Of a stretch of DNA of 40,405 nucleotides, positions 1-40,405 are shown piece after piece. Position numbers and translations under genes: made by a program. This stretch comes from Halobacteriales archaeon QS_8_65_32. GTDB lineage: Archaea > Halobacteriota > Halobacteria > Halobacteriales > Halococcaceae. The stretch lies in NCBI GenBank assembly GCA_003022925.1, contig PXRY01000046.1, positions 10,053-50,457 of the forward strand. The letters are read 5' to 3'. Below the pieces are notes generated by a model. The model was not told the origin of the DNA. It searched no databases and saw only the letters and a program-made list of their open reading frames with translations. The first letter of the stretch is position 1; each line of letters begins with the position of its first letter.

Positions 1-349
<349 letters not shown>

Positions 350-417
350 CTAAAGCGACGCGGAGCGTGACGGAACAGAACGCAACGGTCTTTGGGTATC
401 GACGGCGTACCGAACTC

Positions 418-1383
418 ATGACCTTCGAACGGCTCCCGACACATCCGACCGCCGAGGGGCTGATCGACAAGGCGTTCTCGCGGGCGGCCCGGGCGGGCAG
501 GGCGAAATCCGGCCTCGAAGCCCAGCAGTCGATGCTCCAGACCGCTTCCAATATCCTCGGCGACAACTTAGAGAACCTCGTGCGCCAATGGCCCGACTTC
601 GGCCGGATCAACCGCTTCTACTACGAGTTGGCCGACGCCCTCGTGAGCGTCGACGAGGTGCGACAGAGCCTTTCGGAACTCTCGTGGGCGAGCAAGCAGT
701 GCCAGGAAATCAAAAGCGAGTACCAGGGTCGCCTGCGCGGCGAGGTCGAGACCGCCCGGAAGCTCAGAAAGCAGGCCTTCGCCCGGCTCGCCGACGTCGT
801 CGAGGAGGTAGACGCCGACCTCGCCCGGCTCGGCGAGGCCAGGGACGTCCTCCGGGACCTTCCCGAGATCGACCCCGACGAACCGACGATCGTCGTCGCG
901 GGCTACCCGAACGTCGGTAAGTCCACGTTCGTCAACGAGGTCACCAATGCCCGCAACGAGACCGCGAGATATCCCTTTACCACCAAGCAGGTCCACGTCG
1001 GCCACGTCGAGGCGAACTACATCCGCTACCAGCTCGTCGACACGCCCGGCCTGCTCGATCGCGCGCCCGAGAAGCGAAACGAGATCGAGTCCCAGGCATC
1101 GAGCGCGCTGACCCACCTCGCCGACGCCGTGTTGGTGTTCGTCGACGCCTCCGAACGGTGTGGCTATCCCGTCGATGCACAACTCGCCCTCCGCGACGAA
1201 GTGAAACGGGAGTTAGATGGATTCAACGTACCGCTGCTCACGATTTGCACCAAGGCCGACGAGTCCCAGGCGATCGAAGCCGACTACTACCTGAGCGTGG
1301 CCGAGGGCGAGAACGTCGACGCGGTGTTAGAGGCCGCGATCGACGCAGTGGGCTACGAGCCGGAACTCCCCTACGAGAGCTGA
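418..1383 (+). CDS. NOG1-family GTP-binding protein
   Basis: A 321-aa GTPase of the archaeal NOG1/Obg-like type, a TRAFAC GTPase linked to large ribosomal subunit assembly. The N-terminal ~150 residues are helical and charged, as in the NOG1 N-domain. The G domain follows: GYPNVGKST (G1, about residue 161), VDTPGL (G3, about 206) and TKAD (G4, about 277, where NKXD is the usual form). The ORF track starts at 175, but the upstream part is Arg- and Ser-rich and unlike the protein. The ATG at 418 gives MTFERLPTHPTAEGLIDKAF, a normal NOG1 start. The C-terminal NOG-C region of eukaryotic NOG1 is absent, as in other archaeal members. Its 3' end overlaps the convergent TIGR00341 gene by 13 nt. Confidence 0.9.
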   Translation: MTFERLPTHPTAEGLIDKAFSRAARAGRAKSGLEAQQSMLQTASNILGDNLENLVRQWPDFGRINRFYYELADALVSVDEVRQSLSELSWASKQCQEIKSEYQGRLRGEVETARKLRKQAFARLADVVEEVDADLARLGEARDVLRDLPEIDPDEPTIVVAGYPNVGKSTFVNEVTNARNETARYPFTTKQVHVGHVEANYIRYQLVDTPGLLDRAPEKRNEIESQASSALTHLADAVLVFVDASERCGYPVDAQLALRDEVKRELDGFNVPLLTICTKADESQAIEADYYLSVAEGENVDAVLEAAIDAVGYEPELPYES

Positions 1384-2864
1384 CTCGCCCGCCCGCCAGT
1401 CCCCGCTCGATCGTTCGCGATCGAGCGGCCCCGCTCGACGTCGAGGCCGGATCGGTGCTGGATCGACGCCGAATCGACGTCGGGTCGATGCCGGATCGAC
1501 GTCGGGTCGGCCGCCCGTTCGTACCGACCGTGTGCCCGGGCGACCGACGTTTCCTTAGGGCCGCTCGTTCGCTGGTAGGTGCGAAAGCGAACGGTAACGG
1601 TCACGCTCGGGTCGGTCGCCGCCGCGATACGTCGATAGAGGCGTGCGGAAAGACGGGGATACGACGCGTTCGCGTTCTTGACGAGGGTGACGCTGACGCT
1701 TTCGGGACTCGCGAACGGATCGGTACCGCCGTACTGCGTGCGGATCGAGACGACGCTCAGGCTCTCGTATCGCGGCTCGTCGAGAACGCCTTCGACCTCG
1801 CCGGTCACTGCGTGCTGGAAGGTCGCTTGCTCGTAGGTCGCGACGCCGGCGACACAGACCCCGAGGACAATGATCGCGACCGTCGCGACGGCCGCTCGGG
1901 TCGTCTCCCCGCTGCCGAGCAGCGCCGGGTCGAACTCCCGGGACCGATAGAGCACCCATAAGGTAACGTACATTGCGAGGTTGATCGCCGCCATCGTGCT
2001 TACGAGCAACGCGGCCGCGCCGAGGGCGAGCAGTCCTTCGCCCCACACCGCCGCGATGCCGACGACCGCCGCCGCCGGGATGAGCGCCGCGGCGATCATC
2101 ACGCCGACGAGCGAGCTCGTTCCCTTCGTCGTGAGGCCGAACGCGGCAGCCGCTCCTGCCGCCGTTCCGACGATGATCGACGGAACCCCCGGTGCCATCC
2201 GAACGCTGACTAATTCGATGCCGTCGATGTCGAGCGGGGTCGGCATGAAGCCGCTGTAGAACATAAAGGCACTGAGCGCGGCCGCGCCGAGAACCGCGGC
2301 GAGGAGGCCGAGCGCCTGGATGCGAATGCTCTCTACGACCATCGCGCGATCGCCGGTGATACCCCCAACGGCAGCGGTGAGCGTCGGTCCGACGAGGGGG
2401 GCGATCACCATCGAGCCGACGACGATCGCCGGTGAGTCGACGAGCAGTCCCAGTGCGGCGATGATCGTAGAAAGGAAGACCATCGCCGCGTAGGAGGCGG
2501 GGTCTTGACTGAGATTGCGAGCCTTCGAGCGTAGTTCCGGCGGGCGAAGCGGGTCGTAGTCGGTCGCGTATCGATCCCGTAGGGTTTCGGTGTGGGGCGT
2601 GACGGCGTTCTCGGCGGTGAGTATTACGACGTACTCGTCGTCGAGGCCGGCCTCGCGGGTCGCGTCGAGGACGTCGCCGAGGCCGTCGGTCGGCACCGGG
2701 AACTCGACGATCGCGTTGCCGGCCGAGTCGCCGCCGGATTCGCCTGATTCGCCTGTCGACGCGCCCGCACCCTCGGTGAGAACGAAGTCGACGTCCTTCT
2801 CGCCCAGCGCCTCGACGATCGAATCGCGGTTCTCGTTCGTGACGAGCGCCCTGACGAGTCGCAC
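1371..2864 (-). CDS. TIGR00341/DUF389 family membrane protein
   Basis: A 497-aa integral membrane protein. The N-terminal ~110 residues form a small soluble domain with a Gly/Ser-rich loop (GASTGESGESGGDS). A membrane region follows (about residues 125-350) with the DUF389 hallmark of small-residue-rich helices, e.g. SPAIVVGSMVIAPLVGPTLT. A C-terminal soluble domain follows. The function of the family is unknown; it is common in haloarchaea. The start is GTG at 2864, giving MRLVRALV, the usual beginning. The family normally ends soon after the soluble domain, but this copy carries ~45 extra Arg/Ser/His-rich residues encoded by an 11-bp tandem repeat, running into the 3' end of the NOG1 gene. 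The tail may be a recent extension after loss of a stop codon. Confidence 0.85.
   Translation of the reverse strand: MRLVRALVTNENRDSIVEALGEKDVDFVLTEGAGASTGESGESGGDSAGNAIVEFPVPTDGLGDVLDATREAGLDDEYVVILTAENAVTPHTETLRDRYATDYDPLRPPELRSKARNLSQDPASYAAMVFLSTIIAALGLLVDSPAIVVGSMVIAPLVGPTLTAAVGGITGDRAMVVESIRIQALGLLAAVLGAAALSAFMFYSGFMPTPLDIDGIELVSVRMAPGVPSIIVGTAAGAAAAFGLTTKGTSSLVGVMIAAALIPAAAVVGIAAVWGEGLLALGAAALLVSTMAAINLAMYVTLWVLYRSREFDPALLGSGETTRAAVATVAIIVLGVCVAGVATYEQATFQHAVTGEVEGVLDEPRYESLSVVSIRTQYGGTDPFASPESVSVTLVKNANASYPRLSARLYRRIAAATDPSVTVTVRFRTYQRTSGPKETSVARAHGRYERAADPTSIRHRPDVDSASIQHRSGLDVERGRSIANDRAGTGGRASQLS
1440..1505. repeat. 11-bp tandem repeat, six units, inside a coding tail
   Basis: Six consecutive 11-nt units fit the consensus RTCGAYGCCGG: GTCGAGGCCGG, ATCGGTGCTGG, ATCGACGCCGA, ATCGACGTCGG, GTCGATGCCGG and ATCGACGTCGG. 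On the minus strand they encode the extra C-terminal tail of the TIGR00341 protein. Because 11 is not a multiple of three, the peptide repeats only every three units (SIRHRPDVDSA / SIQHRSGLDVE). Confidence 0.8.
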
Positions 2865-3277
2865 GGCTACCTCGGCCTATCCCGTCGAGGTTCTTGAGCG
2901 CCCGCTCGCAATCGCTTGCTCCGCTCCCCGTTCGAATCGAACACGGTCGATCGCCGACGGTCGAGGTTGTAGCTGTGATGCCTGCACACGACGGGTCGAC
3001 GGTTCGAAGGTCGAAACGCCGGAACGCTTCGGGCTGCCACCGACGGGCCAGTATGACGGAATCGGATCGGACGAAGGCGATCGCTTTCGGATCGAGACGG
3101 GTCGGGACGAATCGAGTCGGAGTGGTGTCGAATCGATCGGAGTCGAGTCGGGGCGATATCGAGTGGGGGTAATGGCGAGTTAGGGTAGTGCTAAGTCGAG
3201 ACGGCATCGGTCCGTTCGATCGGGAGCGAACGACCACGAGTCGCGAGAGCTAACCGTTCCGGGCCGGGAGAACGCAC
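2865..3277. other. Gene-free stretch with degenerate TCGAGTCGG-type repeats
   Basis: No convincing gene lies between the TIGR00341 and engB starts. ORFs here are shadows with Arg/Ser-rich products. The part from about 3090 to 3180 is a purine-skewed run of imperfect TCGAGTCGG/ATCGAGACGGG units, probably decayed tandem repeats. It must also hold the two divergent promoters, but I cannot point to a clear TATA box for either. Confidence 0.5.
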
Positions 3278-3895
3278 ATGTTCGACGGTCGTCCTGATCG
3301 AAGCGCCGAAGTCCTCTTGTGCGGACGGTCGAACGTCGGCAAATCGACCCTCCTGCGGGAACTCACCGGTCACGATTTCGCGACCGGCCGGAAACCCGGC
3401 GTGACGCGCGCGCCGAACTTCTTCGACTGGCACGAAGCCGACTTCACGCTTACCGACATGCCCGGCTTCGGCTTCATGAAAGGCGTCCCCGAAAAGGCCC
3501 GCGAGGAGATCAAGACCGACATCGTTCGGTATATCGAGGCCAATAGCGAGGCAATCCTCGTCGCCGTGCTCGTCGTCGATGGCAAAAGCGCCGTCGAGAT
3601 CATCGATCGCCACGCAGAACGCGGCGAACTCCCTCACGACGTCGAGTTGTTCGGTTTCCTGCAGGAACTCGACATCCCGACCGTCGTCGCTGTGAACAAA
3701 GTAGATAAAATCGACGACGTGGACGCCCGCCTCGACGCGCTCTGTGATCGGCTCGGACTGTTCCCGCCCTGGCAGCAGTGGCGCGAGACGATCGCGCCGA
3801 TCAGCGCGAAGCGCGGGAACGTAGACGCCCTCACCGACGCCGTCCGCACGCACCTCCACGAGCAACAGCGCGACGACCTCTTTCAGTTCTTCTAG
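3278..3895 (+). CDS. engB: GTP-binding protein EngB (YihA/YsxC family)
   Basis: A 205-aa TRAFAC-class GTPase of the EngB family, which acts in late assembly of the large ribosomal subunit in bacteria; haloarchaea carry a homologue. G1 is GRSNVGKST (about residue 14), followed by the family-specific GVTRAP threonine motif (G2). G3 is DMPGFGF and G4 is NKVD (about 146). SAKRG near residue 182 is the G5 loop. Length matches the family. The ATG at 3278 gives [19 protein letters not shown], placing G1 at the expected distance. Transcription is towards the arylsulfotransferase-like gene, and a T-rich stretch follows the stop. Confidence 0.93.
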
Positions 3896-3904
3896 GGCGC
3901 GCAC

Positions 3905-3924
3905 CTTTTCACTCGCACTTTTTT
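3905..3924 (+). terminator. Probable T-tract terminator after engB
   Basis: Two T-tracts follow the engB stop, TTTT at 3906-3909 and TTTTTT at 3919-3924. Archaeal termination depends on U-rich tracts, helped by aCPSF1, which is itself encoded in this window. Confidence 0.45.
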
Positions 3925-3982
3925 CTCGTCGGGTGCGCTCACTGCGTTCGCGCACCGCTCCTCCAAAAATCTGCATCAAAGA

Positions 3983-4018
3983 GCCGCGACCCTCGCTCCC
4001 TTCGGTCGCTCGGTCGCG
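3983..4018. repeat. Inverted repeat CCGCGACC/GGTCGCGG
   Basis: A perfect 8-bp stem (3983-3990 with 4011-4018) encloses a 20-nt loop containing CTCGCTCCCTTCGGTCGCTC, a motif type that recurs in gaps of this window. It lies between the convergent engB and arylsulfotransferase-like genes and may help end transcription from both. Confidence 0.55.
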
Positions 4019-4105
4019 GGGAACCGCTCGTTCACGCCTCCGGCGTTCGCTCGCGGATGCGACTGCCTCCGACCGGCGGTTCGTCTCCTTCGCTGGACGC
4101 GATCA

Positions 4106-5371
4106 TTAGCGGGTTTGATACACTTCGAAGAGCGCGCCGACGCCGGCCAGCGCGCCGAGCGCAAGCAGGTACGGGGAGAGCCAACCGGGGATCGTGTACT
4201 TAAGCAGCGTGAGGCCGTACTCCGCTATGTCGACGACCGACGAGGCCTCGCTCTCCTGTGAGCGCAACGCCGCCCCCTCGGCCGTCGGCCGATCGCTCGA
4301 TCCCTCGCCCGCCCGGCTCGCGTTCAGGCGATCGGCGTCGTAGGGCAACCCACCGGTTTCGACCGCCCAGACGACCGCTCCACTACCGTCGACTTCCACG
4401 ATCCGGTCGTTGTACGAGTCGGTGATCAGAGTGTGACCGTTCCCCAAACGGTCCGCGTCCCGCGGCCAGTCGAGCCGGCCGCTCCCGCCGACCGTCCAGA
4501 CGACCTCCCCGCTTCTATCGAGTTCGACCACCCGATCTCCCTTCGAGTCGGCGACGAGCAGGTGGCCCTCCGCGAGCCGATCGGGGTTGTGCTGTTCGTA
4601 GAGCGGGCCGCGTTCGGCCGCGGTGGCGTCGTAGTCGTTCGGTCCGACGATCGGCGTTACTCCGACAGACCCGTTCGGCTCCACGCGCAGTTCGACGACG
4701 GTATCGAAGTTCCGCAGGCTCACCTGAAATACACCAGGACCGAGCCGGTCGATGTCATTGATGTGCGTCCAGTCGCCTTCGGGGCCCATCTCGGGGGGTC
4801 GATCGTAAGTCTCGTTGGCCGACCACCGCCACTGGATCTCGCCCGCTCGATCGACGGCGAACACCCGATCGTTGCCCATGTCGACGAACACCCAGCGGGC
4901 CTCCCCGTTCACCCGGTAGCGATCGACATCGTGCAGTTCGTGTTCGTGGCGTTCGACGTCGTACCAGGCGTACTCCCACTCCGTAGCCTTGTTCTCGCGG
5001 TCGACGATACGCACCGCGTTGCGGACACACCCCGGCGTGCCGTCGTCGCGAAACCGGGACGGACACTCGGTGTCGGGCACTGTCGACGCGCCGGCGATCT
5101 GCACGCGCTCCTCACCGAGGGCCTCGACGTCGAACACGTCGTCGAACTTCTCGTACCTCCAGAGCACCTCGCCGGCAGGAGAGAGTTCGATCGCCCGCCC
5201 CTCCTCGTGATACCCCTGAAGACCGACGAGCGTGGTATGAGTGGGTCGCTCGCGATCGACGGTAAGCCGTGGACCGGCGGGCGCGTCGAGGAATCCGACT
5301 GAGCCGAGCGCGAGCGCCAGGGCGCAGACCGCGGCGAGAAGGTAGACGCGGTCCCGGTTCGATCCTGACAT
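4106..5371 (-). CDS. Arylsulfotransferase (ASST)-like membrane-anchored beta-propeller
   Basis: A 421-aa protein with an N-terminal membrane anchor (VYLLAAVCALALALGSVGFL, about residues 8-27), an extracytoplasmic propeller and a C-terminal membrane helix (about 395-415). The propeller repeats look like ASST/NHL blades: GEVLWRYEKFDDVFDVEAL, HINDIDRLGPGVFQVSLRNF, and later RDADRLGNGHTLITDSYNDR with VEVDGSGAVVW. ASST enzymes move sulfate from aryl sulfates to acceptors through a catalytic histidine. I cannot confirm the catalytic His here, so activity is uncertain. The ORF track begins 38 codons earlier, but the first stretch is Arg-rich; the ATG at 5371 puts the signal anchor at the N terminus. 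A single-gene unit, convergent with engB. Confidence 0.75.
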   Translation of the reverse strand: MSGSNRDRVYLLAAVCALALALGSVGFLDAPAGPRLTVDRERPTHTTLVGLQGYHEEGRAIELSPAGEVLWRYEKFDDVFDVEALGEERVQIAGASTVPDTECPSRFRDDGTPGCVRNAVRIVDRENKATEWEYAWYDVERHEHELHDVDRYRVNGEARWVFVDMGNDRVFAVDRAGEIQWRWSANETYDRPPEMGPEGDWTHINDIDRLGPGVFQVSLRNFDTVVELRVEPNGSVGVTPIVGPNDYDATAAERGPLYEQHNPDRLAEGHLLVADSKGDRVVELDRSGEVVWTVGGSGRLDWPRDADRLGNGHTLITDSYNDRIVEVDGSGAVVWAVETGGLPYDADRLNASRAGEGSSDRPTAEGAALRSQESEASSVVDIAEYGLTLLKYTIPGWLSPYLLALGALAGVGALFEVYQTR

Positions 5372-5521
5372 GGTTCGATCGGCGAAACAGGCGTCGGTGA
5401 GGCCTGACCGGCGAGCGGCTAACGTGTTTCGGTCGCGTACCGCGTCGTTCGGATCACGACTGGACGGCCGTTCGACCGATGGCACAAGACTCCTCGGGCA
5501 TCCCTGTCGGTCGACGACGTA

Positions 5522-7351
5522 TCAGGGAGCGTAGTAGTACTCGCCCTGGCGTTTCTGCTCACGGTCGAGTTGGCTGTCGGGCTTGTTGATCCGCGGACGA
5601 CCCATCCGCTCGTCCCGGCGGAAGGTCACGTCGAGATCCGACAGGAAGGCGTTCATGCCCTCGCGCATCTCGACGGGCTGGCTCGCGTGGCCCCGCTCGG
5701 TTGGTTCGCCCTCGAACACCAGCAGGCGATCGGCGAGCAAGTCCATCATGTAGATGTCGTGGTCGATTACCATTACCGTCTTGTCCTTGTTCTCTGCCGA
5801 GCGGCGAATCGTTCGGGTGGCCTGCACGCGCTGTTCGACATCGAGGTGGGCGGAAGGTTCGTCCAAGAGGTAGAGGTCAGCGTCTTCGGAGAGACAGGCG
5901 GCGATCGCGACCCGCTGGCGCTCGCCGCCCGATAAGTCCACTAAGGTCTGTTCCATCAGCCGTTCTAACTGGAGCGGGCGGGCGATCTCGGTGGTCCAGT
6001 ACGACGAGCCGAAGTCGCTCGTGATCGACGAGAGGAACGCGTCGACTCTGATGGGTTCGTCGCCCTCCAAGTACTGCGGTTTGTACGCGATGTCGAGCGC
6101 TTCGGGAGGGGTCCCGTCGTCGGGCGCGAGCCGGCCAGCGAGCAGCTCCGCGAAGGTCGATTTGCCGATCCCGTTCGGCCCGACGACACCCAAGACCTCG
6201 CTCTCCCGGATCGTCCCGCCGTCGACCGCCAAGGAGAACTCCCCATCGCCGTAGGACTTCGACAGGTCGGGATAGTCGATCAGTGACTGCCCTCGGCTCA
6301 CCTCGCGGGGCGCGTGGCGCTCGAACTCGATCGCTTCGGGGCGGATCCGCATGTTCTCGGCGTCGAGATACCCCCCGAGGTACTGGTTGATCCCCTGGCG
6401 GGTGGACTTCGGGCTCGTGATCACGCCGAAGGCTCCCGGTTCGCCGTAGGCCACGTGGACCGTGTCACAGAGCAGGTCTAAGATCGCGAGATCGTGCTCA
6501 ACGACCAGCATCGACCGGTCGCCCGACTCCGCGAGATCGCGGATCAGCCGTGCGGCGGCCATCCGCTGACCGATGTCGAGATACGGGGTGATCTCGTCTA
6601 AGAAGTAGAAGTCGGCGTCGCGTGCGAGCGTCGCTGCGAGTGCCACCCGCTGGAGTTCCCCGCCCGAGAGGGTCTCGATGCCCTGGTCCAGCACCGGCGC
6701 GATCGACAGGCCCGAGACGAGTTCGTCGATCGCGCCGCGCTCGTCGACACCCGCTAGTAGGTCCTCGGTGTTGCCCGAAAACCGCTCGGGGATGCCGTCG
6801 ACGTACTGTGGTTTCCGGGCAACGGTCACGTCGCCGTCGCGCAACTCCTCTAAGAACCCCTGGAGTTCGGTGCCGCGGTACTCTTCCAGGATCGCCTCCC
6901 ACGACGGCGGGTTGCTCCACTCCCCTAAGTTCGGCGCGATCTCCTCGGCCAAAATGCGGACGGCCGTGGTCTTGCCGATCCCGTTCGGCCCCAAGATGCC
7001 GGTAACCCGGCCCTCATGTGGGGCGGGCAGTCCATAGAGCCCGAAGGCGTTCTCGCCGTAGCGATGGACCGGGCGTTTTTCTAACTCCTGGGGAAGGTTG
7101 ATGATCTCGATCGCGTCGAAGGGACACTTCTCGACGCAGATCCCACAACTCTCGCCGAGACACAGTTCCTCGGAGATCGAGATCTGAGCGGCGCCACCCG
7201 CATATTCGTCCTCGTCTTCGAAGCGCTCCTCGCGCGTGACGATGCACTCCTCGCCCGTGCGGTTGGGCGGACAGAAGTTCGCACACTCGTAGTTACAGCG
7301 GTCGGGCTGGCAGCGATCGAGGTCGACTACGGCGATGGAATCGTCGGCCAT
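5522..7351 (-). CDS. rli1: Ribosome recycling ATPase ABCE1/Rli1
   Basis: A 609-aa twin-ABC protein that splits post-termination ribosomes in archaea and eukaryotes together with aRF1/Pelota. The N terminus has the two-cluster Fe-S region: a Cys-rich stretch (CQPDRCNYECANFCPP) and a ferredoxin motif CLGESCGICVEKCPFD. ABC1 has GPNGIGKTT (about residue 112) and LSGGELQRVALA. ABC2 has GPNGIGKST and LSGGERQRVAIA, each followed by a Walker B FLDE or LLDEP. The ORF track begins at 7777, but MADDSIAVVDLDRCQPDRCN at 7351 is the conserved start. Its ATG shares one base with the stop of the upstream EMC6-like gene (TAATG), so the two are probably co-translated. Confidence 0.97.
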   Translation of the reverse strand: MADDSIAVVDLDRCQPDRCNYECANFCPPNRTGEECIVTREERFEDEDEYAGGAAQISISEELCLGESCGICVEKCPFDAIEIINLPQELEKRPVHRYGENAFGLYGLPAPHEGRVTGILGPNGIGKTTAVRILAEEIAPNLGEWSNPPSWEAILEEYRGTELQGFLEELRDGDVTVARKPQYVDGIPERFSGNTEDLLAGVDERGAIDELVSGLSIAPVLDQGIETLSGGELQRVALAATLARDADFYFLDEITPYLDIGQRMAAARLIRDLAESGDRSMLVVEHDLAILDLLCDTVHVAYGEPGAFGVITSPKSTRQGINQYLGGYLDAENMRIRPEAIEFERHAPREVSRGQSLIDYPDLSKSYGDGEFSLAVDGGTIRESEVLGVVGPNGIGKSTFAELLAGRLAPDDGTPPEALDIAYKPQYLEGDEPIRVDAFLSSITSDFGSSYWTTEIARPLQLERLMEQTLVDLSGGERQRVAIAACLSEDADLYLLDEPSAHLDVEQRVQATRTIRRSAENKDKTVMVIDHDIYMMDLLADRLLVFEGEPTERGHASQPVEMREGMNAFLSDLDVTFRRDERMGRPRINKPDSQLDREQKRQGEYYYAP

Positions 7352-7653
7352 TACAGGGTCGTACCGGTGCTCAGCAGGATTGCCCAGGTGACGTACCAGA
7401 GCGAGAAGGTCATGAAGACGATATACAGGTAGTCCTTCGCCGAGAGGCCCTCGTTGTCGATTCCGGCGACGTTCAACAGCGGGAATTGGACGAGAACGAA
7501 CGCGCCGAGCACCGCGATGCCGAACGTGTCCTGCGGGCCGGTCGTGAGTACGGTCGTCACGAGCGCGCCCGCGACGCCCGCGAGCGTCGCGATCGACGTG
7601 ACCATCAGCCCCCGGATGTGTGACGCACGCTCGTCGAGGGTTTCGGCCGCCAT
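7351..7653 (-). CDS. EMC6-like small membrane protein
   Basis: A 100-aa protein with about three membrane helices: VTSIATLAGVAGALVTTVL, TFGIAVLGAFVLVQFPLLN and LYIVFMTFSLWYVTWAIL. The KDYLYIVFMTFSLW segment is what I associate with the haloarchaeal EMC6-like family (EMC6 is a small subunit of the eukaryotic ER membrane insertase). That assignment is from memory of the family and is not proven. The ATG at 7653 is preferred over 7680 because MAAETLDERASHIR is a normal haloarchaeal N terminus. Its stop overlaps the rli1 start by one base, so a two-gene operon of membrane protein then ribosome recycling factor is likely. Confidence 0.7.
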   Translation of the reverse strand: MAAETLDERASHIRGLMVTSIATLAGVAGALVTTVLTTGPQDTFGIAVLGAFVLVQFPLLNVAGIDNEGLSAKDYLYIVFMTFSLWYVTWAILLSTGTTL

Positions 7654-7790
7654 ACCAATAGTTCGGCCGTCCGGCTTCAAAAGCCGTTCGTTCCGATAGC
7701 CGCACGCCGTTTCCCGGTCGCTGTCGCTCGCGGCTGGGGCCCTTCGCGTCGGTCGGCGGCGGACGAAGCCGGAGCACGGTCGTGGGCCCT

Positions 7791-8828
7791 TTAGGGGAGC
7801 GTGAGGGTGAGACAGCGCACCGACCCGCCGGCTTTCAGGAACTCGTCGGTCGCGACCTCCCGTACCTCGAACCCGGCGTCGGCGACCGCCGCCGTCGTCT
7901 CGGGGGTGCCGGCTCCGAGGACGACCGTCTCGCCGTCGATCGAGTGGCAGTTACACGCGAGCCCCTCGATCGACTCGTGCGCCGGAGCGCGGAGAACGCG
8001 ATCGAAGACCGACGCGATGCGAGTTTGACTCGTCTCGGTGAACGCGTCGGGTTGGATCAGGACGGTCTCCGCGTCGAGCGGCGCGAAACAGACGTCTAAG
8101 TGATAGTAGTAGGGGTTGGAGAGTTCGAGTTCCAGTATCGGAACGTCGAGTTCCGCCGCGAGCGCGTCGTATGCCCGTCGATCGGTGCGAAGCCCGTAAC
8201 CGCCCCACAGCAGTCGTTTGCCGGGGTGCCAGATCGCATCACCCGTGCCCTCGAACGCGATGCCGTCGGGAAGTCGGCGAACGTCGTAGCCCTGCTCGTG
8301 ACACCACGCCGCGAGGTACGCCGGTTCGCCAGCGCGCTCGGCCGTCGCCATCGACGCGAGGACCACGCTCTCGCCCTCCGCGGCCCCGACGCCGTGGTTC
8401 GCACAGAAGACCAGATCCGGAAACGCAGCGGGCGACGCGGGCGATGCCGACACCGACGACGCCGATGGCACTGACGACGCCGCTTCGTTGGTCGCTTGGT
8501 CGCTGCCGTCGACGGCGGCCTCGCTTTCGTCAGTGTACTCGCGGTCGCCGCCGTCACGAGCGAGGTCGCCGACCGCCGGGGCGAGCGCCGCGGGGTCGAG
8601 TACGCACACTTCGCCGTGGCCCCCGTAGATCTCTCGAAGGGCGTGCCACTGCGCAGTTGCCCGCGTGCGGTCGACCCGCCCGCCCATGTGAGGGTTGATC
8701 CGGTAGCGAACGTCGAAGAATTCCGGGCGGACGAGGAGCGTTCGCCGGTGGGCCGGCCGGGCGGGGAGATCGGCGGCGTCGAACGGAACCGTCTCGGCGG
8801 GGGCGTATGAGCGGGGTTCGAGGGACAT
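7791..8828 (-). CDS. Dimethylarginine dimethylaminohydrolase/amidinotransferase-fold hydrolase
   Basis: A 345-aa pentein-fold enzyme of the guanidine-modifying superfamily (DDAH, arginine deiminase, amidinotransferase). Visible active-site elements are FPDLVFCANHG (substrate-binding Asp/Asn loop), FEGTGDAIW (Glu), NPYYYHLDVCFAPL (catalytic His) and GGSVRCLTL near the C terminus (nucleophilic Cys). Substrate is unknown; DDAH-like proteins release citrulline from methylarginines. An insert of ~45 Ser/Ala/Asp-rich residues lies just before the first catalytic loop and is absent from typical relatives. The start at 8828 (MSLEPRSYAP) is preferred over 8852. It is a single gene with convergent neighbours only at a distance. 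Confidence 0.82.
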   Translation of the reverse strand: MSLEPRSYAPAETVPFDAADLPARPAHRRTLLVRPEFFDVRYRINPHMGGRVDRTRATAQWHALREIYGGHGEVCVLDPAALAPAVGDLARDGGDREYTDESEAAVDGSDQATNEAASSVPSASSVSASPASPAAFPDLVFCANHGVGAAEGESVVLASMATAERAGEPAYLAAWCHEQGYDVRRLPDGIAFEGTGDAIWHPGKRLLWGGYGLRTDRRAYDALAAELDVPILELELSNPYYYHLDVCFAPLDAETVLIQPDAFTETSQTRIASVFDRVLRAPAHESIEGLACNCHSIDGETVVLGAGTPETTAAVADAGFEVREVATDEFLKAGGSVRCLTLTLP

Positions 8829-8973
8829 CCGTACGTAAATTTCGCTCAACAACGTGAGTATTTTGTGGCATCGATCGAATAGAACGACGATCGTAGTGAA
8901 GCAGCGTAACGAAGATGCCCTTCGACGGGTTCGAAGCCGGTGGGCGAGGGTCGGTGGCGGGGGTCACTGCGAG

Positions 8974-9546
8974 TCAGGCGAACTCGACTTCCTCGGCCGA
9001 GCGGACCTCGCCGAAGAGCCAGTCAGCGTGGTCGAGGGCGTACTCATGGTGGTCGTCTTCGATCGCGCCGATAAGATCCGAAACGAGGACCGGACGGAAG
9101 TCCCGGAGGCCCGCGCTGCCCGCCGTGTGGAGCACGCAGACGTTCGCGAGCGTGCCACAGATCACGAGGTCGTCGATACCGTGAGCGCGCAGCCACCCTT
9201 CGAGGTCGGTCTCGTAGAAGGCGTCGTAGGTGTGTTTGGTAACGACGTGGTCCTCGTCGGCGACCGAGAGTCCCTCGACGATACCGGCCTCCCAGGAACC
9301 CTCGACGACGTGTTCGCCCCACCGGTCGAACTCGTCGTAGTAATGGTTGCCGTCGAACTGTTCGGGCGGGTGGACGTCCCGCGTGAACACCACCCGCACG
9401 CCGGCGTCGTGCGCCTCTGCCAGCAACGCGGCGATACCGTCGATCACGTCCGCGGAGGCGGGCGCGTACAGGCTGCCGTCGGGGTGACAAAACCCGTTTT
9501 GCATGTCGACGACGATCATTGCACTCCGCTCGGGATCGAACGACAT
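8974..9546 (-). CDS. Isochorismatase-family cysteine hydrolase (nicotinamidase-like)
   Basis: A 190-aa alpha/beta hydrolase with the Asp-Lys-Cys triad of the isochorismatase/nicotinamidase family: Asp in MIVVDMQNGF, Lys in VVTKHTYDAF, and Cys in ICGTLANVCVLHTA. The FTRDVHPPEQF segment and the GSW/GIV region are as in nicotinamidases, which hydrolyse nicotinamide to nicotinate for NAD salvage, but the metal-binding Asp-x-His triad is not clear enough to insist on that substrate. Start at ATG 9546 (MSFDPERSAMIVVD); the ORF track's longer N terminus is rejected as Arg-rich. It is divergent from the ferritin-like gene across 270 nt that contains a distinctly AT-rich promoter. Confidence 0.85.
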   Translation of the reverse strand: MSFDPERSAMIVVDMQNGFCHPDGSLYAPASADVIDGIAALLAEAHDAGVRVVFTRDVHPPEQFDGNHYYDEFDRWGEHVVEGSWEAGIVEGLSVADEDHVVTKHTYDAFYETDLEGWLRAHGIDDLVICGTLANVCVLHTAGSAGLRDFRPVLVSDLIGAIEDDHHEYALDHADWLFGEVRSAEEVEFA

Positions 9547-9763
9547 ATCGGAGGCTCGAACGCGCCGGCACAAAACGGTTCGCCGAGAACGTTCGATGGT
9601 TCGCCGACTGACCGCCGACCCTTCGTTGACCGAGCACTCCAGTCCATCGCCCTACTGTTGAACCCACGAGCCGAAACAGCCGCTCTCGGGCCGGAGACGG
9701 TCCTCACCGATACGTTCGGTAAGGTAGCAATAAATTTGCACTAACGAGACGGAAACAAACAAG

Positions 9764-9770
9764 TTTATTA
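9764..9770 (+). promoter_or_regulatory. TATA box of the ferritin-like gene
   Basis: TTTATTA sits inside an unusually AT-rich block (about 9725-9793) in a GC-rich genome, 47 nt before the ATG. Transcription would begin near 9793, leaving a ~24-nt leader. Confidence 0.5.
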
Positions 9771-9793
9771 CGCATTACTATATTATTGATATT

Positions 9794-9810
9794 GTGCGTG
9801 GAGAACGCAC
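9794..9810 (+). promoter_or_regulatory. Leader hairpin presenting a GGAGA ribosome-binding loop
   Basis: GTGCGT (9794-9799) pairs perfectly with ACGCAC (9805-9810), leaving the loop GGAGA. The Shine-Dalgarno-like GGAG is therefore in the loop of a 6-bp stem, 13 nt before the ATG at 9817. Most genes in this window look leaderless, so a structured leader here is notable. Confidence 0.45.
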
Positions 9811-9816
9811 AGAACC

Positions 9817-10575
9817 ATGACAGACGACACAGAACGCGGGCGTTCGGCGGAGCGAGTCAGCGAGTTGATCGACCGCGTCGGCGGACAGTCACCCTCCCGG
9901 CGGGCGGTCCTCGGGAAGACGGCGAAGGTCGGCGGTGCCGGATTGGCGCTTTCGGCCTTCGGGGCCGGTTCGGCCGCGGCCAAAAGCGGCATGGACGGCG
10001 ACGACAACGGCGACGGCGGGATGGACGACGACATGGACGGTGACGGCGAAGTCACCGACCTCGACATTCTCAACTTCGCGCTGACGCTTGAACAGCTGGA
10101 AGCGACGTACTACAACGAGTTCTTGGACGAGTACTCCGAGGAGGAAGTCGAGAGTTCGAGCGTCGCGAAGGTGCTGACCGGCGGCGGCAACGACCGGTAC
10201 ACGATCTACCAGAAGATCGAGACGGTCCGTGACCACGAGGAGACCCACGTCGAGACACTCACCCAAACGATCGAGGACCTCGGCGGGACGCCCGTCGAGC
10301 CGCTCTCGTACACGTTCCCCTACGAGTCGATCGAGGAGTTCGCCGCGCTTTCCGCACAGATCGAAGCGGTCGGCGTCTCCGCGTACGCGGGTGCCGCACC
10401 GCTGATCGAGAACGCAGACCTCATCCCACCCGCTCTCTCGATCCACTCGGTCGAAGCACGCCACACCGCGTACTTCAACGTACTCAACACGACGGACCCG
10501 TTCCCGAACGCTTTCGACCCGGCCCGCACGATGGAAGAAGTCCTCGAGATCGCGTCGGCGTTCATCGAGAGCTGA
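9817..10575 (+). CDS. Exported ferritin-like domain protein (Ferritin_2 type)
   Basis: A 252-aa protein with a Tat-like export signal: SRRAVLGKTAKVGGAGLALS, then a hydrophobic run ending AGSAAA (about residues 28-55). A short Asp/Gly/Met-rich linker follows (MDGDDNGDGGMDDDMDGDG). The mature domain is a four-helix bundle with candidate di-iron ligands: the Glu in LEQLEATYYNEF, RDHEETHVETL, and the ExxH of HSVEARHTAYFN. It fits the Ferritin_2/Dps-related group of archaeal secreted ferritin-like proteins, with a likely role in iron or oxidative-stress handling at the cell surface, though no function is proven. The AT-rich promoter and structured leader suggest regulated expression. Confidence 0.85.
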   Translation: MTDDTERGRSAERVSELIDRVGGQSPSRRAVLGKTAKVGGAGLALSAFGAGSAAAKSGMDGDDNGDGGMDDDMDGDGEVTDLDILNFALTLEQLEATYYNEFLDEYSEEEVESSSVAKVLTGGGNDRYTIYQKIETVRDHEETHVETLTQTIEDLGGTPVEPLSYTFPYESIEEFAALSAQIEAVGVSAYAGAAPLIENADLIPPALSIHSVEARHTAYFNVLNTTDPFPNAFDPARTMEEVLEIASAFIES

Positions 10576-10760
10576 GGGTTCGAACCCACGCGACACCGCT
10601 TTTTCGGCGCGCCCGCCGACCCGCGAGCGTGCCGTCCGCCGACACGCCGCCGGTGCGTCGGTGCGCCGGTCGGCGTGCCGGACCGTCGATCGACAGTCCG
10701 GCATGTCGATCGGCGTACCGGGTCGTAGCGGGGATCCGGTTTTCGTGACCGGGTTGTAGC

Positions 10761-10788
10761 GCTCGCGTCGCCGAACGCAGCGAGCGAG
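10761..10788. terminator. Inverted repeat between convergent genes
   Basis: GCTCGC (10761-10766) pairs with GCGAGC (near 10780-10786) around ACGC-containing sequence. It lies between the 3' ends of the ferritin-like gene and the small membrane protein gene. A T5 tract (10600-10604) just after the ferritin-like stop is the more likely terminator for that gene. Confidence 0.35.
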
Positions 10789-10804
10789 ACGGGCCGAGCG
10801 ACGA

Positions 10805-10990
10805 TTAGATGAGGCGTTCTTCGATCGGTTCGTCGCCGTACCACGCTATGTAGACGTACACCACCAGCAGGAGCACGAACGCGGCCGCGAAGGCGTACAC
10901 CCCGTTCCAGGCGAACCACATCGCCGTGAGCACTGCCGCGACCGTGATAGTCCGCGACAGCAACTGCCCGAGCAGCGCGTTTACCGCCAT
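10805..10990 (-). CDS. Small two-helix membrane protein, unknown function
   Basis: A 61-aa protein with two predicted membrane helices (about residues 13-30 and 32-50, AFAAAFVLLLVVYVYIAWYG), then a short acidic tail DEPIEERLI. Codon use is haloarchaeal, and the reading frame opens with ATG (MAVNALLGQLLSRTITVAAV). I do not recognise a named family. Similar short haloarchaeal membrane proteins are common and uncharacterised. It converges on the ferritin-like gene. Confidence 0.65.
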   Translation of the reverse strand: MAVNALLGQLLSRTITVAAVLTAMWFAWNGVYAFAAAFVLLLVVYVYIAWYGDEPIEERLI

Positions 10991-11150
10991 CGGCTCGGGA
11001 TCCGGCGGGTGAGCGAGACCCAGGCCTGGGTCCGGGTCCGGGCGTCGACGAGCGATCCTGATGGACGGACCGCCGCCGATCGGGCCGGGCGGTTAGCCGC
11101 CGGACGCTCACCCTGGAGACGTCCGCTCGGATCCGTACCGAGGAAACGAG

Positions 11151-11522
11151 TCACTCTACGGACTCGACGAGTTCGACGACGTGGCCGTCGGGGTCCTCGA
11201 CGAAGGCGGTGCGAGCGCCCGCGGCCGGTTGGTCGGCCGGTTCCTGGACGACGCCGTGGTGGTCGATCCGCTCGAAGGCCTCGTCGACGCTCGAAACGCC
11301 GAGTGCGACGTGATCCCAGGCAGTGCCTTGCTCGAAGTCGGTCTCGCCCTCGGTTTCCGACAACTGGAGTTCGACGCCGTTGTCGGCGGCGACGTAGCGA
11401 TTCGTCGTTCGGCCGTCCTCGGTTTCGAACGACCACGACTCGCTAAAGCCCAGCTCCTCGGTGTAAAACTCCGCCGACCGTTCGGCGTCGGCGACGTTGA
11501 GGCAAGTGTGAATCAGGTCCAT
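11151..11522 (-). CDS. VOC-family metalloenzyme (glyoxalase I-like)
   Basis: A 123-aa vicinal oxygen chelate protein with two beta-alpha-beta-beta-beta modules. The first begins MDLIHTCLNVADAERSAEFY with His near residue 5; the second contains AWDHVALGVSSVDEAF. Candidate metal ligands are His5, the Glu of NGVELQLSE, the His of WDHVALGV and the final Glu of DGHVVELVE, matching the H/E-H-E pattern of glyoxalase I. FYTEELGF and FVEDPDGHVVEL are also typical. Glyoxalase I isomerises the methylglyoxal hemithioacetal, but the substrate cannot be read from sequence. A TATA-like CCTTTATGATC on the minus strand (about 11546-11555) lies ~27 nt before the ATG, so the mRNA is probably leaderless. Confidence 0.85.
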   Translation of the reverse strand: MDLIHTCLNVADAERSAEFYTEELGFSESWSFETEDGRTTNRYVAADNGVELQLSETEGETDFEQGTAWDHVALGVSSVDEAFERIDHHGVVQEPADQPAAGARTAFVEDPDGHVVELVESVE

Positions 11523-11909
11523 GCCATCCTTGCGGTCGGGCCGATCATAAAGGGTTGCGTGGCTAGGTAAGTAGAGGTTAGTGCAGCGATTCGACGAGCG
11601 CGGGTCGCTGAGACCGTTTCGGAAGCCTCCGGTTCACGGGCGCGCCGCGTCCGGTAGCTCTCCCATTGCCCGACTCGGGGGCCTCGCGGCCCTCGTCGTC
11701 GATCGACTACCGCCGGACGGCGAGCCCCGATCGTCCAGCATCCGGGTCGGCTCGATCGCTTCCCGTCTCGGACACCGGCGCCCGACCACCGCTTCGGTCC
11801 GACCCGGATGCAGTCGTCCGGTCGAAACGCAACGAGGGCGCGCCGGTCAGTTCTCGAATCACCCACGAAGCTTATACCTGAGGCGATGAACATCCAGGTA
11901 GTAGATCAC
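11523..11909. other. Gene-free stretch
   Basis: ORFs in this 387-nt gap are Arg/Ser/Pro-rich shadows on both strands, and none looks like a protein. The visible contents are the VOC promoter at the left end and the TATA box TTATACC (11872-11878) for the gene starting at 11910. Confidence 0.5.
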
Positions 11910-12179
11910 ATGTCCCGCAGCGAATCGGTCCCCACCTCCAAACGGCTCCGTCTCCGCGGCCGGCGGCCGCCGATCACCCCCGACGGTGCCGCGCTCGACG
12001 AACTGGCCGAGTGCCTCGACGGCGATGCTGGCGACACCGACGACACCGACCGCGTCGACGCGGTCGAACTCGAACTCGACGGCGCGAGTGCCGAGGAGGC
12101 CTTAGAAGCGCTTCAGGAACTCGTCGACGCCGGCTACGACGTCAGCGTGCGCGATCTCGTCGTCGAACTCAAACAGTAA
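11910..12179 (+). CDS. Short haloarchaeal protein of unknown function
   Basis: An 89-aa acidic protein. It begins MSRSESVPTSKRLRLRGRRP, a basic N terminus. A long acidic middle follows (ECLDGDAGDTDDTDRVDAVE). The end, SAEEALEALQELVDAGYDVSVRDLVVELKQ, is helix-rich. The ATG at 11910 is chosen over 11886 because the TATA box TTATACC (11872-11878) lies ~35 nt upstream, and the earlier ATG would fall at or before the transcription start. No known domain is recognised. Codon use and the conserved-looking C terminus support a real gene. Confidence 0.6.
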   Translation: MSRSESVPTSKRLRLRGRRPPITPDGAALDELAECLDGDAGDTDDTDRVDAVELELDGASAEEALEALQELVDAGYDVSVRDLVVELKQ

Positions 12180-12305
12180 ACGGCCGTACGACGCGTCGGC
12201 TCGCTCGCTTCCGATCGCTGGTTTTCTCACTCGTTTCCCGTTTTCGCTTCACCTACTCACATCGCGCCGCGTCGTGCGATGCCGTGTCGCATCGTGTCGG
12301 GCGGG

Positions 12306-12311
12306 TTTATG
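12306..12311 (+). promoter_or_regulatory. TATA box of the uracil-DNA glycosylase family gene
   Basis: GGGTTTATGTCC is centred about 27 nt before the GTG at 12335. This fits a leaderless transcript and helps select that GTG as the start. Confidence 0.5.
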
Positions 12312-12334
12312 TCCTTTCGCGACCAAGGACACAT

Positions 12335-12976
12335 GTGGAAAACGTCACCGACCGCGTGAGCAATCCCTTCGGCATATCCCCGCCCTGCGACCGGTTCGTC
12401 CCCGGCTACGGCGACGCCAACGCCGATTTCCACGTCGTCGGCGACCATCCCGGTAGCTACGGCGGAGCGGACAGTGGCATTCCGTTCACGAGCGAGGTGG
12501 GCCGACGACTCCAGAACGCACTCGCCGCGGCCGACCTGCTCGAAAGCGTCGGCGAGCGGCCGGTGGCCGGGAACTCCTTCCTCTCGTATTTACACATGTG
12601 CGTGCCCGACGACGGGGACGAGAGAGGGGAACCGACGACCGCCGACTACGACGCGATGGAGCGTTTCTTCGACGCCGAGGTGCGCGCCATCGCCGCCCAC
12701 GTCCTTCTGCCGGTCGGCGAGCGCGCGACCCGCCACGTGATCGAGACCTACACCGCCCGGTCGGGCAAGATCGACCTCGACATGGACGTGCTGCACGCGA
12801 GCGAGGTGCTCGGGACCGGCTGGCTGGTCTACCCGATCGCCGATCCGGGCGAGTGGACCGACGAGGACGAACAGCGACTCGTCGAAGCGCTCGCGCGACT
12901 CCAGGCGACGGATTTCCGGCGCGAGGTCGATCTCGGACGTTTCCTCGGCGGGGACGAACCCTACTTCGTGCGGTGA
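12335..12976 (+). CDS. Uracil-DNA glycosylase family protein
   Basis: A 213-aa protein of the UDG superfamily. Motif 1 lies in GYGDANADFHVVGDHPGSYGG (about residues 22-42), followed by GIPFTSEVGRRLQNAL, the usual 'PF.s..g..L' layout of family 4/5 and haloarchaeal UDGs. NSFLSYLHMCVP corresponds to the N..k..P strand after motif 1. The C-terminal HASEVL stands where motif 2 carries its catalytic His. The role would be removal of deaminated or damaged bases. No Fe-S cysteine set like that of family 4 is visible. The ORF track extends to 12011, but the upstream part is Arg-rich; the GTG at 12335 matches the TATA spacing, so leaderless translation from GTG is inferred. Confidence 0.75.
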   Translation: MENVTDRVSNPFGISPPCDRFVPGYGDANADFHVVGDHPGSYGGADSGIPFTSEVGRRLQNALAAADLLESVGERPVAGNSFLSYLHMCVPDDGDERGEPTTADYDAMERFFDAEVRAIAAHVLLPVGERATRHVIETYTARSGKIDLDMDVLHASEVLGTGWLVYPIADPGEWTDEDEQRLVEALARLQATDFRREVDLGRFLGGDEPYFVR

Positions 12977-13046
12977 TCGGTCGGTTTCCGCGCGTGCGTG
13001 CGGCTTCGCCACTACTGGAACGCAGAACGCCGGCCTCAGTCGGCGT

Positions 13047-13345
13047 TCAGGCCTCGCCGTAGACCGGGACGGCCGCGCCATTCGTGACGCTCGCCGCGTC
13101 GTACACAAGAACAGGACTACGTCCGCGATCTCGGCGGGCGTGGGCCACGATCCGAAGTCGCCGTCGGGGATCATCTCGCGATTGGCCGGCGTGTCGATCA
13201 GCTTCGGCATGATCGCGTTCGCTCGAATAGCGCCCGAATTTTCGGCGGCGATCGTTTCAGTGAGCAGGCGTACGCCTGCCTCCGAGATGCGATAGGGATC
13301 GTCGCCCTCGCCGCCCGAAACACGTTTTCCGGCGCGCTCGTGTCG
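13047..13345 (-). pseudogene. Relic of a short-chain dehydrogenase/reductase gene
   Basis: The minus strand encodes the last ~100 residues of an SDR: GGEGDDPYRISEAGVRLLTE, then IRANAIMPKLIDTPANRE and PTPAEIADVVLFLC. After this the frame breaks, and the rest (DAASVTNGAAVPVYGEA, stop at 13047) continues in another frame. The N-terminal Rossmann half is missing; upstream of about 13345 similarity ends. The catalytic YxxxK is YRISE, so the active-site Lys is replaced by Glu. 5' truncation, a frameshift and loss of the catalytic Lys together show a dead gene. It sits between the UDG-family and ArnA-like genes. Confidence 0.8.
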
Positions 13346-13493
13346 CGCTCTGACAACCCTTCGGCCGTCGTCGTGGCCGGAACACGGTGTGTGTACGACG
13401 GTCGAACGAACCGACAGAAAGGCTCGCTCGGGTCGTCAGTTGATCTATTCGAAATCCGTGGTTAGGTATTATTACGGATGAAACCCAAAAGCA

Positions 13494-13500
13494 TTTATTA
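13494..13500 (+). promoter_or_regulatory. TATA box of the ArnA-like gene
   Basis: TTTATTA within an AT-rich block (about 13440-13524) lies 25-31 nt before the ATG at 13525, giving a leaderless or very short-leader mRNA. Confidence 0.55.
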
Positions 13501-13524
13501 ATAGAACTGTCAGCGTGAATTATA

Positions 13525-14580
13525 ATGCAACCTGATCGCGTTGCTTTGTTCGGTGGCGCTGGCTTCATCGGCTCGCATCTCACCGAGCGCCTCCTCGACG
13601 ACGGGTACCGTCTCACCGTCGTCGACGTGGATTCGGAAAAGATCGACGGCTTCCTCTCACACGACCGGCTCGACTTTTACGAACTCGACATCCGCGAGGC
13701 CGAGGACGAAACGGTAGAGGAGATCGTCGACGCATCGGATGTCGTGGTTGACCTCATCGCGTACGCGAACCCCAAACAGTACGTGGACATGCCCATAGAG
13801 GTCGTTCACCTCAATTACGATCAGAACCTGAAGTTAGTCGAGGACTGCGTCGAAAGCGACACGCGGTTGATCCAGTTTTCGACCTCGGAAGTCTACGGCA
13901 AGATGGGCGGTCGCCAGGGCGACGCGAGGGTGTTCAGCGAGGACTCTTCCGATCTAATCATGGGCCCCGTCGAGAACCACCGTTGGATCTACGCGACGGC
14001 CAAACAGCTCTTAGAACGGATGGTCCACGCCCATGGCATCGAGAACGATCTGGACTGGACGGTCGTTCGGCCGTTCAATTTCATCGGCCGGGAGATGGAT
14101 TACCTCATCGAGGAACCGGACGCCGGAACCCCGCGCGTGTTCGCGAGTTTCATGTCCGCGCTGTTGTACGACCACCCGATGTACCTCGTCGACGGCGGCG
14201 AGAACCGGCGGACGTTCACCCACATCTCCGACGCGATCGACGCGGTGGTCTCGATTCTCGAACACGAGGAACGGTACAACCGCGAGGTCGTCAACGTCGG
14301 TACGCCGGGCAATGAGACTACCATCCATGACTTCGCATACCTGATGCGCAATGTCTACGAAGAGCTGAGTCCCACGGGAGATCTCCCGGCGATCGAGGCG
14401 GTTTCGAGCGAGGAGTTCTACGGCGAAGGCTACGAGGACTGCGAACGGCGCATCCCCGACGCCGAGAAACTCGAAGCGGCCGGCTGGGACCCTCAGTACG
14501 ACCTTCGGGAGACGCTCGAAGAGGCCATGTCCTACTACATCGACAGATACGAGCGAGCCGAACCGATCTCGCTCGACTGA
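13525..14580 (+). CDS. ArnA-like UDP-glucuronate decarboxylase-type epimerase (extended SDR)
   Basis: A 351-aa extended SDR. The NAD-binding loop is FGGAGFIGSHLTERLL (about residue 9). Similarity to the C-terminal dehydrogenase/decarboxylase domain of ArnA is strong: STSEVYGKMGG, SDLIMGPVENHRWIYATAKQ (catalytic Tyr and Lys), VVRPFNFIGREMD, and SSEEFYGEGYEDCERRIPDA. ArnA's decarboxylation residues are the Ser-Glu of STSEVYG and the Arg in EHRKP, and both have counterparts here (SE of STSEVYG, R of ERRIP). The expected reaction is NAD-dependent oxidation and decarboxylation of UDP-glucuronate to a UDP-4-keto-pentose. ArnA's formyltransferase domain is absent. A role in S-layer glycan or envelope sugar synthesis is inference, since no glycosyltransferases are nearby. 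Confidence 0.85.
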   Translation: MQPDRVALFGGAGFIGSHLTERLLDDGYRLTVVDVDSEKIDGFLSHDRLDFYELDIREAEDETVEEIVDASDVVVDLIAYANPKQYVDMPIEVVHLNYDQNLKLVEDCVESDTRLIQFSTSEVYGKMGGRQGDARVFSEDSSDLIMGPVENHRWIYATAKQLLERMVHAHGIENDLDWTVVRPFNFIGREMDYLIEEPDAGTPRVFASFMSALLYDHPMYLVDGGENRRTFTHISDAIDAVVSILEHEERYNREVVNVGTPGNETTIHDFAYLMRNVYEELSPTGDLPAIEAVSSEEFYGEGYEDCERRIPDAEKLEAAGWDPQYDLRETLEEAMSYYIDRYERAEPISLD

Positions 14581-14750
14581 TCGGTCCCGCGGGTTCGGCT
14601 CGTCAAGCGCGGGTCCCGATCTCCGAATTCTCGAACGTTCGGCCGTGTTCGACGGACTATCGATCTCGAAGCGCTGGCACCCGATCCCGACCGCTCCCCG
14701 ACGACACCGCGTATCGAAGGCGTTTTGCCCCGTTCTGCCCCAGCTTGTGT

Positions 14751-15179
14751 ATGAACGGCGGCGGCAGCGCGGATATGACCCTCGCGTTCGAACTCGACGC
14801 GCTCGAGACGCTCGCGGAACCCTCCCGCGTGTTCGACGACGCGCGCGGGTGGAGCCAGTACGTCGGCGTCGTCAGCGAGAAACCCACCTACGTCGTCACG
14901 AACTTTACGCGCAAGAACCGTATTCGCCAGGACTTCTTCTCCGGGCCGCGCGGGAAAGCGGAGAGCCTGGAAAACGTCAAAGCCCAGTTCGAGACCGATC
15001 GACACGTCTTCGTCGGCGTGAGCGACGAGGACGAAGCGCTCGCCGACGAAGCCGGCTGGGAGTTCCTGCCGGTCGAAACCGCCGCCGAAGCTGCCGGCTG
15101 GACGGTCGCCGACGAGGCGGACGACGCCGAATCCGATCCTGGAATCGAGTCCGAAGATACCCGCGACGACTGGCCCTGA
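14751..15179 (+). CDS. DUF7124-type haloarchaeal protein
   Basis: A 142-aa protein. The conserved core is MTLAFELDALETLAEP, then WSQYVGVVSEKPTYVVTNFT and RKNRIRQDFFSGPRGKAESL, which I recognise as the haloarchaea-specific family labelled DUF7124. The C-terminal third is a variable acidic tail (DEADDAESDPGIESEDTRDD). The basic RKNRIRQDFFSGPRGK segment suggests binding to nucleic acid or a ribonucleoprotein, but no function is known to me. The ATG at 14751 is used; the ORF-track start six bases earlier is a TTG. A second in-frame ATG (MTLAF) at codon 11 could also be the start. Confidence 0.75.
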   Translation: MNGGGSADMTLAFELDALETLAEPSRVFDDARGWSQYVGVVSEKPTYVVTNFTRKNRIRQDFFSGPRGKAESLENVKAQFETDRHVFVGVSDEDEALADEAGWEFLPVETAAEAAGWTVADEADDAESDPGIESEDTRDDWP

Positions 15180-15341
15180 GGCCCCTGAGCCGATCGCGTC
15201 CGCGCTTCCTTCTTCGAGTTTTCAATTCTTTCCGTGAGCGCTTGATCCGCGTTCTCCGGTTCGCTCGCGTTTGGTTGACGCCGACCAGGTCCGGACCCCA
15301 CGACGACAACCGTTTTGAGCTACCCGGTCCTCGGCCGTAGC

Positions 15342-15590
15342 ATGACCGACGAGCGCGTGAACGTCGAGGCCGAAGTCGAGATCGAAGTCGATTCTAACGA
15401 ACTGGAGATCGAGGTCGGCGAAACCGAAACCGCCGAAGCGGAACTCCAGACCGACGGCCTCGAAATCGAGATCGAAGCCGAGATCGAAATCGAAGGCGAG
15501 AACGAAGCCAATCACCGAGAACACGACGAAGACAACGACGCCGACGACGGGACCGATGGCGACAGCGAAACTAACGCCGGCGACGAGTAA
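15342..15590 (+). CDS. Hyperacidic low-complexity small protein
   Basis: An 82-aa protein, roughly half Asp plus Glu. The first two thirds alternate acidic and hydrophobic residues (VEAEVEIEVDSNELEIEVGE, then EIEIEAEIEIEGENEAN), a pattern that could form an amphipathic beta-strand or a coiled acidic rod. The end is disordered (DEDNDADDGTDGDSETNAG). No known domain is recognised. Codons (gag, gtc, atc, gac) fit the genome, and an ATG follows a TTTTGAG TATA-like box (about 15313-15319) at ~26 nt, supporting expression. It could instead be a repeat-driven ORF. The antisense ORF (LAFDFDLGFDLDFEA) is its shadow. Confidence 0.5.
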   Translation: MTDERVNVEAEVEIEVDSNELEIEVGETETAEAELQTDGLEIEIEAEIEIEGENEANHREHDEDNDADDGTDGDSETNAGDE

Positions 15591-15640
15591 CGACGCCGAT
15601 CGATCGCCGAAGCTTTGAGCGACCGGCTTCTATAACTGCT

Positions 15641-16171
15641 ATGGCAGAGCCACGCGTCCCGGGCAGCCGCGAGTCGTCGGTTTCGCTCCCGTGCGGCGAA
15701 CGGATCGACGTTCGCGACCTCGACATGGGGATGCGCGAGTTCGCCTGTTCGTGTGGCGACGATCACGCCATCGTCGTCGACGTCCACCCGCCGGGTCGCT
15801 TCGTCCCCGAAGCCCTCGTCTCGCTGCTGCGCGAGACGATCGACACCGAAAGCGGCGAGCAGTTCGGGACGATACACCTCATGGGAATGGTCGCCGAGGA
15901 GTTCCCCGAGGAGGTGGTCTCGAAGGACGTCTCGGAGAACGGGTCGGTGGGGTACGCGCTCGTCTGGGTGGCCGAATTCGACGCTCGGCGGCTTCACGAG
16001 GTGGTCGTCGAGTTGATCGTCGAACTCATGGACCACGCGATCAGCCACGCCGACAATGACGAGGCGATCTCCTCGTTCGAACAGCAGATGCTTGAGTTCG
16101 ACGTAAGCGAGTTCGTGACACAGTACCGGCGCGAACGCGACTTTCAGGGTCCGGCCGATGGGCCGGTCTGA
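15641..16171 (+). CDS. DUF5815 family haloarchaeal protein
   Basis: A 176-aa cytosolic protein. The N-terminal half has LPCGERIDVRDLDMGMREFA, then CSCGDDHAIVVDVHPPGRFV, i.e. a CxC pair plus an earlier Cys and nearby His that could bind a metal. The C-terminal half is helical (RRLHEVVVELIVELMDHAIS, then FEQQMLEFDVSEFVTQYRRE). I recognise the pattern as the haloarchaea-wide DUF5815 family, of unknown function. The ATG at 15641 gives MAEPRVPGSRES, the family's usual beginning. A TATA-like AGCTTTGAGC (about 15611-15620) is correctly spaced for a leaderless mRNA. Confidence 0.8.
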   Translation: MAEPRVPGSRESSVSLPCGERIDVRDLDMGMREFACSCGDDHAIVVDVHPPGRFVPEALVSLLRETIDTESGEQFGTIHLMGMVAEEFPEEVVSKDVSENGSVGYALVWVAEFDARRLHEVVVELIVELMDHAISHADNDEAISSFEQQMLEFDVSEFVTQYRRERDFQGPADGPV

Positions 16172-16409
16172 GATCCGCCAATCAACCGGCCGGTCGCGAC
16201 GAACGAGCAGTGACTCGGCGACGACGGTTGCAGACCGACCGCGATCGATCGGCTCGACCGTTATCGGCGACACCGACTCCGTTTCGCCGTCGAACGACGA
16301 CGCATCGGTGTCGTTCGTCGTCGAGCGTCCGACGAACGGACGGCGATAGATCGGAGTTCCCTCCGCCGGTTTCGGTCGCACGCGCGTCCGACAGTCGTCT
16401 GACACCGTG

Positions 16410-16416
16410 TTATATG
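16410..16416 (+). promoter_or_regulatory. TATA box of the small winged-helix gene
   Basis: TTATATG is centred ~25 nt before the ATG at 16438, the spacing of a leaderless transcript. It also argues against the longer ORF that begins upstream of the box. Confidence 0.55.
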
Positions 16417-16437
16417 CATGGAGCGTATAGACATGGT

Positions 16438-16665
16438 ATGCGCTTACGCCGGGGTGAGTTCGAGCGCATCCGATCGGTGTTAGCCGACGCCGACCCGGAC
16501 GAGCCCCTGACGGCGCGCGAAATCCTCGATCTCCTGGCCGAACACGGCGAGGAGTTCGACAGCGCCCACCGTGTCGCTACCGTACTGGGCCGACGGGCCG
16601 ACGACGGGGAGATCGAAGTCATCAGGGACCAACCCTATCGCTACCGGCTGGTCGATCTCCCCTAA
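16438..16665 (+). CDS. Small winged-helix-like protein
   Basis: A 75-aa protein: MRLRRGEFERIRSVLADADP, then EPLTAREILDLLAEHGEEFD, then SAHRVATVLGRRADDGEIEV and IRDQPYRYRLVDLP. The order helix, helix-turn-helix (TAREILDLL plus SAHRVATVLGRRA) and a beta wing (GEIEVIRDQPYRYRL) fits a minimal winged helix of about the size seen in haloarchaeal orphan regulators. DNA binding and regulatory role are inferred. The ORF track begins at 16210, but the TATA box at 16410 and the ATG at 16438 define a shorter, leaderless gene. Confidence 0.7.
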   Translation: MRLRRGEFERIRSVLADADPDEPLTAREILDLLAEHGEEFDSAHRVATVLGRRADDGEIEVIRDQPYRYRLVDLP

Positions 16666-16795
16666 CACGGACGCCCGTAGTCCGTTTCGCGCCCGCGCCG
16701 TGGTGTCGGGCCACGTCGAGATGACGGCCCGTGCTTCCATCGCTGTTCGTCGGTTTGTCTGGCTCGTCGTTCCTAAAACGCCGTGAAGAGGCCTC

Positions 16796-17599
16796 TTATC
16801 GGTTTGCCTCGAACCACTCGGCGGCGAAGTCGACCAGCTCGCGCTGACTCATCAGCTTCGCCGTCGCCGCGCCGACCCGTCCCTTCCGAACGCCGATCCG
16901 GCGCTCGAAGTCCGCGCCCAGTTCGGCGAAGTCGTCAGTGTTTCTCTCGACGGTCTCGTAGGTGGTCCAGATCCGCTCGCCGTCGTCGAGGATCGGCCCG
17001 CCGTTTTCGATCACCTCCTTCGGGACCTCGGCCCGATGTTCAGCGAGGTGTAAGGAGGTGCTCGCGTCGTGGCCGACGCCGAGCAACAAGACGTCGCCGT
17101 CGAGATCGTAGACGCGCGCCAGCGGCGAGCGTTCGCCCAACCCGTCGTCGAGCGCGTGGTCAGCGACGACTGCCTCGGCGTCCGCGCCCCACGCCGCGAA
17201 CGAAACCGCAGGGTGAGTGCTCCGGTGCGCTCCTGGATACCCTCGGAAGGTCTCGGGAACCGCACCGACACCCCGCGTCGGCGTGATCGCCGGTCGGTAC
17301 GCCGGCATCGTCTCGCGGATCCGCTCGATCCATCCGTCGGGGACCGGTGGGTTCTCCCACCCCGCCGGATCGCTCGCGCCGGTATGGGTCGGCACGACGA
17401 GGGTTCCGTCGTCGGTCACGGCCTCCTGCAAGGCGTCGACGACCGCCGGCGATCCACCGGAAACCCAGCCGAGCGCGCTCAGCGACGAGTGGACCAACAA
17501 CGCGTCGCCCGCCTCGACGCCGAGTTCGCGGAGGTCGGCGACGAGCGAGGCTACCGTGACCGGCTCGTCGACCCGCTCGATGGCGTCCGCTTCGCTCAT
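16796..17599 (-). CDS. AAC(3)-family N-acetyltransferase
   Basis: A 267-aa protein of the aminoglycoside 3-N-acetyltransferase family (antibiotic_NAT/YokD fold). Family motifs are LLVHSSLSALGWVSGGSPAV (about residues 34-53), DDGTLVVPTHTG, STHPAVSFAAWG, and LLLGVGHDASTSLHLAEHRA, where the His-Asp-x-x-Ser-x-x-His set lies in the CoA and substrate site. Known members acetylate the 3-amino group of aminoglycosides using acetyl-CoA. Archaeal ribosomes respond poorly to most aminoglycosides, so the natural substrate here is probably another amino compound. Start at ATG 17599 (MSEADAIERVDEP); the 60 upstream codons of the ORF track are Arg/Ser-rich. It lies 85 nt downstream of the S66 peptidase pseudogene in the same direction. 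Confidence 0.88.
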   Translation of the reverse strand: MSEADAIERVDEPVTVASLVADLRELGVEAGDALLVHSSLSALGWVSGGSPAVVDALQEAVTDDGTLVVPTHTGASDPAGWENPPVPDGWIERIRETMPAYRPAITPTRGVGAVPETFRGYPGAHRSTHPAVSFAAWGADAEAVVADHALDDGLGERSPLARVYDLDGDVLLLGVGHDASTSLHLAEHRAEVPKEVIENGGPILDDGERIWTTYETVERNTDDFAELGADFERRIGVRKGRVGAATAKLMSQRELVDFAAEWFEANR

Positions 17600-17684
17600 A
17601 TATCGGCGTGGTGAACGGGACGGGAATACCTGCCGGAACGATTCGAGCGGTCGCATGGAGCGAGCGCGCCGGTCGGAAGAAGGC

Positions 17685-18758
17685 TCAGACGAACGCGATC
17701 GATTCTCGATCGGGGTCGATCCGCACCTCGCCGCCGATCGGGAGGGATATCCGGGGATCGGTGTGGCCGAAGTCCACATTGAAGACCGCTACCGCGTCGG
17801 AGTCGTACTCGCGTAACTGTTCGACGACCGTATCCCGTATCGCCTCGCGGTAGGTCTCGAACTCGACCTCTCGGTCCGTGTCCGGCGAGAACGCCCGCGG
17901 TCGGCCGACGAGCACGCCGTCGAAGCGTTCGAGCAGTCCTCGCTCGCCCATCGCGCGAAGCGTGTAGCCGACATCGGCCGTGGAGGGCAGTTCCTCGGAC
18001 GTTTCGAGCGCGAGCACCGCGCCGTCGAGTTCCTCAGAATCGGGGAGATACCGCGACGCCTGGAGCTGCCAGCTCACGATCGCGTAACAGCCACCCCACA
18101 GGCGGCCCTCGATGGGTTCCCCGTTCGATTCGTCGGTCCCGGAGCCGTCACTCGATCCATTAGTACTACTCTCGCCGACCCACCAGTTCTAGCCGTCGTT
18201 CGCGCACCACTCGCGGGCCTCGCCCGACTCGAAGTCGTACCAGCCGTCCGACCACTCTTCGGCAGGATGGATCTCGCTGACTCGCTCCTCGAAGAAGGCC
18301 TGCCGGAGGTAGCGTTCGGTGTAGGGGTGGATCTCCCGGTCGACCGCGAGCGTCGGCATTGCGGCCGCGCCGTAGCTCACGATCCCGCGGTTCCAGAGGA
18401 AGAGCCGGAAGTTGTCATTGTCGCTGTAGCCGAAAAATCGTGTGGGGTTCTCGGCCAAGACCTCGGGGTCGAGGTGTTTCAGAACTCGCAGTTGATCGTC
18501 GCCGCCGGTAACGGCCATCACGCCCCCGACCTCGGGGTCGCGAAACGCTTTCATCAGATCCGCGGCGCGTTCTTCGGGATGGGCGTACAGCCACTCGGGG
18601 TCGCGGCGAGCGGTGTCGAAGACGACCGGATCGAGATCGAAGCCCTCGCGAAGGCGATCGAGGGCGATCTCTAAGGGTTCGTCGCTGGTGGCCGTTGACG
18701 GCGCGACGATCGCGATCCGGTCGCCGGGATCGAGCGGCGGCGGGTGAACGGTCTCCAT
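17685..18758 (-). pseudogene. S66 (LD-carboxypeptidase/MccF-like) gene interrupted by one in-frame TAG
   Basis: Two ORFs (18189-18758 and 17685-18077) are in the same frame, separated only by TAG at 18191-18189. Read through, they give a full-length ~357-residue S66 protein. The first part has DPGDRIAIVAPSTATSDEPL, then GGVMAVTGGDDQ and RFFGYSDNDNF, with the nucleophile Ser in GYSD. The second has EGRLWGGCYAIVSWQLQASR, LALETSEE (catalytic Glu) and FNVDFGHTDPRI (catalytic His). The stop falls in CANDG(stop)NWW, where relatives usually have Trp, so TGG to TAG is the simple explanation. The triad is split, so a truncated product would be inactive. S66 enzymes trim peptidoglycan or cleave microcin-C-like aminoacyl nucleotides; without peptidoglycan, the MccF-like role is more plausible. 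Confidence 0.85.
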
Positions 18759-18823
18759 GCCCTCCGGTGCGCTCGAAGCGGCCTAACCCTCACGACCGTT
18801 CGGGGCTCCGACCAGTAGTTTAA

Positions 18824-18841
18824 ATTTCGAATTTCGAAATT
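18824..18841. promoter_or_regulatory. AT-rich palindrome in the carB/S66 divergent promoter region
   Basis: ATTTCGAATTTCGAAATT contains a perfect 12-bp palindrome AATTTCGAAATT (18830-18841) and a tandem ATTTCGA (18824-18837). It lies 31-48 nt upstream of the carB TATA box and ~70 nt upstream of the S66 start. It is a candidate operator or activator site; no regulator is identified. Confidence 0.4.
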
Positions 18842-18871
18842 CGGCTTCGCGTATCGTAGCGTATCGTCGGG

Positions 18872-18877
18872 TTTATG
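18872..18877 (+). promoter_or_regulatory. TATA box of carB, selecting the start at 18905
   Basis: GGGTTTATGGCG lies ~30 nt before the ATG at 18905. The earlier in-frame ATG at 18875 lies inside this box and would be upstream of the transcript. Confidence 0.55.
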
Positions 18878-18904
18878 GCGAGGTGCGTACGACCGGCGGA
18901 CGAC

Positions 18905-21900
18905 ATGGCCGACGAGGACAGGACTATCTTGCTTATCGGTAGTGGCCCGATCCGGATCGGACAGGCCGCCGAGTTCGATTACTCCGGCGCGCAGGCGTGT
19001 CGCGCGCTCCAAGAGGAAGGGGCCCGAGTCGTCCTCGTCAATTCCAACCCGGCGACGATCATGACCGATCCGGAGATGGCCGACGCCGTCTACATCGAGC
19101 CGATCTCCACCGAGGCCATTACCGCAATTATCAAAAAAGAGCGACCGGACGGCGTTGTCGCCGGCCTCGGCGGCCAGACGGGACTAAATGTTACCGCCGA
19201 ACTCGCGGAGGAAGGCGTCTTAGAGGCGTTCGACGTCGAGGTCCTGGGGACGCCGCTCGACACGATCTATGCGACCGAGGACCGGGAGCTGTTCCGCCAC
19301 CGCATGGCCGAGATCGACCAGCCAGTCCCCCGTTCGACGACGATCTCGCTGGAAGACGGCGAGTCGGTCGCCGCGCTCGACAGTAAGGGACTCCGCGAGC
19401 GGGTCGAACGGGCGGTCGAGGAAGTGGGCGGGTTGCCGGTCATCTCGCGGACGACGTACACCTTGGGGGGGTCGGGATCGGGCGTCGTGAGCGAGATGGA
19501 CGAGTTGGTCGAGCGCGTACGGAAGGGGCTGCGCCTCTCGCGCAACAGCGAGGTCCTCGTCACTGAATCGATCTCGGGGTGGGTCGAACTCGAATACGAG
19601 GTGATGCGCGACGCCGATGACTCGTGTATCATCATCTGTAACATGGAGAACATCGACCCGATGGGCATCCACACCGGCGAATCGATCGTCGTCACCCCGA
19701 GCCAGGTGATCCCCGACCGGGGCCACCAGGCGATGCGGACCGCCGCGCTCGACGTGATCCGTGATCTCGGCATTCAGGGGGGGTGTAACATCCAGTTCGC
19801 CTGGCACGACGACGGCTCGCCGGGCGGGGAGTATCGCGTCGTCGAGGTCAACCCCAGGGTATCCCGGTCGTCGGCGCTCGCCTCGAAGGCGACGGGCTAC
19901 CCGATCGCCCGCGTCACGGCGAAAGTGGCGCTCGGCAAGCGCCTGCCCGAAATCGACAACGAAATTACCGGCGAGACGACCGCGGCGTTCGAACCGGCGA
20001 TCGACTACGTAGTCACGAAGATCCCCCGATGGCCCAAGGACAAGTTCGCCGACGTGGACTTCTCGCTCGGGACGGCGATGAAATCGACGGGGGAGGCGAT
20101 GGCGATCGGGCGCACCTTCGAGGAAAGTCTCCTGAAAGCGCTTCGCTCGACGGAATACGAACCGGCGGTTGAGTGGGCGAACGTCACGGACGCGGAATTG
20201 GAGGCCGACTACCTCGAAACGCCGACGCCCGATCGCGCCTACGCGATGTTCGAGGCGACGAACCGGGGGTACTCCGTCGCGGCAATCGCGTCGCTGACGG
20301 GTATCGAGCCGTGGTACGTCGAGCGCTACGCCCGGATCGCGGAGGCCGCCACAGCGGCCGCGACCGGCGAGGTCGAGTCGGCGGTCGCCGCGGGCTTTAC
20401 GAGCACGGAAGTCGCCGCGATGGCCAACGGCGGAACGGTTCCGCACGCTACTGCCATCGATCCCCCTGCCGACGAAGCCGATGACGAGAGTACTCCGACC
20501 GCAATCGACGGAGGGACGACCGGCGGCGAGGACCGGACGGGAACCGACGGCGAGACGGCCGGGATCGACGGCGAGCCGATCGATGTCGAAACGGTCGAAT
20601 CGGTCGGCCCGGCGAGGCGGTACAAGCAGGTCGACACCTGCGCCGGGGAGTTCGCCGCCTCGACCCCCTATTATTACTCCGCCCGGGACCCGCTCTCGGG
20701 GCTCGGCGGCGAGGAGGTCCAGGTCGATCGGGACACAGAATCGGTCGTGATCGTCGGCGGCGGCCCGATCCGGATCGGTCAGGGCGTCGAGTTCGATTAC
20801 TGCACTGTGCACGCCGTCCTCGCACTCCGCGAGATGGGGATCGAGGCCCACGTCGTGAACAACAATCCCGAGACGGTCTCGACGGACTACGACACGTCCG
20901 ACGGCCTGTTTTTCGAGCCGATCACTGCAGAGGAGATCACCGACGTCGTCGAGGAGACCGGAGCCGATGGCGTCATGGTCCAGTTCGGCGGCCAGACCTC
21001 CGTCGACGTTGCCCGCCCCCTCGAGACCGAGATCGAGCGCCGGGACCTCGACTGTGAGGTGCTGGGAACGAGCGTCGACGCGATCGACCTCGCGGAGGAC
21101 CGCGATCGGTTCAATCGCTTAATGAACGAGCTGGGGATCGCCCAGCCCGTCGGCGCGAGCGCACGCAGCCGCCAGCAAGCCCTCGATCTGGCACACGAGA
21201 TCGGCTATCCCGTGCTCGTCCGGCCGTCATACGTCTTGGGGGGACGGGCGATGGAGGTCGTGCACTCGGACGCCGACCTCGAACGCTACATCGAAGAAGC
21301 GGTGCGGGTAAGCCCCGAGAAACCGATCCTCGTCGACGACTTCCTCGCTGGTGCGATCGAACTCGACGTCGACGCCGTGGCCGACGGGGAGGACGTCCTG
21401 ATCGGCGCGATCTTGGAACACGTCGAGTCGGCAGGGGTGCATTCGGGTGATTCGGCGTGTGTGATCCCGCCGCGGTCGCTCGGTCGCGCGGTCAACCGCA
21501 GGGTTCGGGAAGTCACCGAGGAGATCGCCCGCGCGCTCGGCACCGTAGGACTGCTCAACGTTCAACTCGCAGTGAAGGATGGCGAGGTGTACGTGCTCGA
21601 AGCCAATCCCCGCTCCTCCCGTACTGTTCCGTTCGTCTCGAAGGCCACGCGGGTCCCGATCGCGAAACTCGCCGCGCAGGTCATGGCCGGAGCGAGCCTC
21701 GCCGACCTCGACGCCACCGAACGGGTCCCGGCCCAGGCGAGCGTGAAGGAAGTCGTCCTCCCGTTCGATCGCCTCCCGAGGAGTGACCCCCGCCTCGGCC
21801 CGGAGATGAAGAGTACGGGAGAGGTCATGGGCACCGCAGAGTCGTTCGGCCGGGCGTACGACAAGGCTCAGGACGCAACGGACAAGCCGGTGCCCGAAAG

Positions 21901-22252
21901 CGGCACTGCGGTCGTCGATCTGGACAGCGAGGGCTTTCCGAGCGCCGACTCCGCTGCGGGGAAGGAGCTCCGCGAGGCGTTCGCCGAATCGTTCGAGTTG
22001 CGGGCGTTCGAGAACGACGAGGCGTTCGCCGGAGCGATCCGAGCGGGCGAAATCGACCTCATCGTCTCGCGCGAGCGCGAGCCCCTGGAGGTCGCCGTCG
22101 AGGAAGGCGTCACCTACTTTTCGACGCTGCCGAGCGCGGAGGCCGCCTTAGACGCGATCGCGGCGAAGGACGAACCATTGTCGGTACAGCCGATCGGCGA
22201 CCGGCCGGTTCGTCAGGAATTCTGGGGCCAGCCGAAAGGGAACCAGGATTAG
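18905..22252 (+). CDS. carB: Carbamoyl-phosphate synthase large subunit
   Basis: A 1115-aa enzyme making carbamoyl phosphate from bicarbonate, ATP and ammonia (from CarA) for pyrimidines and arginine. The two homologous halves each start with the phosphate loop (GSGPIRIGQAAEFDYSGAQA near residue 9; GGGPIRIGQGVEFDYCTVHA near 615). ATP-grasp motifs include RTTYTLGGSGSG, ENIDPMGIHTGES, EVNPRVSRSSAL and, in the second half, RPSYVLGGRAMEV, VHSGDSAC and EANPRSSRTVPF. The C-terminal allosteric MGS-like domain is present and ends near QPKGNQD. An unusual ~50-residue acidic Gly/Asp/Thr-rich insert (about residues 517-567) lies in the linker before the second half. carA is not adjacent. The start follows the TATA evidence. 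Confidence 0.97.
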   Translation: MADEDRTILLIGSGPIRIGQAAEFDYSGAQACRALQEEGARVVLVNSNPATIMTDPEMADAVYIEPISTEAITAIIKKERPDGVVAGLGGQTGLNVTAELAEEGVLEAFDVEVLGTPLDTIYATEDRELFRHRMAEIDQPVPRSTTISLEDGESVAALDSKGLRERVERAVEEVGGLPVISRTTYTLGGSGSGVVSEMDELVERVRKGLRLSRNSEVLVTESISGWVELEYEVMRDADDSCIIICNMENIDPMGIHTGESIVVTPSQVIPDRGHQAMRTAALDVIRDLGIQGGCNIQFAWHDDGSPGGEYRVVEVNPRVSRSSALASKATGYPIARVTAKVALGKRLPEIDNEITGETTAAFEPAIDYVVTKIPRWPKDKFADVDFSLGTAMKSTGEAMAIGRTFEESLLKALRSTEYEPAVEWANVTDAELEADYLETPTPDRAYAMFEATNRGYSVAAIASLTGIEPWYVERYARIAEAATAAATGEVESAVAAGFTSTEVAAMANGGTVPHATAIDPPADEADDESTPTAIDGGTTGGEDRTGTDGETAGIDGEPIDVETVESVGPARRYKQVDTCAGEFAASTPYYYSARDPLSGLGGEEVQVDRDTESVVIVGGGPIRIGQGVEFDYCTVHAVLALREMGIEAHVVNNNPETVSTDYDTSDGLFFEPITAEEITDVVEETGADGVMVQFGGQTSVDVARPLETEIERRDLDCEVLGTSVDAIDLAEDRDRFNRLMNELGIAQPVGASARSRQQALDLAHEIGYPVLVRPSYVLGGRAMEVVHSDADLERYIEEAVRVSPEKPILVDDFLAGAIELDVDAVADGEDVLIGAILEHVESAGVHSGDSACVIPPRSLGRAVNRRVREVTEEIARALGTVGLLNVQLAVKDGEVYVLEANPRSSRTVPFVSKATRVPIAKLAAQVMAGASLADLDATERVPAQASVKEVVLPFDRLPRSDPRLGPEMKSTGEVMGTAESFGRAYDKAQDATDKPVPESGTAVVDLDSEGFPSADSAAGKELREAFAESFELRAFENDEAFAGAIRAGEIDLIVSREREPLEVAVEEGVTYFSTLPSAEAALDAIAAKDEPLSVQPIGDRPVRQEFWGQPKGNQD

Positions 22253-22287
22253 TCGTACGTAACATCGGGTCCCCTGTTCTCACAGCG

Positions 22288-23000
22288 ATGGACGCGGATG
22301 AAAAGGAACTGACCGAACCCCGACGGGCCGTTCGCTCGACATCGTACTCCTGTACTGTTTATATCGATCGTATCGAACGGATCGACACGGACGAGCAGGA
22401 CTACCGCGAGGCCATCGAGACCGCCTTTCCCGAACTGGACCGTATCGAGGGCGACGACCTCCGCGAGGGGGTCTTCAACGCCTGGGCAGCGGCGATGGCG
22501 GACAACGAGGTGACGGACCTCGGAGCCTTCCGTGGTTTCCCCGGCCCAGCGGGATTTGGCCCCCTCAACGGGTACCTGGTTTCCCACGTCCGGGACGTAA
22601 CGGGGGGTGCGCTCGCACTTTTCGAGAACCCAACCGAGCAGCGCGCGCCCGATGTCTCCATCGACCTCCTCGTCGTGGGCGCGCTCGTCCACGACGTGAG
22701 CAAACTCTACGAGTTCGATGGAATGGCATCGACCGCCGTTGAACGGCTACTCGGTCACCCATATTACGGCGTTCCCGCGAGCGCAGCGAGTGGGAATTCG
22801 GAGCGAGTATCACAAGCGACGCACTCCACGTCGTCGTGACCGCGGGGCTCGGCCCCGAGGTGGCACACGTCGTGCTCTCACACAGTTCGCGAACGGTCGT
22901 CGAACCCGCTACTATCGAAGCCGAACTCGTCCGCCGAACCGACGAAGCCGCCGCCGCGGCGATCCGAACCCGGGCGGTAACGGACCTTCGAGATGGCTAA
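22288..23000 (+). pseudogene. HD-domain phosphohydrolase-like gene, frameshifted by a short insertion
   Basis: The first frame encodes DYREAIETAFPELDRIEGDD, then IDLLVVGALVHDVSKLYEFD (the HD pair) and ERLLGHPYYGV, then turns to unrelated residues. From 22827 another frame resumes the family sequence: HVVVTAGLGPEVAHVVLSHS, then RTVVEPATIEAELVRRTDEA, stop at 23000. Removing 53 nt (22774-22826) rejoins HPYYGV to HVVVTAGL exactly as in relatives, so a 53-bp insertion is the simplest reading. A TATA-like TTTATAT (22358-22364) lies downstream of the ORF-track ATG, and no in-frame start follows it, so the original start may also be lost. HD proteins hydrolyse phosphoesters with metal; substrate unknown. 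Confidence 0.78.
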
Positions 23001-23500
23001 TCCGAAAGTACATGAACGAGCGAACGGACCCTCCCGTGCTCCTTAGTCGTCGCCGTCGCCGAGCGACGCCCGGCCCGAACCGTGTGCCTCGCGTTCGCTC
23101 TCGTCCCCGCGTTTCGATTGCGAACGCGCCTTGGCGGCGAGCCGGACCATACAGAGCCAACAGCAGTCCTCGACGCGTTCGTAGTAACATCCCTTTCGCT
23201 GCCGAGGGAAGTGCCGACGGTCGTCGATCGGTCCGGTCACGACCCCGAGTCGGACGACGACTCGATCGCTCCCACTGCTCTCTTCACAGCTTCGTTTCGA
23301 CCGGTTCGGTATTCAATAGTGTCCATGAACTCCCATGGAACCGTCCCAGGTAACCGTTTCGAGGCCCGTGCTCTCTCGGCCGGTCGCCCCGACGTAGTAC
23401 TCGTTTCGCGTCCTTGCCCGTTCGAGTAAGGCAACCGCGCGCGAAATCTGTCTAAACGAGTGATTAATCTTATCTACTCGCATCGAAAACAACGGCCCAG
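23001..23500. other. 500-nt stretch, mostly non-coding
   Basis: This holds only the possible small Cys-rich gene on the minus strand (23043-23240). From about 23241 to 23460 I see no credible gene. The right end has an AT-rich promoter-like segment, GATTAATCTTATCTACTC (about 23462-23479), placed ~27 nt before the Bat-type HTH gene. Confidence 0.45.
23043..23240 (-). CDS. Small Cys-rich basic protein, unknown
   Basis: A 65-aa ORF starting at GTG: MTGPIDDRRHFPRQRKGCYY, then ERVEDCCWLCMVRLAAKARS and a hydrophilic tail SKRGDESEREAHGSGRASLG. Four cysteines in C-x8-C-C-x2-C spacing, with Trp and basic residues around, suggest a small zinc-binding or nucleic-acid-binding module. Codons fit haloarchaeal use (gac gac, gtc gag, cgg). 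I do not recognise the family, and no clear promoter is seen, so it may be spurious. It converges with the HD pseudogene. Confidence 0.45.
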   Translation of the reverse strand: MTGPIDDRRHFPRQRKGCYYERVEDCCWLCMVRLAAKARSQSKRGDESEREAHGSGRASLGDGDD

Positions 23501-24151
23501 ATGAGCATCGTCGTGTCCTACCGGCTCGATACACCCCTCCTTCGGGAGGCGCTCGCGGCCGTGCCGGCGCTCGGCCTGCGGGTCGAACAGGCGGGGGCGC
23601 TCGACGCGGCGTCGACGCTGCTTGTCGTTCGGGCTGCGGGCCGGGAGTTCGAGGCGTTCGAGGCGGCTCTTGAGGACGACCCGACGGTAACTGCCGCGAC
23701 GGTACTCGATGCGGAACTCGGCGGCGAGCGCGTCTATCAACTGGAAGTGCCTGCGGACGAGAGTACCTATACCGGCTGGCTGTCGCTCGGCGGGGTGTTG
23801 CTCGACGCGACGGCGACCGAAGCGGGGTGGGCGGTTCGGATGCGCTTTCCCGACCGGGAGGCCCTCTCGGCCTACCGCACGATCTGCCGGGAACGCGGCG
23901 TCGAGTTCGTACTGCGAAGCGTTCGGGACGCGACCGACTCGACGGAGGCCTACCCCTACGGCTTGACCGCCCCTCAGTACGAGATCCTCGCCGCCGCGCT
24001 CGAAGACGGATACTTCGAGGTACCGCGGGACACGAGGATGGGCGACCTCGCGACCGAGTTCGACATCTCCGATCAGGCCGCCTCCGAGCGGTTGCGCCGC
24101 GGGCTCTCACGACTACTGAGCAGCCTCGCCGTCGACGAATACTACCGCTGA
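23501..24151 (+). CDS. Bat-type helix-turn-helix transcriptional regulator (HTH_10)
   Basis: A 216-aa protein with the layout of haloarchaeal bacterioopsin-activator-like regulators. The N-terminal ~150 residues form a small sensor-like domain (MSIVVSYRLDTPLLREALAA, then YQLEVPADESTYTGWLSLGG). The C-terminal HTH_10 domain reads YGLTAPQYEILAAALEDGYF, then EVPRDTRMGDLATEFDISDQ and AASERLRRGLSRLLSSL, matching the 'LT..Q...L..A...GYF..PR..t..elA..lgis..a.s..LRra' signature. It probably binds DNA as a regulator; the target genes and the signal are unknown. The start is ATG at 23501, ~27 nt after an AATCTTATC TATA-like box. The next gene downstream is the broken oxidoreductase. Confidence 0.88.
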   Translation: MSIVVSYRLDTPLLREALAAVPALGLRVEQAGALDAASTLLVVRAAGREFEAFEAALEDDPTVTAATVLDAELGGERVYQLEVPADESTYTGWLSLGGVLLDATATEAGWAVRMRFPDREALSAYRTICRERGVEFVLRSVRDATDSTEAYPYGLTAPQYEILAAALEDGYFEVPRDTRMGDLATEFDISDQAASERLRRGLSRLLSSLAVDEYYR

Positions 24152-24338
24152 TGGGTAGCGGGGTCGGCCCGTCGGTCGACCGGTCTCTCGGCTGGCTGAC
24201 CGGCCGCTGACCGGCCTACCGATCAGCGTACCGGTCGACCGACGGACCGATCGATCGACAGGACACGGCCTCGAAACCTGCGGGCGCGAGCCTGGACCGA
24301 ACGGCCAAGGCTAAGACTCCGAGCGCCGTCGGACGGGT

Positions 24339-25672
24339 ATGCACGTTGCGATCATCGGTGCGTACGGGAGCGCCGGCGTCGCCGCCGCACAGGTCCTCGC
24401 CGACTGTGAAGGCGTTACACTCACGCTGATCGACGGCGGCGAACCCGGCGGCGGCCTCTGTATCCTGCGGGGCTGTATGCCCTCGAAGGAGGTGCTCTCG
24501 GCGGGTGCCCATCGCTTTCAGGCGCCGCCCACCGCCGTGCGGCCGTCCACGACCTGGCGAGCCGCGAGGGGGTCGAATTCCTCGCGGAGAACGCACGATT
24601 CGTCGACGATCGGACGGTCGCGGTCGGCGACCGGGAACTAACCCCCGATTACGTCGTGTGCGCGACGGGATCTACGGTGAACGTGCCCGACCTAGAGGGA
24701 ATCGACGACGTTCCGTATCGCACGAGCGCGGACGTACTCGACGCGACCGAGTTCGGCGCGTCCGGCATCGTAATGGGATTCGGGTACGTCGGGATGGAAC
24801 TCGTGCCCTACCTCGCGGAAGCCGGCGGCGTCGATCTCACGGTGATCGAACACGACGCCCGCCCGCTCGACGAGGCCGATCCCGAGTTCGGCGATCGAGT
24901 CCTCGACCTCTACCGCGAGGAGTTCAACCTCGACATCCGTACGAACACGTACGAGCAACGGGTCGAACCAACCGCCGACGGCGGCGTTCGCATGACGGTC
25001 GAGAACGGATCGGACGAGAACGGTAGGACCGAGACGATCGAGGCCGACGAACTGTTCGTGTTCACCGGTCGCCGGCCCGTTCTCGACGGTCTGGGTATCG
25101 AAAACACCGCGCTCGATCCCGGCGACGGACGGGCGGACGGCGAGTGGGTCACGGACACGATGCAGGCCCGCGACGACCCCCGCGTGTTCGTCGTTGGCGA
25201 CGTTAACGGCAAAGAGCCCGTTCTCCACGTCGCGAAGGAACAGGGCTTTCTCGCCGCCGAGAACGCACTCGCCCACCATCGAGGGGACGACCTCGAAGCG
25301 TACGAGAATACCCATCACCACGTGATGTTCACCGGCCTCGGGGTCTATCCCTACGCGCGGGTCGGCCATTCGGCCGAGTCGGCACGCGAGGCCGGCCTCG
25401 ATTTCGTTTCGGTCTCGCGGGACGCGGCCGACGACGGCGTATTCAAAACGAAAGACGTTCCCGAAGGGCTAGGGACACTCGTCGTCGGGACCGACGGCAC
25501 GGTATTGGGATACCAGGGGCTCCACTACCACGCCGACGCGATGGCGAAAACCATGCAGGTGATAATCGAGTGCGGGCTCGGCGTTCGTGAGATTCCCGAC
25601 CGTGCCTATCACCCGACGACGCCCGAGATCTTAGATAGCTTGTTCCGCGAAGCGAAAGAGGAGCTGGGATGA
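24339..25672 (+). pseudogene. Pyridine nucleotide-disulfide oxidoreductase (Lpd/MerA-like), internal deletion and frameshift
   Basis: Frame one (24339) encodes MHVAIIGAYGSAGVAAAQVL (FAD-binding loop) and GGGLCILRGCMPSKEVLSAG with the redox CxxxxC, then loses the family sequence after HRFQA. A second frame picks up from 24527 as AHRRAAVHDLASREGVEFLA and continues to the end: CATGSTVNVPDL, GFGYVGMELVPYLAEAGG (NAD loop), FVVGDVNGKEPVLHVAKEQG, and the C-terminal interface YHPTTPEIL. At the junction (24522-24527) roughly 35-40 residues expected between the redox helix and HRRAAVH are missing, a non-multiple-of-three deletion. Internal starts could make only a product lacking the FAD site. Pseudogene unless the assembly is wrong. 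Confidence 0.83.
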
Positions 25673-25686
25673 GGCGGACCGGTCGC

Positions 25687-26655
25687 TCAATCTTCACCCG
25701 AGGAAGTCGATGGTCGTTTCCCTGTCCGCTTTCCGTGCTGCGCGATAGACCTGCCATGCACTACGAGGTCCTGGAAGGCGAGGCCAACCGGCGCGAAGAC
25801 GGTGATCTCCTCGTCGGTCGTCCGACCGGGACGCTCTCGTACCACGACTGCTCCCAGTTCGGCGTCGATCGCCCCACCGTCGAGATCGGCGTTGGCGATC
25901 GCCCCCGACTCGCGGACCAGTTCGCGGTCGTCACAGACGAACCACGCATGCTCGATCAGATCGGCGCTGAGTTCACGTTTTCCCGGTCCGTCCGACCCGA
26001 GCGCCGTGACGTGTGTCCCGAGTCGGAGAACGCTCGCGTCGAGGAACGGCTCGTCGGACCATGTCGCAGTCAGGACGATCCGTCGATCGGCGACCGCTTC
26101 CTGGACGGTCTCATGGACATCGACCGAGACGCCTAATTCGTTCGTCATACGCTCGGCGAAGGCCACCGCCCGTTCGAGCGAGGCGTCGTACACCGAGACT
26201 CCTTCGAGCGACCGGGAGCGAGCGAGATGCCGGAGCCCGAACTCGCCCTGAGTCCCGGCCCCGACGACGGCCATCGTCGTCGCGTCGTCTCGGGCGAGTA
26301 CGTCGGTCGCCAGCGCGCCCGTCATCCCGGTTCGTGCAGCCGTGAGGTACGTCGAGTCCATCGTCGACAGGAGCGCGCCGTCCTCGGCATCGAACAACAG
26401 TACGAGCCCTCGGATCGACGGCGACGCCTCGGGAAACTTCGCGTGAACTTTGACCGAGTACGCCGGAATGCCAGCGGCGAGTCCCGATACTAAGACCATC
26501 GCCGAACCAGCGGTCGGAAGTTCAGATCCGACCCGCCTCGCAGGAATCTCACGATTCTGCGAGTAGGCCTCGAACGCCCTACGCAGGTCCGACCGCAGTA
26601 CGTCGGGGTCGAGCGAGTCGATCACGTCCGACCGGCTCAATACCGGCGTAGTCAC
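25687..26655 (-). CDS. Ornithine cyclodeaminase/mu-crystallin family protein
   Basis: A 322-aa NAD(P)-binding protein. The N-terminal part has PARRVGSELPTAGSAMVLVS and YSVKVHAKFPEASPSIRGLV, where the Lys of VKVHAKFP matches the family's substrate-contacting lysine. TYLTAARTGMTGALATDVLA contains the conserved R-T-G-x-x-x-x-L segment. The Rossmann motif is VVGAGTQGEFGLRHLA (about residue 130), and ALGSDGPGKRELSADLI carries the G-(S/A)-D-x-P-x-K-x-E signature. Members deaminate ornithine to proline or reduce imino acids; the exact substrate is not readable. The start is GTG at 26655. It converges on the broken oxidoreductase with 14 nt between stops. Confidence 0.88.
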   Translation of the reverse strand: MTTPVLSRSDVIDSLDPDVLRSDLRRAFEAYSQNREIPARRVGSELPTAGSAMVLVSGLAAGIPAYSVKVHAKFPEASPSIRGLVLLFDAEDGALLSTMDSTYLTAARTGMTGALATDVLARDDATTMAVVGAGTQGEFGLRHLARSRSLEGVSVYDASLERAVAFAERMTNELGVSVDVHETVQEAVADRRIVLTATWSDEPFLDASVLRLGTHVTALGSDGPGKRELSADLIEHAWFVCDDRELVRESGAIANADLDGGAIDAELGAVVVRERPGRTTDEEITVFAPVGLAFQDLVVHGRSIAQHGKRTGKRPSTSSGED

Positions 26656-26744
26656 GACTGTCAGAACTCACCAGCGTATCAAGTCAGTTACTCTCCCGCC
26701 GTTCGGTTCCTCGTCGCTCACCGATCATAGAAGGAGAGAACGAC

Positions 26745-28505
26745 TCACCCGCCGCGTTCGAGTATCATCCCATCGTCGCCGACCGCTACGTTGGGAACAG
26801 CGTCGCTGCCGGCACCGGACGACCCGGAGCCGAGAGAAACCCCACACAGCGTCTCGTCGGTCGGCGAATCGGCTTCCGTCCAGTCGTTGTCGCGGAGTTC
26901 GCGGATCGTGCCGTCGTCGCCGACCGCGAGGCCGCGTTCGAGGTCGTCCCCGTTCTCGCCGGCAGCGCGGGCCGACAGATCGATCGCGAAGAGCGTCGCC
27001 TCGCCGCCGTGTAGTTTCGTCCAGCCCGGGTCGTCGTACCGAAACACCGACCCGTCGCCGCCCGCGACGACAACTTCCGTGGATGTGACCGCGAGGTCGG
27101 TGAAATCGATGCCCGCGCCGTCGATGCCGATACGGCCCCAGGCCCCCCCGCCATCGGTCGTTTCGAAGACCCCCTGGCTCGTATCACAACAGTAGCCCGT
27201 CTCGCGGTCCCGAAACTCGATCGCCGACAAGCTAGAGCCGCTGCCGGGTTTCGTAGGTTCGGTCCATTCCAGGTCGCCAGCGTCGTTGTGTCCGACGAGG
27301 ACTTCGCCCGAGCCGTTCACGAGGGAGACGTCCTCGTTTCCGGCGGGACCGACGACCGCGATCGCCTCCCAGGAATCCGTCAGGTCCCGCGGCGCGGAGC
27401 GGTCGATGAGTCGTCCGTCCGACACGTCGTACTGGCCGAGCACGCCGCTGTCGCCACAGAACCAGACGCGCTCGCCGTCGTCGGTGGCGTCGATTCCCCA
27501 TAGCGGGTTCGACTCGGTCGTCGGCCCGTGGTCGAGTACGGTCTCCCAGCCGCCAGCGCGGCGCGCGAGGACCGTTCCGTCGTCGCCGACGGCGAAGCTG
27601 TCCCGTCCAGCGACGACCGTATTGTACAGCGGCTCGTCGGTCGGCGAGTCGACGGTGGCCCACTCGGGTTCGGCCGCCGGAGCATCCGAGTCGGACCCGT
27701 CGCCAGCCCCGATCGCACCCCCCCTTTTCCTATCGTCCCTGCTCGCCGCATCGTCGCTCTCCACTGCGCCGTCGTCGGTTCTCGTATCGGTACCGGTTTC
27801 CGCGCCGTTGCCGGCTTCCACGTCGTGTCCGACGTCCGCGCCGGCCTCGGCTTCGGCGTCGGGCGCGGCTTCGGTACCGATTTCGACGTTCGTTTCCGGC
27901 TCGTCGTCGCCGTTCTCGCCACCGGTATCGGGTTCGATGCCGGCATCAGCGTCGGTGTCAGTGTTGGTGTCGACGTCGGCTGCGGTGTCGGTCCCGGACT
28001 CGCAATCGGTATCGTCGGCTGCCGTCCCTTCCCCGTCGGTATTGACCTCGGTTCCTGCGTGAGTCGATCCGTCTCCAGTCGTGGTCGCCGTCGATCGGCC
28101 GTCGTTGGCCGAATCGGCGGTTTGACCACCGGCCGGACCGTTCGTCCGCGATACGCCGGACGCCGGCGACGACACCGGTTCGTCCGCTCGATCCGAGGTC
28201 GGCTCCGTGCTCGGGTCCCGCTCCGATCCGCGCGTCGAACCCGGTTCCCGTTCTCGCGGTTCCGGCGTGGAGGTCGGCCCCTCAATGTTCGGTTCGTTGC
28301 CCATCCGGTCGGCGGCGAGATAGAAGTGAGCGAGCGGCAACACGTAGACAGCGATCGCTACGACGACGAACCAGGTACCGACGACGCTGGCGAGCCCGAT
28401 CAATCCGGTCAACGCTGCTGCGGTCGCGGCGTGGATTCCGGTCTGGGCGTACTCGCGATAGAACTCCCAGAACCCCTGTGACTCGCTCGTCGCCTGTGCC
28501 GTCAT
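26745..28505 (-). CDS. Membrane-anchored beta-propeller protein with long acidic linker
   Basis: A 586-aa protein in three parts. Residues ~18-65 hold two membrane helices (THAATAAALTGLIGL-like and VVGTWFVVVAIAVYVLPLAH). Residues ~70-285 are a low-complexity linker rich in Asp, Glu, Gly, Thr and Ala (TDTAADVDTNTDTDADAGIE), like the glycosylated or acidic stalks of haloarchaeal surface proteins. The rest is a YCF48/BNR-like propeller with repeated VGDDGT motifs: FAVGDDGTVLARRAGGWETV, WFCGDSGVLGQYD, AGGDGSVFRYDDPGWTKL, LAVGDDGTIRELRDNDWTEA, and VAVGDDGMILERGG. STDEPLYNTV and PTDETLCGVS frame the domain. Function is unknown; it may bind or monitor a surface ligand. The topology (propeller in or out) cannot be settled from sequence. 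Confidence 0.75.
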   Translation of the reverse strand: MTAQATSESQGFWEFYREYAQTGIHAATAAALTGLIGLASVVGTWFVVVAIAVYVLPLAHFYLAADRMGNEPNIEGPTSTPEPREREPGSTRGSERDPSTEPTSDRADEPVSSPASGVSRTNGPAGGQTADSANDGRSTATTTGDGSTHAGTEVNTDGEGTAADDTDCESGTDTAADVDTNTDTDADAGIEPDTGGENGDDEPETNVEIGTEAAPDAEAEAGADVGHDVEAGNGAETGTDTRTDDGAVESDDAASRDDRKRGGAIGAGDGSDSDAPAAEPEWATVDSPTDEPLYNTVVAGRDSFAVGDDGTVLARRAGGWETVLDHGPTTESNPLWGIDATDDGERVWFCGDSGVLGQYDVSDGRLIDRSAPRDLTDSWEAIAVVGPAGNEDVSLVNGSGEVLVGHNDAGDLEWTEPTKPGSGSSLSAIEFRDRETGYCCDTSQGVFETTDGGGAWGRIGIDGAGIDFTDLAVTSTEVVVAGGDGSVFRYDDPGWTKLHGGEATLFAIDLSARAAGENGDDLERGLAVGDDGTIRELRDNDWTEADSPTDETLCGVSLGSGSSGAGSDAVPNVAVGDDGMILERGG

Positions 28506-28600
28506 CGGTCGTTCGTACTCCCGAGGCCTCCTTCAGGCTTCGGCCGGCGTGTCCGACCGTGTTTACTGTAGCAGCTTTTCGCAAAAAGAGCCGTCGAGAC

Positions 28601-28906
28601 CGGTTTGGAAGCCCCCGACACGCTTGGCTTCTGCTCACGGGCCTGAGGCCCGCTCACGGGTCGTTCCTCCTCGTTCGCAGGTTCGTGGGACCGCTGGTCC
28701 CACACTCATTGCGGGACCGAAGGTCTCTCGATCGACCACGTTAGAGGAGGTCAGCGGAGCCGACCTCCCGCTCGGCGAGCGAGACCCCCGAGCACGCCGA
28801 TGGCGCGCGCAGCGTGGTTCGCAGCCAGGGCGATTCCGAAGGAATCGCTTGCAGCCGGGCAGCAGACCTGCCCGGCGGCGCCGAGCGTGTCGGGGGCCTT
28901 CGAACC
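28601..28906. mobile_element. Hairpin-rich element bounded by a 26-bp imperfect inverted repeat
   Basis: The left end GGTTTGGAAGCCCCCGACAC... (28601-28626) matches the reverse complement of the right end (28881-28906) at about 22 of 26 positions. Inside are at least six short hairpins: CGGGCC-TGA-GGCCCG (28638-28652), GTGGGACC-GCT-GGTCCCAC (28685-28703), GGGACC-GAA-GGTCTC with one G.T pair (28713-28727), GGAGGTC...GACCTCC (28746-28768), GCGATTCC-GAA-GGAATCGC (28830-28848) and GCCGGGCAG...CTGCCCGGC (28854-28876). No ORF in it looks like a protein. It resembles a MITE-like or structured non-coding element. Target duplication is not evident, so the mobile call is tentative. Confidence 0.5.
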
Positions 28907-28999
28907 GTCCTGTGCTCTTTTCGTGGTTTCACTGCCGATAATGAATACCAGCGAGGAGGCACACACTAACGTACGTTCGGCGACTACGCCTCCGAACCG

Positions 29000-29521
29000 A
29001 TGTACGATCGAATCCTGGTTCCGACCGACGGCAGCGACGCGGCGACGAAGGCGGCCGTCCACGGTTTCGGCCTCGCGAAGTACCACACCGCGGCCGTCGA
29101 TCTGCTGTACGTCGTCGACGAACCCCCGCCCGGAACGACGGACGGAGCGGGCGGTCCCGGCCTGTTCGGCGAACCGGGCGTCACCACCTATCCCGAACGG
29201 ATCGATCCCGTACTCGAAGAGATGGGCTCGCAAGCCGTCGACGACCTCGCCGGGTTCGCCGACGAGCTCGACGTCGAAGCGGCCACGGAGGTCCTCAGCG
29301 GCCGACCGGAGGAGGCGATCTCCCGCTTCGCCGACGAGCAAGGCGTCGATCTGATCGTCATGGGGACGCGCGACCGAAGCGGGATGGAACGACTGCTGCA
29401 CCGGAGCACGACCGACGGCGTGCTTCGTGCTACCACCGTACCGGTGCTGGTCGTCCACGCGGACGAAGACGAACTCGGAGCCGAAAACGAAAACGAGGTT
29501 GGAACTGAAGACGAACCATAG
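29000..29521 (+). CDS. Universal stress protein (UspA family)
   Basis: A 173-aa Usp-fold protein. It begins MYDRILVPTDGSDAATKAAV (strand 1 plus the conserved Asp), then VDLLYVVDEPPPG (strand 2), GVDLIVMGTRDRSGMERLLH (strand 4) and VLRATTVPVLVVHADEDE (strand 5), the complete fold plus an acidic tail. ATP-binding Usps carry G-2x-G-9x-G-S/T after strand 4; here the segment is GTRDRSGMERLLHRSTTD, so the second Gly is Asp and the Gly before Ser is Arg. It is therefore probably a non-ATP-binding type. The insert GTTDGAGGPGLFGEPGVTTY lies where Usps are variable. Usps are cytoplasmic stress factors. The gene starts ~95 nt after the hairpin-rich element. Confidence 0.88.
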   Translation: MYDRILVPTDGSDAATKAAVHGFGLAKYHTAAVDLLYVVDEPPPGTTDGAGGPGLFGEPGVTTYPERIDPVLEEMGSQAVDDLAGFADELDVEAATEVLSGRPEEAISRFADEQGVDLIVMGTRDRSGMERLLHRSTTDGVLRATTVPVLVVHADEDELGAENENEVGTEDEP

Positions 29522-29679
29522 GCGAGATTCCCTCGCTCATCGGCCTCGACGGAGGTCGACCTCGGCTGTACGTGTTCCTCGACCGAGCGTTGCTCCCGTC
29601 CCGTCCCGGTTCCGACCGCCGTCATCGAGGGACGAGCCATACTCGATCGACAGTTCCGTCGACGGGGAAGGGGTCCGTG

Positions 29680-30189
29680 TTACTCGGCGATCTCGACCGA
29701 CTCGAGGAGGACCTCCTCTTGAGGCTGGTCGTTCCCACCGGTCGGTACCGATCCGATCTCCTCTACGACGTCCATGCCCTCGGTGACCTCGCCGAAGACG
29801 GCGTGACGGTCGTCGAGATGGGGCTGGGCGTCGAGCGTGATAAAGAACTGCGAGCCGTTCGTATCGGGGCCGCTATTGGCCATCGATACCGTTCCGGCGC
29901 TGTCGTGGCGCAACTCCTCGTGGAACTCGTCGTCGAACGAATAGCCGGGCCCGCCGCGGCCGGTACCCGTAGGGTCGCCGGTTTGGATCATGAAGTCGGC
30001 GATGATCCGATGGAAGGGTACGTCGTCGTAGAGTGGGCCCTCGATCTCCTCGCCGGTTTCGGGGTGTTCCCAGGTTCGCTCGCCGGTCGCGAGGCCGACG
30101 AAATTGGAGACCGTCTCCGGGGCGCGCTCGTCGAAGAGTTCGATATCGATGTCGCCGTGGCTCGTGTGCAGCGTCGCTCGTTTCGTCAT
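29680..30189 (-). CDS. Cyclophilin-type peptidyl-prolyl cis-trans isomerase
   Basis: A 169-aa cyclophilin that speeds cis/trans isomerisation of prolyl bonds. Motifs are LHTSHGDIDIELFDERAPET, VPFHRIIADFMIQTGDPTGT (catalytic Arg within FHRI, plus the Phe and Gln of FMIQTGDPTG), GTVSMANSGPDTNGSQFFIT and HLDDRHAVFGEVTEG. All active-site landmarks are present. There is no signal peptide when started at ATG 30189 (MTKRATLHTSHG), so it is cytoplasmic. The ORF track's 35 extra residues come from the GGGAY repeat upstream and are not coding. It converges with the universal stress protein gene. Confidence 0.95.
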   Translation of the reverse strand: MTKRATLHTSHGDIDIELFDERAPETVSNFVGLATGERTWEHPETGEEIEGPLYDDVPFHRIIADFMIQTGDPTGTGRGGPGYSFDDEFHEELRHDSAGTVSMANSGPDTNGSQFFITLDAQPHLDDRHAVFGEVTEGMDVVEEIGSVPTGGNDQPQEEVLLESVEIAE

Positions 30190-30240
30190 ACCGCTCGCTC
30201 GCCCGCGGAACGGAAAACGCCACCGAAACCGACACAGGAC

Positions 30241-30295
30241 GGGACGGGATAGGATGGGATGGGATAAGACGGGACGGAACAGAGCGGGACGCAAC
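30241..30295. repeat. GGGAY pentanucleotide tandem repeat
   Basis: About eleven consecutive 5-nt units fit GGGAC/GGGAT with substitutions (GGGAC GGGAT AGGAT GGGAT GGGAT AAGAC GGGAC GGAAC ...). The run lies in the gap upstream of the cyclophilin gene. No function is visible; it looks like slippage-derived sequence. Confidence 0.7.
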
Positions 30296-30343
30296 TAGGA
30301 CGCGACCGAGACGTCACCAAAGCGAGCGGTCACGAGTCGGCGA

Positions 30344-30363
30344 GGCGAACCCGTGGGTTCGCC
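30344..30363. repeat. Perfect hairpin GGCGAACCC/GGGTTCGCC
   Basis: A 9-bp perfect inverted repeat with a 2-nt spacer (effectively an 8-bp stem with loop CGTG). It lies in the gap between the divergent cyclophilin and lipoprotein genes and is similar in size to the hairpins at 28638-28876 and 34154-34203. Confidence 0.6.
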
Positions 30364-30492
30364 AGTCTACCAGTTCACGGACTCGCAGAACTCGGAAGTC
30401 CGCGGCTTCGCCCACGGAAATGTAAGGTTATTTTACTTTCGACCCGCCGTCGGCGCACAAAGCATATGCCGGCCGGCCGGAGTTGTCGGGTA

Positions 30493-31119
30493 ATGCGTCG
30501 TCGTCGCTTATTGACCGTTCTCGGGGCGATCGGGGGGACCTCGTTGCTCTCGGGGTGTGCCGATCGGGTTTCGGTCGGTTCGGGTTCGGAGTCGGGTCCC
30601 GATGCCGGCGCCGCCGCGAACGCGTCGTCCGGGTCGGCCGCCTCCGCGTCGGTATCGGCGACGACGGGAACCGACGTGGCGGCGTCGGGCGACTGTCCGG
30701 CGGTCGGCCCGTCGGTCGTCTGCTATCAGGACGCGTCCGAGGACGCTCCAGTCGTCCTCGTTCCCTCCGTCGCGTCGGCTTCGCTCGCGGGCGAGGCTAT
30801 CGGCTTTAGCCTCTACAACCGAAGCGGGTCGGAGATCGCCTTCCGGCCCTACGACTGGCGGGTCTGGCAGTACGCCGATCGCTGGGTTCGGATCGACGGC
30901 GACGGAGACGGAAACCGGCCGTCGGTCGGGGAGACGACGCTTAGCCCCGGCGGGAGCTATGCTTGGCAGGTCGCCGTCGGCCCGATCGAAGTCACCGCCG
31001 ATCGACCGCCCGTGACGGTAAATGGCGTTGAGTTCGACGTCGGACGCTACGCCTTCGGCGTGCCCGCCCGCCGGGAGAAACGCCACACCTACGCCGCCGC
31101 GTTCGACGTCACCGAGTGA
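30493..31119 (+). CDS. Predicted Tat-exported lipoprotein, unknown function
   Basis: A 208-aa protein. The N terminus MRRRRLLTVLGAIGGTSLLSGC has a basic start, a hydrophobic run and a lipobox (LSGC), typical of haloarchaeal lipoproteins, though the twin-Arg motif is loose. A low-complexity Ser/Ala/Gly linker follows (about residues 30-70). The folded domain (about 75-208) has two cysteines early (GDCPAVGPSVVCYQD), then GEAIGFSLYNRSGSEIAFRP, YDWRVWQYADRWVRID and GGSYAWQVAVG, an all-beta pattern like an immunoglobulin-type domain. No named family is recognised. The ATG at 30493 is preferred over 30466 because it places the signal peptide at the very start. Confidence 0.72.
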   Translation: MRRRRLLTVLGAIGGTSLLSGCADRVSVGSGSESGPDAGAAANASSGSAASASVSATTGTDVAASGDCPAVGPSVVCYQDASEDAPVVLVPSVASASLAGEAIGFSLYNRSGSEIAFRPYDWRVWQYADRWVRIDGDGDGNRPSVGETTLSPGGSYAWQVAVGPIEVTADRPPVTVNGVEFDVGRYAFGVPARREKRHTYAAAFDVTE

Positions 31120-31195
31120 TTCCGACACGCGACCGATCCCCGCTCGCCGACGGTTCGTGGCGACCGAGGGCCGATCGAACACGGACCAGCATGGA

Positions 31196-31678
31196 TCAAC
31201 GCGGTTCGACGCCGAAGGGACTCTCCGCTTCGGTCCAGGGCCAGCCGGGTAGCCTGGTCTGAAAGCCCGCGGCGAGCGCGGCGTCGAGGTCGTCCGCGCC
31301 CGCGACGCCCTCAGTGTGGGTGGTGACGTCGGCGTAATGGAAAGTCGCCTCGCCTAACAGCCGGAGCGGCTGGGAACCCGCGAGACAACCGGCGAGTTCC
31401 CGCCCGAGGAGTTCGTCGACGACGAACCCGGGGTAGTCGGCCGCGACGTCCAGGTCCCGGAGGATCGCGGTGAGCGCGGCGACGTTCACCGCGAGATCGC
31501 CGTTTGCGAACACCGCGTCGACCGCCGCCTCGTACTCCGCGGCGTCCACTCGCGCGACTTCGGTATCGAACGCGCTTGCGAGGTTGGCGCGCATCTCGTT
31601 GATCAGCGGGACGATGACGTCCGCGCGCTCGGCGACCCAGTCGCGCTCGGCTTCGACGGCGGCCGGTGTGACTTCCAT
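31196..31678 (-). CDS. Conserved-looking haloarchaeal protein, unknown function
   Basis: A 160-aa soluble, mostly helical acidic protein. It begins MEVTPAAVEAERDWVAERAD, followed by VIVPLINEMRANLASAFDTE, a middle of Ala/Asp-rich helices (AAVDAVFANGDLAVNVAALT), LDVAADYPGFVVDELLGREL and a C-terminal ATFHYADVTTHTEG...LPGWPWTEAESPF. I do not recognise a domain. Codon use and lack of low complexity support a real gene. On the minus strand AATTATAAAAG (about 31715-31725) is a good TATA box ~40 nt before the ATG. It is divergent from the aCPSF1 gene region. Confidence 0.65.
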   Translation of the reverse strand: MEVTPAAVEAERDWVAERADVIVPLINEMRANLASAFDTEVARVDAAEYEAAVDAVFANGDLAVNVAALTAILRDLDVAADYPGFVVDELLGRELAGCLAGSQPLRLLGEATFHYADVTTHTEGVAGADDLDAALAAGFQTRLPGWPWTEAESPFGVEPR

Positions 31679-32105
31679 ATCAGTGAGACACCCGAGATAT
31701 GGGGGTTTGCGAAGGCTTTTATAATTCCCGGGCTCTACGCGACGATATGCGTGGGTTTTCCGGGTTCTCCGCGTAGCAGTCGGCGTTCCCGGATGGCGGT
31801 ATCGGTACCGTAGCCGAGCGACGAGACCTCCGCAGTAGACACTATATGTCCCGTAGCTTCCGTCCTAATGGGTGCGGACGACCGCTTCCGGCCACCGTTC
31901 GTGGTCGAACCGAACAACGCGGCGTCCCTCCCGAGAACGACCGACGCCTCGCTTCCGTCCGTTCGCCGACGACGAACTCGCGGACGGCGACGTCATCGGA
32001 GTCGGCGTCGGCCCCGATGGCGACGGCGGTGGCAACGATAACGACGGCGACGGCCCGACCCGGAACCCACCGACGACGAACGACGCAGACCTATTCCTCC
32101 GACAC
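31679..32105. other. Upstream region of aCPSF1 with a second promoter and a possible decayed ORF
   Basis: The region holds the promoter of the minus-strand gene at its left end, then CACTATATGTCC (about 31839-31850) ~27 nt before an ATG at 31868. That ATG opens a short ORF (MGADDRFRPPFVVEPNNAAS...) that soon becomes Arg-rich. From about 31960 the frame of aCPSF1 carries coding-like sequence (FADDELADGDVIGVGVGPDG) running in frame into the aCPSF1 ATG. This could be a frameshifted small gene or chance; no family match is recognised. Confidence 0.35.
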
Positions 32106-34022
32106 ATGAGTACGGTAGAACAACAGCTCGAATCGTTGAAAGCAGAGATCGCCGAGGAACTCCCGAGCGATATATCGGTTTCGGATGTCCGATACGAGGG
32201 CCCCGAACTCGTCATCTACACCCGCGAACCGAAGGCGTTCGCGCGCAATGGCGACCTGGTGCGCGGACTCGCCGGCAAGTTCAGAAAGCGCATCACCGTC
32301 CGGCCCGACCCCGATGTGCTGACCGACCCGCACGCGGCGCGCGAGGACGTTCTCGATTGCATTCCCGACGACGCCGGCGTGAGCGACGTCGATTTCCACG
32401 CCGATACGGGCGAGGTGATGATCGAAGCCGCCAAACCCGGCATGGTCATCGGCCGCCACGGCTCGACGCTGCGGGAGATCACCGAGCGAACGGGCTGGAC
32501 GCCCGAAGTCGTCCGCACCCCGCCGATCGAGTCCTCGACGGTCTCGAACGTTAGGAAATTTCTCAAGCAGGAACGCGACGAACGCCGCGACATCTTAGAA
32601 CGGATCGGCCGGCAGATCCACCGCGAAACCTTTTCGGACGAACAATGGGTCCGAGTCACGACGCTCGGGTGCTGTCGGGAGGTCGGTCGGGCGAGTTTCA
32701 TCCTCTCGACGCCCGAAACCCGAATCCTCGTCGACTGTGGCGACAAGCCCGGCTCCGAGGAGGTACCACACCTCGAAGTGCCCGAAGCGCTAGGATCGGG
32801 TGCGAACTCGATCGACGCCGTCGTACTGACCCACGCTCACCTCGATCACTCCGCATTACTTCCCTTGTTGTTCAAGTACGGCTACGACGGCCCGATATAC
32901 ACGACCGAGCCGACCCGTGACCTGATGGGCCTTCTGACCCTCGATTATCTGGACGTCGCCGCGAAGGAAGGCCGGACCCCGCCGTACGAGAGCGCGATGG
33001 TCCGCGAGGCGATCAAACACGCGATCCCTATCGAGTTCGGCAACGTCACCGATATCGCCCCGGACGTGAAGCTCACCTTGCATAACGCCGGGCACATCCT
33101 GGGCTCTGCGGTCGCGCACTTTCACGTCGGCGAGGGCCTATACAACGTCGCGTTTTCGGGCGACATCCACTACGACGACACGCGCCTCTTCAACGGCGCG
33201 GTCAACGACTTCCCGCGCGTCGAGACCCTGGTGCTCGAATCGACGTACGGGGGGCGAAACGACTACCAGACCGACCGCGAGGATTCGGAACGAAACTTGG
33301 TCGAAGTCATCAACGAGGCCTACGAGCGGGACGGCAAGGTCGTAATTCCGGCCTTCGCGGTCGGCCGGTCCCAGGAGATCATGCTCGTCTTGGAAGAAGC
33401 GATGCGCACCGGCAAGATCCCCGAGATGCCGATCCATCTCGACGGGATGATCTGGGAGGCGACGGCGATCCACACTACCTACCCCGAGTACCTGCGCGAC
33501 GACCTCAGAAATCGCATCTTCCACGACGACGAAAACCCCTTTTTAGCGCCGCAATTCAACCACATCGACGAGGGCGAGGACGAACGCCAGGACGTCGCCG
33601 ACGGCGATCCCTGTATCGTCCTCTCGACATCGGGGATGGTTACCGGCGGCCCGATCATGTCCTGGCTCGAACACTTGGGGCCCGATCCGGACTCAACGAT
33701 GGTGTTCGTCGGCTACCAGGCCCAGGGAACGATGGGACGACGCATCCAGGGCGGCTGGGACGAGATCCCAATGGGCAACGGCCAGGGCCGGTCGAACTCC
33801 CTCAAACTCGACCTCAACGTCGAGACCGTCGACGGCTTCTCGGGTCACGCCGACCGCCAGGGGTTAGAGAACTTCGTGCGCACGATGAACCCGAGACCCG
33901 AAAAAGTGCTCTGTGTTCACGGCGACGAGTCGTCGGTCCAAGACCTCTCCTCGGCGCTCTATCACGACTTCAACATGCGGACCTTTGCGCCAAAGAACCT
34001 AGAGACGTTTCGGTTCAGGTGA
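32106..34022 (+). CDS. fttA: Transcription termination factor aCPSF1 (beta-CASP RNase with KH domains)
   Basis: A 638-aa archaeal CPSF homologue (aCPSF1/FttA), the endonuclease that cleaves nascent RNA at U-rich sites to end transcription. Two KH-type domains lie in the first ~180 residues (SDVRYEGPELVIYTREPKAF, then MIEAAKPGMVIGRHGSTLRE with a GRHG loop). The metallo-beta-lactamase core has TLGCCREVGRASFIL, THAHLDHSALLP (HxHxDH), LHNAGHILGSAVAHF and FSGDIHYDD. The beta-CASP part has LESTYGGR, VIPAFAVGRSQEIM, STSGMVTGGPIMSW and GFSGHADRQGLENF with VHGDE. All metal ligands are present. The start at ATG 32106 (MSTVEQQLESLKAEI) gives the family's normal length; the upstream in-frame extension is rejected as untypical. 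Confidence 0.96.
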   Translation: MSTVEQQLESLKAEIAEELPSDISVSDVRYEGPELVIYTREPKAFARNGDLVRGLAGKFRKRITVRPDPDVLTDPHAAREDVLDCIPDDAGVSDVDFHADTGEVMIEAAKPGMVIGRHGSTLREITERTGWTPEVVRTPPIESSTVSNVRKFLKQERDERRDILERIGRQIHRETFSDEQWVRVTTLGCCREVGRASFILSTPETRILVDCGDKPGSEEVPHLEVPEALGSGANSIDAVVLTHAHLDHSALLPLLFKYGYDGPIYTTEPTRDLMGLLTLDYLDVAAKEGRTPPYESAMVREAIKHAIPIEFGNVTDIAPDVKLTLHNAGHILGSAVAHFHVGEGLYNVAFSGDIHYDDTRLFNGAVNDFPRVETLVLESTYGGRNDYQTDREDSERNLVEVINEAYERDGKVVIPAFAVGRSQEIMLVLEEAMRTGKIPEMPIHLDGMIWEATAIHTTYPEYLRDDLRNRIFHDDENPFLAPQFNHIDEGEDERQDVADGDPCIVLSTSGMVTGGPIMSWLEHLGPDPDSTMVFVGYQAQGTMGRRIQGGWDEIPMGNGQGRSNSLKLDLNVETVDGFSGHADRQGLENFVRTMNPRPEKVLCVHGDESSVQDLSSALYHDFNMRTFAPKNLETFRFR

Positions 34023-34359
34023 ACGCACGTTTTGCGCTGCGCTCGTTCGGCGCGCTGACGCGCACCTCACTCGCTCGGCAAAACCTGCACTAAAAGCACT
34101 CCTTGCTCACTCCGCTACGCTCCGTTCGCTCGTCGGCCCGCTCCTTCGTGGTTCGAGAGGCGCTTCGCGTCTCTCGTCATTACGAAACGGCGAAGCCGTT
34201 TCGAACGACTCCCGCTGGTCGCTCACGGGAACACCGGGGTTCGTCGAGCGTCCGAGGGCTCCCGAAACGGTCTCATCGATTCTCTTCCGGAAAACTGTCC
34301 TACCGAATACCGGTCTATCGATATGCCATCAGTATATGATCCGTCCTCAAGGAACTCCT
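34023..34359. repeat. Gap with several inverted repeats after aCPSF1
   Basis: No gene is seen in these 337 nt. GTTTTGC (34029-34035) pairs with GCAAAAC (34078-34084). Two near-perfect trinucleotide-loop hairpins follow: CGAGAGGCGC-TTC-GCGTCTCTCG (34154-34176, one G.T pair) and CGAAACGGC-GAA-GCCGTTTCG (34183-34203). TATATG (34333-34338) is the likely TATA box of the enolase-like pseudogene. Confidence 0.6.
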
Positions 34360-35419
34360 GTGAGCCTCTACGAACAGGTCGCGGACCTGCCGCTGATGAT
34401 CGAACCGGAGCGCAGGGAACGACGCGAACGCGACACCTCCAGTGGCTTCACGCGCGTAACGACCACTTTCGTTCTCGAAGGCGAAGGCGAGACCGGCCGT
34501 GGCGAGGATGTTAGCTACGACACCGAGGACCACGACGCGCTCGCCGAATCCAGTGAGTTCGGTTTCGCAGGCGAGTACACGTTCGCGGAGTTCTCCGATG
34601 CGCTCGACGACATCGATCTCTTTCCGAGAACCGAACCCGAACCCGAACGCGACTCGTCGTACCACTACCGGCGCTGAGGAGTCGAGAGCGCCGGCTTCGA
34701 CCTCGCGTTTCGCCAGGCGGGCGAGAGCCTCGCATCGGTGCTCGACCGGACGTACGATCCCGTCCGATTCGTCGTGAGCACCCGATTGGGTGAGACGAGC
34801 GAGGCGCGAAGCGCCTCGGATACGCCGAGCGGGCAGAGCCCGCGAGGTCCGACCACCGACCGCTTGGACGACCTCCTCGGTCGCCACCCGGGGACCGAAC
34901 TCAAGCTCGATCCCGTCTCGGCGTGGACCGACGACCTGGTGAGCGAGATCGCCGCGACCGACGCCGTGCGACTGCTCGACCTGAAAGGGCAGTACCACGG
35001 CACCGTCGTCGATTGGGAACCCGACCCCGATCTGTACGAGCGCGTCTTCGAAGGCTTTCCCAACGCCGTCATGGAGGACCCCGCGATCACCGACGATACC
35101 CGGGAACTCGTCGAAGCGAACGCCGGGCGTATCTCTTGGGGTGCGCCGATCACGAGCGTCGAAGCCCTCCTGTTCGAACCCGATTGGCTCAACGTCAAAC
35201 CCTCCCGGTTCGGCACTGTCGCCTCGCTGCTGGAAACGATCGAGCACTGCGTCGAACTCGGCGTCGGGCGCGAGGGGATCCAGTTGTTCGCCTCGCTGTT
35301 TTATTCCCGACCATCCGAACGACGTCGCGCCAGGCGGGTACAATGACCCCGAACTGCCCGCAGACCTGCCCGATAGCCCGCTCTCGCCGCCCGACGATCC
35401 CGTCGGCCTCAGCTGGTAG
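34360..35419 (+). pseudogene. Enolase-like superfamily gene, multiply disrupted
   Basis: Fragments of one haloarchaeal enolase-like protein lie in order. It starts at GTG 34360 (MSLYEQVADLPLMIEPERRE), ~25 nt after TATATG. It continues RDTSSGFTRVTTTFVLEGEG to YHYRR, where TGA (34675-34677) replaces the Trp expected there. In the same frame come SAGFDLAFRQAGESLASVLD, RFVVSTRLGE, an 18-codon insert holding two hairpins (34795-34848), then PTTDRLDDLLGRHPGTELKL, AVRLLDLKGQY and KPSRFGTVASLLETIEH. Relatives have ~20 more residues before ELGVGREGIQ. An extra T near 35304 shifts the frame, and PDHPNDVAPGGYNDPELPAD to the final GLSW is in another frame. The family's own reaction is unknown. Confidence 0.83.
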
Positions 35420-35576
35420 CGTCCGACTGGAATCGCGATCGACCGAAGTCGCGAACGACGGCGTACCGACTGAGATCGTTGCCGATTTGCCACGACTGCT
35501 ACCCGCCCGATACGGGGACATCGGTTCGAACGAGACGACCGCCAGCGTTTTGTTCGTCTCCGGCCGACCGAAACCG

Positions 35577-36296
35577 ATGGCATCGGGGACCGGCGTTCGA
35601 GCTACGTTGGACGAGATCGGCGGCTCGGTCCCCGAGCACGAGGACCTGCCCCGGTACGTTGCCCCACTCCCGGCCTGGCTCGAAGACGTCGGCCTCCGGC
35701 TCGCCTGGGCTGTCGTCGCGATCAACCTCCTGGGAACGGCGTTTGGCTTCTGGTACTACCGATTTCAGTTCGCGGTCGAACCTCTGGTCGTGTGGCCCTT
35801 CGTCCCCGACAGCCCGCTTGCGACGCTGTTCATTGCAGCGAGCCTCGCCGCCTGGAAACTCGGCCGCCCCAGTGAAGTACTGAACGCGCTTGCCTTCTTC
35901 GGGTGTATCAAACTCGGCGCGTGGACACCCTACGTCCTCTTGGCGTTCGACGAGGGCTTCTCGTACCTCCATCCCGCGATGTATAGCTTCCTCTTCTGGA
36001 GCCACCTCGCGATGGTCGTCCAGGCCTTTCTGATCCACCGCTACAGCGACTTTCGGGTACCCGCGATCGTCCTCGCGCTCGGGTGGTACACGGTCGATCT
36101 CGTGCTCGATTACTTCGTCCCGGTCGTCGGCGACCCCCACCACACGGCGATCCCGGTTCCCGACGCAACGATCGTCTGGGGCGGGGCGAGCGCGCTCGCG
36201 GTTGCGGCAGCCGGCGCGGTCGTGCTGACGGTCTGTGCCACCGTTCTCGCGCTCGCGACGCGGATCGAGAAATTCCGCGCTCGTACTCGCGCCTGA
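35577..36296 (+). CDS. DUF1405 family membrane protein
   Basis: A 239-aa integral membrane protein with about six helices: LAWAVVAINLLGTAFGFWYY, ATLFIAASLAAWKLG, LNALAFFGCIKLGAWTPYVL, MYSFLFWSHLAMVVQAFLI, VPAIVLALGWYTVDLVLDYF and ASALAVAAAGAVVLTVCATV. The GFWYYRFQFAVEPLVVWPFV, FVPDSPLATLF, KLGAWTPYVL and WYTVDLVLDYFVP segments match the DUF1405 family of archaea and Firmicutes, function unknown. The ORF track extends to 34923 through the enolase-like pseudogene in a shadow frame; the ATG at 35577 (MASGTGVRATLDEIGG) is the first sensible start. It follows the pseudogene on the same strand. Confidence 0.85.
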   Translation: MASGTGVRATLDEIGGSVPEHEDLPRYVAPLPAWLEDVGLRLAWAVVAINLLGTAFGFWYYRFQFAVEPLVVWPFVPDSPLATLFIAASLAAWKLGRPSEVLNALAFFGCIKLGAWTPYVLLAFDEGFSYLHPAMYSFLFWSHLAMVVQAFLIHRYSDFRVPAIVLALGWYTVDLVLDYFVPVVGDPHHTAIPVPDATIVWGGASALAVAAAGAVVLTVCATVLALATRIEKFRARTRA

Positions 36297-36427
36297 GAGC
36301 GGTCTCGATGAGGTCTCGATGGGGTGTCGTCGTCGATACCACGATACGCGGAGGAAAAGCCGAATCCGATTCGGGACGAGTCGGAGGATTCGAGGGTCGA
36401 GAACTCGGAGAGCCGAGCGACGTCAGC

Positions 36428-36463
36428 GGGGACGGGCGGGGCGTGAAAGAGGGAGGGAGGGGG
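36428..36463 (+). repeat. Cluster of six G-tracts (G-quadruplex potential)
   Basis: Six runs of three or more G occur within 36 nt (GGGG, GGG, GGGG, GGG, GGG, GGGGG), including GGGAGGGAGGGGG. The cluster lies in the gap between the convergent DUF1405 and zinc-ribbon genes, where a G-quadruplex in DNA or RNA could affect 3'-end formation. Confidence 0.5.
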
Positions 36464-36509
36464 AAAGCGCAGCGCCAGCGGGGGAGCGAAGCTGGGACGA
36501 ACCTCGGCC

Positions 36510-36731
36510 TCAAGCGTTGTTCATTCGAAGCACCGTCTCGTCGCCACAGAGGTGACAGGTCGCGATCCGGTAGGGCTCGCGCGAACACCCGGCGTTTTCG
36601 GGGTCCGGGCTCTCTGCACGGATCTCGATCGTGACCTCGTGGGGGGTTTCGGCTCTGCAGGCGTCGCAGTCTTCGGTTGTTCCGTTCCAGGGCCGGTCGA
36701 TCGCGGTTTGCGGTGGGGTCGTGGCTGCCAT
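36510..36731 (-). CDS. DUF7835-type zinc beta-ribbon protein
   Basis: A 73-aa protein with two CxxC-type knuckles: EDCDACRAETPHEVTIEIR (CxxC) and RIATCHLCGDETVLRMNNA (CxxC), separated by a beta-rich loop (PENAGCSREPYR). This is the layout of a small zinc ribbon, and I recognise the ending REPYR...TC..C...T..RMNNA as the haloarchaeal family labelled DUF7835. It may bind nucleic acid or a protein partner; function unknown. The ATG at 36731 (MAATTPPQTAID) is used because TATAAA (36761-36766, minus strand reads TTTATATG) lies ~33 nt upstream; the longer ORF begins before that box. Confidence 0.82.
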   Translation of the reverse strand: MAATTPPQTAIDRPWNGTTEDCDACRAETPHEVTIEIRAESPDPENAGCSREPYRIATCHLCGDETVLRMNNA

Positions 36732-37041
36732 TACATGCTCACGTGCGACGGATAGATTCATATAAACCCGAGTCCGTTGGGCTCCGTTCAAACCGTTTTT
36801 CGCAGGACGGCGGCGCGATAGAGCAGTTATCGGCCGAGCGAGTCCGAGAGCGTTTACAAACGTTCACCAACCCGTCTCGACGCGGTAACGATCTAGAGGG
36901 CCAAACGATTTATATAGGTGACTTCGGCCTGCGTTCCGGCCTGATACGGAATCGAAGGCAACCTCGAAAATAGTAAAACATACGCGCTCTGAGATTTCTT
37001 AGCGAGTAGCGCCATCACGACCGATCGGTCGCCACCCGCGA
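36732..37041. other. 310-nt gap with two TATA boxes
   Basis: The left part carries the promoter of the zinc-ribbon gene (CATATAAAC, 36760-36768). A second strong TATA box lies at 36909-36916, and an exact inverted repeat CGTTTACAAACG at 36851-36862. No ORF here looks coding. Confidence 0.5.
36909..36916 (+). promoter_or_regulatory. Orphan TATA box, possible promoter of a non-coding or antisense RNA
   Basis: AAACGATTTATATAGG is one of the best TATA/BRE-like matches in the window, yet on the plus strand it points towards the 3' end of the HFX_2341-family gene (minus strand) with no ORF. Because TATATA is symmetrical, it could instead serve the minus strand, giving a ~150-nt leader for the zinc-ribbon gene. 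Confidence 0.4.
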
Positions 37042-38085
37042 TTACCACTTCGGTGTCCGTTCCTCGCTTTCCTCGCCGTTCGGTGAGGGCGAGCTCGCGT
37101 TCCGGCCGGTCCCGCGTTCGGGCCCACCAGCAGCGTCGTTCCGTTCGGTCGTCGCCTCGGCCTCGGCGTCGTCGCCGTTGTTCTCGTTCCCGCTGTCGGC
37201 GTGGGCACGGACCCAGAGTTCGCCGATTCGCGAGAGTTCGGTGCGGTGGGACTTGCCGTGTTCTTCCCGTTCGATGTAGCCCTTCCCGCCCGGGCCGAGG
37301 CGATCGACGTTGTAGATGACCTTCGAGCGGAAGCTGTCGGTGTACTCCTCGTCGAGTTCGCGGGCGAGCGCTTGGGCGAGTTCCGAGACGCTCTCGAAGG
37401 CCCCATCGGACCCGAGTTTGAACAGGATGAGTTCCTCGAAGGGTTTAACTGGGGAGAAGGAGGCGACGGGGAGTTCGACGATGTGGCTGCCGTCGACGCT
37501 TTTGGCGCCGATCGTCGTGCCCCGGTCGTCGAACTCGCCTACGAGCTCGCGTGCGCCCCGGACGCGCTCCGCGAGGCGATTAGCGAGTTCGGGATCGTCG
37601 AGGCGGTCTTCGATGTCGGCGAGCAGGTCGGTGCTCCGGCGCAACTCCTCTGCGAGTTCGGTCTCTAAATACTTCTCGGGGATTGTATAGTACGTGTGGA
37701 TCAGGTCGCGTTCGTCCTCGCGTTCGATCATCACCGAGTGGGCGGCGGTCGCGAAGGCGAAACTCACCGTTCGGGGCATGGCGCTGATGTTGACCCAGAT
37801 CTCGTTGCCGGCGTCCAACTCGGCGTTGATGAGATCGAACGCACCTTCGAACGCCGCGTCGTAATCGTAGACGTCCTCGATAACGTAGCGTTCGGTTTCC
37901 GCGCCGAGCAGGTTCTCAAAGTCCTTTTGTAGCTTTCGTGCAAGGGTACGCGAATACTCGACGTTCGCCGCGCTGCCGACCGCACCCTGGAGTAAGACGA
38001 CGCGATCGACGCTCAGCCGGTCGCGGACGAGGGGCGCGATGAGCCGGTCGTAGTCGAACCCGACCGGGACGAGATGGGTCTGCAT
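37042..38085 (-). CDS. HFX_2341-family transcriptional regulator (DUF6293, CARF-like)
   Basis: A 347-aa regulator. The N-terminal ~130 residues are a Rossmann-like domain, MQTHLVPVGFDYDRLIAPLV then RDRLSVDRVVLLQG, followed by ELDAGNEIWVNISAMPRTVS. The order 'nucleotide-pocket strand, helix, (I/V)NI(S/T)..P' resembles the CARF domains of Csa3/Csx1. A helical linker follows (about 145-190), then a winged helix (FEELILFKLGSDGAFESVSE, then FRSKVIYNVDRLGPGGKGYI), and an acidic low-complexity tail. I recognise it as the haloarchaeal HFX_2341 family. It probably binds DNA under control of a small ligand, perhaps a nucleotide; this part is inference. No cas genes are in the window. Start ATG 38085. 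Confidence 0.78.
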   Translation of the reverse strand: MQTHLVPVGFDYDRLIAPLVRDRLSVDRVVLLQGAVGSAANVEYSRTLARKLQKDFENLLGAETERYVIEDVYDYDAAFEGAFDLINAELDAGNEIWVNISAMPRTVSFAFATAAHSVMIEREDERDLIHTYYTIPEKYLETELAEELRRSTDLLADIEDRLDDPELANRLAERVRGARELVGEFDDRGTTIGAKSVDGSHIVELPVASFSPVKPFEELILFKLGSDGAFESVSELAQALARELDEEYTDSFRSKVIYNVDRLGPGGKGYIEREEHGKSHRTELSRIGELWVRAHADSGNENNGDDAEAEATTERNDAAGGPERGTGRNASSPSPNGEESEERTPKW

Positions 38086-38175
38086 ACCCGGCGTTGGGAC
38101 GAACGCGTGTTAAACGATCCGTCGCTCATTTCAATGTTGCCGCCCCTATGCGCACGGTCCGATGTTACAGAGAGG

Positions 38176-38204
38176 CCGAAAGCCCCCAACACGCTCAGCT
38201 CCCG
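38176..38204 (+). repeat. Dispersed repeat related to the ends of the hairpin-rich element
   Basis: CGAAAGCCCCCAACACGCTCAGCTCCCGC aligns with the left end of the 28601-28906 element (TGGAAGCCCCCGACACGCTTGGCTTCTGC) at about 22 of 29 positions. Only one end is present here, followed by CTCGCTCCGCTCGCC-type sequence. Confidence 0.6.
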
Positions 38205-38391
38205 CGACTCGCTCCGCTCGCCTCCGGTGCTTACTTCGCCAGGGATCACCAAGCGGTCGGCCGCTTTCAGTCCCGCCCGAGGCGGTTGCTTGGAGGAAAT
38301 TCGCGTCAGTCAGTATCTTCGTTGTTCCGGCCGTTGCCGCATTGGGTTATATCGGTTGTCTATTAATTCATTGGTATCGTACTGATCCAGG

Positions 38392-38411
38392 GAGCCGATA
38401 TCAATCGGCTC
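38392..38411 (-). terminator. Stem-loop just after the symporter stop codon
   Basis: GAGCCGAT pairs perfectly with ATCGGCTC around the loop ATCA, 4 nt past the symporter TGA. The position and 8-bp perfect stem suggest 3'-end formation or mRNA protection; no long T-tract follows directly. Confidence 0.5.
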
Positions 38412-38414
38412 GAC

Positions 38415-39881
38415 TCAGTCTGCGCGTAATCCCTCAGAGTACACTCTCTCGTTCTCCTCGGTCGCCGGCGAAGTGAGCGCCGAGACGCCGAGGGTGAGGA
38501 GCAATCCCAGAAGCATACCGATGACCGACGCACTCCAGCCGCCGTACGCGCTCGGCACTGCCGGAACGAAGACGCCCGCGAGGTAAAAGGCCTGACTGCC
38601 GAGGACCCCTGCGAACATCCCGTTCCGAGTGGTTCCCGACCAGTACAGCGCGACGATCACTGGGAGGGCGAGTTGAGCGAACCCGCCGAAGGCGGTGTCG
38701 CCGATCTCGATCAGCGTGCCGGGTCGAAAGAGGCTCGCGACGAACGTAAGGATCGCGAAGACCGCGACCCCGATCCGGGCGAACAGATCCTCGCGGGCCC
38801 CTTCGGAATCTATGAACGGTCGGTAGAGGTCCCGCGTGAAATAGGAGGACCCGGACAGGAGCATCGAATCCGACGACGACATCATCGCGGCCATCGCGCC
38901 CGCGATCACGAGCGCGGCGAACCACCCGGGCGTGTAGGCGTTGAGCAGCGCCGGCACGACGTTGCCGCCCTCTGGGACGGAGACGCCCAGCCCGCGCGCC
39001 CACGTCCCGAGCATGAAGGCGGGTACGAACAACAGGAGCACGAGCACCGGCCAGAGCGCAAAGGAGCGCTGTAGTACCTTCTTCGAGCGCGCGACGAAGA
39101 AGCGCTGATTGATCTGCGGGAACATCGTCACGCCGAATGCGATGGAGATCGCCGTCGAGAGGACGTATTCGGGCGTATAGAGTCCGCCACCGAGCGTCAG
39201 GAAGTCCGGATCGCTCGCAAGCAGTTGCCGGGTCGCCTCGGTCGGGCCGCCAACGGCCGCGAGCACCCAGGCGGTTGCGCCCCAGATCAGTACGAGCATG
39301 AAGATTCCCTGGAGGGTGTCGGTCCAGGCGACCCCGCGCATCCCCGAGATCGCCACGTAGAGAATCATGAACAGGGTGATCGCGCCCGCGCCGACCCAGT
39401 AGGGAATCGCGCCGTTCGTGAGGCCGGAAATCGCGACGCCTGCGCCCTGCTGTTGGAGCATTACGTAGGGGAAGAGCCAAAATAGGCTGATCGCCGCGAC
39501 GACTCCTCTAAGCGCTCGGGAACCGAACCGGTCGCCGAGCATCTCCCCGAGGGTCACGTAGCCCTGCGCGCGCCCGACGAGCCATTGTTTGTAGCCGAGC
39601 ACGTACCAGAGCACGGCGAACAGCACCCCATCCATGAGGCCCATGACGAGGATCCACTCCGGGCCGGCGCTGTAGGCGACGTTCGGACCGGCGAAGAAGG
39701 TAAACGCCGACAACAGCGTTGCGAAGGTCGTAAAGAGTAGGACCACCGTGCCGAGCGTGCGGTCGGCGAGGTAGTAGTCCTCCGCGGTGTTGGAGGTCAG
39801 CCGGTAGGCGACCAGGCCGATCGCGAGCGCGATCAGCAGGTAGCTGCCGACGATCCCGAGTTGCAAGCCGACGCCCGCCAT
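38415..39881 (-). CDS. Sodium:solute symporter (SSS family)
   Basis: A 488-aa transporter with about 13 membrane helices. Typical SSS features are AEDYYLADRTLGTVVLLFTT (start of the repeat unit, family signature YYLAGR-like), TFFAGPNVAYSAGPEWI, MLQQQGAGVAISGLTNGAIP, YVAISGMRGVAWTDTLQGIF, FGVTMFPQINQRFFVARSKK, and the sodium-site-like AGAMAAMMSSSDSMLLSGSS with YFTRDLYRPF. Members import organic solutes (proline, pantothenate, acetate, choline and others) with Na+; the substrate cannot be read here. Its ATG shares a base with the stop of the DUF3311 gene upstream (TGATG), so the two are translationally coupled, a pairing seen in bacteria and archaea. Confidence 0.93.
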   Translation of the reverse strand: MAGVGLQLGIVGSYLLIALAIGLVAYRLTSNTAEDYYLADRTLGTVVLLFTTFATLLSAFTFFAGPNVAYSAGPEWILVMGLMDGVLFAVLWYVLGYKQWLVGRAQGYVTLGEMLGDRFGSRALRGVVAAISLFWLFPYVMLQQQGAGVAISGLTNGAIPYWVGAGAITLFMILYVAISGMRGVAWTDTLQGIFMLVLIWGATAWVLAAVGGPTEATRQLLASDPDFLTLGGGLYTPEYVLSTAISIAFGVTMFPQINQRFFVARSKKVLQRSFALWPVLVLLLFVPAFMLGTWARGLGVSVPEGGNVVPALLNAYTPGWFAALVIAGAMAAMMSSSDSMLLSGSSYFTRDLYRPFIDSEGAREDLFARIGVAVFAILTFVASLFRPGTLIEIGDTAFGGFAQLALPVIVALYWSGTTRNGMFAGVLGSQAFYLAGVFVPAVPSAYGGWSASVIGMLLGLLLTLGVSALTSPATEENERVYSEGLRAD

Positions 39882-40186
39882 CAGTGCTCACCCCCCGCCT
39901 CCGCTCGAACGCTCGCTTTCGGCTCGGCCGGTTCGGTGTCGGTATCGGCGTCGGTGCTACCGGAACCGGCGTCTACCGGCCCCGTCTCGACGCCGACGCC
40001 CCACGCTCGGCGGGTAAAGGCGCGGAATGTCATGGCTGCAAGCCCCATCCAGCCGATATGCCACCAGAGCCACAGCGGCAGGCCGAACGCAATCTGCCCG
40101 CTGCCCCAGAGGAACCATGGCACCGCGAAGGCGACGAGCACGCCCCCGACGAGCGCCCAGCCGACGGCCTCGGTCCTGCGAACCAT
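39881..40186 (-). CDS. DUF3311 small membrane protein, symporter partner
   Basis: A 101-aa protein with two membrane helices: AVGWALVGGVLVAFAVPWFL and LPLWLWWHIGWMGLAAMTFR. The pattern 'W..G......P.WL....P...F GLPL...W' fits DUF3311, a small protein usually encoded directly upstream of SSS symporters and thought to be an accessory subunit. The C-terminal ~40 residues are a hydrophilic acidic tail (DTDTEPAEPKASVR). The ATG at 40186 (MVRRTEAVGW) is favoured; an in-frame GTG at 40210 would add eight residues. It overlaps the symporter start by one base. Confidence 0.83.
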   Translation of the reverse strand: MVRRTEAVGWALVGGVLVAFAVPWFLWGSGQIAFGLPLWLWWHIGWMGLAAMTFRAFTRRAWGVGVETGPVDAGSGSTDADTDTEPAEPKASVRAEAGGEH

Positions 40187-40405
40187 ATCAGTGCTAGCCG
40201 ACACCGACACCTAAGGATTGCTGTTCGTCACTCGATTCGGGGTATTGAAGACGAAATCGATTCGATAGAGGGGTTGGTAGAACGGCCGGCCGCGAACCCT
40301 GCCCGTCGGATCGAGGGCCGTCTCATCGGAGGGCGCTACTCGTCTCGGAGTCGAGCGTTCGGGACTTCCGAAGCGGTCCCGGCGACGCTTTCGCGCAAGG
40401 CCGTC
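40187..40405. other. Right-hand edge, no gene seen
   Basis: The last ~220 nt should hold the DUF3311/symporter promoter. No ORF of note starts here and no tRNA or repeat is visible. Confidence 0.4.

Follow-up and report, generated by a model that had tools for sequence, protein, structure and literature searches.

A hairpin cluster in a haloarchaeal genome as a putative hybrid copy of a high-copy, transposase-free mobile repeat family of Halobacteriales

The analysed window is a 40,405-nt stretch of the genome of Halobacteriales archaeon QS_8_65_32 (contig PXRY01000046.1, positions 10,053 to 50,457). Two divergent genes in it, one for a 586-aa protein (start 28505, - strand) and one for a universal stress protein (start 29000, + strand), are separated by a gap that contains many short palindromes. 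The initial annotation had described a dense hairpin cluster here, and six stems can indeed be seen in the sequence, none of them assigned to a strand: CGGGCC-TGA-GGCCCG (28638–28652), GTGGGACC-GCT-GGTCCCAC (28685–28703), GACC-GAA-GGTC (28715–28725), GGAGGTCAGC-GGA-GCCGACCTCC with one A.C mismatch on the + strand (28746–28768), GCGATTCC-GAA-GGAATCGC (28830–28848) and GCCGGGCAG-CAGAC-CTGCCCGGC with a 5-nt loop (28854–28876). The inverted repeat that encloses the cluster is also real, and a repeat search extended it to 52 nt (28601–28652 with 28856–28907, 71% complementary). When both strands of the 398-nt stretch were folded, as had been suggested, the z values against dinucleotide shuffles were -7.6 and -9.0, and none of 100 shuffles folded as well. 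Triloop hairpins occur at 0.38 per kb in the rest of the window, which is not above other loop sizes, versus about 9.7 per kb in the repeat family described below. The alternative of a decayed gene found no support.

On sequence comparison, the cluster is one copy of a high-copy mobile repeat family of Halobacteriales. A 391-bp query matched about 40 places in the same genome, only some of them over much of the query length. Copies were taken with their flanks, from these forty places and later from sixty more, and they are alike at the ends and unlike inside. A regular copy runs from 5' GTGGGACTGRAAGGGGCC to GGGGGCTTYC 3' and is bounded by IS6-type terminal repeats (GGCRGTGTTYAGWTAMGC). At no more than one mismatch, the start mark was counted 207 times in this 3.28-Mb, 78%-complete MAG, and its reversed control not once. 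Among the relatives, family marks were counted 52–57 times in G041 and G052 (one genus, which we take to be Salinarchaeum-like on the type of their elements), 70 times in G024, 74 in G084 and 91 in G236, with zero in many other genomes. Exact 22-mers are present in Salinarchaeum laminariae R26, Haloglomus irregulare, Haloarcula pellucida, Halomicroarcula sp. SYNS111 and several Halobacteriales MAGs. Outside the order, a single one-mismatch match was obtained among about 240 genomes, which equals the noise level of the control. A blastn search of the PLSDB plasmids gave zero matches, and the 18-mer mark gave 2 matches in 2.9 million viral contigs, of which the one examined lies within a coding gene and is probably due to chance. 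In Rfam, the window had no match at the gathering level, and the copies L048, L099, L103 and L106 had none at E<=1.

Two more copies lie inside the window itself. The one at 38179–38276 (- strand), recognised by mark matches, is a compact regular core with the 5' mark at 38259–38276 (2 mismatches), the skeleton AAGCACCG / AAGCACCGG and a 3' mark with 1 mismatch, and it resembles the short Salinarchaeum copies. The other, at approximately 34110–34310 (+ strand), is recognised from its sequence as a partial and degenerate 3' half with an A-type outer end and hairpins of the form CGAAACGGC-GAA-GCCGTTTCG; no 5' mark was recognised in it. Therefore, the cluster is no single-locus curiosity. The search for further copies that the initial annotation had proposed thus yielded many of them.

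The window copy itself is not built like a regular one. Its homology to the roughly 40 places of its own genome, together with the end profiles, places the whole element at 28555–28953 (no strand assigned), so the limits given earlier, 28601–28906, are too short. On the left, an A-type 3' outer end with an IS6-like terminal repeat and GACCGTGTTTACTGTAGCAGC at its tip occupies 28555–28606 (- strand), as judged by a profile match (79 bits-class set) and by the alignment of ends. It is followed by the family 3' mark GCCAAGCGTGTCGGGGGCTTCC at 28607–28628 (- strand). On the right, a further family 3' mark, GCCGAGCGTGTCGGGGGCCTTC, lies at 28880–28901 (+ strand), and a second 3' outer end at 28902–28953 (+ strand; profile match E 3.9e-11) is nearest to B-type ends (L010, for example). 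Both marks have 1 mismatch to the family consensus and face outward, and the 5' mark is absent from the copy even when 7 mismatches are allowed. The left part matches A-type 3' ends, and the right half shares 93–95% identity with the 3' halves of four other copies. The window copy is thus a hybrid that joins a 3' half of subfamily A to one of subfamily B, and we infer that a recombination event produced it. Since a family 3' end stands on either side and the 5' end is missing, the copy carries an inverted repeat from end to end, and the 26-bp repeat of the initial annotation consists of these two outward-facing ends. The hybrid build likewise explains why no target duplication is evident around this copy. 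Homologues of the neighbour gene were found in relatives without the universal stress protein gene beside them, so the locus has no syntenic empty site there.

The regular copies carry the signs of transposition. Conservation among the copies of this genome has sharp limits, 45 bp upstream of the start mark and about 53 bp downstream of the end mark, and the element tips, GGCRGTGTTYAGWTAMGC and GGTCGTGTTTCGTGTAGC, are inverted repeats of each other. The flanking 8-mers are alike at 7 or more of 8 positions in 15 of 29 both-ended copies (for example GCCGGAAG/GCCGGAAG and GGGCGAAC/GGGCGAAC), against a null of 2.8% for the ends of different copies (p about 3e-16). IS6 elements make 8-bp repeats, and their haloarchaeal members are 700–750 bp long (PMC7986276). 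The same tips are present on elements of about 700–860 bp in other haloarchaea, whose ORF matches PF13610 (DDE_Tnp_IS240). In the IS6 element L254 of G019, the ends are GGTAGTGTTTAGTTTGGAGC and GGCGGTGTTTAGTTAAGCG, the duplication GGAGAGAC is found on both sides with an exact 8/8 match, and the tip GGCGGTGTTTAGTTAAGCG is identical to that of family copies. The cores of this genome have a median length of 238 bp, most of them being below 400 bp, and no conserved ORF was seen in family copies. No PF13610 or IS6 transposase match was found in this 78%-complete MAG (G000), and such a match is present in G001 of the same genus and in G019. The IS6-type ends, the 8-bp duplications and the IS6 element of a relative with the same end and an 8/8 duplication indicate that in this lineage the family is probably an IS6-type MITE in its behaviour and is presumably mobilised in trans. 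The suggestion of a MITE-like element, made in the initial annotation, is supported for the family in this genome by these features and by the high copy number.

The interior of the copies has two layers. The core, about 100–125 nt long, consists in order of GTGGGACTGRAAGGGGCC, a covarying stem, GACGAMGYAAGCACYG...GCGCAGCGAGTCG, a stem and GGGGGCTTYC. In the compact Salinarchaeum copies (median about 120 nt), GRAAG pairs with CTTYC through covarying G-C/A-U pairs, followed by a copy-specific stem and then by short GC stems; GA/GA loops separate the short GC stems of the core skeleton. Across 26 aligned cores, 95.6% of the pair cells hold standard pairs, and covariation reached 0.413, versus 0.04–0.06 for slid partners and 0.12 for shuffles; because these cores were picked by an exact 5'-mark match, the conservation of the 5' mark partly reflects the search, while the 3' mark and the middle are unaffected. 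A lack of both further copies and covariation would have told against the initial annotation, and the core covaries strongly. The skeleton motif GACGAMGYAAGCACYG lies in one orientation relative to the ends in 145 cases and in the other in 5, and the core is therefore polarised, in contrast to the accessory hairpins. G.U exceeded A.C by 19:4 in the well-aligned helices and by 20:12 when the misaligned helix 3 was included, in a post hoc tally that ignores relatedness, and counting the outer stem copy by copy without gaps gave 15:9, which is not significant. The covariation and the fixed orientation show that the core is conserved as a folded single strand, which may be RNA or ssDNA; the core may act as either or as neither.

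Some further features of the copies were observed. The rare copies L113 and L110 have an inner skeleton (AAGCAC motif) that is turned round between the end marks, and in L104, L107, L112 and L130 the 5' marks are paired head to head, about 30–40 bp apart. The core of L105 is broken after the 5' mark by TCTTATTTGAACACTACC, the reverse complement of an IS6-type tip, as if by an IS6 insertion or deletion into the core. G-tracts (GGGTGGG...GGGG...GGGGG) are conserved on the sense strand in the 5' and 3' marks of all lineages; a G-quadruplex could arise from them, the stem being its loop. GTGGGACTGAAAG looks similar to the 3' part of haloarchaeal CRISPR repeats.

The second layer is made of accessory mini-hairpins. 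Hairpins with stems of at least 6 bp were counted by loop size in 105 cores of this genome. A loop size of 3 was found in 270 hairpins, versus 9.6 expected from first-order Markov sequences (28-fold), and no other loop size had a comparable excess, the next being loop 11 (34 versus 10). Of the 270 triloop hairpins, 268 are closed by C-G. The most frequent loops are GAA (75), TTC (65), GGA (46) and TCC (44), and about 90% of the triloop hairpins are C-G closed GNA on one strand or the other, with no strand favoured (GNA 130 versus its complement TNC 118, p = 0.48). These counts are inflated by hairpin families of common descent, and the different inner stems that obey the C(GNA)G rule number 33. 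One connector site holds both orientations (TCC 19, GGA 11, GAA 4, TTC 4), and wobble pairs are not favoured among the stem mismatches (G.T 27 versus A.C 36). No natural family of elements made of GNA mini-hairpins is known to us. The C-G closed GNA triloop is shared with the DNA mini-hairpins d(GCGNAGC), which are known as a biophysical motif and an aptamer tool, and these extraordinarily stable structures follow the sequence rule C(GNA)G (PMC4686876); that paper, with reference to Yoshizawa et al. 1997, puts the melting temperature of GCGAAGC near 78 C. From the use of the rule on either strand and the lack of a G.U excess in the stems, we infer that the accessory hairpins form, flip and change at the DNA level, for which template switching in replication ssDNA would be the simplest route. 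Recombination or slippage, another earlier suggestion, is supported for the accessory hairpins, which have perfect stems, both loop orientations at homologous positions and no favoured strand.

The vehicle of the element differs among lineages. Salinarchaeum copies lack IS6-type ends, and their conserved flank covers 5 nt before and about 15 nt after the core; therefore, IS6 is not the sole vehicle. The copies of G084 (L257–L285) have tandem units of about 27 bp upstream and about 57 bp downstream, with a 3' mark in each downstream unit, and the upstream and downstream unit numbers correlate (Spearman 0.65, p = 0.009, n = 15). These arrays look as if copies had inserted repeatedly within older copies, which we regard as a lead.

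We consider it probable that the cluster is a hybrid copy of a Halobacteriales mobile element, high in copy number and free of a transposase, which is an IS6-type MITE here and has a two-layer interior of folded core and C(GNA)G hairpins. Its terminal repeats would be recognised by IS6-family transposases from other elements, and each copy that these place at a new site would be flanked by an 8-bp target duplication. The accessory palindromes would fold as DNA hairpins in single-stranded stretches at replication, where template switching could perfect stems, flip loops and add or remove hairpins; the outcome would be a mosaic of stems that differ in sequence and have a common form. In the window copy, 3' halves of subfamilies A and B are joined. 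Incidental palindromes of GC-rich DNA or pieces of a decayed coding gene are an extremely improbable source: short palindromes are common at high G+C and many spurious ORFs cross the region, but the folding z values of -7.6 and -9.0, the 207 occurrences of the family mark, the 28-fold excess of 3-nt loops with no comparable excess at other sizes, and the covariation all speak against it, and the multi-copy family already refutes it.

The core could instead be a functional structured non-coding RNA, selfish or domesticated, that is carried by IS6 and other elements, with the accessory hairpins as tolerated peripheral RNA helices. The fixed skeleton polarity (145:5), the strong core covariation, the GA/GA internal loops confined to one strand and, for the well-aligned helices of the compact core, the G.U:A.C ratio of 19:4 agree with this. 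We nevertheless hold it to be rather unlikely, since the ratio falls to 20:12 with the misaligned helix 3 and to a non-significant 15:9 for the per-copy outer stem, the accessory hairpins have no strand preference, Rfam is blank even at E<=1, and no conserved promoter was seen outside the IS6-type ends. Of the structured RNA in the initial annotation, what stands is a compact, polarised and covarying core, for which RNA is a candidate only. Quite unlikely, in our view, is a core that serves as folded ssDNA of another transposition system (IS200/IS605-like TnpA, HUH or attC-like recombination), as in haloarchaeal PATEs, and that acquired IS6-type ends secondarily here. Its conservation over lineages without common outer ends, the subterminal hairpins and the concentric arrays of G084, which suggest insertion at a fixed point within older copies, would fit such a system. 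However, the copies of this genome have terminal repeats and 8-bp duplications, both of which IS605-type elements and PATEs lack (PMC3119063), and an unsystematic look revealed no autonomous element with these marks around a tnpA or tnpB gene. A broader form of the mobile-element reading is conceivable, and we offer it tentatively: in a selfish element that occurs across the Halobacteriales, selection may act on the folded, single-stranded core of fixed polarity as its unit, and the element may accrete ultra-stable C(GNA)G DNA mini-hairpins, switch vehicles (IS6-type ends in one lineage, others elsewhere) and insert into itself in some genomes, leaving concentric end layers.

Several known systems resemble the family in part. 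IS6/IS26-family MITEs likewise have IS6-type terminal repeats, 8-bp target duplications, no transposase gene and a length of a few hundred bp; the IS6 review counts two only, of 227 and 336 bp, described as ORF-less IS ends (PMC7986276). The family differs from them by its copy number of more than 200 per genome, by its conserved folded core and by a mosaic of hairpins with GNA triloops that varies between copies. MITEs, PATEs and small mobile repeats (SMRs) of Haloquadratum walsbyi are also transposase-free, high-copy haloarchaeal mobile repeats, and, as in the family, PATEs have near-terminal palindromes and the H. walsbyi element classes often insert into each other (PMC3119063). PATEs have neither terminal repeats nor duplications (PMC3119063), whereas the copies of this genome have both, and membership in a PATE or IS200-IS605 type was rejected for this genome on these grounds; the Salinarchaeum copies are without IS6-type ends. 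The terminal repeats of SMRs are unlike those of any transposon and SMRs have no duplications (PMC3119063). SMR membership failed as well, because the ends of the family match IS6 and duplications are present. Neither PATEs nor SMRs are described as a hairpin mosaic (PMC3119063). The nested palindromic repeats of green-algal organelle genomes (for example PMC2670323) are similar in that intergenic DNA is full of differing palindromes of one form, probably selfish; they are unlike the family in their organelle setting and are not known to have IS6-type ends, duplications or a common core. A paper search with the literal mark sequence gave 0 matches, and the open-access literature searched contains related concepts and no description of the family. 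Accordingly, we found no description of this Halobacteriales repeat family, with its unusual two-layer interior, in the literature searched.

The family presents hundreds of natural hairpins at genome scale that follow a rule until now known, as far as we can tell, from test-tube DNA work, and the birth, flipping and persistence of DNA palindromes become readable from sequence. It greatly extends the category of IS6 MITEs, and it draws attention to a conserved folded core, which may be an RNA not known so far. It also explains a class of GC-rich hairpin arrays in haloarchaeal intergenic DNA, which appear as spurious genes in lists of ORFs.
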